Under the pieces are notes generated by a model. That model made no database searches. It was not told the DNA's origin and saw only the letters and a list, made by a program, of their open reading frames with translations. From positions 1-64,000 of the forward strand of contig NZ_JAGDYM010000013.1 of NCBI RefSeq assembly GCF_017565745.1: DNA of 64,000 bases, written 5' to 3'. Source of the stretch: Leucobacter weissii. Lineage in GTDB: Bacteria > Actinomycetota > Actinomycetes > Actinomycetales > Microbacteriaceae. Shown here in pieces: positions 1 to 64,000 of the stretch (positions within the stretch are counted from its first letter, which is position 1; each line of letters begins with the position of its first letter). The position numbers and the translations under genes were made by a program.

Positions 1-68
1 TCACCGGCAAGGACGCTCAGCACGATCCTTGTCTTCTTCTCCACCGGAATCTGGGGTGGTCTTCCCAT
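1..68 (-). CDS. Transposase N-terminal fragment (IS3-type OrfA-like), cut by the window edge
   Basis: Reading leftwards from an ATG at 66-68, the 22 visible codons begin MGRPPQIPVEKKTRIVLSV. This resembles the start of small helix-turn-helix OrfA proteins of IS3-type insertion sequences that bind the element ends. The rest lies outside the window, so I cannot tell whether the IS is intact. The IS end probably lies between about 70 and 125, but I could not fix an inverted repeat. It fits an IS bordering the accessory genes to its right. Confidence 0.55.
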   Translation of the reverse strand, partial: MGRPPQIPVEKKTRIVLSVLAG

Positions 69-247
69 GTCGGACTCTCCGTTCAGGACTCAACTAACAG
101 CCCTGCCACATAGTCTGACGCGCGACAGCCAGGGCGACGCGCCACCGCGACGAACAACTGATGCTGGGTTGTGTGATGGGGGCGCCCCCTCACGCCAGAC
201 CGCACCCCCACATATCTGGGGACGGTTCGACACCTGAGAAAGGCACG

Positions 248-361
248 ATGATGAGTTCCACGAACACCCCGCAACAGCCCGCCACGTGGTGGCAACGGGT
301 CACCGCCGCCGTCCGTTCGTTCTTCCAGCGGCTCACCTCGGGCGGGTCTGATCGGGCATGA
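248..361 (+). CDS. Small 37-residue protein preceding DedA
   Basis: A short reading frame starts at tandem ATG codons (248 and 251) behind a GAGAAAGG ribosome-binding site, and its stop overlaps the start of the downstream DedA gene (ATGA). The peptide is polar at first, then has an amphipathic stretch with two tryptophans and a basic, serine-rich end. I do not recognise a family. The coupling suggests either a leader peptide that loads ribosomes onto the DedA gene or a small membrane-surface protein. The longer frame from 161 has no ribosome-binding site, so I prefer 248. Confidence 0.45.
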   Translation: MMSSTNTPQQPATWWQRVTAAVRSFFQRLTSGGSDRA

Positions 362-1005
362 CCGGAGCTGGTGACGGGTCGTTGCTGTCGACGATCGCAG
401 ACTGGGCGGTCTCGCTCATGGAGTCCATCGGCGCCCCCGGCGCGGGGATCGCGATCGCGTTGGAGAACCTATTCCCCCCGATCCCCAGCGAGGTCCTGCT
501 GCCGATGGCGGGACTTGCCGCCAGCCGCGGCTCGTTCACCCTCGTCGAAGCCATCGCCTGGACCACCGCCGGGTCGGTGGTCGGCGCGTTCCTGCTGTAC
601 GGGCTGGGCGCGTGGTTGGGAGCGGACCGGTTGCGGCGCACCGCCGACCGGCTGCCCCTGGTGCGCGGCAGCGACGTCGACCGGTCCATCGCCTGGTTCG
701 ACCGGTACGGTCCGCTCGCGGTGTTCCTGGGCCGCATGCTGCCCATCTTCCGCAGCTTGATCTCCATCCCCGCCGGTGTCGCCCGCATGCCGCTGTGGCG
801 TTTCGGACTGCTCACCACCGCCGGCAGCCTGATCTGGAACACCGTGTTCGTCCTGGCCGGCTACCTGCTGGGTGAGTCGTGGCCGGTCGTGGAGCAGTAC
901 GCCGGCCCCCTGCAGTTCATCGTGCTCACCGGCATCGGCCTCGCCGCGGCCTGGTTCATCACCGTCCGCGTCCGCCAACGCATCCTCGCCCGCCCCCGCA
1001 CCTGA
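358..1005 (+). CDS. DedA family membrane protein (first copy)
   Basis: This 215-residue integral membrane protein is of the DedA/VTT family, whose members include polyprenyl-phosphate and phospholipid flippases that recycle lipid carriers. The hallmark re-entrant motifs are visible: ENLFPPIPSE at residues 36-45 and FLGRMLPIFRSLISIPAG at 123-140, with the conserved acidic residue, prolines and arginines. Hydrophobic helices follow to a basic tail. The length is normal for the family. Its start overlaps the small upstream frame, and a second DedA gene begins 12 bases after its stop, so the two are probably co-transcribed. Substrate unknown. Confidence 0.88.
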   Translation: MTGAGDGSLLSTIADWAVSLMESIGAPGAGIAIALENLFPPIPSEVLLPMAGLAASRGSFTLVEAIAWTTAGSVVGAFLLYGLGAWLGADRLRRTADRLPLVRGSDVDRSIAWFDRYGPLAVFLGRMLPIFRSLISIPAGVARMPLWRFGLLTTAGSLIWNTVFVLAGYLLGESWPVVEQYAGPLQFIVLTGIGLAAAWFITVRVRQRILARPRT

Positions 1006-1017
1006 CCAGGACCCCTC

Positions 1018-1734
1018 ATGCTCAACGACTTCCTCCTATGGTTGCTGGACACCATCCAGGCCCTCGACCCCGTTCTGCGCACCACGATCGCCGGCGTCGC
1101 GATGATGCTGGAAACCAGCGCCCTGGTCGGGCTCGTCGTCCCCGGCGACGCCGTGGTGTTGCTCGCCGCGACCGGCGTGACCACCTTCTGGGGCGGGGTC
1201 GTCCTCTTCGTCGTCGTCGTCGTCGGCGCGCTCATCGGCGAGAGCATCGGATACGCCCTCGGACGCTGGTTCGGCCCCGCCCTGCAGCGCAGCCGCGTCG
1301 GCCAACTCCTCGGCGACCAGCAGTGGGAGCGGGCGCAACGCTACATCCAGCGCCGCGGAGGCCTCGCGATCTTCCTCTCCCGGTTCGTCCCCGTGCTGCA
1401 CTCCACCGTCCCCATGGTCGCCGGGATGACCCGGTTCCGGTACCGCACCTTCCTAGCATGGACCATCCCCGCCTGTGTGATCTGGGCAGCCGCCTACGTC
1501 ACCGTCGGGTCCCTCGCCGCGAACGCAATGCGCGAGTACGCCGGCAGCCTTCACATTGCCGGGTACATCTTCGTCGCCGTCATTCTCCTGTTCGTCTGCG
1601 GCGTGTGGGCCGTCAAACGGTTCATCCTCCGCTCCGAGAAACGCCACCTCGAGCCCCCGGCGACCGCCACCCCCACTCCGACGCAGGGCGCGGACGACTC
1701 CTCACCACACGCGGCCTCGATCGATCGCGCCTGA
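1018..1734 (+). CDS. DedA family membrane protein (second copy)
   Basis: This 238-residue DedA/VTT paralogue of the preceding gene carries the variant motif GLVVPGDAV at residues 38-46 and FLSRFVPVLHSTVPMVAG at 119-136. A hydrophobic run of repeated valines lies at about 60-72, and a proline/threonine-rich cytoplasmic tail follows residue 215. The two copies differ enough (PPIPSE against VPGDAV) to suggest different substrates rather than recent duplication. A CCAGGA element precedes the ATG. Predicted function is lipid-carrier or phospholipid transport across the inner membrane, known for the family but not for this member. Confidence 0.87.
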   Translation: MLNDFLLWLLDTIQALDPVLRTTIAGVAMMLETSALVGLVVPGDAVVLLAATGVTTFWGGVVLFVVVVVGALIGESIGYALGRWFGPALQRSRVGQLLGDQQWERAQRYIQRRGGLAIFLSRFVPVLHSTVPMVAGMTRFRYRTFLAWTIPACVIWAAAYVTVGSLAANAMREYAGSLHIAGYIFVAVILLFVCGVWAVKRFILRSEKRHLEPPATATPTPTQGADDSSPHAASIDRA

Positions 1735-1836
1735 ACCCGCGACAGTGACTGAGCCCATCGACGGCCCCACCCGCACAGGTCAAGCCCTCGCCCCGGCGTC
1801 AAGACACTCACTTCCCTCCACAGGAAAGAAGGACCG

Positions 1837-2748
1837 ATGCCCTACCAGGTTCCCAGTCGATTCAACAGAATCGCGATCGTCACCGGGGCCGACACCGAGC
1901 CGGGTCGCGCGGTCGCTCGCGCGCTGGCCGCCGCCGGGGCAACGGTCACGCTGGCAGTTCCCGATCCCGCCCGCGGAGATCAGATCCGCCGCCAGATCAT
2001 GGCCGCACACCCCGGCGCGGAGTTGTGCGTGCGGCGCCTGGACATGTCCGACCTGTCCAGCGTCCGCGGGTTCGCCGCCGCTCACATCGCGGACGGGCTC
2101 CCCGTCCACATGCTGATCAACCTCGCCGAGGCCCCCTGCCCTCTCACTCGCGTCGAGACCGCGGATGGCTTCGAGCTGCAGATGGCTACCAACTTCCTGT
2201 CCGCGCACGCACTGATCGCGAGCCTGCTGCCCGCGCTGTTGTCAGCGCCCTCGTCCCGCATCGTGACGGGAGCAAGCCGGGCAGCCCGACGCGGAAGAAT
2301 CGTTCTCGATGATGTGAACTCCGAACGCTCGTACCACGCCGCCGACGCCTATGCGGCGTCCAAGCTTGCGGGGCTGCTGCTCACTCAACGGCTCGCGCGA
2401 ATATCAACAACGTACGGTTGGCCTCTGCTCGCAACGAGCGCGCGCCCCGGCAGCGACCACGCGCACTCCCGCCCGGCCACGTGGGACCGCCCGGCTGGTA
2501 GCTGGCTCACCTCGGTTCGCGCGAACCTCCTACCAGAGGGGCAGCTGGTCGGCGACGTGGACCCTGTGCTGCACGCCGCCGCCGCACCCGACGTCACACA
2601 AGGGGGCCACTACGGAACGACCTGGCCGCTCCCCGGCCCGCCCCGCCCCGAACCACTACCCGACCAGGCGCGGGACGAAGAGCTGGCCGAGCAGCTCTGC
2701 GCGCAGGCCGAGCAACTCACCGGGGTATCCCTGACGCCCTTGACATGA
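1837..2748 (+). CDS. Short-chain dehydrogenase-like protein with degenerate cofactor site
   Basis: A 303-residue protein of the retinol-dehydrogenase-like SDR group, exactly as long as the SDR at 5187-6098 and alignable without gaps through its first half. The catalytic Tyr-x3-Lys is present (Y172, K176) and a serine lies in the expected strand. The Rossmann glycine motif TGxxxGxG reads TGADTEPG, so the middle glycine is Glu21, and the NNAG motif reads NLAE at 95-98. Those positions contact NAD(P) in classical SDRs, so cofactor binding may be lost. It could be a pseudoenzyme, a regulator or a decaying duplicate. An AGGAAAGAAGGA sequence precedes the ATG. Confidence 0.8.
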   Translation: MPYQVPSRFNRIAIVTGADTEPGRAVARALAAAGATVTLAVPDPARGDQIRRQIMAAHPGAELCVRRLDMSDLSSVRGFAAAHIADGLPVHMLINLAEAPCPLTRVETADGFELQMATNFLSAHALIASLLPALLSAPSSRIVTGASRAARRGRIVLDDVNSERSYHAADAYAASKLAGLLLTQRLARISTTYGWPLLATSARPGSDHAHSRPATWDRPAGSWLTSVRANLLPEGQLVGDVDPVLHAAAAPDVTQGGHYGTTWPLPGPPRPEPLPDQARDEELAEQLCAQAEQLTGVSLTPLT

Positions 2749-2830
2749 CCGGGCCTGGTGGCGCGACGCAGCCGGTCTGACAAGCTCGGGCCGCGCCTGG
2801 TGGTCGTCCACCGCCAGCTGCGCTCACCCC

Positions 2831-2862
2831 TAGACCTTCAACTGGACTTGAACGTTTAGGCT
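2831..2862 (+). promoter_or_regulatory. MerR-type promoter/operator, leaderless start
   Basis: A -35-like TAGACC (2831-2836) and a -10-like TAGGCT (2857-2862) are separated by 20 bp, the stretched spacing typical of MerR-regulated promoters. The spacer contains a perfect inverted repeat, TTCAA (2837-2841) and TTGAA (2848-2852). The GTG start codon lies only six bases after the -10 box, so the transcript is predicted to be leaderless and autoregulated. Confidence 0.6.
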
Positions 2863-2868
2863 GACAGT

Positions 2869-3321
2869 GTGCGCATATCTGAGGTCGCGGCACGGTCAGG
2901 TGTTCCCGCGACCACGCTGCGCTACTACGACTCCATCGGGCTCATCGATGCCCGCCGTGAACCCAATGGGTATCGCGCCTACGACGACGGCGTGCTGGAG
3001 CGGCTTACGTTCATCGAGGCGGCAAAGAAACTGGAGCTGTCCCTGCCCGAGATCGCCGAGCTGCTGGTCGTGGTCGACGGTGATAGCTGCACGCAGGTTC
3101 GTGACGCGCTGCACCCGAAGCTGACCGACCGGCTGCGTGAGGTCGATGCGCATCTGGCTGCGCTGCGCCTGCTGCGAGAGCGTCTGGTGGTCGCCAGCGA
3201 GAGGGTCGCCGCGTGCCCGGACAGTGGTGAGTCCTGCCGCAGCGAGTGCATGCTGCTGGGCGCAATCCGCCGTGCCTGCCAGTCTGATCAGGAACCCGCT
3301 GAGGGGTCGCAGTGGAGCTGA
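2869..3321 (+). CDS. MerR family metal-responsive regulator
   Basis: A 150-residue MerR-family protein with an N-terminal winged HTH (residues 1-70, motif GVPATTLRYYDSIGL), a dimerisation helix at about 83-112, and cysteines at 74, 116, 123 and 127. This cysteine layout resembles metal sensors of the CadR/ZntR type. Its 3' end overlaps the ACR3-like transporter by 10 bases, so the two form an operon, and a MerR-type operator lies just upstream. I infer that it activates the exporter in response to a thiophilic ion, arsenic or antimony by context. The GTG start is supported by the promoter position. Confidence 0.85.
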   Translation: MRISEVAARSGVPATTLRYYDSIGLIDARREPNGYRAYDDGVLERLTFIEAAKKLELSLPEIAELLVVVDGDSCTQVRDALHPKLTDRLREVDAHLAALRLLRERLVVASERVAACPDSGESCRSECMLLGAIRRACQSDQEPAEGSQWS

Positions 3322-4283
3322 TCCGGCGCATCGTTCAGGGGTGGGACGCTCACCAGATCCCGTTTTATCTGGTCGCGATCGCTGCCGGCGCTGGGGTGGG
3401 CTTGGCGTTCCCGGGCGTCGCTCCGGTGCTGGAGCATTCCATCGAGCCGGTGCTGATGCTGCTGCTGTTCGCGACCTTCCTGGGTGTGCCATTGACCGAG
3501 GTCGGACGAGCGTTCCGCGACATCCGCTTTCTCGGCACGGTCCTGGTGGCCAACTTCGTCCTCGTGCCCCTGGCTGCGTGGGGGCTGTCCCGGTTCGTGG
3601 CCGACGACCAGGGGCTGCTGCTGGGTGTGCTGCTGGTGCTCCTGACCCCGTGTATCGACTACGTGATCGTGTTCACGGGCCTCGCCGGCGGAGCCCGCGC
3701 CAGCCTCCTCGCGGCCGCCCCGCTGCTGATGCTCGCGCAGATCCTGCTGCTCCCGGCGTACCTGTTCTTGTTCGCCGGCCCGGACGTGCTCGCCGTGATC
3801 GACATCGCCCCGTTCGCGGAGGCGTTCCTGCTGCTGATCGTCATCCCCCTCGCCACGGCCGCGCTCGTGCAGATCCTCGCCCGCCGACACCGCACCGGAC
3901 GCGTCATCGAGACCGTCATGGCCGGCGTCATGGTGCCGCTGATGATGGCGACCCTGGCCGTGGTCATCGGCTCCCAGATCGCCGCGGTCGGCTCCCAGAT
4001 CACCGCGCTTCTGCGGGTGCTGCCGCTCTACGCCGTCTTCGTCATGATCGCCGTCACCATCGGCAAGCTCGCGGGGAGAGTGGCGCGGCTGGACGTCCGG
4101 TCGACGCGGGCCGTGATGTTCTCCGCCGCCACCCGCAACTCCCTCGTCGTCCTCCCACTCGCCCTGGCCCTCCCGCCCTCGCTGGCGATCGCACCGCTGG
4201 CTGTTGTTACCCAGACCCTCGTCGAACTGGTCGCGATGGTCATCCTTGTCCGCGCAGTCCCGGCCATCAGCCCGACCACCTGA
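3312..4283 (+). CDS. ACR3-like arsenic resistance transporter (bile acid:sodium symporter superfamily)
   Basis: A 323-residue membrane protein with about ten hydrophobic helices, matching arsenic-resistance members of the bile acid:sodium symporter superfamily. The two residues known to matter in ACR3 arsenite exporters appear in place: a cysteine in the fourth helix (C114 in LLTPCIDY) and a glutamate in the ninth (E305 in QTLVELVAMV). The signature SAATRNSLVVLPLALALP is also present. It overlaps the MerR gene by 10 bases. Predicted role is export of arsenite and/or antimonite from the cytoplasm. No arsenate reductase gene is adjacent, so it would act on the trivalent ion only. Confidence 0.82.
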   Translation: MELIRRIVQGWDAHQIPFYLVAIAAGAGVGLAFPGVAPVLEHSIEPVLMLLLFATFLGVPLTEVGRAFRDIRFLGTVLVANFVLVPLAAWGLSRFVADDQGLLLGVLLVLLTPCIDYVIVFTGLAGGARASLLAAAPLLMLAQILLLPAYLFLFAGPDVLAVIDIAPFAEAFLLLIVIPLATAALVQILARRHRTGRVIETVMAGVMVPLMMATLAVVIGSQIAAVGSQITALLRVLPLYAVFVMIAVTIGKLAGRVARLDVRSTRAVMFSAATRNSLVVLPLALALPPSLAIAPLAVVTQTLVELVAMVILVRAVPAISPTT

Positions 4284-4411
4284 GACGCGTCTGCCCCGCC
4301 GCGCGCGGGTGCGCCCGTGGTGGAAGGCGGCACTCACCGGGGTAGCGCGGAGCGTTGATCGCACGAGCGGCGATCACATTCTCGCGCTCGGCCACGCCGC
4401 CGTGAGCCGTC

Positions 4412-5089
4412 CTATCGAGGTGCTGGGGCGTCGTGTCGGGCGAGGAGCCCGGCCAGGGTGACGGTGAGGGAGCTGCCGACGATGTCGGTGAATCCCATGT
4501 GCAGCGCGGCGATGGCGGGGTCGGCGTCGTACGCGGCCTGCAGTGCGGGCGTGGGCGTGGAGTGCGGCCACGCGGCACTGGTGATCAGAATCGTGGTCAC
4601 AGCGACGTGCAGCGCATCGGCGCCGTCGAGCTCGGGCAGCACCCGGAGCACGATCCCGGTGAGGTCCTCGGCCATGCCATGGGTGGCGTGCTTGTGGCGC
4701 AGGATCACCTCGGTCGACACGTTCCGCTCGAGCACCGCCGCCTGCGCGGCGATGAGGTCGCACAGCACCGGTCGGCCCTGCAGCGTGGAGGCGATCGCAG
4801 AGGCGAGTTGTTCGGACCGCTCTGTCGCTGATCCTTCTGTGGTGTGCAGGGTGCTGTCCAGTTCCGCGACCCAGGCGCGGGTCTCGGTGTCCAGCAGCTC
4901 CAGCAGGATCGCTTCGCGGGACTCGAAGTAGCGCAGCACGTTGGACTTCGCCAATCCGACGCGGCGGCTGATCTCGTTCAGGCTCACCGCCGACACCGGC
5001 ATCTCAGCCAGCATGTCCGCGGTGATCTCCAGGATGCGCTGGCGACGGTGCTCGCGCTGCTCCTCGCTACGTGCTCTCTGAAAATCCAT
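4412..5089 (-). CDS. TetR family transcriptional regulator
   Basis: A 225-residue TetR-family repressor. The N-terminal HTH lies at about residues 18-64, with the recognition region RVGLAKSNVLRYFESREAIL; the C-terminal ligand-binding domain has a C-terminal helix LTVTLAGLLAR. It is divergent from the SDR at 5187, and the 97-bp region between them contains three copies of a 13-bp imperfect palindrome that could be its operators. It probably controls itself and the oxidoreductase genes to its right, responding to a small hydrophobic or electrophilic compound. The ligand cannot be read from the sequence. Confidence 0.85.
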   Translation of the reverse strand: MDFQRARSEEQREHRRQRILEITADMLAEMPVSAVSLNEISRRVGLAKSNVLRYFESREAILLELLDTETRAWVAELDSTLHTTEGSATERSEQLASAIASTLQGRPVLCDLIAAQAAVLERNVSTEVILRHKHATHGMAEDLTGIVLRVLPELDGADALHVAVTTILITSAAWPHSTPTPALQAAYDADPAIAALHMGFTDIVGSSLTVTLAGLLARHDAPAPR

Positions 5090-5102
5090 ACCCCCACTCT
5101 AC

Positions 5103-5171
5103 AGACCGGCAGGCTCTTGTGTACAGACCGATGGTGTGTTAGCGTCGAGATCACGAACAGACCAGCAGTCT
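5103..5171. promoter_or_regulatory. Triple operator-like repeat in the tetR-SDR intergenic region
   Basis: Three 13-bp elements of the form AGACC-N3-G-N-Y-T lie between the divergent tetR and SDR starts: AGACCGGCAGGCT (5103-5115), AGACCGATGGTGT (5125-5137) and AGACCAGCAGTCT (5159-5171). Start-to-start spacings are 22 and 34 bp, close to two and three helical turns. The third copy has perfect AGAC/GTCT arms. The arrangement fits cooperative binding by a TetR dimer on one DNA face; this is inference from the sequence only. Confidence 0.5.
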
Positions 5172-5186
5172 TTTGAGGAGTGGATC

Positions 5187-6098
5187 ATGACCTACGAGGT
5201 TCCCAACCAGAGCGGCAAGCTCGCCGTCGTCACCGGAGCGAACAGCGGTACGGGCAAGGAGGCCGCCCGCGGGCTGGCCGGCGCCGGTGCCCGCGTGATC
5301 ATGGCGGTGCGCACGCTCGCCAAGGGGGAGGAAGCCAAGCGCGACATCCTCGCCACCCACCCGGACGCGAAGGTGGAGGTGCGCCGGCTGGATCTGGCTG
5401 ACCTGTCCAGCGTGCAGGAGTTCGCTGACCAGTTGATCGCGGAGGGGACGCCGGTGGATCTGCTGCTGAACAACGCGGGGGTGATGATGCTCCCCAAGCG
5501 GTACGAGACCAAGGACGGTCTGGAGATGCAGCTGGGGACGAACTTCTTCGGCCACTTCGCGCTCACCGTGCGGCTGCTGCCGCTGCTGCTGAAGGCTGCC
5601 GCCCCGCGGGTGGTGACGATGTCCAGCAGCAATCAGGCCCCGATCGACTTCGAAGACCTGAACTGGGAGAAGTCCTACGACGCGAACGGCGCGTACGGCC
5701 GCTCGAAGCTCGCGGACATGCTCCTGAGCCAGCAGCTGGCCCGGATCGCGAAGGACAAGGGCTGGAACCTGCTGTCGGTGGGTGCACACCCGGGGAACTC
5801 CTCCACCAACATCTTCGACAACGGCGCCCAGTACGGTGACCGCCCGATCCTCGCGATCCGCATCGCCTGGCGGATCACGCCCAGTCACTCGCCCGCCGCC
5901 GGAGCCGCACCGATGCTGTACGCGGCGACCCGGTCGGACGTGACCCAGGGCGGCTACTACGGACCCCGGTTCGGTCTGATCGGAAGCCCCGCCCCGGCCC
6001 GGATCTCCAAGCGTGGGCAGGACACGCAGACCGCCGCCCGGCTGTGGGCCGAGGCGGAGCGGCTGACGGGTGTGACCCTGACCTCCGTCGGCCTCTGA
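5187..6098 (+). CDS. Short-chain dehydrogenase/reductase, retinol-dehydrogenase-like
   Basis: A 303-residue NAD(P)-dependent oxidoreductase of the SDR family. All core motifs are intact: TGANSGTG at 16-23, NNAG at 95-98, serines at 146-148, and Tyr170-x3-Lys174. The start is the ATG at 5187, seven bases after GAGGAG; the longer frame from GTG 5136 has no ribosome-binding site and would run through the operator repeats. It is divergent from tetR and is the intact counterpart of the degenerate SDR at 1837. The substrate is likely a small carbonyl or alcohol; nothing in the sequence narrows it further. Confidence 0.88.
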   Translation: MTYEVPNQSGKLAVVTGANSGTGKEAARGLAGAGARVIMAVRTLAKGEEAKRDILATHPDAKVEVRRLDLADLSSVQEFADQLIAEGTPVDLLLNNAGVMMLPKRYETKDGLEMQLGTNFFGHFALTVRLLPLLLKAAAPRVVTMSSSNQAPIDFEDLNWEKSYDANGAYGRSKLADMLLSQQLARIAKDKGWNLLSVGAHPGNSSTNIFDNGAQYGDRPILAIRIAWRITPSHSPAAGAAPMLYAATRSDVTQGGYYGPRFGLIGSPAPARISKRGQDTQTAARLWAEAERLTGVTLTSVGL

Positions 6099-6230
6099 CA
6101 CCCACCCCGCTTCCGCTTTCCCCTTCCCTTCTTCCCGTACTTCTTCGTCGCCGCCGCCTGGTGGTGACTGTCCCCGCGCTCGTCGACACCCACCGCCCGC
6201 GCAACTCTCATGAAAGGCAGTAACCGAACT

Positions 6231-6995
6231 ATGTCAACTCTCACCGGCAAGGTCGCCATCATCACCGGCGGCAGCAAGGGCACCGGCCTGGGCATCGCCA
6301 AGGCCTACGTCAAGGAAGGCATCGCCGTCGTCCTCACCGGCCGCAACGCCGATTCCCTCGCTACGGCGAAGGCGGAGCTGGAGCAGCTCGTGCCCGACGC
6401 GCAGGTCCTCGCCCTCGCGGCCGACAACAAGGACCCGCAGGTGGCGGAGAACGTCGTCGCGCAGACCATCGAGCGGTTCGGGCGCCTGGACGTGCTGATC
6501 AACAACGCGCAGGAGTTCCGCACCGGTAAAACGGTCGAGGACACCACCTGGGATGACATGCAGGCCACCTTCGAGTCCGGATTCTTCGCGACCTGGCGGT
6601 ACATGGTCGCAGCCCTCCCGCACCTCAAGGCCACCCAGGGCACCGTGATCAACATGGGCTCCGGCGCCGGCGTGCAGTCCGTTCCCCGCCACGCCGCGTA
6701 CGGGCCGAACAAGGAAGCCATCCGCGGACTGTCGCGGATCGCGGCGAAAGAGTGGGGCGCCGACGGGGTCACCGTCAACGTCATCAACCCCTACGTCGCC
6801 TCGGCCGAGTCCGAGCGGTACGAGAAGGCGCACCCGGAGATCATCGCCGAGATCATGAAGACCATCGCGCTGGGCCGCATCGGCGACGCCGAACTCAACG
6901 TCGGCAGCCTCGCCGTCTACCTCATCAGCGAAGGCGGCAAGTACATGACCGGCGCGTCCTTCGACGTCGACGGCGGCGCCTTCATCCGCCCCTGA
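6231..6995 (+). CDS. Short-chain dehydrogenase/reductase
   Basis: A 254-residue classical SDR with TGGSKGTG at residues 12-19, NNAQ at 91-94 (last residue Gln instead of the usual Gly), Ser144, and Tyr157-x3-Lys161. The C-terminal GASFDVDGG motif is typical of FabG-like enzymes. I chose ATG 6231 because GAAAGG lies about 13 bases upstream at 6212-6217; the earlier ATG at 6210 overlaps that site. It is followed after 30 bases by a DUF998 membrane protein. It probably oxidises or reduces a small carbonyl compound; substrate unknown. Confidence 0.87.
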   Translation: MSTLTGKVAIITGGSKGTGLGIAKAYVKEGIAVVLTGRNADSLATAKAELEQLVPDAQVLALAADNKDPQVAENVVAQTIERFGRLDVLINNAQEFRTGKTVEDTTWDDMQATFESGFFATWRYMVAALPHLKATQGTVINMGSGAGVQSVPRHAAYGPNKEAIRGLSRIAAKEWGADGVTVNVINPYVASAESERYEKAHPEIIAEIMKTIALGRIGDAELNVGSLAVYLISEGGKYMTGASFDVDGGAFIRP

Positions 6996-7025
6996 CACGT
7001 TTACCACGTTCAGGAAGACAGGACC

Positions 7026-7760
7026 ATGTCTATTCGCACCGCTCCCGCCACGCTGACGGGAACCCCCCACGCGCTGCGGCGCTGGCGTATCGGCGGAACC
7101 ATCCTCATCATCGGGCCGCTGCTGTATTGGGTCATTGAAGCCATCGGAGCAATGGCTTGGGACAACCCGCGCTACAGCTATGTTTTCAACTACATCAGCG
7201 ACCTCGGCGTCCCCAATCCCGGCACTTTCGAAGGCCGGCCGCTGGACTCAGAACTGCACCTGCTGGTCAACATCGCCGGATTCGCCCTGCAAGGGGTGCT
7301 GCTTCTCGCCGCCACGATCATGCTGTGGCGAACGGTGTCTGCTCCAGTGATGCGTTGGTTCTACCTCATCATCTCCGCCTTCTACGCGGCGGGTCTGATT
7401 CTGGTGGCTAGCTTCCACGGCTCAGACGCGGCAGTCGCCGACGGCACGGCCGTGTGGCACGGCGTGGGGGCACTTCCCACGTTTGTCGGTGCGAACATCA
7501 TCCTGATACTCATCGGAATCCACCTGTTCCGCCGCCGCCAGCAGGGTTTCACTAGCGTCGGCAGCCGAGTGGTGGGAGCTCTCTTCGCCACACTCGGAGT
7601 CGTCGGTATCTCCGCGCTGATCACTCTGCTGAGCATCTCTGGAAGTTCCGTCGACGGGCTCGTTGAGCGCATCGTGATCTATCCGTTCCTCGCCGCGCAG
7701 GTCATCGCCGGCGTCGGACTGTTGCGCGCCACCCGTCACACCTCCAATAGCGGGGTTTGA
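7026..7760 (+). CDS. DUF998 family membrane protein (first copy)
   Basis: A 244-residue multi-pass membrane protein of the DUF998 family, with about six hydrophobic helices and the family signature YSYVFNYISDLGVPN at about residues 54-68. An AGGAAGACAGG purine-rich stretch precedes the ATG. It is closely related to the DUF998 protein at 10051 (shared NYISDLGVP and FHGS motifs, similar length). Both copies lie directly downstream of an SDR gene. No biochemical role is established for the family that I can rely on; by context it is a membrane partner of the oxidoreductases. Confidence 0.82.
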   Translation: MSIRTAPATLTGTPHALRRWRIGGTILIIGPLLYWVIEAIGAMAWDNPRYSYVFNYISDLGVPNPGTFEGRPLDSELHLLVNIAGFALQGVLLLAATIMLWRTVSAPVMRWFYLIISAFYAAGLILVASFHGSDAAVADGTAVWHGVGALPTFVGANIILILIGIHLFRRRQQGFTSVGSRVVGALFATLGVVGISALITLLSISGSSVDGLVERIVIYPFLAAQVIAGVGLLRATRHTSNSGV

Positions 7761-7852
7761 ACGGCACTATCGCCGAATTGGGTGCTTCACCGCACGCACA
7801 GAGTGTCGGGCACCCGGAGCAGGTCCTACTTCAAGACGAAAAGGGAAACATC

Positions 7853-8875
7853 ATGGAACAGCGAACTCTCGGCGGTACCGGCATCAAGGTCAGCGTCCTC
7901 GGTTTCGGGGCGATGAACCTCGGCGCGTGGGGCAACGTCGACCAGAATGGCGCGAACCGCCTCGTCGGCGATGCCCTCGAGGCCGGTATCACTCTCTTCG
8001 ACACAGCGGACATCTACAGCTTCGGTGAGTCCGAGACCCTGCTCGGAAAGGCTCTTGGCGACCGCCGCGACGACATCGTGCTGGCCACGAAGTTCCGAAA
8101 CGGTGCCCCCGACCAGCCCCTCGCAGGTGGCGCGTCGCGCCGCTACATCCGCACCGCCGTCGAGGCAAGCCTACGCCGCCTCGGCACTGACCGCATCGAC
8201 CTCTATCAAGTGCACCGCCCCGACTGGGACACCGACCTAGACGAGACCCTCTCCGCCCTCACGGACCTGCAGCGGGAGGGAAAGATCGTCAACTTCGGTT
8301 CCTCCACCTTCCCCGCGCACACCATTGTGGATGCCCAGTGGATCGCTAAGGAACGTGGCCTGTCGAGGTTCACTACCGAGCAAGTGTCGTACTCGATCTT
8401 CCAGCGGGCAATCGAGGCCGACGTGCTTCCGCTCGCGCAGAAGCACAACCTCGGCATCCTCATCTGGTCGCCACTGGCGAACGGGTGGCTGGCAGGCAAG
8501 ATCAAGCGCGACCAGCCGGTCAACACCCAGCGCGCCAACCTCGCCGGAGGAGAATTCGACCTGTCCACCCCCGAGGCCCAGCGCAAGCTCGACATCGTCG
8601 ACGGTCTGCAGGAGATCGCCCGTGACCTGGATCTCACCCTCCCAGAGCTCGCGCTGGCGTTCGTGAAATCGCATCCGGCCGTCAGCACCGTCCTCATCGG
8701 CCCTCGCACCCCGGAGCACCTGGCCCAGAACGTCAAGGCCGCCGACATCACCCTCGATGCCGCGATCCTGGACCGCATCGACGCTCTCACCACTCCCGGC
8801 GCCGACGTAGCCTCCCAGGACCGGTACGAGATGCCCGTCCCCGCAATCGCCGACGCAACCCTGCGTAGACGCTGA
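7853..8875 (+). CDS. Aldo/keto reductase
   Basis: A 340-residue NADPH-dependent aldo/keto reductase with the full catalytic tetrad: Asp50, Tyr55, Lys80 and His121 (motifs FDTADIYSFGE, LATKF, LYQVHRPD). The C-terminal cofactor-binding region contains the family motif VLIGPRTPEHL. The ATG at 7853 follows AAAAGGGA at 7839-7846; the longer frame from 7757 overlaps the DUF998 stop but lacks a ribosome-binding site and extends past the usual N-terminus. The gene is followed by a strong hairpin. It is expected to reduce aldehydes or ketones and so fits the detoxification theme of its neighbours. Confidence 0.9.
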   Translation: MEQRTLGGTGIKVSVLGFGAMNLGAWGNVDQNGANRLVGDALEAGITLFDTADIYSFGESETLLGKALGDRRDDIVLATKFRNGAPDQPLAGGASRRYIRTAVEASLRRLGTDRIDLYQVHRPDWDTDLDETLSALTDLQREGKIVNFGSSTFPAHTIVDAQWIAKERGLSRFTTEQVSYSIFQRAIEADVLPLAQKHNLGILIWSPLANGWLAGKIKRDQPVNTQRANLAGGEFDLSTPEAQRKLDIVDGLQEIARDLDLTLPELALAFVKSHPAVSTVLIGPRTPEHLAQNVKAADITLDAAILDRIDALTTPGADVASQDRYEMPVPAIADATLRRR

Positions 8876-8922
8876 CACTCTCGTTCCCCAACTCGTGCGC
8901 GTGCGCAACGTCAAGACGCAAA

Positions 8923-8955
8923 CACTCTGTGCGGCGTTCGACGCCGCACAGAGTG
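8923..8955. terminator. Strong perfect hairpin after the aldo/keto reductase
   Basis: A perfect 15-bp stem, CACTCTGTGCGGCGT (8923-8937) and its complement (8941-8955), with a 3-base loop. No T-run follows, so it would be a stem-only terminator of the kind often seen in actinobacteria, or an mRNA 3'-stabilising structure separating the reductase transcript from the next SDR. Confidence 0.55.
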
Positions 8956-9138
8956 AGACCCCCGCCCGGGGCGCCGCGACCAGCGTGCTCCGGGCCGCCT
9001 CCCTGGTCATCGCCGACACCACCCGCCGCTGACCCCCTGGGGGGGGGTCCGCATTATCCGCCGTGCCAGCCCCTCCCGGAACCCAGAACTCGCGCGCGCG
9101 AGTTCGTTCACCACTCTCGACACGAAGGACACCCCCTG

Positions 9139-10008
9139 ATGGACAAGAAGATCATCCTCGTCACCGGCGCCACCAGCGGCCTAGGACGCGAAGAAGCCAA
9201 GGCGTTCCTCACGCAAGGCCACACCGTCATCCTCCACGGCCGCAACCGCGACAAGGCCCTCACGGTGCAGAAGGAGCTGATCGCCGAGACCGGCAACCCG
9301 GACGTGGACGTCATGATCGCCGACCTGGAGTCCCTCGCGTCGGTGAAGGCCCTCGCCGAGCAGGTCGCGGGCAAGTACGACCGGCTGGACGTGCTGGTCA
9401 ACAACGCCGGCAACCAGTACGGCGGCACCTGGCAGCCCACCGCAGAAGGCCACGAGAAGACCATGACGGTGAACCTGTTCGCCCCGGTCCTGCTGTCTCT
9501 GCTGCTCGTCGACAGTCTCGCCAGGAGCCCGCACGGACGCATCGTCACCGTCTCCTCCGCCTCCCACGCCCAGGGCGGACGCCCCTACCTGGACGACATC
9601 GAACTGAAGGACCACTACTCCTACACCCGCGCGTACGGGCTGTCGAAGCTGTACGTCATCTGGGCCATGCGCGCCCTCCGCAAAGACCTCCTCGCCCGCG
9701 GCATCATCACCATCGACGTGAACACCACCCACCCCGGCACCGCGAAGACCAGCCTCGGCGAAGCGGACCAGCGTCCGTTCCTGATGAAGGTCCTGTTCGC
9801 CGTGTTCGTGCCGCTGTTCGGCACCACCGCGGAGAAGGGCGCCCAGCCCACCATCTACGCCGCGACCTCACCCGAAGCCGAGGGGCTCTCGGACCGCTAC
9901 TACGGCCCGAAGGGGCAAGAGAAGGTCAGCGAACGACACCACACCCCAGCGAGCGAGAAGGCTGTCTGGGACTACTGCCTGACAGTGCTCACCCCCTACC
10001 TGCCCTGA
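9139..10008 (+). CDS. Short-chain dehydrogenase/reductase
   Basis: A 289-residue SDR with TGATSGLG at 9-16, NNAG at 88-91, Ser140, Tyr166-x3-Lys170, and a hydrophobic segment near residues 210-222 (VLFAVFVPLFG) that may dip into the membrane, as in retinol-dehydrogenase-like enzymes. ATG 9139 is preceded by GAAGGA at 9124-9129; the in-frame extension from 8929 reads through the hairpin and is unlikely to be translated. The next gene is again a DUF998 membrane protein, repeating the SDR-DUF998 order seen at 6231-7760. Confidence 0.88.
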   Translation: MDKKIILVTGATSGLGREEAKAFLTQGHTVILHGRNRDKALTVQKELIAETGNPDVDVMIADLESLASVKALAEQVAGKYDRLDVLVNNAGNQYGGTWQPTAEGHEKTMTVNLFAPVLLSLLLVDSLARSPHGRIVTVSSASHAQGGRPYLDDIELKDHYSYTRAYGLSKLYVIWAMRALRKDLLARGIITIDVNTTHPGTAKTSLGEADQRPFLMKVLFAVFVPLFGTTAEKGAQPTIYAATSPEAEGLSDRYYGPKGQEKVSERHHTPASEKAVWDYCLTVLTPYLP

Positions 10009-10050
10009 CCGCCCGGTTGAGCGACCGTTCCCCTCACGAATTACGCCCTC

Positions 10051-10773
10051 ATGAACTCCACCACAACGCCCCACGCCACACGAAGCACCCGACTGACCGT
10101 CGGCGCGATCCTTCTGTTTCTGAACGGGCTGACCTACGTCATCCTCGAGGCCATCACCGCGTCCGCCTGGCGTGACCCGGATTACAGTTACAGCTACAAC
10201 TACATCAGCGACCTTGGCGTCCCCGATGTCGCCGAGTTCCAAGGCCGGATGATCGACTCGCCTCTTCACCTGGTGATGAACACCGCGTTCGTTCTTCACG
10301 GTGTGGTGTTCATCGTCGCAGCGGCGCTGATCTGGCGGGCAATCTCCCGGCCCGGGCTGCGGTGGGCCTTCCTTGTCCTCGCCGTCGTCCACGGCGCCGG
10401 AATCAGCCTCGTCGGGCTGTTCCACGGTTCGCAGGCCGCCGTGGAGGACGGCACCGCGGTCCTGCATGGGCTGGGAGCGCTGCTCGCCATCGTCGGAGGC
10501 AACGCTGCAGCCATCATCGCGGGTATCGACCTGCTGCGGCAGCGAGTCAGGCCGCTGGGCGGCGCCTTCCTCGCGTTGGGCGCCATCGGCATCGGAGCGT
10601 TCGCCTACCTCCTGTCCACCAGCGGTACCCCCGTCGACGGAATTCCGGAACGAATCGCGGTATACACCGTCATGGCCGCGGAGATCATCGCTGGAACAGC
10701 CCTCGTCGTGCGCGGCCGACGCTCGCACCGCGCAACAACCACGACCGCGCTTCCGGCAGGTGACCGCGGATGA
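10051..10773 (+). CDS. DUF998 family membrane protein (second copy)
   Basis: A 240-residue DUF998 membrane protein with about six hydrophobic helices and the signature YSYSYNYISDLGVPD at about residues 47-61. It is a paralogue of the protein at 7026 and likewise sits downstream of an SDR. Its stop overlaps the start of the cyclophilin-like gene (ATGA), so those two are translationally coupled. The molecular function is not known to me. The repeated pairing with oxidoreductases is the best clue to its job. Confidence 0.82.
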   Translation: MNSTTTPHATRSTRLTVGAILLFLNGLTYVILEAITASAWRDPDYSYSYNYISDLGVPDVAEFQGRMIDSPLHLVMNTAFVLHGVVFIVAAALIWRAISRPGLRWAFLVLAVVHGAGISLVGLFHGSQAAVEDGTAVLHGLGALLAIVGGNAAAIIAGIDLLRQRVRPLGGAFLALGAIGIGAFAYLLSTSGTPVDGIPERIAVYTVMAAEIIAGTALVVRGRRSHRATTTTALPAGDRG

Positions 10774-11150
10774 ACTCGCCCGTGGGAACGGCCATCCGCT
10801 TCCGTAACGTCCATACGTTCATCGACGTCACCATCGACGAAGACAACCCCACGGTGCGGTCCCTGATCGACCAACTACCGCTGACCAACCTGAACTTCGC
10901 CGACAACGCAGGACTGGAAAAGCTCGTTCGGCTTCCACACAAGCTCACCATCGCAGGCTCACCGGCCTCCGGGATTCACCCGGGAGACCTCATCTGTTTC
11001 ACCCCGTGGAACAGCATCGCATTCTGGTACGACCCCGCCGGCTACAAACCGAACAAGAAACTCGTCCACCTCGGCCGATATCGGGCCACGATGACGCAAC
11101 TAGAACAGATCACCGCCGCCCCCGTCACCGCCGAAGTCCTCACCGCCTGA
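10770..11150 (+). CDS. Cyclophilin-like fold protein
   Basis: A 126-residue soluble protein resembling the small bacterial cyclophilin-like (Cyclophil_like2) domain. The characteristic pattern is visible: residues FADNAGLEK, KLTIAGSPASG, HPGDLICFTPWNSIAFWY and a final VHLGR strand. Such proteins lack proven prolyl isomerase activity and often sit beside oxidoreductase genes. It starts inside the stop of the DUF998 gene. I see no signal peptide, so it is probably cytoplasmic. Role unknown; I would treat it as an accessory to the redox enzymes. Confidence 0.72.
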   Translation: MNSPVGTAIRFRNVHTFIDVTIDEDNPTVRSLIDQLPLTNLNFADNAGLEKLVRLPHKLTIAGSPASGIHPGDLICFTPWNSIAFWYDPAGYKPNKKLVHLGRYRATMTQLEQITAAPVTAEVLTA

Positions 11151-11400
11151 CCATCCTCAGCGTCCCCCGACCCGACTCGCCGCGACGATCACTCGGGACC
11201 ACACCGACAGCACGCACCGTGATCTGGCCAGAAACTCCCGATCTGCGCACATCGAGCACCCATGCCGGCCCAACGTAACGCCCCGGCCACCCCACGGCTG
11301 CCGCCGGACGAGCACGCTGAACCCGCGGGCGCGGCGGTTCGGTCAACCCGGCACAGCATCACCGTCGCTGACTACCCTGGGAGCGGAGGTGGAGTGCCGA

Positions 11401-12009
11401 ATGAATCAACACGTCGAGGCCCACACGACAGGCGCACACCGCGTCGGGCGTGACGCGGACCGAACCCGTGCGGCTCTGATCGCCGCGGCATCCGAACGAT
11501 TCGCGCGAGTCGGTTACGCGGCCACGACGGTGCGGGAGATTTGCGCGGACGCCGGGGCGAACGTGTCGCTGATCAATCGGTACTTCGGTTCGAAAGCCGG
11601 CCTGTTCGAACGGTGTCTGACCGACGCGATCGACCAGCTCACCGACAACGACGACGCGCCCCTGGTCCTGCACGAGCTGCCTGCCGCCCTCACCCGCCAG
11701 ATCACCGCCACCACACCGCCCGGGGCCACCGCGCAGGTGCTGCTGTTGCTGCTGCGCTCCAGCGACAACGTCCAGGCCGAACGCGCCCGCACCCGGGCCC
11801 TGCACACGATCGGCGACCGGCTCGCCGGTGCTTCGACCGCACCCGACGCCCGCCTGCGCGGACAGCTACTACTGGCCGCGACCATCGGCATCACCGCGCT
11901 GCGCACCACAGACCTCCGCCCCCTCGCCGACGCCACACCCGACGCTCTCGCCGCCCCCATGCGCGACCTCATCACCGCACTCCTTGGCCCCGCCAAGAAC
12001 AACCGTTGA
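11401..12009 (+). CDS. TetR family transcriptional regulator
   Basis: A 202-residue TetR-family regulator. The HTH lies at about residues 21-66 (core ATTVREICADAGANVSLINR), followed by a ligand domain with the C-terminal tetracyclin-repressor-like pattern QLLLAATIGITALR. I chose ATG 11401 because GGAGG lies at 11385-11389; an in-frame GTG at 11389 overlaps that site. Sixty bases downstream is an MFS efflux gene preceded by a perfect palindrome that is probably its operator. The pair forms a standard repressor-pump unit for toxic small molecules. Confidence 0.85.
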   Translation: MNQHVEAHTTGAHRVGRDADRTRAALIAAASERFARVGYAATTVREICADAGANVSLINRYFGSKAGLFERCLTDAIDQLTDNDDAPLVLHELPAALTRQITATTPPGATAQVLLLLLRSSDNVQAERARTRALHTIGDRLAGASTAPDARLRGQLLLAATIGITALRTTDLRPLADATPDALAAPMRDLITALLGPAKNNR

Positions 12010-12039
12010 GACCCCACACAGGTCAGGTCTATCCTCTGA

Positions 12040-12057
12040 TGTAAACAATCGTTTACA
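12040..12057. promoter_or_regulatory. Perfect palindrome upstream of the MFS pump, likely TetR operator
   Basis: TGTAAAC (12040-12046), four bases AATC, then GTTTACA (12051-12057): a perfect 7-bp inverted repeat between the tetR stop and the MFS start. It is AT-rich in a GC-rich setting and lies immediately before the GGGAGGG ribosome-binding site (12058-12064), so bound repressor would block transcription of the pump. Confidence 0.65.
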
Positions 12058-12069
12058 GGGAGGGTTCTC

Positions 12070-13512
12070 ATGAGCGCTTCAGCATCTCCGGCGCACCAGC
12101 CGGCCGGCCTCGCCTCGGCGGGCACCGGGAGGGGGCGGGCGTGGCCGATCGTGGCGTGCTTGTCGTTGGGGGGTCTGGCGTTCTCGCTGCTGCAGTCGAT
12201 GGTCGCCCCGGCGCTTCCGGGGATTGCGTCGGATCTGGGCACCGACACCGCTTCGGTGAGCTGGGTGCTCACCGGGTATCTGTTGTCGGCGTCGGTGTGT
12301 ACCCCGATCCTGGGCCGGCTCGGGGACATGGTTGGAAAGCGCAGGGTGCTGTTGGGGTCGCTGATCCTTCTTGCCGTGGGATGCGTGGCCGCCGCGCTGG
12401 CACCGAACCTGACTGTCCTGATCGCCGCCCGCGTGTTGCAGGGTGCGGCCGGGGCGATCATGCCGTTGTCGATCGGGATGGTCCGTGACCTGCTCCCGGC
12501 CCGGCAAGTGCCCGTGACGGTCGGGTTGCTGTCGGCGCTGCTGGGCATCGGGGGTGGGTTCGGGATCGTGCTCGCCGGCCCGATCGTGACCGCCTTGTCC
12601 TGGCACTGGCTGTTCTGGCTGCCGCTGGTAGCGATCGCGGTCGCAATCGCCGGTGTGGTGTGGTTCGTCCCCGAAAGCCCGGTCCGCAGCCCTGGCCGCC
12701 TGGACTGGAAGGGCGCGCTGATCCTGTCCGCCGCGCTGGTCGCGGTGCTGCTCGCGGTCAGCAAGGGTTCGGAGTGGGGGTGGACGAGCCCGGCGACCAT
12801 CGCCCTGACCGTCGCCGGGCTGGGCGGGCTCGTGGTGTTCGTGCTCACCGAGACCCGCACCAGGGAACCGCTTGTCGACATGTCTCTGCTGCGTCGCCGT
12901 GGTGTGTGGGTGACCGACCTGGTCGGGCTGTTGTACGGGTTCCTCATGTACAGCACGTTCCTGCTCATCCCGCTGCTGGTGCAACTTCCCGCCGCCACCG
13001 GGTACGGGTTCGGGCTCACCGTCACCCAAGCCGGGCTGGTGTTCGTGCCCACCACACTGATGATGCTGATCTTCGGGCCGCTGTCCGGTCTCATCGGACG
13101 ACGCACCAGCACCCGCACCCCGCTGATCCTCGGTGCGATCGCCGTCACCGCCGGCTACCTCGTCCCGGCTCTCGGCCACGACCAGCTCTGGCAGATCCTC
13201 ACCGCCTGCGTCCTCACCGGTGCCGGGGTGGGGCTGGCGTTCGCGGGCATGTCCAACGTGATCATCGCCCACGTGCCACCCACCGCCACCGGGCAGGCCA
13301 CCAGCGTCAACACGATCGTGCGCACCATCGGCGGCAGCATCGGTACCGCCACCGTCGCCGCCATCCTCGCCACCCACACCACCGGCGCCATCCCCGCCGC
13401 CGCCGGGTTCACCATCGTCTTCTGGACCGGCACCCTCGTCGGCATCCTCGCGATCGTGCTGAGCCTGTTCATCCCGAAACCCCGCCACGATGACCACGAC
13501 GGCGACCGGTAA
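12070..13512 (+). CDS. MFS transporter, DHA2 (14-helix) drug efflux family
   Basis: A 480-residue major facilitator of the DHA2 drug:H+ antiporter type, with about fourteen hydrophobic helices, the inter-helix motif GRLGDMVGKRRVLL at about residues 80-93, and the fifth-helix antiporter motif region LLGIGGGFGIVLAGPI near 160. The short C-terminal tail is His/Asp rich. A GGGAGGG ribosome-binding site lies six bases before the ATG and a TetR operator-like palindrome just upstream. Predicted function is proton-driven export of toxic organic compounds across the cell membrane, induced through the adjacent TetR protein. Confidence 0.9.
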   Translation: MSASASPAHQPAGLASAGTGRGRAWPIVACLSLGGLAFSLLQSMVAPALPGIASDLGTDTASVSWVLTGYLLSASVCTPILGRLGDMVGKRRVLLGSLILLAVGCVAAALAPNLTVLIAARVLQGAAGAIMPLSIGMVRDLLPARQVPVTVGLLSALLGIGGGFGIVLAGPIVTALSWHWLFWLPLVAIAVAIAGVVWFVPESPVRSPGRLDWKGALILSAALVAVLLAVSKGSEWGWTSPATIALTVAGLGGLVVFVLTETRTREPLVDMSLLRRRGVWVTDLVGLLYGFLMYSTFLLIPLLVQLPAATGYGFGLTVTQAGLVFVPTTLMMLIFGPLSGLIGRRTSTRTPLILGAIAVTAGYLVPALGHDQLWQILTACVLTGAGVGLAFAGMSNVIIAHVPPTATGQATSVNTIVRTIGGSIGTATVAAILATHTTGAIPAAAGFTIVFWTGTLVGILAIVLSLFIPKPRHDDHDGDR

Positions 13513-13667
13513 CCCCGCGCACCGTCGCCGGGGCGTTCGGCGCCGGTTGGCGCCCGCAGGAGGTACGCGGGACCGTACGCCGGTACCCCGCAGGTGGGTA
13601 CAGCGGGGGGATGCCCCGCCCGCGGGTCGATTCCTACCCTGGAAGCATCCGTAGGAAAGGACCCGTC

Positions 13668-14552
13668 ATGCTCACCAGCATCACCGCCGACACCCCTCGA
13701 CATACCGGTCCGCGAACCCCCGTGCCGTCGCGGGGGGACCGGGCGCCGACGGTGTCGATCATCATCCCCGCCCACAACGAGGAAGACACCATCGGCAGGT
13801 GCATCGAGGCCGCGCTGGCTCAGACCCTGCCGGCGTGGGAGATCATCGTCGTCGACAACTGCTCCACCGACGGCACCGCCAGCATCGTCACCCAGCTCGC
13901 CCGGCAGCATCCCGACGCCGGCATCCGGCTGCTGACACAGTCCGACGAACTCGGCCTGGTCCCCACCCGCAACCTCGGGTTCGCCCACGCGACCGGGGAG
14001 GTACTCGGACGCATCGACGCCGACTCCCTCCTCGAACCGGACTGGGTGGCGCACGTCGCGCACACCATGACCGATCCCAGGATCGCGGCCGTCACGGGAC
14101 CGGTGACCTACTACGACCTGGCCCTGCGGGGCCTTGACCGCACCTCCGACGACCTCATCCGCCGGACGCTGCGACGACTGGGCAAGAGCTACCCGTTCCT
14201 GTACGGCAGCAACATGGCCATCCGCGCCCGGGCCTGGCACCGGATCGAACCGGACGCCTGCCGCGACCTGCAGGACCTGTACCACGAAGACATCGACCTG
14301 GCCGTCCACCTGTATGAGGCAGGGCTTGCGGCGACCTACCTCAGCGGCATGCGCGCCTCGGTCTCCGCACGGAGGCTGTCGTCCTCGCCCGGGTCGTTCC
14401 GCGACTACACCAGACGCTTCGAACGCACCTACACCAGCCACGGCATCGACGACTGGCACCTGCGGGTCCCGCAGGTCCTCCTGCAGCACGCGTACTGGTG
14501 GGCGCGGGTCCTGCACGCCGCCACCCCGACCCCACGACAGGTGGCCTCATGA
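13668..14552 (+). CDS. Glycosyltransferase family 2 (first copy)
   Basis: A 294-residue GT-A-fold glycosyltransferase. The nucleotide-sugar region VSIIIPAHNEEDTIGRCI begins near residue 28, VVDNCSTDGT follows, and the metal-binding DxD-like motif reads GRIDADS at about 108-114. The C-terminal half carries acidic residues typical of an acceptor pocket (LYHEDIDLAVHL). ATG 13668 follows AGGAAAGG at 13653-13660. No membrane helix is evident, so it probably works at the inner membrane face on a lipid- or polysaccharide-linked acceptor. It overlaps the next glycosyltransferase by the ATGA junction. Confidence 0.86.
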   Translation: MLTSITADTPRHTGPRTPVPSRGDRAPTVSIIIPAHNEEDTIGRCIEAALAQTLPAWEIIVVDNCSTDGTASIVTQLARQHPDAGIRLLTQSDELGLVPTRNLGFAHATGEVLGRIDADSLLEPDWVAHVAHTMTDPRIAAVTGPVTYYDLALRGLDRTSDDLIRRTLRRLGKSYPFLYGSNMAIRARAWHRIEPDACRDLQDLYHEDIDLAVHLYEAGLAATYLSGMRASVSARRLSSSPGSFRDYTRRFERTYTSHGIDDWHLRVPQVLLQHAYWWARVLHAATPTPRQVAS

Positions 14553-15322
14553 CCACCGTGACGGTCGTGATCCCGGTCCTCAACGACGCCCGCATGCTCG
14601 AACGCTGCCTGGAATCCCTCGCCCACCAGACCCGCCGACCCGACGAGGTGATCATCGTCGACAACGGCTCCACCGACGACAGCGCCCTCGTCGCGCACCG
14701 ATACGCCGCGACCCTCATCGACGAACCTCGCCCAGGCATCACTGCCGCCGCTGCCCGCGGCTTCGACACCGCCACCGGGGAGATCATCGCCCGGTGCGAC
14801 GCCGACTCGATCCTCCCGCCCACCTGGATCGAACGCATCGAACGCACCCTCGATGAGAACCCCGAGGCGGTCGCCGTCACCGGCCCAGGCACCTTCTACA
14901 ACATGAACCGCACCATCGAGCTCCTCGCCCGCGGCTTCTACATCTACGGATACTTCCTCTCGATGCGCCTCCTGCTCGGACATCACGTTCTCTACGGGTC
15001 CAACTGTGCCGTCCGATCCGAGGCGTGGCGGGCCGTCAGCGCGTCGGTGCCGCGCGATGACAGCGAGATCCACGACGACATGGATCTGAGCTACCGGCTG
15101 CCCGCCCACTCCCGGGTCAGGCTCGACAACGCACTCGTCGTCGGGATCTCTGCCCGCCCGTTCGACAGCATCAGCGTGTACGTCCGCCGGTTGCGGCGTG
15201 CCGTGCACACCTTCTCGCTGCACCTGCCCGACCAGCTCCCGCACCGGCGCTACGCCGCCCGCCGCCGCACCATGGCCGCGATGCCGCAGCCGCGACAGGA
15301 CGCGCGGGCCGCGCAGTCATGA
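14549..15322 (+). CDS. Glycosyltransferase family 2 (second copy)
   Basis: A 257-residue GT2 paralogue of the preceding gene, with VTVVIPVLNDARMLERCLES at the start, VDNGSTDDS, and the DxD-like motif ARCDADS near residue 90. A hydrophobic stretch at about 133-150 (ARGFYIYGYFLSMRLL) may contact the membrane. The start codon overlaps the upstream stop (ATGA), and its own stop overlaps the following small gene in the same way. The two enzymes probably add consecutive sugars to the same glycan or glycolipid. Sugar and acceptor are unknown. Confidence 0.86.
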   Translation: MTTVTVVIPVLNDARMLERCLESLAHQTRRPDEVIIVDNGSTDDSALVAHRYAATLIDEPRPGITAAAARGFDTATGEIIARCDADSILPPTWIERIERTLDENPEAVAVTGPGTFYNMNRTIELLARGFYIYGYFLSMRLLLGHHVLYGSNCAVRSEAWRAVSASVPRDDSEIHDDMDLSYRLPAHSRVRLDNALVVGISARPFDSISVYVRRLRRAVHTFSLHLPDQLPHRRYAARRRTMAAMPQPRQDARAAQS

Positions 15323-15486
15323 CGAGAGCACCCGGCGTGAGCAGGACCCTTTCGGCACTGCTGTTCCTCGTGCTGAGCATCGCCCTGCTACCGCTCGCAG
15401 TGGTCTACATCGCGGCCGTGACCGTCCTCGAGCTCGCCCACCGCGTCAGGATCCGGCACCGCACACCCCGAGGACACACCGCATGA
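15319..15486 (+). CDS. Small single-pass membrane protein (55 residues)
   Basis: A 55-residue frame starting in an ATGA overlap with the glycosyltransferase stop. It has a short basic N-terminus, a hydrophobic helix of about 30 residues (roughly 11-40, rich in Leu, Ala and Val) and a strongly basic tail with several Arg and His. Its stop overlaps another short frame, so it belongs to the same coupled operon. I recognise no family. It could be a membrane anchor or regulator for the glycosyltransferases or the histidine kinase. Confidence 0.55.
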   Translation: MTRAPGVSRTLSALLFLVLSIALLPLAVVYIAAVTVLELAHRVRIRHRTPRGHTA

Positions 15487-15602
15487 CCCGCACCCACACC
15501 CCCCACCTCCACCACCCGCCGGCACACCGCCCCGCCGCCCACGATGATCGGCATGTCAGCGAACCGGGACGCCGCCCGCCCATCCAAGCCTGGGCTCGAT
15601 GA
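15483..15602 (+). CDS. Possible 39-residue His/Pro-rich peptide coupling to the kinase gene
   Basis: A short frame begins in an ATGA overlap at 15483 and ends inside the ATG cluster of the histidine kinase gene. It is unusually rich in His and Pro (HTPHLHHPPAHRP near the start). It may be a real metal-binding peptide or only a translational bridge that carries ribosomes from the membrane-protein gene to the kinase gene. Evidence is limited to its position and coupling. Confidence 0.3.
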   Translation: MTRTHTPHLHHPPAHRPAAHDDRHVSEPGRRPPIQAWAR

Positions 15603-16849
15603 TGATGCTCTCGCTCGCCTCCGGCCCCTGGAACCGTCTGAGACGGGTGACGCGGCGGCCCACCCCTGCGCGTGCGATGCCGACGCTGGGGTGGATCGCG
15701 ATCGTGGTGACCACGATCGGGTTGTTCAGCTTCTCCGTCCCGGCCCTGGTCGGGTTCTACGACATGCCGCTGGTGATCGCGTTCGCCCTGGTGAGCGTGC
15801 AGTGCATGACGTTGCCGATGGCCGTGCGCTACCCGCGTGCCGCGATCGCCGTGCACATGGTCAGCGTGGTGTTGATCGGCGAAGCGGCCCGCGTGGGGCT
15901 GGAGGACTTCTGGCCGGTACCGGTGCCCACACTGGCCTCACTCATGGCACTGCTGGTCATCCTCGGTCTGCGCGAGAGCTGGCTGATCTCCGTATCCGCG
16001 TGGTGGCTGAACCTGCTCGGCATGATGGTCGTAGTCGCCTTGAACACCAACGAGCTGATGTCCCGACCCGACTGGGGCATGGACGTGCTGATCAGCATGG
16101 CAGTCACCCTCACCCCGCTGGCGGTCTCCATCGCGATCGGGCAACGGGAGAACGTCCGTGAGATCGCCGCGACCGCGAAGCGGGACGTTCAACTCGAACA
16201 GGCGCGGCGTGCCACCGTCGAGGAACGCGCGCGGATCGCACGCGAACTGCACGACGTCGTCGCCCACAGCATGTCCATCGTGCACATCCAAGCCGAATCC
16301 GCCCGCTACAGGGTCGACGACCTCGACGGTGCACGCACCGAGTTCGACGACATCGCCCGCTCCGCCCGCGCCGCCCTCGGCGAGATGCGGCAGCTCCTTG
16401 ACGCACTGCACCCCGACGAGGACGAGACCTACTACGCACCGCAACCCACGATCGCGGAGATCCCCGCGCTGATCCGCAGCACCGAGAAGGTCGGCGTGCA
16501 CGTCGACTTCGCCAGCAACCTCACCCCCGGCAGTCTCAGCCCCGTCGTGGAGCTCACCGTCTACCGCATCGTGCAAGAAGCCCTCAGCAACGTGATGCGG
16601 CACGCCCCGGGCGCCGCCGTCCGGGTCACTCTGCGTCACCGACGCGAGTCCCTCGACGTCCGGGTGAGCAACGGCCCACCGCCACATCCGGCCCCCGCCG
16701 CCCGGGACGAGGCGGGCGGGAACGGGCTGCGAGGTATGCGGGAACGCGTCGCCCTGCTGCACGGCACCATCGACCACGCCCCCTCACCCGACGGAGGCTT
16801 CGTCGTCGCCGCCACCCTCCCCACCACCCTCCGGAAGGACACACCATGA
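15599..16849 (+). CDS. Two-component sensor histidine kinase (NarL/DesK type)
   Basis: A 416-residue sensor kinase. Roughly residues 30-180 hold about five or six hydrophobic helices with very short loops, so it probably senses a signal in or at the membrane. The HisKA_3 dimerisation domain contains the phosphoacceptor His218 in RIARELHDVVAHSM, and a HATPase domain follows with the N-box EALSNVMRHAPG and G-box GNGLRGMRERV. The start lies in a run of ATG codons overlapping the preceding small frame. It overlaps its response regulator by ATGA, so kinase and regulator are a dedicated pair. Confidence 0.9.
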   Translation: MMMLSLASGPWNRLRRVTRRPTPARAMPTLGWIAIVVTTIGLFSFSVPALVGFYDMPLVIAFALVSVQCMTLPMAVRYPRAAIAVHMVSVVLIGEAARVGLEDFWPVPVPTLASLMALLVILGLRESWLISVSAWWLNLLGMMVVVALNTNELMSRPDWGMDVLISMAVTLTPLAVSIAIGQRENVREIAATAKRDVQLEQARRATVEERARIARELHDVVAHSMSIVHIQAESARYRVDDLDGARTEFDDIARSARAALGEMRQLLDALHPDEDETYYAPQPTIAEIPALIRSTEKVGVHVDFASNLTPGSLSPVVELTVYRIVQEALSNVMRHAPGAAVRVTLRHRRESLDVRVSNGPPPHPAPAARDEAGGNGLRGMRERVALLHGTIDHAPSPDGGFVVAATLPTTLRKDTP

Positions 16850-17577
16850 GCATCGACATCCTCGTCGTCGACGACCAGCCGATGTACCGGGTCGGTGTCT
16901 CCGCCATCGTCAACGCCCACCCCGGGATGAGCGTGATCGGTGAGGCCAGCAACGGCCGCGAAGCGATCGAACAAGCCCGCACCCTGTGGCCCGACGTGAT
17001 CCTGATGGACATCCGCATGCCCGAGATGAACGGCATCGACGCCACCCGCGCCATCACCACCGCCCCCTTCGCCCACGAACCCCCGCCTGCGGTGATCATG
17101 CTGACCACCTTCGACCTCGACGACTACGTCTACGAGGCCCTCCGCGCCGGGGCCAGCGGGTTCCTCCTCAAAGACTCCGGTGGAGAGAACCTGATCTCCG
17201 CGATCCACACCGTCCACGACGGCGACGCACTCCTCGCGCCCCGCATTACCCGACGCCTCATCGAACACTTCGTCGAGAGCTCGCCCGGACCGTTGCAGCC
17301 ACAGACCGTGTTCGACGATCTCACCGACCGTGAACGCGAGGTCTTCGAACAGATGGCCCGCGGCCGTTCCAACCTCGAAATCAGCCGGGCCCTCCACGTC
17401 GCCGAGCAGACCGCCAAGACCCACGTCAGCCGCGTCATGACCAAACTCGGACTCCGAGACCGCGTCCACGCCGTCGTCCTGGCCTACGAAACCGGCCTCG
17501 TGCGCGCCGGAGACCTCCACGCCACCGAGCAGTCCGCCACCTCCCGCCACCTGCGACATCCCGGTGGCCAGCGATGA
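16846..17577 (+). CDS. LuxR/NarL-type response regulator
   Basis: A 243-residue response regulator. The receiver domain (residues 1-125) has the acidic pair DD at 9-10, the phosphoacceptor Asp55 (LMDIRMPE) and the lysine in LLKDSGGE. The C-terminal LuxR-type HTH spans about 160-225 (LTDREREVFEQMARGRS, then TAKTHVSRVMTKLGLRDR). The gene overlaps both the kinase upstream and the AI-2E transporter downstream. It likely controls this operon in response to the kinase's membrane signal; I could not identify a binding site. Confidence 0.9.
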   Translation: MSIDILVVDDQPMYRVGVSAIVNAHPGMSVIGEASNGREAIEQARTLWPDVILMDIRMPEMNGIDATRAITTAPFAHEPPPAVIMLTTFDLDDYVYEALRAGASGFLLKDSGGENLISAIHTVHDGDALLAPRITRRLIEHFVESSPGPLQPQTVFDDLTDREREVFEQMARGRSNLEISRALHVAEQTAKTHVSRVMTKLGLRDRVHAVVLAYETGLVRAGDLHATEQSATSRHLRHPGGQR

Positions 17578-18704
17578 CCCCACTCACCACACCCGACACC
17601 GAACCCCTGTCTGACACCACCCCCCGCCGCCGCTCGGTGAGCCTGCGACGCCCCTTTGCCACCGGGCTGCTGCTCGCCGGTGGGGCGCTGGCAGCGTTCA
17701 CCGCGTGGTCCTCCATCCCGCTGCTTCTGCCACTACTAGCATCGATCGCGTTGGCCGCGATCTTCGCCATCGGACTCGCCCCCGCAGTCCGCGCCCTGCA
17801 ACGCCGCCGCGTCCCTCGCGGTCTCGCCATCGGGGCCGTCACGGGCAGCACCCTCCTCGTCATCGTTGGCAGCGTGCTGCTGCTGGTCCCGACCCTGACC
17901 CAACAGGCGACCCAGCTGCTCGCTCGCACCGACGAGTTCCTGACTTCAGGCTCGCTGGACTCCCTTGCTGTCGGGCTCCAGCGCTTCGTCCCCGACACCG
18001 TGCTCGACGTCAACGTCATGCTCGACGAGGCCGTCCACGCACTATTGGAGACCGTCACGGCCGCCACCGTCTACAGCGACGCGCTCAGCCTCGTCACCTC
18101 ACTCGGCACTGGCCTGCTCATGACGGCGCTCGTCATCATCCTCACCGTCTACTTCCTCGCATCCGGGACCTGGTTCCGGCGGCAGTTCCTCGCGCTACTG
18201 CCCGCCGCCCACCGTCGCGCCGGCATCCGCGTGACCGACCGCATCACCCGCTCCGTCGGACAGTACCTGCGCGCACTGATCCTCTTGGCACTCCTCAACG
18301 GTGCCCTGACCCTCATCATCCTGCTCATCACCGGCGCGACACTGCCCGTACTCCTGGCCGCTGTCGCACTCGTGTGCACCCTCATCCCACTGATCGGCAT
18401 CCAACTCGGCGCCGTCATCGTCGTCGCCGTCCAAGCACTCACCGCCCCCACCGACACCACCACCTGGGTCACCCTGACCGTGTGGTACTTCATCTACGCA
18501 CTCGTCGAGGCCTACGTCATCGCCCCCCGAGTCATCGGGCACCGCGTCAACATGCCTCAGATCGTCGTACTACTTCTCACGCTCATCGGCGGGGCGCTCT
18601 ACGGAATCCTCGGCGCACTGCTCTCTATTCCCATCGCCATAGCCATTGCCGCAAGTGCGCAAGAACTAGCGAAGACGCGTCGTCAGTCCGCTGCACGAGC
18701 GTAA
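17574..18704 (+). CDS. AI-2E family transporter (PF01594)
   Basis: A 376-residue membrane protein of the AI-2E/YdiK family, with paired hydrophobic helices at the start, a central soluble segment (about 120-180) and a block of helices at the end containing the family pattern PLIGIQLGAVIVV and GHRVNMPQIVVLLLTLIGG. Family members are associated with autoinducer export or Na+/H+ antiport; which applies here is unknown. It starts in an ATGA overlap with the response regulator and ends the operon 33 bases before the convergent methyltransferase pseudogene. Confidence 0.85.
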   Translation: MTPLTTPDTEPLSDTTPRRRSVSLRRPFATGLLLAGGALAAFTAWSSIPLLLPLLASIALAAIFAIGLAPAVRALQRRRVPRGLAIGAVTGSTLLVIVGSVLLLVPTLTQQATQLLARTDEFLTSGSLDSLAVGLQRFVPDTVLDVNVMLDEAVHALLETVTAATVYSDALSLVTSLGTGLLMTALVIILTVYFLASGTWFRRQFLALLPAAHRRAGIRVTDRITRSVGQYLRALILLALLNGALTLIILLITGATLPVLLAAVALVCTLIPLIGIQLGAVIVVAVQALTAPTDTTTWVTLTVWYFIYALVEAYVIAPRVIGHRVNMPQIVVLLLTLIGGALYGILGALLSIPIAIAIAASAQELAKTRRQSAARA

Positions 18705-18737
18705 ACGCTGCGTCGGCGCTCCGTTGGCGCCCCTGAA

Positions 18738-19867
18738 TCAGCGCGGCGGTCGGCCGCGGATGTGAGCTCGACGCAACGCATCGAGCGCATGAATAGCCTG
18801 GGCTGGTACGACACCGTTGCCGAGGGCAGCTGTTCGGGCAACGTGAGCCCGAGGTCGGAATCGGTGACCCAGCCTTCGGGTAGGCCCATGAGCCATTCCA
18901 CGAAACGAGGCGCGGGGCGATACTGGCCGTCGTCGCTGATGAGGGTCGGTGAGGGGGCTACTCGTCCGGTGAGGTGTTCCCATCGTCGGATTGCCAGAGC
19001 GTAGCGTCCCCAGCGTCGAAGAGCTGTCCGATGAGCGGCCACAGCAACTCCGGATCTTGAGTTTGCCGGGAGCCGGCCGGCCCGTTGAGAGCCAGGTCGA
19101 TGACCTGATGCGACAGGGCGATCGTCCCACGCCGGGCCTTGACGCGATCCAGGCTCTCCCCGCCGCGGGCGGCATCCGAGGCCAGTGGCGTCCGGAACAG
19201 TGCGACGGGCGAGGATGAAGATGCGAAAGCGGGTGTGGGGCGCTCCGATGTCGGAAGCGGGTAGGCCGAGCCAGCGCGTATCATACCTGAGGTCGGCCAG
19301 ATCGCCGAGTACGGCGCCAAGAGCCCGTAGAGGTCGAGTTGACTGGTCTCCCAGATGCCACGGGTCGGATTCCACACCGCGAACGGCAGCATCCTCGGTT
19401 GCGGGTTCGGGGGTTGCGGTGGAGGGGTTGCGTCCATCGGGGTTGTCTCCTTCCGGGTTGGGGCGGGTCGCTGTAGCGGAGAGCAGGCCGCGTACGTTCT
19501 CGGCGACGACCCACTCGGGTTGCAACACGGCGATCGCCTCGGCCGTGCGCGCCCACAGGCCCGAGCGGGTGCCGGGATGCAGGCCGGCCATGCGCCCGAC
19601 CGTGGACACGTCCTGGCAGGGGAATCCGCCGCAGAGCACATCGACGGGCTCGACCTGGCTCCAGTCGATCGTGGTGATGTCACCCAGGTTCGGTACACCC
19701 GGCCAGTGGTGCGAGAACACGCGCGCCACCGCTGGGCTGAACTCGGAGAACCACGCGGTCTCCCCGTCGAAGACCTCCTCGACGGCGAGGTCGAGCCCGC
19801 CGTAGCCGGAGAACAGCGACCCGATCCGTAGACGATGAGCTTGGGTCTCGTGGTTCGATGGGCGCAT
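18738..19867 (-). pseudogene. DNA (cytosine-5) methyltransferase, inactivated by several frameshifts
   Basis: A Dcm-type C5 methyltransferase read leftwards from ATG 19865-19867. The N-terminal two thirds are intact: SAM-binding FSGYGGLDLA, the catalytic loop GGFPCQDVS and the ENV motif (VVAENVRGLLS). The recognisable protein then changes frame repeatedly. After the QRxRIF-like region (about 19200) the family sequence RTPLASDAARGGES continues in the next frame. Near 19000 it returns to the first frame (WGRYALAIRRWEHLTGR through GLPEGWVTD). Close to 18820 it moves to a third frame for the conserved end ALGNGVVPAQA. One uninterrupted frame does run through (to 18683), but it reads non-family residues in those stretches. 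I judge it a decayed gene; sequencing error at three sites seems less likely. Confidence 0.75.
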
Positions 19868-20053
19868 GAGGACTCTGGCAGATCGGTGATCCCCGGCCGT
19901 CGTTCACTCGTGAGCTCCTGACCGGGCTGGTCACCTGCCAGGTGCTCGCACAGCGTCCCGCACCCTGCCGATCACGGCTCACCCCCGGCACCCGCCCGAG
20001 CTGTCGTCTCCGGCCACTCTCAGAGCTACCACGCCTCTTGCAGATCGAGGTTG

Positions 20054-20074
20054 AGCCCGCCTTCGGCGGGCTTT
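20054..20074 (+). terminator. Hairpin upstream of the MobF relaxase gene
   Basis: AGCCCGCC (20054-20061), a TTC loop, GGCGGGCT (20065-20072) followed by TT: an 8-bp perfect stem with a short T-tract, 37 bases before the relaxase start. It may terminate read-through into the transfer gene or form part of an origin of transfer. The sequence alone does not decide between these. Confidence 0.5.
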
Positions 20075-20110
20075 CGCCCACCTCGTGAGCGAGCGGAGGG
20101 AGACGGCGCG

Positions 20111-23100
20111 ATGACGGTCTCGATGCGCGTGATGAGCGCGGGCGACGGTTACAAGTACCTGCTGCGTACGGTCGTCGCCGGGGACGGCGACAGGTCGCTC
20201 TCGACCCCGCTGACCCGCTACTACTCGGAGGCGGGCACGCCGCCGGGCCAGTGGCTCGGCGCTGGCATCGCGGCGCTCGGCGGGATGATCGCGGAGGGCG
20301 ATCAGGTCACCGAAGCACAGCTCGAACTCCTCCTCGGCCTCGGCAGGCACCCCGTCACGGGCGCACCGCTCGGGAAGGCGTATCCGGCTTACAAGACCGT
20401 CGCCGAACGGATCGCGGAGCGCGTGGCCGCCCTCGATCCCGAGCTCGGGCCGGCCAGCCGTGCGGAGGCGACCGCCGCAATCAAGGCCGAGGAGACTGCG
20501 CGCGGGGTGCGCCGGGCGGTTGCGGGCTACGACTTCACCTTCTCCATCCCGAAGTCCGCCTCGGTGCTCTGGGCGGTTGCGGACGCGGGGACGCAGGCGC
20601 TTATCGCGGACGCGCATCATGCGGCGGTTGCGGAGGTGGTTGCGTTCATGGAACGGGAGGTTGCAGCGACCCGCACCGGCGCAACCGGGCGCGACGGGGC
20701 GGTTGCACAAGTCGATGTTCGCGGCCTGGTCGCCACCGCGTTCGATCACTACGACAGCCGGGCGGGCGACCCGCACCTGCATACCCATGTCGTCATCTCC
20801 AACAAGGTGCAGACCGTCCTCGACGGCAAGTGGCGCTCCCTCGACGGCCGACCCATGCACGCCGCGACGGTCGCGCTCTCGGAACTGCACGAGGCCGTCT
20901 TCGCAGACCACCTGACCCGGATGCTCGGAGTCGAGTGGGAGGCCCGGGAGCAGGGGCGGGACCGGAACCCGGCGTGGGCGGTCGCGTCGGTGCCGGAGGA
21001 GCTGGTCAAGGAGTTCTCCACCCGTGCCCGGCACATCGACGCCGAGACGGATCGCCTCATCGACCGCTACGTCTCCGAACACGGCAGGCGCCCGTCGCCA
21101 GCGACGATCATGAAGCTCCGCGCCCAGGCCACTCTCTCCACCCGCCCGGAGAAGGAAGTCCATTCGCTCGCGGACCTCACCGCATCCTGGCGGCAAAGGG
21201 CCGGCCAGATCCTCGGCTCAGACCCGACCTCGTGGGCGCGGGCCGTGACGGTGAACGAGGCACCTCTGCTGCTGCGCGCCGACGACATCCCGCTGGATGT
21301 GATCACCAACTTGGGCGGGAGGGTTGTCGAGGCGGTCGGCGAGAAGCGCTCCACCTGGCGGCGGTGGAACCTGATGGCCGAGGCCGCGAGGCAGACCACC
21401 GGCTACAGGTTCTCCTCCACGGAAGATCGGGAGGCCGTCGTCGGCCTCGTGGTCGACGCCGCCGAGGCCGCCTCGCTGCGACTGACGCCGCCCGAGCTCG
21501 CATCGAGCCCGGCGGCGTTCCAGCGGCCGGACGGCACCTCGGTGTTCCGGCCGAAGCACTCGGCGGTGTTCTCCTCGGAGATGCTGCTGGCGGCCGAAGA
21601 CCGCCTCCTCGACCGCGCCCGCACCACGACCGGGCCGACCGTGCCCCTGGTCACCGTGGAGCGGATCGCCCGCCGACCCGACCGGCACGGCCGCAACCTC
21701 GGCCCAGACCAAGCGGACGCGCTGGCGAAGATCGCCCTCTCCGGCCGACTCATCGACGTCCTCGTGGGTCCCGCCGGGGCCGGGAAGACGACCGCGATGA
21801 ACGCCCTACGGCGGGCATGGGAGCACGAGCACGGACACGGCAGCGTGGTCGGACTCGCGCCGTCCGCGGTCGCCGCGCAGGTCCTTGCCGATGACCTCGG
21901 GATCGCCACGGAGAACACGGCGAAGTGGTGGCAGAACCACATCATGTACGGCAAGACATTCCGCAAGGGCCAGCTCGTCATCATCGACGAGGCATCCCTG
22001 GCCGGCACCGTCTCCCTCGACCGCATCACCGCCCTCGCCGTCGAAGCCGGGGCGAAGACGCTGCTCGTCGGGGACTACGCCCAGCTCCAGTCGCCGACCG
22101 CCTCCGGCGCCTACGCGATGCTCGTCCACGACCGCGACGACGCCCCCGAGCTGGTCGACATCCACCGATTCAGAAGCCCGTGGGAGAAGACCGCCTCCCT
22201 CGGCCTGCGACACGGGGACACGACGGTCATCGACGCCTACGCGACGCACGAGCGCATCACCGAGGGCGACACGGAGGCGATGATCGAGGCCGCCTACGCC
22301 GCCTGGCGCACCGACATGCTCGGCGGGAAGTCGAGCGTTCTGGTCGCGGACTCGAATGAGTCCGTGCTGGCGCTGAACGAGCGTGCCCGTGCCGAGTTGA
22401 TCCTGGACGGCACCGTGAATGCCCGCCGCGAGGTCGAGCTGCACAACGGCCAGCGCGCCGCGGCCGGCGATACCGTCATCACCCGCCACAACGACCGCCG
22501 CCTCCGAGCCGGCCGCGGCTGGGTCCGCAACGGCAACAGGTGGACGGTCACCGAGGTCCGCGACGACGGCTCCCTCACCCTCCGCGGAGTCGGCCAGCGA
22601 TGGGGCGGCTCGGTCGTGATCCCCGCCGACTACGCGGCAGAGCATGTCGAGCTCGGCTACGCGATCACCTCCTACCGGACACAGGGCGTCACGGTCGACA
22701 CCGCCCACGTCCTCGCTGACGCGACGACCACCAGGGAGAACTTCTACGTCGCCATGACCCGCGGCGCCGAGAGCAACCGCGCCTATCTCGCCGTCGACCG
22801 GCCCGACGCCGCGCACAACGGCCCCCGGAGCCAGGCGACCGGCCGCAGCGTCATGGCCGCGATCCTCCAGCACGCCGGCGCCGAGCTCTCCGCCCACGAG
22901 ACCATCACGGCAGAGCAAGACGCCTGGGGCTCGATCGCCCAGCTCGCGGCCGAGTACGAGACCCTGGCCGCCGCCGCACAACACGACCGTTGGACCGCAC
23001 TCATCCGCTCCTCCGGGCTCAGCGAAGACGACGCAGACGACGCGATCGCCTCGCCCGCATTCGGAGCGTTGACCGCCGAGCTGCGGCGGGCCGAGGCGAA

Positions 23101-23653
23101 CCAGCACGACGTCGAGACCCTGCTACCGCGCCTCGTGCGAGCACGCGGGTTCGGGGACGCCGACGACATCGCCGCGGTCCTGCATTACCGCGTCGCTAAG
23201 GCGACGACGCGGCCATCAGGGTCTGGTCGCACGCGGAAGGCGCCACGCTTGATCGCCGGCCTCATCCCCGAAGCCACTGGCACCGTGCCGTCCGAGATGC
23301 GGCAGGCGCTGACCGAGCGACGCGACCTCATCGAGGCCCGCGCCAATGCTCTCCTCGACACCGCGCTCACCGAGAAGCACGAGTGGATCATGAAGCTCGG
23401 CGTCCAGCCGAAGCAGGCACGAGCGGCCCAGGCATGGCGGAACGCCGCTCGCACCGTCGCTGCCTACCGCGACCGCTACGGCGTCACCGGGCCTGCACCC
23501 CTCGGAGCACCCGCCGAGGCCGAGACGCAGAAGCTCGACGTCGCCCGCGCCGGTGCTGCGCTCGACCGGGCGCAGAACCTCGCCCGGGGCGAACAGCCGG
23601 AACACGAGCGCCCCCGCAAGGCACGGGCGCAGTGGGTCGGGCCGTCACGATGA
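20111..23653 (+). CDS. MobF-family conjugative relaxase with helicase domain
   Basis: A 1180-residue relaxase-helicase of the MobF/TrwC type, which nicks plasmid or element DNA at oriT and unwinds it during conjugation. N-terminal tyrosines YY lie near residues 37-38 and the metal-binding triad reads HLHTH at about 221-225. The helicase half has a Walker A VGPAGAGKTTAM at about 552-563, a Walker B VIIDEAS near 625, and a C-terminal UvrD-like segment (GYAITSYRTQGVTVD). ATG 20111 follows GGAGGGA; the frame extension from 20051 runs through a hairpin. No other transfer genes lie nearby, so the element may be mobilizable or its transfer genes lie elsewhere. Confidence 0.92.
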   Translation: MTVSMRVMSAGDGYKYLLRTVVAGDGDRSLSTPLTRYYSEAGTPPGQWLGAGIAALGGMIAEGDQVTEAQLELLLGLGRHPVTGAPLGKAYPAYKTVAERIAERVAALDPELGPASRAEATAAIKAEETARGVRRAVAGYDFTFSIPKSASVLWAVADAGTQALIADAHHAAVAEVVAFMEREVAATRTGATGRDGAVAQVDVRGLVATAFDHYDSRAGDPHLHTHVVISNKVQTVLDGKWRSLDGRPMHAATVALSELHEAVFADHLTRMLGVEWEAREQGRDRNPAWAVASVPEELVKEFSTRARHIDAETDRLIDRYVSEHGRRPSPATIMKLRAQATLSTRPEKEVHSLADLTASWRQRAGQILGSDPTSWARAVTVNEAPLLLRADDIPLDVITNLGGRVVEAVGEKRSTWRRWNLMAEAARQTTGYRFSSTEDREAVVGLVVDAAEAASLRLTPPELASSPAAFQRPDGTSVFRPKHSAVFSSEMLLAAEDRLLDRARTTTGPTVPLVTVERIARRPDRHGRNLGPDQADALAKIALSGRLIDVLVGPAGAGKTTAMNALRRAWEHEHGHGSVVGLAPSAVAAQVLADDLGIATENTAKWWQNHIMYGKTFRKGQLVIIDEASLAGTVSLDRITALAVEAGAKTLLVGDYAQLQSPTASGAYAMLVHDRDDAPELVDIHRFRSPWEKTASLGLRHGDTTVIDAYATHERITEGDTEAMIEAAYAAWRTDMLGGKSSVLVADSNESVLALNERARAELILDGTVNARREVELHNGQRAAAGDTVITRHNDRRLRAGRGWVRNGNRWTVTEVRDDGSLTLRGVGQRWGGSVVIPADYAAEHVELGYAITSYRTQGVTVDTAHVLADATTTRENFYVAMTRGAESNRAYLAVDRPDAAHNGPRSQATGRSVMAAILQHAGAELSAHETITAEQDAWGSIAQLAAEYETLAAAAQHDRWTALIRSSGLSEDDADDAIASPAFGALTAELRRAEANQHDVETLLPRLVRARGFGDADDIAAVLHYRVAKATTRPSGSGRTRKAPRLIAGLIPEATGTVPSEMRQALTERRDLIEARANALLDTALTEKHEWIMKLGVQPKQARAAQAWRNAARTVAAYRDRYGVTGPAPLGAPAEAETQKLDVARAGAALDRAQNLARGEQPEHERPRKARAQWVGPSR

Positions 23654-23769
23654 GCCAGGATGACGTCCCGGCTTTGGACGCCGTGTCGTCGTCGCTCCGG
23701 TCCCAGAGGTCGGGCATCATGGGTATCACCATGACTGTTCGAGTTGAATCGGCGACACGTATCTCCTGA
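23650..23769 (+). CDS. Possible small protein (39 residues) after the relaxase
   Basis: A short frame begins within the relaxase stop codon (ATGA at 23650) and encodes MSQDDVPALDAVSSSLRSQ and onward to a stop at 23769. The coupling and the non-repetitive composition suggest it may be expressed, or it may be the start of a formerly longer gene interrupted when the neighbouring ATPase gene arrived. I recognise no family. Confidence 0.33.
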   Translation: MSQDDVPALDAVSSSLRSQRSGIMGITMTVRVESATRIS

Positions 23770-23795
23770 CACCGTTCGCCAGGACGGAGGTAGAT

Positions 23796-26384
23796 GTGGC
23801 CGCTGATGAGGTCTCAGTCAACTTGGGTGATGCAACGCCTCGGCGATTGCTGGTGGATTGGGCGAACGGGCAGGACGCGTGGGTGCGTCAACTCACCGCC
23901 GAAACGATCCTCTCCCGGCAAGCCCCGAGTGACGCCCTGTTGGACGCTGCGTACGCCACCTTCCTCGCCGAGAAGGGCCTCGGTGACGGTGACGCCCCCG
24001 ATATCCCAAAGCTCGAGCTGTCGGCAGCAGATGCAGCGGAAGAGGACACACTCGAACTGGTCAGTCTTGCGAACATCGAGGGTGTCAACGCACTCGCCGC
24101 GGACCAGGAACTCGGCTTCGATTCGGAGCTGACGGTTCTGTTCGGACAGAACGGATCGGGAAAGACCGGGTATGCGCGAATCCTGAAGCGGATATCAGCA
24201 GTGCGTACGGCCGAAGACATCCTGCCGAACGCGCACGCGGTGCACCTCGACACCCCACCCTCGCCGGCCGCAGACATCACCTATCGCCTGTCAGGAGCCG
24301 AGTCGTCGGTACGGTGGAGCGACGAAGCCGGCTTGGCGCCGTTCACTCGGATCAGTGTCTTCGACGCCAGTGCGGTGTCCTTGCACGTCGACAGCGACCT
24401 GGGCTATGTCTACACGCCCGCCGAACTCGCGTTGTTTGCTCACGTCGCGACTGGGATGCAAGGTGTCCAGCAGCGTATTGCAGCAGAAGTGAGCGCCTTG
24501 GCGCCAGGAAGCAACCCGTTGCTCGCACGGTTCACACGCGGCACGAAGGTGTACCCAGTGATCGAGACTCTCGGCGCCACCACCGACCTCGCGGAACTCG
24601 ACGCTCTCGCAACGCTACCCGAAGGCGCGGAGACCGATCGCGAGCGGCTGGAAGGCGAAGTCGCTGCACTACGTTCCAACTCTATCGACGCGATCCTCTC
24701 TAGTTCACAGGACACGGAACGGCAACTCACGCGTCTACGCAGCATCCTTACCTCCGCGCAGAACTTCGACGCGGCCGCTTACGAGACCGCACGATCCAAA
24801 CTCGACCAGGCCGAGCAGCGACGAGCGGAAGCGCGCGAGCAACTCTTCAGCCAGGATGAACTACCCGGCCCGGCAGATGAAGCCTGGCAAGAGTTCGTGG
24901 TCGCCGGTGACTCGTATCGACAGCACCTTGGCCGCGAGCACTACCCGACGAACGGGGACTCCTGCTTGTACTGCATGCAGGAACTCAGCCCGACAGCTCT
25001 GAACCTGCTCACTCGCTACCGCACGTTCCTTGACGAGACACTTATCCGCCAGGTAACGGACGCGAAAGCGGGTCTGGCGAGCGCGAAGTTCAGTATGAAC
25101 GAAGCAGAGCTGGCTCGTGCGATCGAGTTCGCCTCGGAACAGCAGGATCGCGAGAGCCCTCCTGCATGGGCCAGCCAAGCGTGTGACGTGCTCGCCACGA
25201 CACGGGTCATTGCGCAGGACACGGCGGATGGGAAGCCCGCCGCACAGAACACCCTCCGCGAGGACGCACGAGCCGTTGCTTCTGCCGTGTCAGTAGAGCT
25301 GGAAAGCGTGAGCGCTGCCGTGCGGCAGATGGCAGACGATAAGGCCAATGCTGCTACCGCGCTCGCCGAGAAGCAGAAAGCGGTCTCGGAGCTGGTCGCG
25401 CGCATCGAGCTGAACCGAAACCTCGCCGCGGCCCGCGAGTATGTACGACGCGCGCGACGAGCTCAGCAACTCGAGAAGCTCTCTCGTGTCATATCGAACG
25501 GCGCATCGAAGCAACTCACGGTGCAGTCGAAACTCGCGAGCGAGGATCTCGTGAATAAGAACTTCGAGACCCTCTTCGCCGAAGAGTGCGCCCGCTTGCG
25601 CGCGCCACAGGTTGCGCTCCGGTTCCAAGGCCGGAGCGGACAAGCTCAACGCAAGAAGGCAGTCGCGTCTTACAAGCCGTCCGCTGTGCTCTCCGAAGGC
25701 GAGCAGAAGGTCTTGGCGCTGGCGGACTTCCTCGCCGAGAGTCGAATGCGCGGAACGAAAGCGCCGCTGATCTTCGACGACCCGGTGACGAGCCTTGACT
25801 ACCGTCGGCTCGACGAGGTCGCGGCTCGTATCCAGAACCTTGCCGAGACACACCAAGTCGTTGTCTTGACTCACAACATCATGTTCGCGTCCGCGCTCAT
25901 TGCCACGAGACAGAACAAGAAGCTGCGAACACGCATCTACGAGGTCCGGGATGGTGGAGAAACTAAGGGAATCCTCGCGCCAGATGTCGAGCCGAGGTTG
26001 GACACGCCCGCTGACCTCGCGAAACGAATCAACGCGAAACTTCAGGAGATGCCCGGTGCCGAACCCGTGGTTCAGGACGCGCTCATCAAGGAGACGTATG
26101 ACCTGATCCGAGCCTGGTGTGAAGCGTTCGTAGAGCAGGAGCTGCTGCAGAACGTCACCCAGCGCTATCGCAAGAACATCATGATGACGCGCCTGTCCAA
26201 GATCGACAGTTCCCGGCTCGATGATGCCATCGCAGTCATCGAGCCTCTCTTCGACCGTGCTTGCGAGCGGATGACCGGGCACTCTCACGCGGCCGAGTAC
26301 ATGAGCACCAAACCGACCGTCGGAGATGTCCAGGAAGACTGGGAGAAGGCCAAGGCAGCGCGGGCCGCCTACATCGCAGCCTGA
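23796..26384 (+). CDS. Large ABC-type ATPase with zinc-hook CxxC (AAA_13; RloC/PrrC-like)
   Basis: An 862-residue ATPase of the SMC/Rad50-like AAA_13 group. Walker A (FGQNGSGKTGYAR) lies at about 116-125. A long charged coiled-coil region follows, with a central CLYC (C390 and C393) resembling a Rad50/RloC zinc hook. The ABC signature region is KPSAVLSEGEQKVLALADFL, Walker B is LIFDDPVTSLDYRR at about 658, and the H-loop is VVVLTHNIMF near 691. The last 150 residues form a separate domain (RAWCEAFVEQELL...). The layout matches phage-defence proteins such as RloC, where the tail is an anticodon nuclease, but I cannot assign nuclease residues. The GTG start follows GGAGG with a 5-base gap. It sits between relaxase and dprA, a cargo position in mobile elements. 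Confidence 0.72.
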   Translation: MAADEVSVNLGDATPRRLLVDWANGQDAWVRQLTAETILSRQAPSDALLDAAYATFLAEKGLGDGDAPDIPKLELSAADAAEEDTLELVSLANIEGVNALAADQELGFDSELTVLFGQNGSGKTGYARILKRISAVRTAEDILPNAHAVHLDTPPSPAADITYRLSGAESSVRWSDEAGLAPFTRISVFDASAVSLHVDSDLGYVYTPAELALFAHVATGMQGVQQRIAAEVSALAPGSNPLLARFTRGTKVYPVIETLGATTDLAELDALATLPEGAETDRERLEGEVAALRSNSIDAILSSSQDTERQLTRLRSILTSAQNFDAAAYETARSKLDQAEQRRAEAREQLFSQDELPGPADEAWQEFVVAGDSYRQHLGREHYPTNGDSCLYCMQELSPTALNLLTRYRTFLDETLIRQVTDAKAGLASAKFSMNEAELARAIEFASEQQDRESPPAWASQACDVLATTRVIAQDTADGKPAAQNTLREDARAVASAVSVELESVSAAVRQMADDKANAATALAEKQKAVSELVARIELNRNLAAAREYVRRARRAQQLEKLSRVISNGASKQLTVQSKLASEDLVNKNFETLFAEECARLRAPQVALRFQGRSGQAQRKKAVASYKPSAVLSEGEQKVLALADFLAESRMRGTKAPLIFDDPVTSLDYRRLDEVAARIQNLAETHQVVVLTHNIMFASALIATRQNKKLRTRIYEVRDGGETKGILAPDVEPRLDTPADLAKRINAKLQEMPGAEPVVQDALIKETYDLIRAWCEAFVEQELLQNVTQRYRKNIMMTRLSKIDSSRLDDAIAVIEPLFDRACERMTGHSHAAEYMSTKPTVGDVQEDWEKAKAARAAYIAA

Positions 26385-26481
26385 ACGATGAGGGCATCCC
26401 CACGGACGAACGTCGGCCGAGCGCGGAATCCCTCACGACTTCTCGTGAATGGAAGGTCGGCCAAAGCCCGCAACGGCGGGG

Positions 26482-27474
26482 TCATAGGCTGCGGGACGGT
26501 CTCCGCATCGGATGGCTGACGCCAGGTTCGCGTGAGAACGCGTGCGAGCCTTCATCCGCGGAATGGCGGAGTGCCGTGACATCTGCAGCGCCGGTGACTA
26601 GGGCGGCGATTCCCTCGTGCAGGAGCCGGTGCGTGCCAGCACTGGCCGCGCTAGTCACGGGGCCGGGCACCGCCCCGACTGGCCGACCGAGTTCAGTGGC
26701 ACGGGCGGCGACGTTGAGAGAGCCGGAGCGGTAGCCGGCCTCCACGATGACGGTCGCGCCGGAGAGGGCACCGAGGATGCGATTGCGGGCGAGGAACCGC
26801 CACTTGGTCGGCGCGGAACCGGGCGCCATCTCGCTGGCCAGCAATCCAACGTCTCCGACTCGTTCCAGCAGCTCGCGGTTCCCGGACGGGTAGAGGCGAT
26901 CCAGACCGCCCACCATCACGGCGAGGGTCTGCCCACCAGCGGCGAGCGCGGCTCGGTGCGCGGCGGCGTCGATGCCGTAGGAACCGCCGGCCACGATGAT
27001 CCGCTCCGCGTCAGCTAGACCGGAGGTCAACTCCGTCGTGACGTACTCGCCATAGCTGGTTGCGGCGCGTGCCCCGGTGATCGTCACGCGATCGCCCACC
27101 GGCGCGGTGAGAAACGAGGCGGCACCGCGCACCCACAGCGCAGTCGGGGCACGCTCGCCCAGATCGTTCAGGGCGGTCGGCCAGTCACTGTCGCCGGGGA
27201 TGACGACGCGCAGTCCGAGCCGGTCGGTGTCCACGAGTGCCTGCTTGACCATGCGGGCGTCCAGGCGTGGGGCGACCTTATTGCGCCACAGCCCGGCTTC
27301 GACCGCATCGACCTTCTTCGGGAACGCGCCAGTACCGGCCGCCAGCCGCACAGTCTCGACGGCACCGACGGCGGCGATGAGTCGGCCGGTCGCCGCGTCG
27401 TCGGGCTCCAAAGTCGCAGCCAGGGCGACTCGTGCAGAGTGTTCGTCCGTGGCGAGAGAAGTGATCGTAACCAT
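26482..27474 (-). CDS. DprA-like (SMF family) DNA-processing protein
   Basis: A 330-residue DprA/Smf homologue. The Rossmann-like core is clear: ITGARAATSYGEYV, IIVAGGSYGIDAAAHRAAL, VGGLDRLYPSGNRELLERV and ARNRILGALSGATVIVEAG, then a final winged region. Canonical DprA loads RecA on incoming single-stranded DNA, so this copy may protect or process transferred DNA when the element enters a new cell. The start at 27474 follows GGGAG; the longer frame to 27651 lacks support. It is convergent with the ATPase and divergent from the membrane-protein/resolvase pair. It is shorter at the N-terminus than chromosomal DprA. Confidence 0.82.
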   Translation of the reverse strand: MVTITSLATDEHSARVALAATLEPDDAATGRLIAAVGAVETVRLAAGTGAFPKKVDAVEAGLWRNKVAPRLDARMVKQALVDTDRLGLRVVIPGDSDWPTALNDLGERAPTALWVRGAASFLTAPVGDRVTITGARAATSYGEYVTTELTSGLADAERIIVAGGSYGIDAAAHRAALAAGGQTLAVMVGGLDRLYPSGNRELLERVGDVGLLASEMAPGSAPTKWRFLARNRILGALSGATVIVEAGYRSGSLNVAARATELGRPVGAVPGPVTSAASAGTHRLLHEGIAALVTGAADVTALRHSADEGSHAFSREPGVSHPMRRPSRSL

Positions 27475-27677
27475 GCCCAGCTCCCATCCATGTGTGCCAG
27501 ACAGGTGCACGAGCACCCTCCCGAACGAGCGGGCGCACCTCTTACGAACGTCGGCCGGGAGTCGTACTCTGGAAGGGAGGCAGATTCCTCCTTGATATGG
27601 CGTCCCTCGCGGACAGGTCCTCGGACCACTCTCTACGCACTGTCTCGTCACCTGACCGTGCCACGAGAGGAAACGCC

Positions 27678-28049
27678 ATGATCCGGCTGCTCTGGGCGCT
27701 CAGCGCCCACACCCGCTACTACCTGCGGCGCTACATGCCCACCAACATCGCGCTCGACGCGATCCGCACCCGCCGCGGCCTGAAATGGGGAATCCCCGCG
27801 ATGCTCCTCGCCGTCCCGTACTTCCTCGCAGCGAACTACTGCATCACGCTGATCGAAGACGGCGGCCCCGGCTGGCTGAACCTCCTCGTCCTCCTGTTCT
27901 GCTGGAACGCGCTCAAGTTCCTCATCATGGGCCCGGTCAGCGTCGTCCTTCTCATCCGCGCCCGCGTTCAGGAGGCCGTCGAGCGTCGCCGCACCCGCCG
28001 CATGAACGAGGCTCAGTCCGTCGAGTACCCGATGGCGAGCGTGGCCTGA
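27678..28049 (+). CDS. Small membrane protein of the mobile element (123 residues)
   Basis: A 123-residue protein with a basic N-terminal segment, two hydrophobic helices at about 39-58 and 67-93, and a strongly basic C-terminal tail (RRRTRRMNE). The ATG follows GAGAGGAAA. Its stop overlaps the resolvase-domain gene (TGATG), so both are made together. I recognise no named family. Position beside relaxase, dprA and resolvase genes suggests a role in maintenance or transfer of the element. Confidence 0.6.
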   Translation: MIRLLWALSAHTRYYLRRYMPTNIALDAIRTRRGLKWGIPAMLLAVPYFLAANYCITLIEDGGPGWLNLLVLLFCWNALKFLIMGPVSVVLLIRARVQEAVERRRTRRMNEAQSVEYPMASVA

Positions 28050-28438
28050 TGGGCGCCTTGATCTACACCCGCAGCGCCCGACCGAACAGGGCAACCCACG
28101 CTCACCAGCGGGCCGCCTGCCAACGCTTGGCCGCCGAGCTCGGCTACGAGGTCAGCGGAGAGTTCCACGACAACGGCCAGACACGACCCGCACTCGACCA
28201 GGCACTCGCCACCATCCGCGACAGGCAGGCAGCGGCACTCGTCGTCAATGACCTCTACCGACTCAGCCGATTGTCCACCGAGTTCGCCCGCATCATCGAG
28301 GCGCTGGACGAGGCCGGCGTGCCCCTCTACGTCGTCGGGCAGGGCCGCGTGAGCCTTCCCGCGACTCCCGAGCTCGGCATCATGCTGGCGATCGCCGAGT
28401 ACGAGGCCGAGCACTCCGAGGAGGACTTCACGTTGTAA
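28049..28438 (+). CDS. Stand-alone serine resolvase catalytic-domain protein
   Basis: A 129-residue protein consisting only of the N-terminal catalytic domain of serine recombinases. The likely nucleophile is Ser9 in LIYTRSARPN, and the domain continues with the helix and VVNDLYRLSRLSTEFARII, ending in a short acidic tail. It lacks the C-terminal HTH that full resolvases use to recognise their sites. A separate HTH protein is encoded convergently at 28559-28900. It could be a split resolvase system, or a domain reused for regulation. It starts in an overlap with the membrane-protein gene. Confidence 0.75.
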   Translation: MGALIYTRSARPNRATHAHQRAACQRLAAELGYEVSGEFHDNGQTRPALDQALATIRDRQAAALVVNDLYRLSRLSTEFARIIEALDEAGVPLYVVGQGRVSLPATPELGIMLAIAEYEAEHSEEDFTL

Positions 28439-28456
28439 ACGACACCCGGCGTCCCC

Positions 28457-28500
28457 GAGGGCGGATGGTCGCACCTGTGGCGGCCACCGCCCTCTTTGCT
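28457..28500. terminator. Terminator between the convergent resolvase-domain and HTH genes
   Basis: GAGGGCGG (28457-28464) pairs perfectly with CCGCCCTC (28487-28494), followed by TTTGCT. It lies between two convergent genes, so it probably ends the resolvase operon transcript. Confidence 0.5.
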
Positions 28501-28558
28501 GCCCTCGGACACGTGAGCCCGCCTGATCCCGTGATCCTCACGAGCCAACTTGCTCCGG

Positions 28559-28900
28559 TTACGGATGGCGAGGCATGCGGCCTCGCGGGCGAATGTGACC
28601 GCCTTCGGCCAGCACCGCGGCACGCACGGCGTCGATCCCGGCACCGATCTGCTCCGCGACCTGAGCCAGCGTCAAGCCATTGGCGTAGAGCGACGCCGCG
28701 CGGCCCCGAGTCTCGGCAGACAGACCCGGATCACGCCCAGGCAGACCGGCACGCCGAACGACCTCGAAGACGGTCGCGCGGTGCACGCGGAACTTCGCCG
28801 CGATCGCCTGAACCGGCGCACCTGCTTCGTAGTCAGCCAGCAGCTCGGCGCGCCGCACCGGGCTCAGCCGTGTTTGAGACTGAACCCGATTTTTCGCCAC
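28559..28900 (-). CDS. HTH DNA-binding protein (resolvase C-terminal-like)
   Basis: A 113-residue protein containing two HTH-like segments: LSPVRRAELLADYEAG followed by AIAAKFRVHRATVFEVVRRAG, then ASLYANGLTLAQVAEQIG. This resembles the DNA-binding end of serine resolvases, separated from a catalytic domain. I chose the GTG at 28900 because upstream codons read through a 10-bp inverted repeat; an ATG at 29029 is the alternative. It is convergent with the stand-alone resolvase domain, so the two may jointly form a recombinase, or it may regulate the element. Confidence 0.6.
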   Translation of the reverse strand: MAKNRVQSQTRLSPVRRAELLADYEAGAPVQAIAAKFRVHRATVFEVVRRAGLPGRDPGLSAETRGRAASLYANGLTLAQVAEQIGAGIDAVRAAVLAEGGHIRPRGRMPRHP

Positions 28901-29219
28901 CGGCCCTCGCGTATCGTGTCTCTCGGACGTCCGCACATGCGGGCGACGCCCCTCAGACCCCCTGAAAACACGGCGAATCAGTGTTTTCAGCGACGGGCGG
29001 ATGTTTGAGAACCGTCCGGGAAGGCCCACTCGCTACCCGCGGCCTCGCCCCCTCCACATCTCCGCGGGTCCCTGCCGTGCTCGCCGTCCGCTGGGGTGAT
29101 CGGATGACGGACAGCACTCTCCGCGACGAGAATGGCGCCCCGTCCCCCTCTCAGAGGGTGCCTCTCGTGCCGGAAGGGGATTCTCGCGGTGGGGCGGCGC
29201 GCCCGGTGAGCGCCGCCGG
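28901..29219. other. Non-coding junction between island and chromosome-like region
   Basis: About 320 bases without a convincing gene. It contains a perfect inverted repeat, CTGAAAACAC (28962-28971) and GTGTTTTCAG (28981-28990), upstream of the HTH gene. Beyond that I see only GC-rich sequence. Gene content changes here from mobility functions to ordinary chromosomal genes, so an element boundary may lie here, but I found no duplicated attachment site. Confidence 0.45.
28962..28990. promoter_or_regulatory. Perfect 10-bp inverted repeat upstream of the HTH gene
   Basis: CTGAAAACAC, nine bases, then its exact complement GTGTTTTCAG. It is AT-rich and lies about 60 bases upstream of the chosen GTG. 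It could be the operator of the HTH protein, a recombination site for the resolvase pair, or a transcript hairpin. Confidence 0.5.
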
Positions 29220-30452
29220 TCATTCGGGCCCGAGTCTGGACGCGAGGAGGCGGCGCTCGGCCTCGTTGTCGGCGAGCTCCCGCGCGCTCCGGACTGCGGT
29301 TCGCGCCTCGGCGGACCGCCCGGCTCTTCGGAGCAGCTCGGCGCGGACCGCGTGCCAGAGCCGATAGCCGTCGAGTCGCGGCGCCAGCGCCTCGACCTCG
29401 GTCAGCGCCGCTCCGACCCCGCCCGTCTCGGCGACGGCGACGGCTCGATTGAGGCGGACGATCGGCGAGGAGTCGACCGCGAGCAGCAGGTCGTAGAGCA
29501 CGACGATCTGCGCCCAGTCGGTGTCGTCCTGACGCGCCGCGTCGGCATGACAGGCCGCGATGGCCGCGTGCAGCTGCCACCTCCCCGGGCGGCGGACCTC
29601 CGCCGCCCGCTCCAGGGCTTCGCGACCGGCGCGGACGAGCGCATCGTCCCAGCGCGCCCGGTCCTGCAGCGGCAGCGGCACCAGCTCTCCGGCCACCGAC
29701 CGCGCCGGCTCCCGGGCGCGGTGGAGGAGCAGCAGCGCCCGCAACCCGTGCACCTCGGGCTCGTCGGGAAGGGAGACGGAGAGGGCGCGCGCGAGCCAGA
29801 GCGCGTCATCGGCGAGATCCCTGTGCGCTTCCGCAGACGATTCGGCACGCAGATGCGCCGAGTCGTACATCACCGCGATCGTGGCGAGCACCGGATCGAG
29901 TCGGGCCGTGCGCGCCGGTCCCGCGGGGATCCGTATGGGCACGCCGGCGGCGCCGATCTTGCGCTTCGCCCGGGAGATGCGCTGCCCGACCGTCGCGCTC
30001 GGCTCGAGGGTCGCTCGCGCGATCTGCGCCGTGGAGACGCCGAGCACGGCCCGGAGGGTGAGGGCGAGCTGAGCCTCCGGAGAGAGGCTGGGATGGCAGC
30101 AGCCGAAGAGGAGCGGGATGCGCTCATCCGGCTCCGCGGAGCGGGGGAGCGTCGGTACCGCCGGCGCCGCGCGCCTCAGCACCTCGCGGTAGCGGCGGGA
30201 GCGCCGAACCAGGTCCAGCGCGTTTCGCCGTGCCGCGGTCATGAGCCAGGCGCCGGGCCGGGGAGGGACGCCCCGGCGACGCCACTCCACCAACGCCTCC
30301 TCGACGGCGCCGGCGGTCGCCTCCTCCGCCACGTCGAGGCTGCCGAAGGAGCGGTTCAGGGCCGCGACGATCCGCGCGGTCTCCTCGCGGACGGCAGCGG
30401 CGAGGGCGGCGTCCGACGCCGGCGCATGCGGCGCCGCCCTCCACGCGGTCAT
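29220..30452 (-). CDS. ECF sigma factor with C-terminal TPR-like extension (ECF42 type)
   Basis: A 410-residue ECF sigma factor. Region 2 lies in the first 85 residues (EEATAGAVEEALVEWRRRG), and region 4 contains LRAVLGVSTAQIARATLEPSATVGQRISRAK. The remaining 230 residues form a helical TPR-like extension (VLYDLLLAVDSSPIVRLNRAVAVAE). This architecture and the overlapping DGPF-domain gene define group ECF42, in which the C-terminal extension, not an anti-sigma factor, is thought to control activity. The true start is 30452, within the stop of the upstream gene; the longer frame to 31031 overlaps that gene and is rejected. Confidence 0.88.
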   Translation of the reverse strand: MTAWRAAPHAPASDAALAAAVREETARIVAALNRSFGSLDVAEEATAGAVEEALVEWRRRGVPPRPGAWLMTAARRNALDLVRRSRRYREVLRRAAPAVPTLPRSAEPDERIPLLFGCCHPSLSPEAQLALTLRAVLGVSTAQIARATLEPSATVGQRISRAKRKIGAAGVPIRIPAGPARTARLDPVLATIAVMYDSAHLRAESSAEAHRDLADDALWLARALSVSLPDEPEVHGLRALLLLHRAREPARSVAGELVPLPLQDRARWDDALVRAGREALERAAEVRRPGRWQLHAAIAACHADAARQDDTDWAQIVVLYDLLLAVDSSPIVRLNRAVAVAETGGVGAALTEVEALAPRLDGYRLWHAVRAELLRRAGRSAEARTAVRSARELADNEAERRLLASRLGPE

Positions 30453-30817
30453 TGCGCGAACAGCTCCTCGTCGTCGAACATGGGCCTGATCTCGACCGAA
30501 TTGCCGGGAAGATCCAGCAGGGGCCAGCTCCTGGCCAGGGCGATGGCCGCGTCCAGGTCGGGAACGTCGATGAGCGTGAACCCGCCGATCACCTCCTTGG
30601 CCTCGGTGAACGGCCCGTCGACGACGACCGGGCCCGGGTCGTCCGCCCGCACCGTGGTCGCGGTCTCGACCGGGTGGAGGGCCGCGCCGCCCTCGAGGAC
30701 GGCGGCTGCGTTGGCCTCGTGCCATTCCAGGATGCGCTGCAGATCGGCCTGCGCCCGGGTCTCGGGCACGGCGGAGTCGAGCTCCGGGTCGGACGCGAAC
30801 ATCAGGACGTACTTCAT
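30449..30817 (-). CDS. YciI/DGPF-domain protein, ECF42 partner
   Basis: A 122-residue YCII-related protein of the DGPF group, with the signature VVDGPFTEAKEVIGGF at about residues 64-79 and a ferredoxin-like fold expected. Its stop overlaps the start of the sigma-factor gene (ATGA), so the two are co-translated, as is usual for ECF42 pairs. Such proteins are often targets of the cognate sigma factor and have been proposed to have dehydrogenase or stress-related roles, without a firm activity. It is probably a cytoplasmic oligomer. Confidence 0.88.
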   Translation of the reverse strand: MKYVLMFASDPELDSAVPETRAQADLQRILEWHEANAAAVLEGGAALHPVETATTVRADDPGPVVVDGPFTEAKEVIGGFTLIDVPDLDAAIALARSWPLLDLPGNSVEIRPMFDDEELFAQ

Positions 30818-30942
30818 GGGCGTTCCCTTTCTCTCGTGAATCGGCGAACGGCATTCTCACCGTCGCACGCACACAGCGAACGGGCAAGCCGCTTTTCGAC
30901 ATCGCCGCGCCGATTCCGTCCGTGCGGCGGTGGGCGCGGCGC

Positions 30943-32892
30943 TCAGCCCGGCCGGTCGAGATCCCAGGATTCGAGTCGCCGCAGCAGGCTGGTCTTCTTC
31001 TCCGCGTGGGCCTGCATGCGTCCCAGGACATCGTCGAGGGCGCGCACCGCGGTCACGATGAAGGGCCCCTTGTTGAGCATGACCGCCTCGGCTCGCTGCG
31101 ATTCGGCCGCATCGGTGATCTCGGCGCGCGTCGGCAGCCCGGTCTTCGCCAGTTGCTCGAGCACCTGCGTCGCCCAGATGACCGGCACGCCGGCCGCCTC
31201 GCACAGCCACAGGATCTCCTGCTGCACCTCGGCCATCCGCTCGAATCCGATCTCGACCGCCAGATCCCCGCGCGCGATCATCACGCCGATCCTGGGCCAG
31301 CTCATCGCCGCCAGCAGGATCTGCGGCAGATTGCGGAACCCGCGCACCGTCTCGATCTTGAGCACCAGCCCGAAGTCGCGGTCCGCTGCGGGCGAAGCGC
31401 CCAGCAGCTCGATGATCTCCTCGACGTCCGAGGCCGAGTTGACGAACGAGACGTTCACCAGGTCGGCGTGCTCGGCGACGAATGCGAGGTCGGCGCGGTC
31501 CTGGGCGGTGAGCGCGGAGATCGGGAGCACGGTATCGGGCAGGTTGATGCCCTTCTCCGCGCGCAGCTTGCTGCCGCCCGGAGCCGTCCGCTCGATCCGC
31601 ACCTCGATGCGTTCCGGGTCCGCGCCTGCGACCCTTCCCTCGATCGCGCCGTCGTCGAGCAGCACGCGCTGACCCGGCAGGACCGCGTCGAAGACCTCGG
31701 GCAGCGTGCAGCCGATCCTGGCCGGGCCATCCGGATCGACCGAGAGGGCCTCCGCGGTTCGGAGCAGCTCCAGCGTGTCGCCCCGGTGCAGCCGCAGTGC
31801 GCGTTCGAGCGGCGGGAGGACGCCGATCCGTAGGAGCGGTTCCCCCTCCCCGGCGGCGCGGAGCTCGGTCCCCGCGACCAGGTAGGTGGTCTTCACCGAG
31901 CTCACCAGCAGGCCGTTCGGACCGCGATACAGGATGCGCAGGCGCCGCCGCGACCCGCGAGCATCCGTGAGGCGCAGCGAATCGACCCCGTCGCCGGGCA
32001 GTCTCTCGCCCGGATCGACCGGTAAGACGGTCGCGGCCGCGGCCTGAGCCGAGAGACCGAGCTCGCGCAGCGCCGAGAGATCCGCCTCGTCCGGGCCCCG
32101 CGGCGTCACCTCGGCCTCTGCCGCCTCCGAGCCGGATGGGCTCAGCCAGGCGACGGCCGCGGCGACCACCCGCCCGTACTCGTCTCGTCGAGGCTTGAGG
32201 CGCAGGACGCCGGGCGCACTCGCGAGCGGGCCGGTGCGCAGCTTCGGTCCGCCCAGGTCCATGCTCACCCTGAGCGGACGGCCCGCCCGCCCGGCCTCGG
32301 CGCGGGCGCGATCGATGATCGCCTGCCAGGTCTCGGGAGCGTCGTGCGCGCAGTTCACCCGGATGAGATCCATGCCCGCCCCGACGAGATCCGGCAGGAG
32401 AGCGGGATCATCGGCCGCGTGCGACGGCATCGTCACCATGATGCGGGTGTATCGCGCGTCGCGACGGGCGCCGAGGCATCGATCCGCGGCCTCGGCGAGT
32501 CTCGCCGCGCCGTCCGGTACGCCGTCGGCGTCGCGATCCAGGGGAGAGCCGTGAGCCGGTTCGTCGCGGGGCCTCCCCGTCAGTGCGCGTGCGGCGGTCC
32601 GGGCGGCGCTGACGCTGGCAAGCACGTGGGCCTCGCTGCGTCCGAGGCTCGAGAGGCCGTAGAGCGAGAGCGCCGACTGGACGGGGCGGAGATCGCGGGC
32701 ACGCAGCGTCACGTAGTGCACCAGGTTGCGCGCGTTCTCCGTCCAGACGGAGTCGACCGAGCCGATCGCGTCGGCGTGGCGGAGCTCCGCCTCGTGCAGC
32801 GCCGCGTGCAGCGCGTCGAGGTGCCGCTGCAGCCAGGGCAGCCGATCGCCGGGGTTCGCGGGCAACGTTGCGGGGGCACTGGGTTCGCTCAT
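30943..32892 (-). CDS. Pyruvate kinase-like protein with long N-terminal extension
   Basis: A 649-residue protein whose second part matches the pyruvate kinase barrel. Recognisable but divergent motifs are IRVNCAHD (usually RxNFSHG), MDLGGPKLRTG, LKIET, and the well-kept MIARGDLAVEIGFERM and VIWATQVLEQLAKTGLPTRAEITDAA. About 150 residues precede the barrel and carry no obvious domain, and the normal C-terminal regulatory domain is absent. It therefore may make pyruvate and ATP from phosphoenolpyruvate without the usual allosteric control, or act on a related enolpyruvate. It is monocistronic. The organism presumably has a standard pyruvate kinase elsewhere. Confidence 0.78.
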   Translation of the reverse strand: MSEPSAPATLPANPGDRLPWLQRHLDALHAALHEAELRHADAIGSVDSVWTENARNLVHYVTLRARDLRPVQSALSLYGLSSLGRSEAHVLASVSAARTAARALTGRPRDEPAHGSPLDRDADGVPDGAARLAEAADRCLGARRDARYTRIMVTMPSHAADDPALLPDLVGAGMDLIRVNCAHDAPETWQAIIDRARAEAGRAGRPLRVSMDLGGPKLRTGPLASAPGVLRLKPRRDEYGRVVAAAVAWLSPSGSEAAEAEVTPRGPDEADLSALRELGLSAQAAAATVLPVDPGERLPGDGVDSLRLTDARGSRRRLRILYRGPNGLLVSSVKTTYLVAGTELRAAGEGEPLLRIGVLPPLERALRLHRGDTLELLRTAEALSVDPDGPARIGCTLPEVFDAVLPGQRVLLDDGAIEGRVAGADPERIEVRIERTAPGGSKLRAEKGINLPDTVLPISALTAQDRADLAFVAEHADLVNVSFVNSASDVEEIIELLGASPAADRDFGLVLKIETVRGFRNLPQILLAAMSWPRIGVMIARGDLAVEIGFERMAEVQQEILWLCEAAGVPVIWATQVLEQLAKTGLPTRAEITDAAESQRAEAVMLNKGPFIVTAVRALDDVLGRMQAHAEKKTSLLRRLESWDLDRPG

Positions 32893-32998
32893 CGCTGACT
32901 CCCGAGTCGTCGAGCGCCTACTCGTCAGTGCACACCCGTCAGGGCATGCGCGTCAAGCCTAGCGCCTCGGTTCCGTCTCCGACCAGCTTCGCGGCGGA

Positions 32999-34093
32999 TC
33001 AGAACCAGACGAGGTACTCGAGGATCACCGGGTCCGATGCATCCCCGTCCGCGGAGCCGATGCCGATGCGCTCGGAGGCGATCAGCCCCATCTCCGCCGA
33101 GAGCACGAGCACCTCGCGGATCCCCGACTCGCGGGAGTCGGCGCTGAAGCTCACTCCGTCTCTGCCGAGCCGGTCTGCGACGCTCCCGTCGACGCGTATC
33201 CCGGGCAGCGTTGCGAGGAATTCGATGAGTCCGGCCTGCGCCGCCCGGTCGAGATCGTGCTCGCTGCGAAGCCTGGTCGTGGCCTGGAAGTAGTCGGCGG
33301 CGCTCGGACTCGAGGCGAGGTCACCCTCCTCCCGGAGAAGGGCGCCCCAGTCCTCGACGGACTCGGGCACCGAGAAACCGCTCTGCGACTGATCCGATGT
33401 GGGCTCCGCACGACCGATCGGAGTCTCGCCCGCGGCGGACATCAGGTCCCACAGATCCTCGCCCGCAGCGTCGGTCTCGAGAACGCGTCGTTCGACGGTG
33501 ACGGATCCGTCGGGCTGGATCAGGCGTTCCACGAGCACGGGCGGCGTCAGGGCGGCCGTCTCATCGTCCGCGGCCGACAGCTCCGAGGCGGTCGACGTTT
33601 CCGGGGTCGTCGACCACCTGAGGAGACGCACGGTCGCCTCCCCCCGGTCCAGGGAGTAGGAGGAGTCCGTCCTCCCGATCTGCTCCCGGACGTCGTCCGA
33701 ACCGCGCTGCGATCCGCTCTCGAGGGACTGGCTCAACGACATCAGCAACTTCTCCGGTTCCTCATCGACGGATTGGGCGGCATCCCGATCGGCGCCCGCG
33801 GAGTGGAGTTCCCCGGACGTCGCGCCGCCGATCAGCGGGGAGACGGCGAGCACCGCCACCAGAAGGGACGCCGCGAGCGCCAGCAGGACCGGTGCCCGGC
33901 GCCGCAGGAATCCGAATCCGAGGCCCGCTCTCGTCGGCGTGCGGAGACGTGGATCCGAGGGCTCGGCATCCTCCGGGGTTCGCAGGGCGGCCATGCGCGC
34001 ACGCGCCTCGGCGCCGGGGGGTGCGTCGAGCGGCGTGAGGGCCGGATCGAGCTGTGCCATGATCTCCGCGAGGGAGTCCTGCCTGCGGGTCAT
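32999..34093 (-). CDS. Membrane-anchored partner of the ECF sigma factor
   Basis: A 364-residue protein with a cytoplasmic N-terminal part (about 60 residues), one transmembrane helix (roughly 65-90, LLALAASLLVAVLAVSPLIG) and a large polar outer domain rich in Ser, Glu and Asp. It resembles the CU044_5270-type proteins found next to ECF sigma genes. Its start overlaps the stop of the sigma-factor gene (ATGA). It probably senses an envelope signal and holds or releases the sigma factor, though I see no classical zinc-binding anti-sigma motif. Confidence 0.65.
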   Translation of the reverse strand: MTRRQDSLAEIMAQLDPALTPLDAPPGAEARARMAALRTPEDAEPSDPRLRTPTRAGLGFGFLRRRAPVLLALAASLLVAVLAVSPLIGGATSGELHSAGADRDAAQSVDEEPEKLLMSLSQSLESGSQRGSDDVREQIGRTDSSYSLDRGEATVRLLRWSTTPETSTASELSAADDETAALTPPVLVERLIQPDGSVTVERRVLETDAAGEDLWDLMSAAGETPIGRAEPTSDQSQSGFSVPESVEDWGALLREEGDLASSPSAADYFQATTRLRSEHDLDRAAQAGLIEFLATLPGIRVDGSVADRLGRDGVSFSADSRESGIREVLVLSAEMGLIASERIGIGSADGDASDPVILEYLVWF

Positions 34094-34608
34094 ACGCGCG
34101 CCCCTCGAGCCTCGGTGCTCGGCGTCGCGTCGTCGAGGAGGCTCCGCAGTCGACGGCGTGCGCGGCTGAGGATCGCCCAGGCCGCCGCGACGGTGCAGGA
34201 GAGCGTTGCCGCGATCTCCGCGGCGCTGAGTCCTTCCCAGTAGCTCAGCATGATCACCTTCCGTTCTCGTTCCGATAGCTTCAGCAGCGCTTCGTGGAGC
34301 GCGAGGCGTTCCAGATGCCCGGGGTCGTCGGCTCGGTCTTCGAGTCGCCGCTCCAACGCGACGCGGACCGCGGTTCGCCGCTCCTCGCTGCGGTAGCGGT
34401 CCGCGATCTTGTTGGCGGCGATCCGATACAGCAGCGGAAGCTCGACGGGTTTCCGTCGCCGGTACAGGTCCCACGCCGCCGTGAAGGTCTCGGCCGCGAT
34501 GTCCTCGGCGATCACCGCCGAGGGCACGCGCCGCTCGGCGTACCGCCGCACCAGCGAGTAGTACGCCTCGAACAGGTGCTCGAAGGTGTCGAGCCCGGAC
34601 TCGCTCAT
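34090..34608 (-). CDS. ECF RNA polymerase sigma factor
   Basis: A 172-residue ECF sigma factor, normal in length. Region 2 includes LFEAYYSLVRRYAERRV and AEDIAAETFTAAWDLYRRR; region 4 has LSERERKVIMLSYWEGLSAAEIAATL. The start at 34608 (MSESGLDTFEH) is supported by family length; a very long frame extends rightwards across the photolyase gene on the other strand and is an artefact. It overlaps the membrane partner gene by ATGA. Target promoters cannot be predicted here. Confidence 0.88.
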   Translation of the reverse strand: MSESGLDTFEHLFEAYYSLVRRYAERRVPSAVIAEDIAAETFTAAWDLYRRRKPVELPLLYRIAANKIADRYRSEERRTAVRVALERRLEDRADDPGHLERLALHEALLKLSERERKVIMLSYWEGLSAAEIAATLSCTVAAAWAILSRARRRLRSLLDDATPSTEARGARV

Positions 34609-34830
34609 AGCCTCAGTCTGCCAAACCGGATCGCCGTCCCCCTCGCTCCCGCTGCCGGTGCGCGCCGATGAAGTCGCTTCACCCTGTCTATCGCCCGGGC
34701 ATCGGGATCCTGACAGAGAGTTTTCCGTGGCCCCGGCGCGGGCGACCTCGTCGAGTCCGTCCGCGAGCGGATCGTCGTGCATGCCCCGGCCGAGCAGCCC
34801 GGGCGGAGCCGCCTCGCCTAGGATGGTCGC

Positions 34831-36165
34831 ATGGCGACGGTCGTGTGGTTCAGGGACGACCTGCGGATCTCGGATCACCCGGCGCTGCTCGAAGCGTCGC
34901 TGGATCCGGACGGCCTCGTCTGCGTCTACATCCTCGACGAGGAGTCTCCGGGCATTCGTCCGCTCGGCGGCGCGGCGAAGTGGTGGCTGCACCATTCGTT
35001 GTCGGCGCTGGATGAGGACCTGCGCGGACTCGGGGCGCCCCTGGTGCTCCGACGCGGCCCGGCGGAGGAGGTCCTGCCCGAGCTGGTCGCGGAGGCGAGC
35101 GCCGATCGCGTGCTCTGGAATCGGCGATACGGCGCGGCCGAGCGCGCCCTCGACACGCGCCTCAAGAGTGCGCTGCGCGAGCGCGGCGTCGCCGCGCACT
35201 CCTTCGCGGCGAGCCTGCTGCACGAGCCCTGGACGGTGCAGACCGGCGCCGGCGAGCACTTCAAGGTGTACTCTCCGTTCTGGCGGGCCTGCCTGGCCGG
35301 ACCGCCGCCCCGCGCTCCGCTCGCCGCGCCCGGCGCGCTGCGGTCCTCCGGTTCGCTCGGCGGAGCGGAACTCGCGGAGTGGGGCCTGACACCGGAGGCG
35401 CACGACTGGGCGACCGGCCTGGCGGAGCGCTGGAGGCCGGGGGAGAGCTCCGCCGAGCGCGCGCTCGAGCGCTTCTTGACCGGTTCTGCCGATCGCTATG
35501 CTGCGGAGCGCGACCTGCCGGGATCCGACGCCGTCTCGGGGCTCTCCCCGCACCTGCGCTGGGGCGAGATCAGCCCGCACACGGTCTGGCATCGCGCGAT
35601 CGCGAGCGGGCGGGACGTGGGGATGTTCCTCTCGGAGCTGGGCTGGCGGGAGTTCGCCTGGCACACGCTCTTCCATCGTCCGGAGCTCGCGGATCGCAAC
35701 CTCGACGCCCGCTTCGACGCGTTCCCCTGGCGGAGTCTCGATGCGGAGGAGTGGACGGCGTGGCGCTTCGGGCGGACCGGCATCCCGCTGGTCGACGCCG
35801 GTATGCGAGAGCTCTGGCGGACCGGCACGATGCACAACCGCGTGCGGATGGTGGTCGCCTCCTTCCTCACCAAGAACCTCCTCGCGGACTGGCGCGCCGG
35901 GGAGCGCTGGTTCTGGGACACGCTGGTCGACGCCGACGCGGCGAGCAATCCGTTCAACTGGCAGTGGGTCGCCGGCTGCGGCGCCGACGCGGCGCCCTAC
36001 TTCCGGATCTTCAATCCGCTCACCCAGCAGCAGAAGTTCGACGCGGACGGCGCGTACGTGGATCTCTGGGCGCCGGACAGCCTCGCGCTGGCGCCGCTCG
36101 TGGATCTGAAGGAGAGTCGGCGCCGGGCGCTCGACGCCTTCGACGAGATGAAACGGTCGGGCTGA
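34831..36165 (+). CDS. phr: Deoxyribodipyrimidine photolyase
   Basis: A 444-residue class I photolyase/cryptochrome that uses light and FAD to split cyclobutane pyrimidine dimers. The N-terminal antenna-binding Rossmann part begins VVWFRDDLRISDHPALL. The C-terminal FAD domain contains LGWREFAWHTLFH, TGIPLVDAGMRELW, MHNRVRMVVASFLTKNLL, WRAGERWFWDTLVDAD and NPFNWQWVAGCGADAAPYFRIFNP, with the tryptophans of the electron-transfer chain. Length is normal. It fits an organism exposed to light, as does the nearby carotenoid cluster. The promoter region 34609-34830 is shared with the divergent sigma gene. Confidence 0.94.
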   Translation: MATVVWFRDDLRISDHPALLEASLDPDGLVCVYILDEESPGIRPLGGAAKWWLHHSLSALDEDLRGLGAPLVLRRGPAEEVLPELVAEASADRVLWNRRYGAAERALDTRLKSALRERGVAAHSFAASLLHEPWTVQTGAGEHFKVYSPFWRACLAGPPPRAPLAAPGALRSSGSLGGAELAEWGLTPEAHDWATGLAERWRPGESSAERALERFLTGSADRYAAERDLPGSDAVSGLSPHLRWGEISPHTVWHRAIASGRDVGMFLSELGWREFAWHTLFHRPELADRNLDARFDAFPWRSLDAEEWTAWRFGRTGIPLVDAGMRELWRTGTMHNRVRMVVASFLTKNLLADWRAGERWFWDTLVDADAASNPFNWQWVAGCGADAAPYFRIFNPLTQQQKFDADGAYVDLWAPDSLALAPLVDLKESRRRALDAFDEMKRSG

Positions 36166-36304
36166 GCGCGGCGGACAGAGATGTCGCACGAACGGCTGCG
36201 ACGCGCGGCCCGGCACGACCATTCGGGCGGCATGATCGCGGGGGAGCGCGCCCAGAGTCCGCTCGACCGAGGGCGGTATCTTTGAGACGAGGAACGGAGG
36301 CGCC

Positions 36305-37198
36305 ATGAGCCGCCACATCGTCATCGCCGGCTCGTCCGGTCTGATCGGAGGCGCGGTCGTCGCTGCCCTCCGCGAGGCGGGCGACCGCGTCACCCGCCTG
36401 GTCCGCCGGAGCCCGAGCGGCGTCGACGAGGCGCAGTGGAGTCCTGCGGATGGGCGGCTCGATCCCGCACTGCTCGACGGCGCGGACGCGGTGATCTCGC
36501 TGGGCGGCGCCAGCGTGGGGCGACTGCCCTGGACGTCGCGCTACCGCGATGAGATCCTGCGCTCCCGACTCGACGCTACCCGCACCATCGTCCGAGCGTT
36601 GGACGCGCTCGGCGGCGATCCGCCGCCCCTCCTGTCGGCCTCGGGCGCCGGCTTCTACGGCTCGGCGCCCGGCGCGGTGCTCACCGAGCGCTCTCCCGCG
36701 GGCACGACCTTCCTCGCCCGCGTGTGCGTGCAGTGGGAGCACGAGGCCCGCAAGATCGAGCATCGCACCCGGGTCGCGCTGCTGCGCACCGCGCCGGTGA
36801 TCCACCGCGACGGCGTGCTGAAGCCGATGATCACCCTGACGAGATCCGGGCTGGGCGGACCGCTCGGCGGCGGACGCCAGATCTGGCCCTGGATCTCGCT
36901 CGAGGACGAGGTGCGGGGGATCCTCCACGTGCTGGAACGGGGTCTCGCCGGACCGATCAACTTCACCGGCCCGGAGCCGGCCTCCCAGAACCGGATCGGC
37001 CGGGCGCTCGCCGAGGAGCTGCACCGGCCCTACTGGCTTCCGGCTCCCGCCTGGGGGCTGCGGCTCGTGCTGAGCCCCGCGGCGACCGAATCGCTGCTGA
37101 CCTCGGACGCCGATGTGCGGCCGGACGCGCTCACCGGTTCCGGGTTCGTCTTCTCCCACCCGACGCCGGAGCGGGCGATCGCCGCGGCACTGGGCTGA
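36305..37198 (+). CDS. TIGR01777 family NAD(P)-binding oxidoreductase (DUF1731)
   Basis: A 297-residue extended-SDR protein of the TIGR01777/YfcH family. The N-terminal Rossmann motif is AGSSGLIGGAVVAAL, a SASGAGFYGS motif lies near residue 116, and the DUF1731 end has the typical SPAATESLLTSDADVRPDALTGSGF-like pattern. A GGAGG element precedes the ATG. Family members are widespread but without a settled substrate; a role as a nucleotide-sugar-epimerase-like enzyme is often proposed. It is convergent with the mmpL gene, 80 bases away. Confidence 0.87.
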   Translation: MSRHIVIAGSSGLIGGAVVAALREAGDRVTRLVRRSPSGVDEAQWSPADGRLDPALLDGADAVISLGGASVGRLPWTSRYRDEILRSRLDATRTIVRALDALGGDPPPLLSASGAGFYGSAPGAVLTERSPAGTTFLARVCVQWEHEARKIEHRTRVALLRTAPVIHRDGVLKPMITLTRSGLGGPLGGGRQIWPWISLEDEVRGILHVLERGLAGPINFTGPEPASQNRIGRALAEELHRPYWLPAPAWGLRLVLSPAATESLLTSDADVRPDALTGSGFVFSHPTPERAIAAALG

Positions 37199-37278
37199 GC
37201 CGGGGCTCCGCTCGGAGCGCCGTTATCGCGCGACGGCCGCAGAGGCCGCTCCTCGGCGGGCCTTCGCGCGACACGTCT

Positions 37279-39441
37279 TCAACGGGCGTCGGGACCCGCG
37301 AGGCGGGACGGCCACCAGATCCGCCGGCCGATATCGGTGCCGAGCGCGGGCACCAGCAGGGCGCGCACCAGGAAGGTGTCGAGCAGCACCCCGAACGCGA
37401 CGATGAAGGCGATCTGCACGAGGAACAGGATCGGGATCACCGCGAGCGCGGCGAAGGTCGCGGCGAGCACGAGCCCCGCCGAGGTGATCACCCCGCCCGT
37501 GACGGCGAGGCCGCGGAGGATCCCGGGGCGAGTGCCGTGATCGAGCGACTCCTCCCTCACGCGCGTCATGAGGAAGATGTTGTAGTCGATGCCGAGCGCG
37601 ACCAGGAACACGAAGCTGTAGAGCGGTACCGCCGGGTCGGCTCCGGGGAAGCGGAAGACCTCGTTGAAGACGAGCGCGGCGACCCCGAGCGCGGTGCCGA
37701 AGGAGAGCACGGTCGTCGCCACCAGCAGCACCGGTGCGAGGATCGACCGCAGCAGCAGCATCAGGATCAGCAGGATCACGACGAGGACGAGCGGGATGAT
37801 CAGGGCGCGGTCGTGGATCGACGCGTCGTTCGTGTCGATCGCGGTCGCCGTGACCCCGCCCACGAGCGCGTCCGGCGCCGATGCCGCGAGATCGGCTCGC
37901 AGCTCTCGGACGGTCCCGGTCGCCTCGGGGGAGTCCGCCGCGGCGGAGAGGGTGGCCTGCAGCAGCACGACGCCGTCGACGACGGTGGGCTCCGGAACCG
38001 GCGTGCCCGGAGGTCCGAGCGGGATCACTCCTTCCGCGGTGACCGAGGCCGTTCCCGCCGGGGTGTCGTCGGTGCTCACGCTCACGCCGTCGATGCCGTC
38101 GAGGCCGAGCATCGCGTCGGCGACGGTCTGCAGACCCTCTTCGGGCGCTGCGACGTAGACGGGGCTCCCGGATCCGCCGGGGAAGTGCTCGCCGAGCGCC
38201 ACCTGGCCGTCCCGGGCCTGCGACTCGCCGAGCACGAGCTCCGACTGCGCCACACCGTCGGCGTTCAGCTGGGTCACCCCGAAGGCGCCGATCAGCAGGA
38301 CGATCGATGTGGTCAGCCACACGGCGCGCGGACGGCGGGCGATCAGGCGCCCGGCCCGTACCCACAGCCCCCGGCTCGGTACCCCGCCCTCCGCCGCGAC
38401 GACCTCCGGCTCGAAGCGGGGCCGTCGCGGCCAGTAGGCCGTTCGGCCGAACGCGAGCAGGATCGCGGGCAGGAGGGTGAGCGCGGCCAGCATGGCGAAC
38501 ACGATGCCGATCGCGGCGACCGGACCGAGGGTGCTGTTCGACTTCAGATCGCTCAGCAGCAGGCAGAGCAGCCCCGCGATCACGGTTCCGCCGGAGGCGA
38601 GGATGGGCTCGAACGAGCCGCGCACCGCACCGATCACGGCGTCCCAGCGACGCTCGCTGATGCGCAGCTGCTCTCGGTAGCGGGCGACGACGAGCAGCGA
38701 GTAGTCGGTGGCCGCACCGATCACCAGGATGAAGAGGATGCCCTGGGTCTGACCGCTGAGCAGCAGCACGCCCGCCTTCGCGAGCCACCACACCGCGAGC
38801 AGCGCGACGGTCAGTGCGAAGAGGCTCGTCGACAGGACCGCGACGGGCAGCAGCAGCGAGCGGTAGACGACGATGAGGATGATGAACACGGCGGCGAGGG
38901 CGACGGCGAGCAGCAGCCCGTCGATCCCCGAGAACGCTTCGACCAGGTCGGCGGTGAATCCCGCCGGGCCCGTGACGAAGACCGCGATGTTCTCGGGCAC
39001 TGCGGAGCGCAGCGCTTCGTGCACCGCAGCGACGAGCTCGCCCACCTCGCCGTCCGCGTCGATCGGCACGAATGCCTGCGCGGCGAGTCCGTCATCCGAG
39101 GGGATCAGCGGCGAGAGGTCCGAGCCGACGCCGTCGAGGTCCGAGAGCGCCGCCACAGCGGTCTGAGACGCATCGAGTTCCGCATCGGTGAGGGGAGTCG
39201 AGGCGGTGAGCACCACGACCGCCGGGATGGCGTCGGAGTCGGAGAACTCCGGGAGCAGTTGCTGCACCTGCGTGGCGTCGGCCGATTCGGGCAGGTAGCT
39301 GGTCTGGTCGTTCGAGGAGACCTCGCCGACCTTTCCGAAGTAGGGCCCGCCGATCGCCGCGCCCGTGAACCAGAGCAGGATGACGATGGCCGGGAGCAGG
39401 ACGCGCAGCGGGCGCGCGGCGGTGCGGTGCGGTGCGTTCAT
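37279..39441 (-). CDS. MMPL family RND transporter of the carotenoid cluster
   Basis: A 720-residue RND-superfamily transporter with two repeats, each a transmembrane helix plus a large outer domain followed by a bundle of helices (about twelve in total). MMPL motifs include GAATDYSLLVVARYREQLR in the first half and LGIDYNIFLMTRVREES in the second, carrying the Asp-Tyr pair used in proton relay. It ends the carotenoid operon, overlapping crtYf/crtEb by ATGA. An mmpL gene also sits inside the decaprenoxanthin cluster of Corynebacterium glutamicum, so a role in moving C50 carotenoid or related lipids is plausible but unproven. Confidence 0.9.
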   Translation of the reverse strand: MNAPHRTAARPLRVLLPAIVILLWFTGAAIGGPYFGKVGEVSSNDQTSYLPESADATQVQQLLPEFSDSDAIPAVVVLTASTPLTDAELDASQTAVAALSDLDGVGSDLSPLIPSDDGLAAQAFVPIDADGEVGELVAAVHEALRSAVPENIAVFVTGPAGFTADLVEAFSGIDGLLLAVALAAVFIILIVVYRSLLLPVAVLSTSLFALTVALLAVWWLAKAGVLLLSGQTQGILFILVIGAATDYSLLVVARYREQLRISERRWDAVIGAVRGSFEPILASGGTVIAGLLCLLLSDLKSNSTLGPVAAIGIVFAMLAALTLLPAILLAFGRTAYWPRRPRFEPEVVAAEGGVPSRGLWVRAGRLIARRPRAVWLTTSIVLLIGAFGVTQLNADGVAQSELVLGESQARDGQVALGEHFPGGSGSPVYVAAPEEGLQTVADAMLGLDGIDGVSVSTDDTPAGTASVTAEGVIPLGPPGTPVPEPTVVDGVVLLQATLSAAADSPEATGTVRELRADLAASAPDALVGGVTATAIDTNDASIHDRALIIPLVLVVILLILMLLLRSILAPVLLVATTVLSFGTALGVAALVFNEVFRFPGADPAVPLYSFVFLVALGIDYNIFLMTRVREESLDHGTRPGILRGLAVTGGVITSAGLVLAATFAALAVIPILFLVQIAFIVAFGVLLDTFLVRALLVPALGTDIGRRIWWPSRLAGPDAR

Positions 39442-40646
39442 GACGTGAGCCTCCAGACGAGGATGAGGATCAGGGTGACCAGGAAGCCCGAGACGTAGTT
39501 CAGGAGCATGAACCGGCGCCAGGCCCTATTGCTCCGCGCTGAGCCGTCGTCGTCGATCCGCCACCACGGTGCCGCGTTGAGCAGGTAGGGCACGGCGACG
39601 AGGGCGGCGAGCGGCCCGGGCCACGGCGTCGCGAGCATGACGGCTCCCGACGCCAGCCACAGCGCGAGCGAGAGGCGCACCGTCCGCCGGGCCCCCAGCG
39701 CCGTCGCCACCGAGGAGATGCCCGCCGCCCGGTCGGGACCGATGTCCTGCACCGCGCCGAAGGCATGCGCCGCTGCGCCCCAGAGGAGGAACGCGAGCAG
39801 GCTGAGAACGAGGGCGGGGGACGCTTCGGCGCCCGCGAGCGCGAGGCCGACGACGGCCGGGCTGACGAAATGAACGCTGGAGGTGAGGGAATCGAGGACC
39901 GGGATCTCCTTGAACCTCAGAGGCTGAGCCGAGTAGGCGATCACGGCGAAGGTGCTGACCGCGATCGCCGCCCAGGCCGCGGGCCCTCCCGCCGCGCAGA
40001 GCACGAGGAGGACGGGCAGATTGCCCGCCGCGATCAGGAGGAGGAGCGGGCGGTGGAGGCGGGGCTCGAGCAGCGCGCCCTCGACCCCGCCCTTGCGGGG
40101 ATTGTTCCGGTCGGATTCGTAGTCGTACACGTCGTTGATCCCGTACATGGCGAGATTGTAGGGAATCAGATAGTAGAGCACGCCGACGCACCACAGCCAG
40201 TCGATCTCGCGCGTCGTCAGCAGCATGGCGGCGCCGAACGGGAAGGCGGTGTTCACCCAGCTCACCGGCCGGGACACGACCAGGGCGCGCCGGAGCAGAG
40301 CGCGGAGGACCGTGCTGCGATCCCCCTCCCGCAACCAGGACCACAGCGCGGGCAGAGCGATGATCGCGGCGAGCGGGTAGGCGAAGTCCTCGACCGGTGC
40401 GAGACCCACCCGCGCGCCCAGGATGCGATCCGGGGCGTAGTGGAACAGCCCGGCGCCGATCATCAGGCTGTCGAACACCGCGGTGAGGACGAGCAGCGCG
40501 GCCGCTGCGAGGGCGGCCGCGCGCCAGTGGAGCAGCCGATCCGCGCGCCGATGACTCCGCCCCGCCGAGCCGCGCCGGCGGGTGAACCCGATCCCCGCCG
40601 CGACCGCGACGCCGAGGAAGGGAAGGCCGAGCAGCAGATAGCTCAT
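39438..40646 (-). CDS. Fused C50 carotenoid cyclase subunit (CrtYf-like) and lycopene elongase (CrtEb-like)
   Basis: A 402-residue membrane protein made of two parts that are usually separate. Residues 1-110 match a heterodimeric-type carotenoid cyclase subunit (MSYLLLGLPFLG start, LLVLTAVFDSLMIGAGLFHY, APVEDFAYPLA). From about 120 it is a UbiA-type prenyltransferase with the Asp-rich motif NDVYDYESDRNNPRKGG and a second acidic motif AVQDIGPDRAAGI, as in lycopene elongases. Together it would add two C5 units to lycopene and help close the epsilon rings. It overlaps mmpL downstream and crtYe upstream (ATGA junctions). Confidence 0.86.
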   Translation of the reverse strand: MSYLLLGLPFLGVAVAAGIGFTRRRGSAGRSHRRADRLLHWRAAALAAAALLVLTAVFDSLMIGAGLFHYAPDRILGARVGLAPVEDFAYPLAAIIALPALWSWLREGDRSTVLRALLRRALVVSRPVSWVNTAFPFGAAMLLTTREIDWLWCVGVLYYLIPYNLAMYGINDVYDYESDRNNPRKGGVEGALLEPRLHRPLLLLIAAGNLPVLLVLCAAGGPAAWAAIAVSTFAVIAYSAQPLRFKEIPVLDSLTSSVHFVSPAVVGLALAGAEASPALVLSLLAFLLWGAAAHAFGAVQDIGPDRAAGISSVATALGARRTVRLSLALWLASGAVMLATPWPGPLAALVAVPYLLNAAPWWRIDDDGSARSNRAWRRFMLLNYVSGFLVTLILILVWRLTS

Positions 40647-40975
40647 GCCTCCTCCCGCCGCTTCCTCGCGCGCAGCACGCGCTCGGCGCCGGTGAAGAGC
40701 ACCATCGTGCAGATCACCAGGAAGACCAGGAAGACCGGCTCCTCGAGCGGGAGCTCGGGAGCGATCATGATGCCGGTCATGATCGAGCCGTCGCCGACGA
40801 GGAACACCCCGAGGGCGATACCGGCGGCGTCCCAGAGCAGGAAGAACACCGTGCCGGCGAGCGTCACGGCCGCGGCCGCGATGGGATCCCGCCAGAAGAA
40901 CAGGCGGAAGCGCGCGTCGAGCAGCAGCATGCAGGCGATGCCCAAGAGCAGGCAGAGCAGATAGACGAGAGGCAT
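40643..40975 (-). CDS. crtYe: Lycopene cyclase-domain protein, CrtYe-like subunit
   Basis: A 110-residue membrane protein with three hydrophobic helices and the cyclase-domain features LLLDARFRLFFWRD, FFLLWDAAGIALGVF and the conserved acidic motif LPLEEPVFL. It corresponds to one half of the heterodimeric cyclase that forms epsilon rings on C50 carotenoids, its partner being the N-terminal part of the downstream fusion protein. The start MPLVYLLCLL at 40975 is one base after the crtI stop; the longer frame to 41020 overlaps crtI. Product with the neighbouring genes is probably decaprenoxanthin or a relative. Confidence 0.85.
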   Translation of the reverse strand: MPLVYLLCLLLGIACMLLLDARFRLFFWRDPIAAAAVTLAGTVFFLLWDAAGIALGVFLVGDGSIMTGIMIAPELPLEEPVFLVFLVICTMVLFTGAERVLRARKRREEA

Positions 40976-40976
40976 C

Positions 40977-42560
40977 TCAGAGCTTCCCGGCTCGAAGCGG
41001 CGTCGGCAGGGGGCCGGCACTGCGGTCGCCTCGGACGCGCTTGAGCACCAGCTCGGCGCTGATGAGGCACATCGGCACCCCGACGCCCGGCGCGGTGGTT
41101 CCGCCCGCGTAGAAGAGCCCGGAGACCCGCTTCGATTCGTTCTGCGCCCGGAAGAGCGCGCTCTGGCTCAGGACGTGGGCCGGGCCGAGCATGCCGCCGC
41201 TCCACGCGCGGTAGTCCTCGGCGAAGTCCCGCGGCCCGATCGTGCGCCTGAACACGATGCGCTCCCTCAGATCCGGGATTCCGGCCCACTCGGCGATCCG
41301 ATCGATCGCGGCGTCGGCGGCCGCTTCGACGGCGGGGTCTCCGCCGCCGCCGAGATCCGGGTCGGCGGGCACCGGGACGAGTACGAAGAGGTTCTCGTGA
41401 TCCGGCGGCGCGACCCCCGGCTCGGTGGCGCTGGGCCGGCACATGTAGAGGGAGGCGGGATCCGGAACTCGCGGCCGCGCTCCGAAGATGGCGTCGAAGT
41501 TCTGCTTCCAATCGGCGGCGAACAGCAACGAGTGGTGGGGCAGGCTCGGAAGCGAGCCGGAGACCCCGAGGAGCAGGAGCACGCCGCCCGGTCCGCTCAC
41601 CCGCCTGCTCCACCAGCGCTCGGGATAGCTCTGATCGGCCTCGGAGAGCAGCGCCGTCTCCGTGTGGTGGAGATCTGCTGCCGAGACGACGATATCCGCC
41701 GACTCGGATCGTTCCGCGCCGTCGCGGCCGCGCCAGATCGCACCGGTGGCACGTGATCGCCGGCGTCCGGAGCCTCCCGGAGCCGTGCTGATCCGAACGG
41801 CCTCGGCCTCGGTGATGATCTCCGCGCCGGCCTCGCGCGCGAGCGCCTCCAGCCGTTCGACCAGGGCCCAGAATCCGCCCATCGGGTACTGCACCCCTTC
41901 ATCCAGATCGAGTGCGCTCATCAGATGGTACATCGCCGGGGCGTCGGACGGGCGGGTTCCGAGGAACACCGCCGGGTATCCCAGTATCTGGCGGAGCACG
42001 GGATCTCGGAAGCGACGGGCGACGAAGCGCTCGAGCGACGTGCCGAGCAGGGTCAGCAGCCGGGGCGTCGCACGCAGCACCTCCCGGTCGAGCAGCGAGG
42101 ACGGTCGCGTGAACGGGTTGTAGAGGAAGAAGCGCTCGGCCAGCGCCGCCGCCTCGCCGGCCGAATCGAGGTACGAGCCGAGCCGGGATCCCGCGCCGGG
42201 TTCGCGCGACTCGAAGACCTCCCGCACGCTCGCGGAACCGTGCGGGATGTCGAGGGGAGGCCGTGGCGCCTCGCCGGCAGCGGGCTCGGCGAACACCCGA
42301 TAGCCGGGATCCAGGACGGTCAGATCGAGTTGTTCCGCGGTGCTCGTTCCGAGTAGCTCGAAGAAGTGGTCGAAGACCCGGGGCATGAGGTACCAGGACG
42401 GTCCGGTGTCGAAACGGAATCCCTGTTCCTCCAGAACGCCGGCCCGGCCGCCGAGCCGCGCATTGCGCTCGAGGACCCGCACGGAGTGGCCGTCCGCGGC
42501 GAGGAGGGCGGCCGATGCGAGCCCGGCGATGCCGCCTCCGATCACGATCGCGTCGCTCAT
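40977..42560 (-). CDS. crtI: Phytoene desaturase
   Basis: A 527-residue FAD-dependent CrtI-type desaturase that converts phytoene to lycopene by stepwise desaturation at the membrane. The N-terminal dinucleotide motif is IGGGIAGLASAALLAADGH, followed by LERNARLGGRAG and FDTGPSWYLMP. The C-terminal FAD motif is GLFYAGGTTAPGVGVPMCLIS. Start ATG 42560 lies inside the stop of crtB (ATGA overlap); the longer open frame is antisense-free but lies over crtB and is rejected. Length is typical. Confidence 0.93.
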   Translation of the reverse strand: MSDAIVIGGGIAGLASAALLAADGHSVRVLERNARLGGRAGVLEEQGFRFDTGPSWYLMPRVFDHFFELLGTSTAEQLDLTVLDPGYRVFAEPAAGEAPRPPLDIPHGSASVREVFESREPGAGSRLGSYLDSAGEAAALAERFFLYNPFTRPSSLLDREVLRATPRLLTLLGTSLERFVARRFRDPVLRQILGYPAVFLGTRPSDAPAMYHLMSALDLDEGVQYPMGGFWALVERLEALAREAGAEIITEAEAVRISTAPGGSGRRRSRATGAIWRGRDGAERSESADIVVSAADLHHTETALLSEADQSYPERWWSRRVSGPGGVLLLLGVSGSLPSLPHHSLLFAADWKQNFDAIFGARPRVPDPASLYMCRPSATEPGVAPPDHENLFVLVPVPADPDLGGGGDPAVEAAADAAIDRIAEWAGIPDLRERIVFRRTIGPRDFAEDYRAWSGGMLGPAHVLSQSALFRAQNESKRVSGLFYAGGTTAPGVGVPMCLISAELVLKRVRGDRSAGPLPTPLRAGKL

Positions 42561-43474
42561 CGGCCCGACCCCCTCAGGGACGCCAGGACGGATCGCGCGA
42601 CGATGAGGGACTTGGTCGAATCGGGCACCCGTATCCGTTCCCGGTAGAGCCGGGTCGCGGGGGTCGCCGAGATGCGATCCGCGAGCGCGGTGAAGAGGTC
42701 GAGCGCCGCTCGCACGGCGACGCGGGCGTCGGCCGGCAGCAGCGGGATGCTCGCCGCCGCGTCGGCGAGCTGCGCGCGCACCGTGGCTATCCACCGGTCC
42801 CGGTCCTCGTCGCTCAGTTGCCCGCCCGCGCTGAGGTAGCTCCTCCCCAGGCGTGTCGTGTCGTCGGCAAGATCTCTCAGGAAGTTGACGTTCTGGAACG
42901 CGGCGCCCAGCTGTCGCGCGCCGTGCTCGAGCCGCTCGCGCCGTTCCGGCAGCAGCGCCTCCTCCCTGGTGAACACGCGCAGGCACATGAGTCCGACCAC
43001 CTCGGCGGAGCCGTGCACGTAATCCCGATGCGCGGCGGCGTCGAACGCCGTCGGCCCCGCGGTGCCGACGGAGCCGTCGCCTTGGGGGAGGTCGGCGCGC
43101 ATGGAGGCGAAGAAGGGGTCGATCAGAGCGTGCTCGATGCCCGAGACGCGCGCGGTTCTCGCGAAGGCGTGCACGATCAGATCGCTGCTGTAGCCGCAGG
43201 CGACGGCGTGCGCGGTCTCTTCGGCGAGCCGATCCAGCGCGCGGGACTGCTGCTCACGGGTCAGTCCCGCCTGCGCGGCCACCCCGTCCACGAGCTCATC
43301 GGCCACTCGGACGAGTGCGTAGATGTTCCGCACGTGCGAGCGGTGCCGGCGCCCGAGAAGCCTCGTCGCAGAGGCGAACGAGGTCGAGTACGCCCCGATC
43401 ACCCGGGTGGCGGCGCGCTCGGCCGCCGCCGTGTAGCCTCCCAGCGGATCCCGTGATGCATCGCGTCCGGTCAT
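42557..43474 (-). CDS. crtB: Phytoene synthase
   Basis: A 305-residue squalene/phytoene synthase that condenses two geranylgeranyl diphosphates to phytoene. Both Asp-rich substrate/Mg motifs are visible: IYALVRVADELVDG near residues 51-64 and NVNFLRDLADD near 197-207, plus the YVHGSAEVVGLMCLRVF segment. It is in the middle of a chain of overlapping genes: its start lies in the crtE stop and its stop in the crtI start. Cytoplasmic and membrane-associated. Confidence 0.93.
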   Translation of the reverse strand: MTGRDASRDPLGGYTAAAERAATRVIGAYSTSFASATRLLGRRHRSHVRNIYALVRVADELVDGVAAQAGLTREQQSRALDRLAEETAHAVACGYSSDLIVHAFARTARVSGIEHALIDPFFASMRADLPQGDGSVGTAGPTAFDAAAHRDYVHGSAEVVGLMCLRVFTREEALLPERRERLEHGARQLGAAFQNVNFLRDLADDTTRLGRSYLSAGGQLSDEDRDRWIATVRAQLADAAASIPLLPADARVAVRAALDLFTALADRISATPATRLYRERIRVPDSTKSLIVARSVLASLRGSGR

Positions 43475-44598
43475 GCGCGGCGATGCTCCAGGCTCGACAC
43501 CAGACTGCGGAGCACGTCGCCCACGCGCTCCGGGAGCGCGGATTCCGGGCGGGAGATCAGTTGGAGGCAGGCGTCGATCTCATCCGCGATGAGGAAGCGC
43601 ACGAAGCGCTCCGCGCCGCACTCGGAGAGCGCGGCGCGGGCCGTGAGTCCGTCTCCCTCGCTGAGGTCGCTCGCTCCGAACACGGGCTCGATGCGCGCCC
43701 ATGAGCTCGTCATCCGGGCGTAGGCGATGATCGCGGTCTCCTTCCCCTCCCTGAGGTCTGAGAACGGATCCTTGCCGTGATCCTCATGCTGCCCGAACAC
43801 CGAGAGCAGATCGTCCTGCAGCTGGAAGGCCAGCCCCAGGTGGCGTCCGGCCTCCGCGAGCTGTTCCTGCGCCTCCCGGCTCTGACCGGAGAGGAGCGCT
43901 GCCGCTCTGAGCGGCAGCTCGAAGGAGTAGGTGGCGGTCTTCAGCTGCGACATGGTGAGGATCCTCCGCAGATCGATCCGGATCGCTCCGTCGCTCATGC
44001 CGACGTCGAGGTGCTCGCCCGCGACGGAGTCCACGATGCTGTGGTCGAGCAGGTCGAGGAGGCTCAACCTCGCGTCATGGCTCAGACGCTCCCTCGCGAT
44101 CGTCTGGTGGACGGCCGAGAGGACCAGATCCCCCATGAGGAGCCCCCCGGTCCGCGCCCAGTGCAGCCGGACGTCCTGCTCCGCCTCCACCGAGGTGCGC
44201 CTGGAGCGGGGCGAGGCGGCGGACTCCTCGAGGATCGAACCGATGAGATTCGGCCGATGCCGCCGCATCAGATCGCCGTCGATGACGTCGTCGTGGAGCA
44301 GGAAGGCGAAGTGGAGCAGTTCGATCGCGGACGCGAGGCGAACGAGGCCCTCGCGGTCGCATTCGGGCGACGACGATGCGCGGTCCTCGAGGAACGCCTC
44401 GAACACGGTCACGAGCAGGCACGGACGGAGCATCTTGCCCCCGAGCACGGATTCCGCCGCCAGCTCCCAGAGCCTCGCGAACTCGGGACCGTAGACCTGA
44501 GCCGCGGAGGTGCGGGCCGCGAAGAAGGACGACAGCTCGTCCTCGATTTCCCGGCGCAGCGCCGCCGTGCCGTCGCGGAGCACCGTGTGGCCGGTCAC
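43471..44598 (-). CDS. crtE: Geranylgeranyl diphosphate synthase
   Basis: A 375-residue trans-polyprenyl diphosphate synthase. The first Asp-rich motif is LLHDDVIDGDLMRRHRPN and the second is QLQDDLLSVFGQ; the KMLRP motif that binds isopentenyl diphosphate is present near residue 55. It supplies geranylgeranyl diphosphate to crtB. The GTG start at 44598 overlaps the idi stop (GTGA); the frame continuing to 44958 overlaps idi and is not translated. Slightly longer than average because of a Ser/Arg-rich insert after RHRPN. Confidence 0.92.
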   Translation of the reverse strand: MTGHTVLRDGTAALRREIEDELSSFFAARTSAAQVYGPEFARLWELAAESVLGGKMLRPCLLVTVFEAFLEDRASSSPECDREGLVRLASAIELLHFAFLLHDDVIDGDLMRRHRPNLIGSILEESAASPRSRRTSVEAEQDVRLHWARTGGLLMGDLVLSAVHQTIARERLSHDARLSLLDLLDHSIVDSVAGEHLDVGMSDGAIRIDLRRILTMSQLKTATYSFELPLRAAALLSGQSREAQEQLAEAGRHLGLAFQLQDDLLSVFGQHEDHGKDPFSDLREGKETAIIAYARMTSSWARIEPVFGASDLSEGDGLTARAALSECGAERFVRFLIADEIDACLQLISRPESALPERVGDVLRSLVSSLEHRRA

Positions 44599-45143
44599 GC
44601 CGCGTCCTCGAGAGCGAAGGCGTCGCGTTCCAGCAAGCGGGGGAGCTGCAGGACCAGCCAGGGGCTGAAGGCGAACGGGGTCCGTCGCACCGCCGCAGCG
44701 AGATCCTCGGGAGCGACCCAGTTCCACTCCGCGACCTCCGCCGCGGACGGGGCGAGATCTCCGGAGAGATCGGCGACGAAGACGGGGCAGATCTCGTTCT
44801 CGACGATACCGCTCGCATCGAGCGCGCGATAGCTGAAGTCGGGCAGAACGGGACGGATGCGGACGAGTTCGGCGCCGAGCTCCTGCTCCCCGCGGCGGAC
44901 GACCGCGTTCTCGAGGGGCTCGCCGGGGGCCGGGTGGCCGCAGAGACTGTTCGTCCATACTCCGGGCCAGCTCTGCTTGGTGAGCGAGCGTCGCGTGACG
45001 AGCAGCTCGCCACGACGATTCAGGACGTGGCAGGAGAACGCGAGGTGCAGCGGCGTGCTGCTCGTGTGGACGGTGGCCTTGTCCGCGCTGCCTATGGGCG
45101 ATCCGGTCTCGTCCAGGAGGACGACGAGTTCAGCGGTTGACAA
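44595..45143 (-). CDS. idi: Isopentenyl-diphosphate delta-isomerase (type I)
   Basis: A 182-residue Nudix-fold isomerase that interconverts isopentenyl and dimethylallyl diphosphate, providing starter and elongation units for crtE and the C50 elongase. The active-site cysteine lies in TNSLCGHPAPGE, the catalytic glutamate in ENEICPVFVAD, and the metal-binding SCHVLNRRGELLVTRRS is present. It is the first gene of the operon and divergent from marR. Its presence in the cluster fits the extra C5 units needed for C50 products. Confidence 0.93.
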   Translation of the reverse strand: MSTAELVVLLDETGSPIGSADKATVHTSSTPLHLAFSCHVLNRRGELLVTRRSLTKQSWPGVWTNSLCGHPAPGEPLENAVVRRGEQELGAELVRIRPVLPDFSYRALDASGIVENEICPVFVADLSGDLAPSAAEVAEWNWVAPEDLAAAVRRTPFAFSPWLVLQLPRLLERDAFALEDAA

Positions 45144-45206
45144 CTTCTGCTCCTCGCAATCGGGACTGTGGGTGCGCGTATCCGCGTCGACTACAGAAGA
45201 ACCGTA

Positions 45207-45261
45207 ATAGTAACCTTCGGGATAAATAAAACTTTATCATAATTATCCCAAGTGTTACTAT
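45207..45261. promoter_or_regulatory. 55-bp hyphenated palindrome between idi and marR
   Basis: ATAGTAAC (45207-45214), four bases, GGGATAA (45219-45225), a 17-base centre, TTATCCC (45243-45249), four bases, GTTACTAT (45254-45261). All four blocks are exactly symmetric about 45234. The outer arms each present TACTAT, a good -10 hexamer, facing the genes on either side, and the marR ATG begins six bases after its copy. One regulator bound here would control both promoters. The AT-rich stretch stands out from its surroundings. Confidence 0.72.
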
Positions 45262-45267
45262 CTCCTC

Positions 45268-45861
45268 ATGCAAGAAGCAAAATCCGGAGACGTGAGTGAT
45301 CCGGTGTCCGAGAGTCTCTACGATGTCGACTCGAGCGATCCCAGAGGCGAACTCGTCGATCGGTCGGGGATGGATCCCGAAGACGTGGCGCAGATCGCCC
45401 GTCTCATGAAGGCGCACGTCGAGCTGAGGGACGCCGAGCGGAGAATGTCGGACTCCGCCCAGAAGTACATGAGCCTCGGCAAGCAGGAGATGCGCGCCCT
45501 GCACTACCTCATCGTCGCGGGGAACAGGGACGCGATAGCGACCCCGGGTTCTCTCGCAGCGCATCTCGGCATCTCATCGGCGTCGACCACGAAACTGCTC
45601 AACCGCCTCGAGCGCGGGAGGCACATCGCGCGGCAGGTGCATCCGACCGATCGCCGGGCCTTCGCCATCACCATCACGCCCGATACGAAACGGGCGGCCG
45701 TGGAGACGGTCGGTCGGCATCAGTCGAAGCGGTTCGCGGCTGCGGCGCGACTGAGCCGCGAGGAGCGGGAGATCGTGATCCGCTACCTCACGGACATGGC
45801 TCGGGAACTCTCCCTCGACGGCGACATCGGGGACGACCGCAGCGACGGCGGGGCGCCGTAG
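45268..45861 (+). CDS. MarR family regulator of the carotenoid cluster
   Basis: A 197-residue MarR-family winged-helix protein with an N-terminal extension of about 45 residues. The HTH lies at about 90-115 (GSLAAHLGISSASTTKLLNRLE) with the wing VHPTDRRAFAITIT. It is divergent from the idi-crt operon, and its start is next to the 55-bp palindrome. In C. glutamicum a MarR-type protein, CrtR, represses the crt operon and responds to polyprenyl diphosphates; the same arrangement here suggests an analogous role. Probably leaderless. Confidence 0.86.
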   Translation: MQEAKSGDVSDPVSESLYDVDSSDPRGELVDRSGMDPEDVAQIARLMKAHVELRDAERRMSDSAQKYMSLGKQEMRALHYLIVAGNRDAIATPGSLAAHLGISSASTTKLLNRLERGRHIARQVHPTDRRAFAITITPDTKRAAVETVGRHQSKRFAAAARLSREEREIVIRYLTDMARELSLDGDIGDDRSDGGAP

Positions 45862-45915
45862 GCGCACCGTCGCCGCGCAGCGACGTGATCCGAGCGTCTC
45901 GCCTCGGGGCTCCCG

Positions 45916-46767
45916 TCAGCGGATGCGTCGACTGGCGAAAGATCGCTGCGGGGCGACGTAGGCCTCCTGCGACTCGATCAGGCGGAGCTCGCGGCTGCCG
46001 GAGTCGAGGGTGTTCTGCAGCAGCTCGAACACGCTGGCCGCGGTTCTCTCCAGGGCATCGGCCGGATCGCCCGATCCTCTGAAGTGCGAGGAGAAGAGCG
46101 CGGCGGTCACATCGCCCGAGCCGTTCGCCTTGAAGGGGAGATGGGGGGTCTGCACGATCCAGGCGCCGTCTCCGTGCACCACCAGCATCTCGATCGTGTC
46201 CTCGGGACGGTCCGGTCGGAGGACGCTGGTGACGAGCACCGTCGACGGGCCTGAGTCGCGCACGAGATCCACGGAGGCGAGGGTGTCGTCGATCGAGAGC
46301 GGATCGGTGCCCGTGATGAAACCGAGTTCGAACTGATTCGGCGTGATCAGATCGGCGGCGGGCACCACGCGATCCCGGATGAGCTGCTGCACCTCGGGGG
46401 CGACGAAGCAACCGGAGGCCGCGCTGCCGAGCACCGGATCGCAGGCGTAGAGCGCGCCCGGGTTGCGCTGCTTGACGAGGGCGACCGAATCGAGGATCGC
46501 GTCCCCGATGTCGTCTCCGCCCTGGTAGCCGGAGAGCACCAGGTCGACATCGTCGAGCCCCCCGCGGTCATCGATGCCCTGCACGATGCCGCGCACGTCG
46601 TCACCGCTGAGGAGCGGACCGCGCCATGAGCCGTACCCCGTGTGATTCGAGAACACGACCGTGTAGACGGGCATGACCTCGTGACCGATCCGCTGCAGGG
46701 GGAACACCGCCGCGGAGTTGCCGACGTGGCCGTAGGAGACCGAGGACTGGATGGACAGGATACGCAT
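45916..46767 (-). CDS. pdxY: Pyridoxal kinase
   Basis: A 283-residue ribokinase-fold enzyme that phosphorylates pyridoxal (and related B6 vitamers) to pyridoxal phosphate. Features are the start MRILSIQSSVSYGHVGNSAA, VLSGYQGGDDIGDAI, the ACDPVLG segment, the ITPNQFELGFITG motif and the ATP/anion-hole region FKANGSGDVTAALFSSHF with the catalytic Asp. The start at 46767 gives the usual family length; the extended frame to 47271 overlaps the SDR gene. It salvages vitamin B6 for PLP-dependent enzymes. Confidence 0.92.
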   Translation of the reverse strand: MRILSIQSSVSYGHVGNSAAVFPLQRIGHEVMPVYTVVFSNHTGYGSWRGPLLSGDDVRGIVQGIDDRGGLDDVDLVLSGYQGGDDIGDAILDSVALVKQRNPGALYACDPVLGSAASGCFVAPEVQQLIRDRVVPAADLITPNQFELGFITGTDPLSIDDTLASVDLVRDSGPSTVLVTSVLRPDRPEDTIEMLVVHGDGAWIVQTPHLPFKANGSGDVTAALFSSHFRGSGDPADALERTAASVFELLQNTLDSGSRELRLIESQEAYVAPQRSFASRRIR

Positions 46768-46846
46768 ATCTCGATCATGCCACCTGCCTGTGGAGATGGA
46801 CCAAATCTCGGAGGCGCAGAGGGATTTTCGGTCTACCCTTGGCCGC

Positions 46847-47725
46847 ATGAACGCACAGGAACGCAGAGAACCCGACCCGGCGGCCCCGCGGAAGCGGACG
46901 CTGCGGAACGCCACGCTCCTGATCTCCGGCGGCAGCCGGGGGATCGGGCTCGCCATCGCCCTCCGCGCCGCCGCGGACGGCGCCGACATCGTGCTGCTCG
47001 CGAAGACCGATGCGCCGCACCCGAGGCTCGAGGGAACGGTCCACACCGCCGCCGAGCAGATCCGCGACGCGGGAGGCCGGGCGCTTCCCGTGGTCGGCGA
47101 CGTCCGCGACGATGCGGACATCGCCCGGGCCGTGCATCTCGCCGTTCGCGAGTTCGGCGGCATCGACGCGGTCGTCAACAACGCCAGTGCGATCGACCTC
47201 TCGACCACCAGGGAGCTCTCGGAGAAGAAGTACGACCTCATGCAGGACGTGAACGTCCGCGGCACCTTCATGCTCGCGCGCGCCGCGCTCCCGGCGCTGC
47301 TCGAGGCCGAGAACCCTCACGTGCTCTCGCTGTCGCCGCCGCTCAACCTGAGCCCCAAGTGGCTGGGGGCGCACACCGGCTATACCCTGGCGAAGTACGG
47401 GATGACGCTGGCCACCCTCGGGATCGCCGCAGAGTTCGCCCCGCAGGGCGTGGCCGCGAACACGCTGTGGCCGCGGACCACGATCGCCACAGCGGCCGTG
47501 AAGAATCTGCTCGGCGGGGAGCGGGTGATGGCGGCATCCCGGACACCGGAGATCTACGCCGACGCCGCCTACGAGGTGCTGACCGCTCCGGCGCGCGAAC
47601 TCACGGGGCGCACGCTCATCGTCGAGGAGGTGCTGGCGGAGGCGGGGATCACCGATCTCGCGGGATACGCCGCGATCCCCGGCACCCCAGACGAATCGCT
47701 CTTCCCCGACATCTTCCTCGATTGA
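46847..47725 (+). CDS. Short-chain dehydrogenase/reductase (HSDL2-like)
   Basis: A 292-residue SDR with ISGGSRGIGLAIALRAA near residue 27, NNASAIDLS, and the catalytic Tyr in HTGYTLAKYGMTL. It resembles the hydroxysteroid-dehydrogenase-like-2 group, often annotated only as NAD(P)-dependent oxidoreductase. A GGAGGCGCAGAGGGA purine-rich stretch lies upstream of ATG 46847. It is divergent from pdxY and 46 bases upstream of gluQ. The substrate is probably a fatty or aromatic hydroxy/keto compound; this is inference. Confidence 0.86.
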   Translation: MNAQERREPDPAAPRKRTLRNATLLISGGSRGIGLAIALRAAADGADIVLLAKTDAPHPRLEGTVHTAAEQIRDAGGRALPVVGDVRDDADIARAVHLAVREFGGIDAVVNNASAIDLSTTRELSEKKYDLMQDVNVRGTFMLARAALPALLEAENPHVLSLSPPLNLSPKWLGAHTGYTLAKYGMTLATLGIAAEFAPQGVAANTLWPRTTIATAAVKNLLGGERVMAASRTPEIYADAAYEVLTAPARELTGRTLIVEEVLAEAGITDLAGYAAIPGTPDESLFPDIFLD

Positions 47726-47771
47726 GCCCGTCCGGCGCGCCGGACCGCAGCCGGAGTGGGAGAATCATGGG

Positions 47772-48746
47772 ATGACCTCCGAGGGATCCGCAGGAGCAGG
47801 TCGCTACGCCCCCAGCCCGTCCGGCGAGCTGCACCTGGGCAATCTGCGGACGGCGATGCTCGCCTGGCTCTTCGCGAGGAGCACCGGTCGGGCCTTTCTC
47901 ATGCGGGTGGAGGATCTCGATCGGGCGCGAGACGCCGGAGCCGCCGAGGCGCAGCTCGCGGAGCTGCGCGCTCTCGGTCTCGAGTGGGATGGGCGGGCCG
48001 TCAGGCAGAGCGAACGGATCGAGCTGTACCGATCCGCCCTCGCGCGGCTCGACGCCGCAGGTCTCGTCTACGAGTGCACCTGCGCGCGGCGCGAGATCCT
48101 CGATGCCGTGCGCGCACCGCACGCTCCTCCAGGATCGTACCCCGGGACCTGTCGCGATCGCACCCCGCGGGAGCGGGCTGCGGCGCGCGATGCGATCAGC
48201 CCCCGGCTTCCCGCGCTTCGCCTGCGAACCCCGAGCGGTGCGGAGGAGCTCGGGTTCGAGGACCTCCTGATGGGGCGGGTGAGCGGCTGGGCCGACGATC
48301 TGGTGCTCCGCCGCGGAGACGGCGTGTTCGCCTACAACCTCGCGGTCGTGGTCGACGATGCGGAGATGGGCGTCGATCAGATCGTGCGGGGCGATGATCT
48401 GGCGCCGTCCACCGCCAGACAGATCGTGCTGCAGCGCCTGCTGGGGCTGCCGAGCCCGCCCCGAGTCTCCTATGCGCACGTCCCGCTCGTGCTCGGACCG
48501 AACGGCGCGAGGCTGGCGAAGCGCGACGGCGCGGTGACGCTGTCCGACCTCGCCGAGCGCGGTGTCGCGCCGGATGAGGTGCGCTCCCGACTCGCCGTCT
48601 CGCTCGGGATGGCGGAGCCGGGCGAGACGATCACGATGCCGCAGCTGCTCGGACGCTTCGATCCGGCTCGCATCCCGCTCGAACCGTGGACCTGGTGCGA
48701 TGCGCCGGACGACGGGTCAGCGCTTCAGCGCCCGGACCACCCGTGA
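47772..48746 (+). CDS. gluQ: Glutamyl-Q tRNA(Asp) synthetase
   Basis: A 324-residue truncated glutamyl-tRNA synthetase homologue, lacking the anticodon-binding domain. The class I signature appears as SPSGELHLGNLRT and the KMSKS-like motif as RLAKRDG. The zinc-binding pattern C-x-C near YECTCARRE with a later Tyr/Cys (PGTCRDR) is present. This enzyme attaches glutamate to queuosine in tRNA(Asp). Its 3' end overlaps the convergent GerW-like gene by 30 bases. Confidence 0.9.
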   Translation: MTSEGSAGAGRYAPSPSGELHLGNLRTAMLAWLFARSTGRAFLMRVEDLDRARDAGAAEAQLAELRALGLEWDGRAVRQSERIELYRSALARLDAAGLVYECTCARREILDAVRAPHAPPGSYPGTCRDRTPRERAAARDAISPRLPALRLRTPSGAEELGFEDLLMGRVSGWADDLVLRRGDGVFAYNLAVVVDDAEMGVDQIVRGDDLAPSTARQIVLQRLLGLPSPPRVSYAHVPLVLGPNGARLAKRDGAVTLSDLAERGVAPDEVRSRLAVSLGMAEPGETITMPQLLGRFDPARIPLEPWTWCDAPDDGSALQRPDHP

Positions 48747-49049
48747 GATCGCTCGTCCGGCGACCCAGACGAACGGGATGCCGACGGCCAGGAGCGCGAT
48801 GGTGTTCGGCTCGAAGCGCGTGGTTCCGTTGCGGGTGACATAGGCGCCGATCGGCGTGGCGAAACCGCCGCCGCCGCCGCCGGACCCCTCGCCGGTGCTC
48901 TCGGTGCCCCCCTCGCCCGCGCCGAACCCGTAGGAGGCGCAGGCCACGGGGATGATGGTGGTTCCGTCGAGCTCGACGGGGGCACCGTACGCGGCGTTGA
49001 CCCCCACGGAGGTGACGGTGTCTGCGAGCTGTTTCGTGATCGTGGCCAT
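48717..49049 (-). CDS. GerW/YtfJ family protein
   Basis: A 110-residue protein of the sporulation protein YtfJ (GerW) family, with the family motif VACASYGFGAGEGG, a glycine-rich linker (GSGGGGGG), and a single hydrophobic helix near the C-terminus (TIALLAVGIPFVWVAG). In Bacillus the family is linked to spores, but homologues are common in non-sporulating actinobacteria with unknown role. It overlaps gluQ tail to tail by 30 bases and lies four bases downstream of the SGNH hydrolase stop region's neighbour on the same strand. Confidence 0.8.
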   Translation of the reverse strand: MATITKQLADTVTSVGVNAAYGAPVELDGTTIIPVACASYGFGAGEGGTESTGEGSGGGGGGFATPIGAYVTRNGTTRFEPNTIALLAVGIPFVWVAGRAISRVVRALKR

Positions 49050-49053
49050 GCGA

Positions 49054-49911
49054 TCAGCCTACGCTGCCGGGCGCTTCCGCGCGAGGGTCCGCGGCGTCGT
49101 TCGCCGCCGGAGGGCGGACGAGCTCCGGCTCCGGGCGTCTCGCCGCGACCCGGTCGCCGGACGAGACGTGCCTGATGCGGCGGATCACCCACGGGACCAG
49201 GTGATCCTTGGCCCAGACCACGTCCTCCTGGCGCGCTCGGCGCCAGTTCCGTGCGGGGAGCGGCGGCGGGTCGAGCGGTGCGAGATCGTGCGGGACGTTC
49301 AGCGCGTCGAGCGCCGCGCGTGCGATGGTGTGATGGCCGAGCGAATTCAGGTGCAGGCGATCCTCGGCCCAGTAGCGGGGATCCTGCAGCTCTTCGAGCG
49401 CCCACTGATCCACGACCACGCAGTCGTGGCGCTGCGCGATCTTGCGGAGGTTCTCGTTGTAGATCGCGACCTTGCCCCGGATGCTCCGGAAGACGGGCTG
49501 GAACGCCACGTCGACCCCCGTGAAGACGAGCACCGTCGCACCCGTCGCCCGGAACTGGCGGAGCACGTACTCGAGCTGCACGGCGATATCGTCGGGGTCG
49601 CCGCCCGGCCGGATCACGTCGTTGCCGCCGGCACAGACGCTCACGAGATCCGGGCGCAGGTCGAGCGCGGGGGTCAGCTGCTCCTCCGTGATCTGGCGGA
49701 GCAGTTTTCCCCGCACGGCGAGATTCGCATAGGCGAGGTCGTCGCCGTGGTGCGCCAGCACCTCGGCGAAGCGGTCCGCCCACCCGCGCAGGCCGCCCGG
49801 GCTGTCCGGCTCCGGATCGCCGACCCCCTCGGTGAAGGAGTCGCCGATCGCCACGAACCGGGACCACGGCAATTCGAGCGTCGAGGTGACCGTCGTCTGC
49901 GCCTCACTCAC
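49054..49911 (-). CDS. SGNH/GDSL hydrolase
   Basis: A 285-residue serine esterase-like enzyme. Block I is VAIGDSFTEGVGD with the nucleophile Ser, block III is VCAGGNDVIRPGG, and block V is DRLHLNSLGH with the catalytic Asp and His. There is no signal peptide, so it is probably cytoplasmic. The GTG start at 49911 (VSEAQTTV) is favoured because the longer frame overlaps the divergent helicase. It likely hydrolyses ester or acetyl groups on small molecules or glycans. A basic, proline-rich tail of about 60 residues follows the domain. Confidence 0.87.
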   Translation of the reverse strand: MSEAQTTVTSTLELPWSRFVAIGDSFTEGVGDPEPDSPGGLRGWADRFAEVLAHHGDDLAYANLAVRGKLLRQITEEQLTPALDLRPDLVSVCAGGNDVIRPGGDPDDIAVQLEYVLRQFRATGATVLVFTGVDVAFQPVFRSIRGKVAIYNENLRKIAQRHDCVVVDQWALEELQDPRYWAEDRLHLNSLGHHTIARAALDALNVPHDLAPLDPPPLPARNWRRARQEDVVWAKDHLVPWVIRRIRHVSSGDRVAARRPEPELVRPPAANDAADPRAEAPGSVG

Positions 49912-49979
49912 TGGTCTAGCCTCCCGAAATCTCCACCGGCTGCGGCCTCGCGCACTGTCGCCCACTATTCTAGGACGTC

Positions 49980-51782
49980 GTGACCGATCCGCACCCGAGC
50001 CTGCATCTGCCGGGCACGAGCGCGGCCGAGCATCTGCCCCCGGCCTACCCGGATCGGGCCGCCCGCGGCACCGCCGGCACGCTGCGCGCCTGGCAGGAGG
50101 AGGCGATCGCGCGTTATCTCGCGGATCAGCCGAGGGACTTCCTCGCCTCTGCCACGCCCGGCGCGGGCAAGACGACCTTCGCACTGCGGCTCGCGGCCAT
50201 CCTGCGGGCCAATCGGACGGTCGAGCAGATCGTCGTGGTGGCGCCGACCGAGCATCTGAAGACCCAGTGGGCCGACGCGGCCGCACGTGCAGGTATCCGG
50301 CTCAACCCGCGCTACTCGAACAGCGATCGGCTCGCCTACGGCAGCCACTTCCACGGCGTCGTGGTGACCTACGCCCAGGTCGCGATGAAACCCGTCCAGC
50401 ACCGCCTCCTGGCCGAGTTCGCCAACACCCTCGTGATCCTCGACGAGGTGCATCACGGAGGCGATGCGCTCAGCTGGGGCGACGCCATCCGGGAGGCCTA
50501 CGGCACCGCGACGCGCCGGCTGGCGCTCACCGGGACGCCGTTCCGCTCGGACGATGCGGAGATCCCGTTCGTGCAGTACGCACCCCAACCCGACGGTTCG
50601 CGGGTCTCGCTCACCGACTACGACTACGGCTACGGCCGCGCGCTCACCGACGGCGTGGTGCGTCCGGTCGTCTTCATGGTCTACGCGGGGGAGACGCAGT
50701 GGCAGACCTCCGCGGGAGAGGTGATGCAGGCCCGTCTCGGCGAGGGGAACACGAAGGACATCACCGCGCAGGCCTGGCGCACCGCGCTCGATCCGGCGGG
50801 GCAGTGGATCGCTCAGGTGCTGCGCGCGGCGGATCGGCGGCTCTCGGAGGTGCGACACCACATCCCCGACGCGGGCGGCCTGGTGATCGCTACCGACCAC
50901 GATGCTGCCCGTGCATATGCGAAACTGCTGCGGGAGATCACGGGGGAGCAGGTCGCGCTGATCCTCTCCGACGACGCCGGGGCGAGCGCGCGGATCGAGC
51001 AGTTCGCGGGCGACGAGAGCAGATGGATGGTCGCCGTGCGCATGGTGTCGGAGGGGGTCGACGTGCCCCGGCTCGCCGTGGGCGTCTACGCCACGAGCTC
51101 GTCGACGCCGCTGTTCTTCGCCCAGGCGATCGGCCGCTTCGTGCGCTCGCGGCGGCGCGGAGAGGTCGCCTCGGTGTTCCTGCCGAACGTGCCCAACCTC
51201 ATGCAGCTCGCCGCCGAGCTCGAGAAGGAGCGCGGCCACGTGATCGACGCCCCGGGTGGGGCGGAGACGTGGGACGCCGAGGCGGCGGAGCTCGCCGCGG
51301 CGGAGCGCGAGGACCGTGCCTCCGAAGAGCTCACGAAGGAGTTCGCCTACCAGGCGATCTCATCGGATGCGCATTTCGACCGCGCGGTGTTCGACGGTGC
51401 CGAGTTCGGCGGCTACGCCGAGGTCGAGAGCGAGGAGGAGCTCGAGTTCCTCGGTCTGCCCGGAGTGCTCGAGCCGCACGAGGTGCGACGGGTGCTGCTG
51501 CAGCGCCAGGCGCGGCAGGCGAAGCGCAGCGCGGTGAAGCAGGGGATCGCGGAGCACCCGCCGGAGCGCTCGGAGCCGCCCGAGGCGCTGCATCGCACCC
51601 TGGGGGAGCAGCGACGCCTGCTGAACAGCCTCGTCGGCATGTACGCGCGGGTCTCGGGAGAGCCGCACAGCGCGATCCACACCGAGCTCCGACGCGTGTG
51701 CGGGGGCCCCGCGGTGGCTCAGGCGAGCGTCACGCAGCTGCAGCATCGGATCGATCTGCTCCGGCGCAGGCTGAGCGCCTGA
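49980..51782 (+). CDS. DEAD/DEAH-box helicase
   Basis: A 600-residue superfamily 2 helicase. Motif I is SATPGAGKTTFAL near residue 58, motif II is LVILDEVHH (DEVH box), motif III is ALTGTPFRSD, and the C-terminal RecA-like domain has RMVSEGVDVPRLAVGVYAT and AQAIGRFVRSRRRG (motif VI). An acidic tail and a coiled region follow. The GTG at 49980 gives the start. Such proteins are found across actinobacteria next to tRNA genes or repair genes; exact substrate (DNA or RNA) is not clear. It is transcribed towards the tRNA-Leu gene. Confidence 0.88.
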   Translation: MTDPHPSLHLPGTSAAEHLPPAYPDRAARGTAGTLRAWQEEAIARYLADQPRDFLASATPGAGKTTFALRLAAILRANRTVEQIVVVAPTEHLKTQWADAAARAGIRLNPRYSNSDRLAYGSHFHGVVVTYAQVAMKPVQHRLLAEFANTLVILDEVHHGGDALSWGDAIREAYGTATRRLALTGTPFRSDDAEIPFVQYAPQPDGSRVSLTDYDYGYGRALTDGVVRPVVFMVYAGETQWQTSAGEVMQARLGEGNTKDITAQAWRTALDPAGQWIAQVLRAADRRLSEVRHHIPDAGGLVIATDHDAARAYAKLLREITGEQVALILSDDAGASARIEQFAGDESRWMVAVRMVSEGVDVPRLAVGVYATSSSTPLFFAQAIGRFVRSRRRGEVASVFLPNVPNLMQLAAELEKERGHVIDAPGGAETWDAEAAELAAAEREDRASEELTKEFAYQAISSDAHFDRAVFDGAEFGGYAEVESEEELEFLGLPGVLEPHEVRRVLLQRQARQAKRSAVKQGIAEHPPERSEPPEALHRTLGEQRRLLNSLVGMYARVSGEPHSAIHTELRRVCGGPAVAQASVTQLQHRIDLLRRRLSA

Positions 51783-51874
51783 AGGCCGTGCCGTTCCGCG
51801 CCGGACGGATTCGTCTGCGCCGGTGATCCGTGCTAAGTTATTTCTGTTCACCGGAACGTGCCGGTGATTCGTTC

Positions 51875-51960
51875 GCGCGGGTGGCGGAATTGGCAGACGC
51901 GCTAGCTTGAGGTGCTAGTGCCCGTATTAGGGCGTGGGGGTTCAAGTCCCCCCTCGCGCA
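51875..51960 (+). tRNA. tRNA-Leu (GAG anticodon)
   Basis: An 86-nt class II tRNA with a long variable arm. The acceptor stem GCGCGGG (51875-51881) pairs with CTCGCGC (51953-51959), discriminator A51960. The anticodon stem is CTAGC/GCTAG with loop TTGAGGT, giving anticodon GAG (51909-51911). TTCAAGT marks the T-loop region. No CCA is encoded. The 3' part is the attachment site used by the 11-kb element: its last 20 bases recur at 63147-63165, followed by the original downstream DNA. Confidence 0.95.
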
Positions 51961-51962
51961 CG
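51940..51962. repeat. Attachment site left (attL core), 23-bp direct repeat
   Basis: The 23 bases from 51940 (the end of the tRNA T arm and acceptor, GTTCAAGTCC to GCGCACG) are identical to 63145-63167. One copy completes the tRNA-Leu gene and the other lies at the far end of the element. This is the hallmark of tyrosine-integrase insertion into a tRNA gene. Confidence 0.92.
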
Positions 51963-52022
51963 AATGGAAAATGGCCTCTGACCTGGGGTTTAGATCACCA
52001 GGTTGGGGGTCATTTTCGTGCC

Positions 52023-52043
52023 ATGTGCTGAGATATGTGCTAA
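52023..52043. repeat. Left arm-type integrase site pair
   Basis: ATGTGCTGA (52023-52031) and ATGTGCTAA (52035-52043), with starts 12 bp apart. The second copy overlaps the integrase stop codon. The same nonamer pair with the same 12-bp period appears at the other end of the element (63007-63027). Confidence 0.6.
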
Positions 52044-53323
52044 GCGTTCCCGAGATGGGCCGCGAAGCGGTCTGCTGCGGCTTTCTGCATCGTCGGGGTG
52101 ACATGGCTGTAGATGTTCATCGTGGTGGTGATGGTGGAGTGCCCGAGGCGCTCTTGCACCACCTTGGGATGCTCGCCCAACTCCAACAGGAGTGTGGCGT
52201 GCGTGTGGCGCAGCCCCTTGATCGTGACCCTGGGGAGCGTCTTGTGTACCGTGGCGGTCCACTTCATGCGGCGATCCCACCGGCTCGTCATGGCGTCGGG
52301 CGAGCGGAGCTTGCCCTCGTCGTCACCGAAGACGTAGGCGTCGGCTTTGGCGAGGTCGAACGACACTTCGGCACGTGCGACCTTGTAGGAGGCGAGCACT
52401 TTGAGGGTCGCGGCGTCCACGTCGATCACGCGGGCGTTGCCCGTCTTCGTGGTCTTGGTGGTCGTCCAGTCCTCCGTGTTCACCGCCCGCCGGATGCTCA
52501 CCCGCCCGGTTCTGGCGTTCACGTCGTTCCACTTCAACGCCAGCGCCTCGCTGCGCCGCATCCCCGTGTAGGCGATGAGTCGCCACAGCGGGAACAGCTC
52601 GTCTTTCAACTCGTCACGGTTCCAAGCGAGGAACGTGGCGAGCTGGTCGCCCGTCCACGTCACGATTTCCGGTTTCTGTGCGCGTACCTGCGAGGACTTG
52701 GGCGCGTTCACCGTGCGCTTCTTCTTCGCCGGGTTCACACTCAGCAGTCCGTCGTCTATCGCTGCGTCGAGCATCGCTCCGAGGACAACATGCACCTTGT
52801 GGATGCTGTTGGCCGACAACGGTTGCCCCTTGCCGTATTCGTCCTTGCGACCTGATTGTTCCAACTGGCGGTAGTGCGCGCCGATGCGGGTGGCGGTGAG
52901 CTTGTCGATCCTGATCTTCCCGAGGTCGGGCGTGATGTGGTTGCGGATGATCTTCCGGTACCCCTTGATCGTGGAATCAGCCAACCGCAGCGACGACGCC
53001 CAATCCTCGGCATACACCGCGATGGTCGGGGTTTTGCCTTGGAACTTCTCGTTCCGTGCCCGCTTCTTGAGCGCTTCGGTGAGCGCGGCCTGTGCTTCTT
53101 CGAGGTCGGTGAACCCGCCACGGGTCAACCGCTTCTCGCCCAGCTCGGGCTTCTCGGGGTCGATGAGCACATAGATCTGGAACTTCCACCGCTTCCCCTT
53201 ACGGGTCTGATAGTCGCCCAGCGAACCCGCGTGCCGCGACCTCGAACGCCGCTGCTGTCTCTGTGTCACCCCCTCAGCGGGGTCTGCCACCACACTCGGC
53301 GGCGGGTCGTTGACTTGTGCCAT
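52040..53323 (-). CDS. Tyrosine recombinase/integrase
   Basis: A 427-residue phage-type integrase. The N-terminal arm-binding domain covers about residues 30-85, a core-binding SAM-like domain lies at about 95-200 (TIAVYAEDWASSLRLADSTI), and the catalytic domain holds Arg in YTGMRRSEALAL, KGLRHTHATLLLE and the Tyr nucleophile in LGHSTITTTMNIYSHV. In the usual HxxR motif the first His is Lys (KGLR), a known tolerated variation. The start at 53323 follows AAGGAG with eight bases spacing; the longer frame is rejected. It ends next to attL, 78 bases from the core repeat. It inserts and, with an excisionase, excises the element. Confidence 0.92.
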   Translation of the reverse strand: MAQVNDPPPSVVADPAEGVTQRQQRRSRSRHAGSLGDYQTRKGKRWKFQIYVLIDPEKPELGEKRLTRGGFTDLEEAQAALTEALKKRARNEKFQGKTPTIAVYAEDWASSLRLADSTIKGYRKIIRNHITPDLGKIRIDKLTATRIGAHYRQLEQSGRKDEYGKGQPLSANSIHKVHVVLGAMLDAAIDDGLLSVNPAKKKRTVNAPKSSQVRAQKPEIVTWTGDQLATFLAWNRDELKDELFPLWRLIAYTGMRRSEALALKWNDVNARTGRVSIRRAVNTEDWTTTKTTKTGNARVIDVDAATLKVLASYKVARAEVSFDLAKADAYVFGDDEGKLRSPDAMTSRWDRRMKWTATVHKTLPRVTIKGLRHTHATLLLELGEHPKVVQERLGHSTITTTMNIYSHVTPTMQKAAADRFAAHLGNA

Positions 53324-53390
53324 AGCCCGGCTCCTTTTTCTCCTTGGGTTCACCCGCACCCCTGCGACACGGGTAGCTCTGCGACCCGGC

Positions 53391-53951
53391 TTACTCGAAT
53401 GTGAGGGAAGCGTTCGGGTCGATCTGCAACAGCCTGCCGGTGGCCTCGGCTTCGCGTGCGGTCTGCCGGTCGTAGCGCTGCTGGTACACCTCGCGCGGGG
53501 TGACACCAACCTGGCCACGGTCGTACTTGGCGAGCATTTCCTCAGCCCAGTGCCCGGAACTGATCGCCAGGAACCGCTGCTCTTTCCAGTAGCGCACGAG
53601 GTCGTCGGTGGTGAGCTTCACGCTGCCTGCGACCCAGGCCTGTATCTCTTCGGGAATGAACAACTCCGGCACCCCCGTGAGCGTCACGGCCTCTGCGGGC
53701 GGGGTGAGCAACGCGGCGGGGGTGGTGCGGAAGATATAGGCGAGGGCGGTGAGGTCATCCACGTCCACGCGCCGGTCGCCGTTCTCGATCTTGCTGATCC
53801 CCGACGGGGCGAGCTTCCGGCCCGCCTCGGTCATGAGGCGGGCGGCGGTGCGCACGTCCATGCCGATGGCCTGGCGCGCGGTGCGGATGTTCTGGGCGAC
53901 GTGCTCGTGGGTGATGCCAGCGGGATTCCCCCGCACTCTCTCTGTTTCCAT
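53391..53951 (-). CDS. XRE family transcriptional regulator of the element
   Basis: A 186-residue protein with an N-terminal XRE-type HTH at about residues 18-75 (ARQAIGMDVRTAARLMTEAG, then SGISKIENGDRRVDVDDL). A C-terminal helical part (ELFIPEEIQAWVAGSVKLT) may bind a partner or dimerise. ATG 53951 is chosen because the frame to 54323 would read across the divergent promoter region. It is divergent from the excisionase-like gene, with a perfect palindrome between them, and probably acts as the repressor that keeps the element integrated. Confidence 0.83.
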   Translation of the reverse strand: METERVRGNPAGITHEHVAQNIRTARQAIGMDVRTAARLMTEAGRKLAPSGISKIENGDRRVDVDDLTALAYIFRTTPAALLTPPAEAVTLTGVPELFIPEEIQAWVAGSVKLTTDDLVRYWKEQRFLAISSGHWAEEMLAKYDRGQVGVTPREVYQQRYDRQTAREAEATGRLLQIDPNASLTFE

Positions 53952-53973
53952 ACTAGGAACGTATATGCCGACT

Positions 53974-53987
53974 CTTGACTCGTCAAG
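53974..53987. promoter_or_regulatory. Palindrome over the XRE gene promoter
   Basis: CTTGAC (53974-53979), TC, GTCAAG (53982-53987): a perfect 6-bp inverted repeat. On the minus strand it contains TTGACG, a good -35 hexamer for the XRE gene, with TATACG-like sequence about 17 bases downstream. This suggests autoregulation. Confidence 0.55.
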
Positions 53988-54011
53988 TTCCATGATGTAC
54001 TTTATTGGGAT

Positions 54012-54033
54012 CATATGAATCTTGTTTAGGAAC
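54012..54033 (+). promoter_or_regulatory. Shared bipartite promoter motif (copy 1, upstream of the excisionase-like gene)
   Basis: CATATG (54012-54017), six bases, GTTTAGGAAC (54024-54033), ending 12 bases before the ATG of the excisionase-like gene. The same two blocks with the same 6-base gap and orientation precede the relaxase gene (58799-58820, minus strand), which points to common control of excision and transfer. Confidence 0.6.
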
Positions 54034-54045
54034 GGCTGGTGTGTG

Positions 54046-54264
54046 ATGAGATCGGTGACGGTGACCCTGGATGATCTGCGGGCCTCGCGCAGCGCGGTCG
54101 TAACACGCGCGGAGGCAGCAGCGGCACTCGGCGTTGATCCGCGCACGATCACCGCGAGCATCGAGAACGGGGCTATCCCCTCCGTGAGACTCGGCCGTCG
54201 GGTCGTGATCCCGCGCGAGAAGTTCCTGCGCCTCTTCGACGCCGACGACACCCCCACGACGTAA
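54046..54264 (+). CDS. Excisionase-like helix-turn-helix protein
   Basis: A 72-residue protein of the excisionase/MerR-like HTH_17 type, with VTRAEAAAALGVDPRTITASIENG followed by the wing IPSVRLGRRVVIPREKFLRLF. Proteins of this kind bend DNA at att sites to favour excision or act as small regulators. The ATG at 54046 is used; a TTG at 54022 lies within the bipartite promoter motif. It is divergent from the XRE regulator, an arrangement like a lysogeny switch. Confidence 0.8.
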   Translation: MRSVTVTLDDLRASRSAVVTRAEAAAALGVDPRTITASIENGAIPSVRLGRRVVIPREKFLRLFDADDTPTT

Positions 54265-54334
54265 AACTCTGCGGCGGTGCCGAATCGGCACACCCGCGCT
54301 ATCTGAGTATTCACCCCGCCCACTCGACAAGGTA

Positions 54335-54347
54335 ACTTGCGGCAAGT
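54335..54347. promoter_or_regulatory. Palindromic operator candidate of the toxin/antitoxin-like pair
   Basis: ACTTGC (54335-54340), G, GCAAGT (54342-54347): perfect 6-bp arms centred 18 bases before the ATG of the first gene. A related half-site AACTTG follows directly. The antitoxin-like protein downstream has an HTH and could bind here. Confidence 0.5.
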
Positions 54348-54358
54348 AAACTTGTGAC

Positions 54359-54592
54359 ATGGAATCAGACCCGCTCATCCTTGACAGTGCCCACCGGCAC
54401 GGCGTCACGGATGCGGCGATGCTCCATGCGCTCCGTTACCCAGTCCGGCACTTCGTGCAAGACGACGCGATGACCATGTTCATCGGCCCCGACGAGACCG
54501 GAACCCTGGTCGAAGTCGGAGTCATCGAATGGCACGGCATCATCGCTATCGCTCACGCGATGCGTCCGGCCCGATCCAAGTATTTGAGGTGA
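54359..54592 (+). CDS. Toxin-like small protein of a toxin/antitoxin-type pair
   Basis: A 77-residue protein of an actinobacterial family that resembles BrnT/RelE-like small toxins: compact alpha/beta pattern, conserved HGVTDAAMLHALRYP and a final HAMRPARSKYLR. It is followed after five bases by an HTH-containing small protein, the usual layout of type II systems with toxin first. The assignment rests on size, context and the pattern HGVTDEAM...HAMPARPKFL seen in related proteins. It may help maintain the element. Confidence 0.55.
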   Translation: MESDPLILDSAHRHGVTDAAMLHALRYPVRHFVQDDAMTMFIGPDETGTLVEVGVIEWHGIIAIAHAMRPARSKYLR

Positions 54593-54597
54593 ACATC

Positions 54598-54867
54598 ATG
54601 GCTCCACGCTCTATCGAAGACATCAAGGCACGCGCCGACGAGTTCGCGGACGCGTTCGAGAACTACGACCCCAAGCCCGGCGACGCCGACGCTCCGCTGC
54701 CCCCAGTCATGGCGGTCAAGCTCGCCGCCTGGCGGCGCGACTCCGCAGAACGAGAACTCGCCGAAGCGGTACGCACCGCACGCGAACAGCGGCTCTCCTG
54801 GCGCGAGGTCGGTGAAGCGATCGGCACCAGCGGCGAAGCCGCCCGCCAACGCTACGCCAGCGCCTAA
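54598..54867 (+). CDS. Antitoxin-like HTH protein
   Basis: An 89-residue acidic protein with a C-terminal HTH (LSWREVGEAIGTSGEAARQRYA) and an N-terminal helical part likely to wrap the toxin. TGAGGTG at 54585-54591 precedes ATG 54598, with the upstream gene stop in between. It probably neutralises the upstream protein and represses the shared promoter at the palindrome 54335-54347. I cannot name the family with confidence. Confidence 0.55.
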   Translation: MAPRSIEDIKARADEFADAFENYDPKPGDADAPLPPVMAVKLAAWRRDSAERELAEAVRTAREQRLSWREVGEAIGTSGEAARQRYASA

Positions 54868-54876
54868 GCTCTGCTC

Positions 54877-55314
54877 GTGGGGCGATGGGAGCCGGGTGGC
54901 GGCATTGTCGAGTTACCCGATGGTCGCCGCGTTCGAGGTCGCGGGCTTCGCGCGGCGCGCCATGACACCCTCGATCCTGAGTTCGGGGTCTATCTGACGG
55001 GTCGCGCTCCCCGTGTCGGAGATTGGCCGCACCAATGGGTGCGATGGCGTGACTTCCGACGACCGGACGGGACCCCGGAGACAGTCGCGGCGCTTCGTGA
55101 AGCGTATGAGCGAGCCGCCACGGAGCGAGTCGAGATTGCCTGCGGTGGGGGTATCGGGCGCACGGGAACCGCATTAGCCGTGCTTGCGGTGATGAGCGGT
55201 GTTCCCGCGAGCGATGCCGTTGCCTGGGTGCGAGCGCACTACCACCCGCACGCGGTAGAGACTCGCGGGCAACGACGCTGGGTGAGCGAAGTCGCAGCCG
55301 CCCTCATCGACTGA
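54877..55314 (+). CDS. Protein-tyrosine-phosphatase-like protein
   Basis: A 145-residue protein with the CX5R phosphatase loop CGGGIGRTG at about residues 88-96, preceded by a Trp-rich segment DWPHQWVRWRDF and followed by a helix with the end HYHPHAVETRGQRRWV. This matches a compact family annotated as protein-tyrosine phosphatase in actinobacteria. The catalytic Cys and Arg are present; the general-acid Asp could be the Asp in WRDF. The GTG at 54877 lies nine bases after the antitoxin-like stop. Its target in the element is unknown. Confidence 0.72.
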   Translation: MGRWEPGGGIVELPDGRRVRGRGLRAARHDTLDPEFGVYLTGRAPRVGDWPHQWVRWRDFRRPDGTPETVAALREAYERAATERVEIACGGGIGRTGTALAVLAVMSGVPASDAVAWVRAHYHPHAVETRGQRRWVSEVAAALID

Positions 55315-55330
55315 CGCGAACGGCGTCGGC

Positions 55331-58300
55331 TCACAGGCCGCGCGCCGGGCCGCTCTGCGGGGGCGTGTGGCGGTACCCGTAGTCGTAGCGGCTGGCGCGC
55401 TCCTGCGCCGCCCGTCGGGCTTCTTCGCGGGCGGCTTCGGCGGCTCGGGTCTGCCCGATCCGCGCGACCGCCTCGGCGGGCGTGAGCGAGCGCAGTAGCT
55501 CGGCCTCTGCGCGTGCGTACTTCGCCGTCTGAGCGGCGCTGGTGGCGCGCTGTGCGGGGTTGGTGCTCAGGTAGGCGTCGCGGTTGCGGAGGACGCGCTC
55601 TGCGCCGAAGACGCGACCGAACGCCGCCAAGCGTGCGGTCTGTGCCCGCTCGGGCCTGCTCAGGACTTCATCACGCGCCGCCCCGTGTGCTTGCTCTGCT
55701 TGGATCAGGCGCGGGTCGGTGTTGATCTTCGGGCGGGTGACTCGCTCTACCCAGGCATCGGGGCGTTCGTTCCACCTCGGCGGCTCGCCCCACTCGTTCG
55801 CCAACTGCTGGCGCACGTCATAGGTTCGCGCCTTGGCGCTATCCTGCTCGTCGCGGGCGCGCCGCCTACCGAACCACGACGCGGCCCGCATTTGCTCGCC
55901 TGCCATCTGCTCGGCGGCTTCGGCCTGCTGCCATTCGGCAAGTGCCGTCCTCGCCGCCGAGACGATGGGCGCAGTGACCTCGACGCGCACCTGCTCGGCG
56001 CGCGACCTCGCCTGCCGCTCAGTCTTGCTTGCCGCTTCGCGTATCGCTGTCTCGCGCTGGTTCAGGTCAGCAAGAGCAGCGCCGATCTGCTGCCAGCGTT
56101 CGGCCTGCGCCTCAGCAGTCACCGCCCGTTGCATGAGCGCGGCTATCTCGTCGCTCACGAACTGCGCCGGGCCGTGCTCGATGAGCCCGGCGACTTCCTC
56201 GGCCGCGCGACGGGTCGCGTCGGCAAGGCCACGGTCGGCCCGGTCGCGTTCCATCGCCGCCACGAACTGCACTCGCGCTTGATCCAAGTCCTCGGCCACG
56301 ACATGCAACAGATTCGACTCGCGGCCTCTCGTCATGCCGACATAGACGCTCGCGGCGCTGGTCGAGCCCGTGAGGATCGTGTGCGAGGCGGGCACGGTCG
56401 CGCCCTGCACCCCGTAAGAAGTCGCCGCGTACGACAGATGGGCGTGCTCGGCCACATACTCGGCAGGCAGGCGCACGGTGCGCGGTCGCTTCCGCCCGCT
56501 CCCTGCTTCCCTTGCGGTGACGGTGCCGTCGTCTGCGACATGCTGCACGATCCACTGCTGCCGGTTCGCCACCCCCAAGCGGGTGTTGTTCTTGCGGGTT
56601 TGGATCAGGTCGCCCGCGCCGATGGGGAGGCCATCGTTCCCGTAAGCAGTGCTGCGGTCGTCGACCTCGCCGCGTGCCACGCGCTTGTCGCGAATACTCG
56701 AGTTCACGGCGCGCGCCTCGTCGTTCGAGGTCCCCGTCACAGCTTCGTCGTTCTGCCGCTCCTGGGCGATGTGCTCTCTCAACTCATCGCCGCCCGTATG
56801 GAGGCGCACAAGCCCAAGTTCTGCGAGCTGGTCGAAGACCGCGCCGGGATTCCTGCCGTCGCGCATCTGCAACGTGACCTCGGCATAGGCGGGATCGGCG
56901 AAACGGTGAACTTCGGCCATGTCGAACGTGCGCCCTCTGAGCTGCGCGGCCATGTCGAGCACCCCGCCGCGCCCGACGGCTGCGAGCTGCGCACGATCCC
57001 CAACCAGCGCGACCGTCGCACCTGCCTCGGCGCAGACGGTCAGCAGGGCGATTGCGGTGTCTTGGTCGAGCATCCCCGCCTCGTCAACGATGACCCGCTC
57101 GCCGTGTGCGAGCCGCGCGCTTTCGGATGGGCCGCGATAGGCGTTGCCGGTCTCGGGGTCAGTGTCGCCCGGCGCGAGGCGCGACCATACGCCGTCACGA
57201 TTCCACCGCCACCCGTGCGCATGCACGAGCGCCGCAACGCTCGCAGTCGGCACCCCGAGTTCGTCGCGCGCCACCAGTGCGGCACGCTTCGTCGGCGCAA
57301 CCACCCGCGACGGCCTACCCTGCTCGGCCGCGACTTCGATTACAACGCCGAGCATCGTTGTCTTCCCTGCGCCCGCTGCTCCCTCAACGATCACCAACGG
57401 GTCGGCGGATGCGACGGCAGCGGCGGCGCGCTCCTGCCCCGCATCAAGACCCCGCGCCTCGGCCGCTGCGCGCACGTCAGCGGGTTTCGGCTCGCGGTCT
57501 GGCACTCGTGCGGCGATCAGGTCGCGCAGTTCCGTCTCGGCCTGCACCACGCGCAGGCTCGTGAGGTGCGCCACATGCTCCGGCGTCGGCGCACCTGGCG
57601 CGAGTACCGAGAAGCAGTCTTCGAGCGCGAGGCGTGTTGCAGCGGTGATGAGGTCGCGCAACTCTTGGCTGGTTGCGCGCACCCCGGCCTCGGTGATGAT
57701 CTGGGTTGCATGCTCCTGCACCGTATGGCGATTCCACGCCGATGCGCCAGCCGCGCAACGATCCAAGGCGCGCGAGGCGATCCGCTGCACCGATAGCTCG
57801 TCCGGCGACGCCGGCACAGGGCGTGCAGGCCGGCGCAGCGTTGCGGGGTCGTAGCCGGCTTCTCGGAGTTCGGTCAGCCAGGCTTCCTCTTCCCTGAGCG
57901 TGGTCGGCTTCTTCGCGGGCCGTTCGTGCGCCCATGCCTGCGCCGTGAGCCGCGAGAATACGACCGGCCCCATCGTCTCACCAGGGTGCGCCGCGTTCCA
58001 TTCGGCTTCGAGCCGGTTCAGGTTCCGATGCACCTGCTCACCCCGCTTGCTCATCAAGGCGTTGAACGGCTCCAACTCGACTACCTCGCCGGTAACGGGG
58101 TCGAGCGTGAGGCCGTGACGATCCAGCACCTCAGCAAGCTCCGGGTGCGCGGCGATGACCGCCGTGCCGAGAGCACGGATCGCGCCTTGCTGCTTGATGA
58201 GCGCCCCGGTATCGAGTGCGCGCCACTTCCCGACAGCCCACACCCTGGTGCCGATCTGCATGTGAATGTGCCGGTGCGGGTCACCAGCGCGCGACGTGCG

Positions 58301-58780
58301 GTGCGTAATCCCGACGACCTGCATGTACTCGACCGGCACGACCTCTTGCTTGCCGCGCCCGCCGACGCGAGTCACGGAGTGCTGGCCGAGCCACCGCTGA
58401 ATCTCCGCCAGCGCGTCCTGCTGCGCACGATCCAACGCCTCAGACACGTCAGGGTGGAGGGCTGCTGCGATAGAGAGTGACTTCGGGCCGTTGATCGTCA
58501 TTTCACCAAACCGCGCCGAACCCTGACGATCAGGGCCAGCCGCGCGGGGTCGCCCCATCCGCTCGCCCGTGTCGGGGTTGATCCAATCCACCCACCCGTT
58601 GTACTCCTCGCTACTCAGGTCACGGGCACTGACCGTCTCGCCTGTGGCGTCGAGCACCGCGTACTGGATGCCGCTGGTGCCGTCGCTGCGGTAGTAGTCG
58701 TCAGCACGCAGGCGGTCGGCCTCGACATAGCGCAGCGCATCAGCCCCGGTTCCCCGGAAGAAGACCACACCGCCATGCAT
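55331..58780 (-). CDS. MobF-family relaxase with helicase domain (element copy)
   Basis: A 1149-residue relaxase-helicase, distinct from the one at 20111. The metal-binding histidines are HRHIH at residues 169-173 (after AGDPH). The helicase half has Walker A VEGAAGAGKTTMLG, Walker B RVIVDEAGMLD, and the UvrD-like end LSYAATSYGVQGATV. The C-terminal 250 residues are charged and coiled-coil-like. ATG 58780 is chosen since AGGAGG sits nine bases before it; GTG 58789 touches the Shine-Dalgarno. The two relaxases share layout but little sequence in their starts, so they come from different mobile lineages. It would nick the element's oriT for mobilisation. Confidence 0.92.
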   Translation of the reverse strand: MHGGVVFFRGTGADALRYVEADRLRADDYYRSDGTSGIQYAVLDATGETVSARDLSSEEYNGWVDWINPDTGERMGRPRAAGPDRQGSARFGEMTINGPKSLSIAAALHPDVSEALDRAQQDALAEIQRWLGQHSVTRVGGRGKQEVVPVEYMQVVGITHRTSRAGDPHRHIHMQIGTRVWAVGKWRALDTGALIKQQGAIRALGTAVIAAHPELAEVLDRHGLTLDPVTGEVVELEPFNALMSKRGEQVHRNLNRLEAEWNAAHPGETMGPVVFSRLTAQAWAHERPAKKPTTLREEEAWLTELREAGYDPATLRRPARPVPASPDELSVQRIASRALDRCAAGASAWNRHTVQEHATQIITEAGVRATSQELRDLITAATRLALEDCFSVLAPGAPTPEHVAHLTSLRVVQAETELRDLIAARVPDREPKPADVRAAAEARGLDAGQERAAAAVASADPLVIVEGAAGAGKTTMLGVVIEVAAEQGRPSRVVAPTKRAALVARDELGVPTASVAALVHAHGWRWNRDGVWSRLAPGDTDPETGNAYRGPSESARLAHGERVIVDEAGMLDQDTAIALLTVCAEAGATVALVGDRAQLAAVGRGGVLDMAAQLRGRTFDMAEVHRFADPAYAEVTLQMRDGRNPGAVFDQLAELGLVRLHTGGDELREHIAQERQNDEAVTGTSNDEARAVNSSIRDKRVARGEVDDRSTAYGNDGLPIGAGDLIQTRKNNTRLGVANRQQWIVQHVADDGTVTAREAGSGRKRPRTVRLPAEYVAEHAHLSYAATSYGVQGATVPASHTILTGSTSAASVYVGMTRGRESNLLHVVAEDLDQARVQFVAAMERDRADRGLADATRRAAEEVAGLIEHGPAQFVSDEIAALMQRAVTAEAQAERWQQIGAALADLNQRETAIREAASKTERQARSRAEQVRVEVTAPIVSAARTALAEWQQAEAAEQMAGEQMRAASWFGRRRARDEQDSAKARTYDVRQQLANEWGEPPRWNERPDAWVERVTRPKINTDPRLIQAEQAHGAARDEVLSRPERAQTARLAAFGRVFGAERVLRNRDAYLSTNPAQRATSAAQTAKYARAEAELLRSLTPAEAVARIGQTRAAEAAREEARRAAQERASRYDYGYRHTPPQSGPARGL

Positions 58781-58798
58781 CGCGCTCACCCTCCTTAT

Positions 58799-58820
58799 GT
58801 TCCTAAACTAGCAACATATG
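58799..58820 (-). promoter_or_regulatory. Shared bipartite promoter motif (copy 2, upstream of the relaxase)
   Basis: Reading on the minus strand: CATATG (58820-58815), six bases, GTTTAGGAAC (58808-58799), just before AGGAGG and the relaxase start. Identical in sequence and spacing to the motif upstream of the excisionase-like gene (54012-54033). Confidence 0.6.
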
Positions 58821-58998
58821 TATCTACTACGGTAGTGTACGTTCATTCAGAAGTCAGCAGAGCGATCTTAGAATCGCACTGTGCGACACGGAAGGTTCGC
58901 GTAAGTCGGTGACGGCTTCTGAGCCGCGAGTGAACACTGCGTGAATGCAGCGCGGCGAGTAGCGCCAGTCCCGGATGGTGCCCCATTCTGAGTAAGAA

Positions 58999-60213
58999 AT
59001 GTTATCCGCAGAAGGTGGCCGTCGAACCGACTTTGGCGCGCCATTGCTGGTCCTTCTGGTGTTCTTGAGGTTAGGGTGCACGTCGTTCGGTGGCCCGGTC
59101 GCTCATCTTGGATATTTTCGAGCAGAGTTCGTCGAGCGACGCAGATGGCTGGGTGATCGCGCGTATGCGGATCTTGTCGCATTGTGCCAGTTTCTTCCCG
59201 GCCCGGCATCAAGCCAGGTCGGCATGGCGATCGGTTTGCAGAGAGCTGGAATACTCGGTCTTGTCGCGGCATGGCTCGGGTTCACACTGCCATCTGCGGT
59301 ATTGCTGTTCGGGTTCGCGCTCGGCGTATCGACCCTTGGCGACGTATCGCAGGCTGGATGGGTGCTGGGCCTGAAGGCTGCGGCGGTCGCGGTCGTGGGT
59401 CATGCTGTGCTCGGGATGGCAAAGTCACTCACGCCTGATGCGCGACGAGCGACGATTGCTGTCGGGGTGCTCACTGTCGTGCTGCTCGTACCCGGCCCGC
59501 TGACGATGTTCGGCGCGATGGCCTTGGCCGGGATCGCGGGGTTCTTCGTCTGTCGATCCCCGAGCACGACCGAGAACGATGAACCGCGTTTCCGGGTGCG
59601 CCTGCGGCCCGCAGTCGGATGGTTGAGCCTGGCTGTGTTCGTCATGCTGCTCGCAGGGTTGCCGATTTTTGCTGTGTTCACCGGCAACGCCACGGTAGGC
59701 CTGATTGACACCTTCTATCGTGCGGGGTCGTTCGTGTTCGGCGGCGGGCATGTCGTGCTCCCGCTTTTGCAGGCTGAGACAGTGCAGACTGGACTGGTGG
59801 AGCCGGGTGCGTTCCTCGCGGGGTATGGTGCCGCGCAGGCGGTGCCAGGGCCGCTGTTCACCTTCGCCGCGTTTCTCGGAGCGGTCACCACGGGCGGCCC
59901 GAGTGGGCTGCTCGGCGCATCCATTGCGCTGCTCGCGATCTTTCTGCCGTCTGCGCTGCTCGTGATGGGGGTGCTGCCCTTCTGGGAGCGGTTGCGTCGT
60001 GCGCCGAGAGTGCAGCGTGTGCTGACGGGCGTGAACTCCGGAGTCGTCGGGCTGCTCGCCGCCGCGCTGTACGACCCCGTATTCACCGCGGGTGTCACGA
60101 ACGCCGCATCACTCGTCGTCGCGGCACTCGCGTTTGTCGCACTCACGTCCTGGAAAACACCGGCATGGGCGGTAGTGCTCGGGGCCGCAGGAGCCGGGGC
60201 ATTGCTGCTCTGA
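58999..60213 (+). CDS. chrA: Chromate transporter (CHR family)
   Basis: A 404-residue chromate efflux protein made of two homologous halves. Each carries the family motif: GGPVAHLGYFRAEFV and later CQFLPGPASSQVGMAIG in the first, and FGGGHVVLPLL with GYGAAQAVPGPLFTFAAFLG in the second. About ten hydrophobic helices are expected. It is divergent from the relaxase, with an AT-rich region of 218 bases containing ACTACGGTAGT (58826-58836) between them. It exports chromate from the cytoplasm, known for the family. No separate chrB regulator is adjacent. Confidence 0.9.
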   Translation: MLSAEGGRRTDFGAPLLVLLVFLRLGCTSFGGPVAHLGYFRAEFVERRRWLGDRAYADLVALCQFLPGPASSQVGMAIGLQRAGILGLVAAWLGFTLPSAVLLFGFALGVSTLGDVSQAGWVLGLKAAAVAVVGHAVLGMAKSLTPDARRATIAVGVLTVVLLVPGPLTMFGAMALAGIAGFFVCRSPSTTENDEPRFRVRLRPAVGWLSLAVFVMLLAGLPIFAVFTGNATVGLIDTFYRAGSFVFGGGHVVLPLLQAETVQTGLVEPGAFLAGYGAAQAVPGPLFTFAAFLGAVTTGGPSGLLGASIALLAIFLPSALLVMGVLPFWERLRRAPRVQRVLTGVNSGVVGLLAAALYDPVFTAGVTNAASLVVAALAFVALTSWKTPAWAVVLGAAGAGALLL

Positions 60214-60285
60214 ACGCGCTACGCGGATACTCAGGCGAGGCTGGCCTGCAATGCGAGAAGCGTGCCTGCCTGGGAGGATTGAAGC

Positions 60286-62244
60286 ATGAGCCGTTTTTCA
60301 TCTCTGGTCAGGGCATATCCACTCGTGATCGCAACACTGTTGGTGGCTATGATCGGGTTGGTTCTTTTAGCGACTCCGGCCATTGAGTCGGCCAGCTGGA
60401 TTGTGGGTGCGTATGCGCTCGTGATTGCCGGGTGGGAGGCGGTCGGGATGATCCGGCAGCTCATCCGAGGGCACGCCGGGCTCGACATTCTTGCGGTGAC
60501 GGCAATCACCGCTGCAGTGCTCGTTGGGGAGCCGTGGGCGGCGCTCGTGGTGGTGCTGATGCTCACCGGCGGGGCGGCCCTCGAAGATTACGCTGAGAAC
60601 CGTTCGAAGCGGGAACTGACCGCGCTGCTGCGTAAGGCACCCCAGCAGGCCACGCGAATCCTCGCCCCAAGCGCACCCGGCGCGGACATGCACGGGCATA
60701 CTGCCGAGGTCACGACCGAGGACATACCGGTCGAAGAAGTCGAGGTGGGTGATCTGTTGTTGGTGCGGCCGGGTGCACTCGTGCCTGTGGACTCGATCCT
60801 CGTCTCCGAGCACGCCGTGTTCGATGAGTCGTCATTGACCGGTGAAAGTCTGCCCGTTGAGCGTGACGCGGGAGAGAAAGTGTCGAGCGGTGCGGTGAAT
60901 GGACAAGCCGCAGTCACCATGCGGGCTGCGGCTCCGGCCGCCGAGAGCGAGTATCAGCAGATTGTTCGGCTCGTCGAACAAGCCGCGGGGAGCAAAGCCA
61001 AAGTCGTGCGGCTCGCAGATCGGTACGCGGTGCCGTTCACAGTGCTCGCGCTCGTGATCGCCGGGATCGCGTGGGCGGTCAGTGGAGAGGCTGTCCGGTT
61101 TGCCGAGGTGCTGGTGGTGGCGACCCCATGCCCGCTGCTGATCGCCGCGCCGGTCGCGTTTCTCGGTGGCATGAGCCGTGCCGCGAGGTTCGGGCTGATC
61201 GTCAAGGGCGGCGGCACCCTCGAACAGCTTTCACGAGCCCGCTCGGCGGCATTCGATAAGACCGGCACCATCACTACCGGCAAGCCAGTGCTCGAACGCC
61301 TTCTGCCCGCCGACCGCGCCAGCGAAGACGAGCTGCTGCGTTTCGCAGCCTCAGCGGAGGTGTACTCCTCTCACGTGCTTGCGGACTCCGTCGTGCAGGC
61401 CGCGAAACAGCACGGCTTGTCGCTCGTCGAAGCCGAACATGCCGAGGAGATCGCGACAAACGGAGTCGCGGCTGTGTTCCGCACTCCTGACGCACCTGAG
61501 GCAGTGACGGTTCGTGTCGGCAAGCCCTCCTGGGTGCGCCACTCCGCGCCGGACCTCGTGCTGGCAGACCTTGCTCCAGGGGAACTCGCAATCTACGTCT
61601 CAGTCGATGGCCGTTTCGCCGGAGCCATCGTCATGCGCGACCAAGTGCGCGAAGAAGCAGCCCAGGCTCTCCGTCAGCTGAGCGCACTCGGTATCGAGCG
61701 TACGCTCATGGTCACCGGAGACGTTGCAGCCACCGCCGAACCCATCGCGCGGCGCCTTGGAATCAGCGAGGTGCACGCGGAGTGCCGCCCCGGCGACAAA
61801 GTTCGCATTGTCAGTAGCGTGCAGCCCCGCCCGCTCATCATGGTCGGTGACGGCCTCAACGATGCCCCGGTGCTCGCTGCTGCGGATATTGGCTTCGCAA
61901 TGGGGGCGCGCGGTGCAACCGCAGCATCGGAGTCTGCGGACATCGTGAACCGCTACGACACGCTCTCGGCCCTGCCGCGCGCGGTGAGCATCGGCAAGGA
62001 CACCGTGCGGATCGCACTGCAAAGCATCTGGCTCGGCATCATCATCAGCGTCGGCCTCATGCTCATCGCCGCCTTCGGGTTCCTCCCAGCACTCCTCGGC
62101 GCGTGGCTGCAAGAAGTCGTTGACCTGGTGGCCATCCTCGGCGCACTCCGTGCAGTCGGCCCACGATCTGAGCGAATCACACGATCATCACCAGTCGCAT
62201 CGACGGAACAACTTCACTTCAGCACGACCCAAGACAGGAAATGA
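60286..62244 (+). CDS. P1B-type metal ATPase with TPC and QExxD motifs (P1B-5-like)
   Basis: A 652-residue heavy-metal P-type ATPase lacking N-terminal metal-binding domains. The actuator motif is LTGESLPV, the phosphorylation motif DKTGTIT has Asp324, and the hinge is VGDGLNDAPVL. In the membrane, the fourth-helix motif reads TPCP at about 280-283 and the sixth helix contains QEVVD at 609-613. TPC together with QExxD defines the P1B-5 group, linked to nickel and iron export; this is known for the family and inferred here. The usual HP dipeptide of the nucleotide domain reads SH. It overlaps the VIT gene, suggesting joint handling of Fe or Ni. Confidence 0.88.
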   Translation: MSRFSSLVRAYPLVIATLLVAMIGLVLLATPAIESASWIVGAYALVIAGWEAVGMIRQLIRGHAGLDILAVTAITAAVLVGEPWAALVVVLMLTGGAALEDYAENRSKRELTALLRKAPQQATRILAPSAPGADMHGHTAEVTTEDIPVEEVEVGDLLLVRPGALVPVDSILVSEHAVFDESSLTGESLPVERDAGEKVSSGAVNGQAAVTMRAAAPAAESEYQQIVRLVEQAAGSKAKVVRLADRYAVPFTVLALVIAGIAWAVSGEAVRFAEVLVVATPCPLLIAAPVAFLGGMSRAARFGLIVKGGGTLEQLSRARSAAFDKTGTITTGKPVLERLLPADRASEDELLRFAASAEVYSSHVLADSVVQAAKQHGLSLVEAEHAEEIATNGVAAVFRTPDAPEAVTVRVGKPSWVRHSAPDLVLADLAPGELAIYVSVDGRFAGAIVMRDQVREEAAQALRQLSALGIERTLMVTGDVAATAEPIARRLGISEVHAECRPGDKVRIVSSVQPRPLIMVGDGLNDAPVLAAADIGFAMGARGATAASESADIVNRYDTLSALPRAVSIGKDTVRIALQSIWLGIIISVGLMLIAAFGFLPALLGAWLQEVVDLVAILGALRAVGPRSERITRSSPVASTEQLHFSTTQDRK

Positions 62245-62249
62245 ACAAT

Positions 62250-62978
62250 ATGGCATCCGACTCAAGCACCACGCCGCATCCCGGCGAAGCCCACCTGCAG
62301 AACGTGGGCCAACGTTTGAACTGGCTACGTGCAGGGGTGCTCGGCGCAAACGACGGCATCGTCTCTACCGCGGGTGTCGTCGTCGGTGTCGCTGCCGCTA
62401 CACCAAACAACGTACTGGCAATCGCGACGGCCGGTATCGCCGCCGTAGTTGCCGGGGCGTTCTCAATGGCTGGCGGAGAGTATGTTTCGGTGAGCACCCA
62501 ACGCGACACAGAGAAAGCGCTCATCGCAAAAGAACGGTGGGAGCTCGAAACCATGCCCGAGGAGGAGCTTGAAGAACTCACCGAGCTCTATCGACAGCGG
62601 GGCCTCTCAGATGACCTCGCACATCAGGTCGCGGTGCAGCTTACCGAGACGGACGCTCTCGCCGCTCACGCAGAGGTCGAACTCGGAATCGACCATGAAG
62701 AGTTCACAAGCCCGTGGGCAGCCGCCGTGTCATCGTTCATTGCGTTCGCCGTTGGAGCGCTGATCCCACTCATCATGATCTTGCTCCCCGTCGGCGGACA
62801 CCGAGTTTGGATCGCAGCCATCGCAGTTGTGATCGGCCTCTTCCTCACCGGTTGGATCAGCGCTGCGCTCGGTGGCGCGCCGCGCGGTCGCGCAATTCTC
62901 CGGAACGTGGTCATGGGCTCAGCGACCATGATCGCCACATACGCCATTGGGGCACTCTTTGGCGTGGCCATCGGATAG
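62250..62978 (+). CDS. VIT1/CCC1 family iron/manganese transporter
   Basis: A 242-residue membrane protein of the VIT1/CCC1 family. The first helices have LRAGVLGANDGIVSTAGVVVGVAA and the second block AGAFSMAGGEYVSVSTQRD, with the acidic cytoplasmic metal-binding helix EELEELTELYRQRG and later helices near the C-terminus. I prefer ATG 62250, nine bases after AGGAA; an ATG at 62241 overlaps the ATPase stop but leaves no spacing. Family members export Fe2+ or Mn2+ from the cytoplasm. The coupling to the ATPase suggests a two-step metal-detoxification unit. Confidence 0.88.
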   Translation: MASDSSTTPHPGEAHLQNVGQRLNWLRAGVLGANDGIVSTAGVVVGVAAATPNNVLAIATAGIAAVVAGAFSMAGGEYVSVSTQRDTEKALIAKERWELETMPEEELEELTELYRQRGLSDDLAHQVAVQLTETDALAAHAEVELGIDHEEFTSPWAAAVSSFIAFAVGALIPLIMILLPVGGHRVWIAAIAVVIGLFLTGWISAALGGAPRGRAILRNVVMGSATMIATYAIGALFGVAIG

Positions 62979-63006
62979 GCCGCTTCTCGTGATCCGGCCC
63001 GCTTTC

Positions 63007-63027
63007 ATGTGCTAACTCATGTGCTAC
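63007..63027. repeat. Right arm-type integrase site pair
   Basis: ATGTGCTAA (63007-63015) and ATGTGCTAC (63019-63027), 12 bp apart, mirroring the pair beside attL. In the excised circle the two pairs would flank the attP core, as expected of arm-binding sites for the integrase N-terminal domain. Confidence 0.6.
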
Positions 63028-63058
63028 CGACGCTGCTAGGTTGTGAATCGCGGTGCAG

Positions 63059-63067
63059 TTATCCACA
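63059..63067 (+). other. DnaA-box-like sequence in the right end of the element
   Basis: TTATCCACA at 63059-63067 matches the consensus DnaA box exactly. It lies between the arm sites and attR, within a region containing the inverted repeats GTGAATCG (63043-63050)/CGATTCAC (63109-63116) and CACGA-TT-TCGTG (63114-63125). A single box is weak evidence for replication. Confidence 0.35.
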
Positions 63068-63144
63068 GGTGGGCCTCGCAGAAACCGCGGAATCATGCGG
63101 CAGAACGCCGATTCACGATTTCGTGTGCGAGGGGGAACGGATCA

Positions 63145-63167
63145 GTTCAAGTCCCCCCTCGCGCACG
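63145..63167. repeat. Attachment site right (attR core), 23-bp direct repeat
   Basis: Exact copy of 51940-51962. It represents the original end of tRNA-Leu displaced by the insertion. It no longer belongs to a complete tRNA. Confidence 0.92.
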
Positions 63168-63179
63168 CGAATGAAATGG

Positions 63180-63220
63180 CCCCTGACCTGGGATTTTATA
63201 TCTCAGGTCAGGGGCCGTTC
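63180..63220 (+). terminator. Displaced tRNA-Leu terminator
   Basis: Just after attR, GGCCCCTGACCT (from 63178) and AGGTCAGGGGCC form a perfect 12-bp stem around an AT-rich loop, followed by GTT. The sequence beside attL (51971 onwards, TGGCCTCTGACCTGGGG...CCAGG) is a similar but poorer hairpin brought in by the element. The strong one is probably the native terminator of the tRNA, now 11 kb away. Confidence 0.6.
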
Positions 63221-63224
63221 CGCG

Positions 63225-63410
63225 TTGGAGCCTGAAGAAGCGGCGACCGACTCCTACGCCGTGCTGTATCTCGGAGCCGATGACGATCTGGGGCAAGCGG
63301 GCGCGGACGACGAATACCGGATGACCGCCGACACCGATGCGAGGGCCCGTGCGATTCATGAGGGCGACCTCGCCTGCTTCGATGACGGGGCGCCCTCCCC
63401 TGCGGAGTAG
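63225..63410 (+). CDS. Possible small acidic protein (61 residues)
   Basis: A frame opening at TTG 63225 encodes an acidic peptide with many Asp and Ala (LYLGADDDLGQAGADDEYRM), ending DDGAPSPAE. No ribosome-binding site is clear, and the start lies at the edge of the terminator stem. It may be a real small cytoplasmic protein or chance. I recognise no family. Confidence 0.3.
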   Translation: MEPEEAATDSYAVLYLGADDDLGQAGADDEYRMTADTDARARAIHEGDLACFDDGAPSPAE

Positions 63411-63569
63411 CGCCCGGCCGCCCCGGGAGCGGCCGGGTTGTCGAATCGCGCACGGATCCGGTAACACTCGGTAGCGGACTGTACGGGGTGGCGGCTTCAG
63501 CGTAGCGTGAAGGTGCGGCCGCCGACCGGCTTGCCGCAACGATCGCGCCACGGCGCGGGAGGGAACGTC

Positions 63570-64000
63570 ATGGCGCACGTGTATCTGGGCAACAGCGGAC
63601 TCAAGGTCTCCGAGATCATCCTGGGCAATTGGCTCACGCACGGATCCTCCGTCGACGACGACACCGCCCATGCGACGGTCCGCGCTGCGCTCGACGTCGG
63701 CATCAGCACCTTCGACACCGCCGATGTCTACGCCAACACGCGTGCGGAATCCGTGCTGGGCGAGGCGCTGCGCGGGCAACGACGCGAATCGCTCGAGATC
63801 TTCAGCAAGGTCTACTGGCCGACCGGCCCGAAGGGGCCGAACGACGAGGGGCTCTCCAGGAAGCACATCCTCGAGTCGATCGACGGGACGCTGAGCCGGC
63901 TCGGCACCGATTACGTGGACCTCTACCAGGCGCATCGCTTCGACACCGAGACGCCGCTCGAGGAGACGATCACCGCGTTCGCGGACGTGGTGCGCTCGGG
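63570..64000 (+). CDS. Aldo/keto reductase, partial at window end
   Basis: The first 143 residues of an aldo/keto reductase of the potassium-channel beta-subunit-like group. It begins MAHVYLGNSGLKVSEIILGN, then shows the catalytic Asp and Tyr in STFDTADVYANTRAES, Lys in EIFSKVYWP and His in LYQAHRFD. GGAGGGA (63558-63564) precedes the ATG by five bases. The gene continues beyond the window. It is unrelated in detail to the reductase at 7853 and belongs to the chromosome flanking the element. Confidence 0.88.
   Translation, partial: MAHVYLGNSGLKVSEIILGNWLTHGSSVDDDTAHATVRAALDVGISTFDTADVYANTRAESVLGEALRGQRRESLEIFSKVYWPTGPKGPNDEGLSRKHILESIDGTLSRLGTDYVDLYQAHRFDTETPLEETITAFADVVRS

Follow-up and report, generated by a model that had tools for sequence, protein, structure and literature searches.

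We analysed a window of 64,000 nucleotides of the Leucobacter weissii genome (contig NZ_JAGDYM010000013.1, positions 1 to 64,000). A tRNA-Leu(GAG) gene lies on the plus strand at 51875–51961 (52.1 bits, the sole Rfam match), and the 23 bp at its end (attL core, plus strand, 51940–51962) recur exactly at 63145–63167 (attR core, plus strand). A repeat scan of the window found these two copies and none on the other strand, reproducing the exact repeat from which the first-pass annotation had delimited a mobilizable element; its coordinates, 51940–63167, are correct. The left copy keeps the tRNA gene whole. When the DNA downstream of the tRNA was shuffled 200 times under a first-order Markov model, no exact match to the tRNA exceeded 13 bp (mean of the longest matches 10.0), compared with 22 bp within the tRNA for the real sequence, so the att repeat is far beyond chance. 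Similarity between the two copies extends to 52 bp at 85%, because what reads as a terminator-like inverted repeat is present both at the left end of the element (51968–52016) and in the chromosome to the right of attR.

The minus strand next to attL encodes a tyrosine integrase (52040–53323; Phage_integrase, 69.9 bits) and an XRE-like regulator (53391–53951), followed on the plus strand by an excisionase-like HTH_17 protein (xis, 54046–54264; HTH_17 34.7, NCBIfam excise 33.4 against a cut-off of 28.8); the starts of all three were picked from sequence. Two small plus-strand ORFs of 77 aa (54359–54592) and 89 aa (54598–54867) belong to no family, each with a relative at 90% identity in locus L027, and precede a tyrosine-phosphatase-like protein assigned by family match (54877–55314, plus strand). 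A MobF (TrwC-type) relaxase-helicase of 1152 aa is encoded on the minus strand at 55331–58789 (TrwC 140.5; NCBIfam MobF 124.3 against a cut-off of 100). It has the TrwC domain, helicase and histidine motif of a MOBF relaxase, and its reading frame, like that of the integrase, is open. The cargo, all on the plus strand, consists of a ChrA-type chromate transporter (58999–60213; Chromate_transp 237.9), a heavy-metal P-type ATPase of type IB (60286–62244; E1-E2_ATPase 144.1) and a VIT1/CCC1-family transporter (62241–62978; VIT1 232.5), which at the level of protein families appear to form a metal-export set. The integrase, xis-like gene and relaxase of the first-pass annotation are thus backed by Pfam or NCBIfam matches above cut-off; its XRE regulator has an HTH_3 match, at a score (21.6) below the Pfam cut-off of 23.

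The annotation had also described the element as free of secretion genes, and a scan of 10 ORFs gave no match to a secretion, mating-pair formation or coupling-protein family. These ORFs include no transfer apparatus of the kind that marks an ICE, and no match to an FtsK/TraB-type DNA translocase, by which a passage of PMC3218068 defines AICEs. Five TraG/D-type coupling domains are encoded in the same genome and could be helper-derived. With att repeats at both ends, a site-specific integrase and its own relaxase, the segment 51940–63167 is very probably an integrative mobilizable element (IME).

Integration sites and paired arm repeats in the element family

When genomes were scanned with the integrase (52040–53281), 80 loci were retained, 49 of them with a resolved integrase end. 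A tRNA gene lay within 900 bp of that end in 40 of the 49 and was absent in nine. These tRNAs were tRNA-Leu (GAG, CAG or TAG) at 32 loci and tRNA-Ser(GGA) at eight, and in 29/40 a distance of 80–83 bp separated the tRNA from the end of the integrase match. Nine of the 40 had repeats of 21–25 bp at both ends, the remaining far ends lying mostly beyond the sequence examined. The family is found in Leucobacter, Microbacterium, Brevibacterium and other Actinomycetes; among the loci referred to below by number, L014 is from Candidatus Leucobacter sulfamidivorax, and others in the set include L043 (Leucobacter celer) and L024 (Leucobacter sp. 7(1)).

Comparison with related genomes had been proposed as a check, and it came out against the result that would have refuted the insertion. 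The helicase gene left of the tRNA is present in 54/54 Leucobacter genomes and gave 30 loci among the matches listed, of which 23, the window included, have tRNA-Leu(GAG) in the examined stretch and seven have no tRNA-Leu. Only the window has a relative of its integrase (E 1e-5) beside this tRNA. In 21 of the 22 other loci, no relative of the window integrase was found in the 520–1311 bp downstream of the tRNA, and the remaining locus, with 77 bp downstream, is uninformative. One genome (G075) carries a different element of the family, L148, inserted in a tRNA-Leu(GAG) with this helicase gene about 0.7 kb away.

Both ends of the element carry an arm-type repeat pair of the same motif with a spacing of 12 bp, at 52023–52041 on the integrase side and 63007–63025 on the cargo side; the window contains no further pair of this kind. 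Across the family, the integrase-side pair lies 80 bp from the core at 17/17 ends, and the cargo-side pair 119 bp from it at 17/19 ends (118 and 108 bp at the other two). Sorted into three motif classes, which were defined after inspecting the arm sequences, the arms are of equal class at both ends in 10 of the 11 elements for which both ends are available, the eleventh being ambiguous. Together with the relatives at tRNA-Leu and tRNA-Ser and the 21 informative genomes lacking such an integrase, the paired arms support the view of the locus as a mobilizable element. The arm repeats, the oriT-like motif and the cargo exchange described below extend what had been annotated.

A conserved oriT-like motif upstream of mobF

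Upstream of mobF by 35 bp, on the minus strand at 58824–58848, lies an oriT-like motif with a putative nick at 58843/58844 (uncertain within 58837–58858). The motif was present with at most three mismatches in 26/26 integrase-selected loci that cover the mobF start, the window being the most diverged, so that the relaxase gene is adjoined by a conserved site as expected of a MOBF oriT. Conservation over all 37 sites is partly circular, since these had been picked by the motif, and was therefore reassessed on the 26 integrase-selected loci. The information content is 1.94 bits at offsets 0 to 4, 1.15 at −5 to −1, 0.56 at −10 to −6 and 0.24 at −20 to −11, compared with a background of 0.26; conservation is strong toward mobF and on the cargo side is confined to about 5 bp. 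An inverted repeat, CTACC..GGTAG, occurs at most sites and is imperfect in the window, where 156 of 200 shuffles fold as well as or better than the hairpin (z +0.78).

DNA-pattern searches located the motif in 10/54 Leucobacter genomes at three mismatches and in 16/366 genomes of a genus read as Microbacterium at two mismatches, a setting that misses the window's own site. It was further found in 2/57 genomes of a genus read as Brevibacterium, in 4/396 genomes of the order and in 8/398 of the family, where the search added one further distinct site (L209), most of the rest being loci already in the set. The exact pattern matched no stretch among the viral contigs. In distant MobF relatives (two plasmids and contig C1 of the L. 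weissii genome), a similar short core can be seen by eye upstream of the gene, beside a different inverted repeat.

Two further candidates were rejected. Three PLSDB plasmids, those with the most similar MobF relatives (60.7%), were considered as a source of the oriT; in the two examined, L201 and L202, the motif was absent at seven mismatches. Contig C1, whose MobF is 61% identical, was considered as a second copy of the element; the 19.9 kb examined there contain no core, tRNA or integrase relative, and its MobF locus has no motif within seven mismatches, and it is therefore not a second copy.

Shared cargo on diverged relaxase backbones

Unrelated cargo starts at the edge of the motif, and DNA adjoining the motif on the cargo side is common to only 12 of 666 pairs of the 37 distinct sites. 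In the window, the block formed by the cargo and the adjoining P arm (58838–63144) is 99.3–99.8% identical to that of L014, L017 and L013, with 8 of 4307 columns differing from L014, 32 from L017 and 32 from L013 (25 of the latter in a patch beside the core, where about 42 bp of the L013 P arm differ). The relaxase genes of these three loci are only about 75% identical to that of the window, and on the mobF side of 58838 identity falls immediately to about 70–85% per 150 columns. This one cargo is found at 99–100% on three relaxase backbones (71–77% DNA identity), the third being that of L016/L160. A second cargo is common to L028 and L029 at 99.9%, over mobF at 76%, and L159 and L161 present the converse case, with mobF at 98% and unrelated cargo. 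Near-identical cargo is also present in other genera. By family match, ten proteins of other cargo, from seven other elements, comprised an alcohol dehydrogenase, an MFS protein, a Clp_N protein with a polyketide cyclase, a response regulator, a PF00144 serine hydrolase, a CtaG protein, two P-type ATPases, an RND pump and one protein without a match.

These comparisons amount to at least four exchanges with a break at the motif. The position of the break is bounded only to about 20 nt: on the right it is limited by motif offset 11, and on the left L030 and L159 agree as far as offset −9 or so, apart from a single difference at −1. In L159/L161 the break may fall just outside the motif. The P arm tracks the cargo, at 99–100% among the window, L014, L160 and L163 and at 87% for L159 versus L161. 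Over all 136 pairs, P arm and mobF are positively rank-correlated (0.78), as expected from shared ancestry, and therefore only the recent swaps support a P arm that follows the cargo. The exchange events are few, at four.

Tandem repeats end at the motif in three loci, with six 13-bp units in L059 (TTCTGAATG), two 14-bp units in L145 and two 34-bp units in L037, and may be traces of repeated events at the nick site. L034 and L059 are the same element; their comparison had been considered as a break inside mobF and was discarded, because both flanks are 97–99% identical around a middle that differs in length, and the difference is therefore an internal indel or replacement of that element. Co-residence was observed in genomes G075, with three motif sites, and G487, with two.

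A proposed nic-to-att cassette model and its alternatives

In the model that we propose, the integrase, assisted by the Xis-like protein, would recombine the 22–23-bp core at the end of tRNA-Leu through the arm sites at both ends. The MobF relaxase would nick the resulting circle at the motif upstream of its own gene, and the conjugation machinery of a helper would move the nicked circle. Provided that the relaxase cuts the strand on which the hairpin lies 5' of the nick, gene order predicts that the cargo enters the recipient first. Between co-resident elements, the cargo and P arm would be swapped as one nic-to-att unit by relaxase action, either by transfer initiated at one element's oriT and terminated at that of its neighbour, or by relaxase-driven oriT–oriT recombination; they would move as a unit because either route joins the cargo of one element to the backbone of another. 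A MobF IME of an actinomycete family, taken together with this cassette proposal, is probably the best explanation of the locus as a whole. The exchange step itself is put forward tentatively, as a mechanism that may well account for the shared cargo.

The R388 relaxase TrwC offers a precedent. As described in parts of PMC3264647, it recombines tandem oriTs independently of conjugation, and for one of the two targets 17 bp (14+3 around the nick) can suffice. The MobF protein of the window shares the TrwC family and a matching histidine motif, and the short R388 target, most of which lies to one side of the nick, is enough for recombination and resembles in its asymmetry a motif conserved strongly on the mobF side and over about 5 bp on the cargo side. 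The R388 oriT differs in sequence, the host here is actinobacterial, and nicking and recombination are predictions for this family. By the same account, F TraI does not recombine oriTs, so the activity need not be a general property of relaxases. No tandem of two intact oriTs was seen among the related loci; the only tandem, L145, abuts a remnant that retains part of an integrase and lacks the motif even at six mismatches, and the intact substrate of the model was therefore not observed.

Homologous recombination, or gene conversion independent of conjugation, might also have swapped the cargo, with breaks that look fixed since chimeric relaxases fail and are lost; we regard this as a serious possibility, short of an even one. 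Mosaicism does occur away from the oriT, the window and L014 being unrelated around 54.3–56.2 kb and L160 having a mobF 91% identical to that of L153 yet a P arm of a different class, and similarity of the P arms could serve the outer end. The SXT/R391 ICEs likewise swap cargo between elements at the same site and form hybrids, and, in the portion of PMC2786100 that deals with tandem arrays, most of these depend on recA or element-encoded recombinases, whereas the present family breaks at the oriT-like motif. Against such a process, the exact tracts at the motif in the four tested pairs are only 13, 13, 27 and 20 nt, and equal or longer tracts inside mobF (27, 16, 2 and 9 per pair, up to 39 nt) went unused, although the same pattern could arise if chimeric relaxases were lost. 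Turnover without any special exchange, in which the oriT and P arm are kept by need and the DNA between them is replaced by unrelated insertions, would fit the mostly unrelated cargo (12/666 pairs alike) and is nevertheless unlikely, as an entire 4.3-kb block, P arm included, is 99–100% identical on three diverged backbones, which needs recent whole-block transfer. A decayed, immobile island, to which the missing transfer apparatus and the reliance on sequence evidence for movement might point, is less likely still given the open integrase and relaxase frames, the intact att cores and arm pairs at both ends and the near-identical cargo in other genera.

Our literature search found no description of this element family, which does not prove that none exists. 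The nearest actinobacterial likeness, by description only, is the ActinoRUSTI ICE of Glutamicibacter, also at tRNA-Leu, which is conjugative and far larger (about 59 kb) and whose excision and circle were demonstrated by PCR in a section of PMC5526665. In its site-specific integrase, relaxase, lack of a T4SS, tRNA target and tandem remnants, the family resembles the canonical IMEs in passages of a 2017 review (PMC5704250). The relaxases of the known IMEs covered there were MobP, MobQ, MobV or MobC, with MobF and MobH absent, whereas the present family encodes MobF; this relaxase and the conserved oriT-like motif set the element apart, and the family adds MobF to the relaxases of IMEs. On the cassette model, such IMEs could plausibly be built of two site-specific halves, a backbone (int through mobF) plus a leading-region cassette of cargo and P arm, bounded by nic and att, that reassort by design, with one transfer step from one oriT to another's yielding a new combination. 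If true, small actinomycete mobilizable elements would have a one-step, site-specific means of changing cargo with backbone and att function retained, and the breaks in cargo would predict the oriT nick site.

Terminator-like and tandem repeats

Terminator-like inverted repeats follow the tRNA end on both sides of the integrative mobilizable element, at 51968-52016 in its left end and at 63172-63214 in the chromosome, to the right of attR. The presence of such a repeat in the left end of the element as well as in the chromosome suggests that the element supplies its own terminator for the tRNA. At related loci in other genomes (L059, L145 and L037), the nick-side end of the oriT-like motif is repeated as short tandem copies adjoining the motif.

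A probable further element in the window, and elements in a related genome

A distant second MobF relaxase (30-32% identity; 1243-aa frame) lies on the + strand of the window at 20531-23140, and probably represents another mobile element. The related Leucobacter genome G075 carries two loci with near-identical oriT regions, L147 and L149, whose sites are tRNA-Leu(CAG) and tRNA-Leu(TAG), and a third, different element at tRNA-Leu(GAG).

Module boundaries

Loci L160 and L016 share ~90-91% mobF identity with L153, yet differ from it in the class of the P arm, the cargo-side element end, and carry unrelated cargo, pointing to an additional module boundary between relaxase and integrase. At L144 and L146, a MobF relaxase (61% identity) is accompanied by a variant of the oriT-like motif, and the adjoining integrase, close to tRNA-Glu(CTC), is a different one (27%), which indicates that a second kind of integration module can be combined with this relaxase module.
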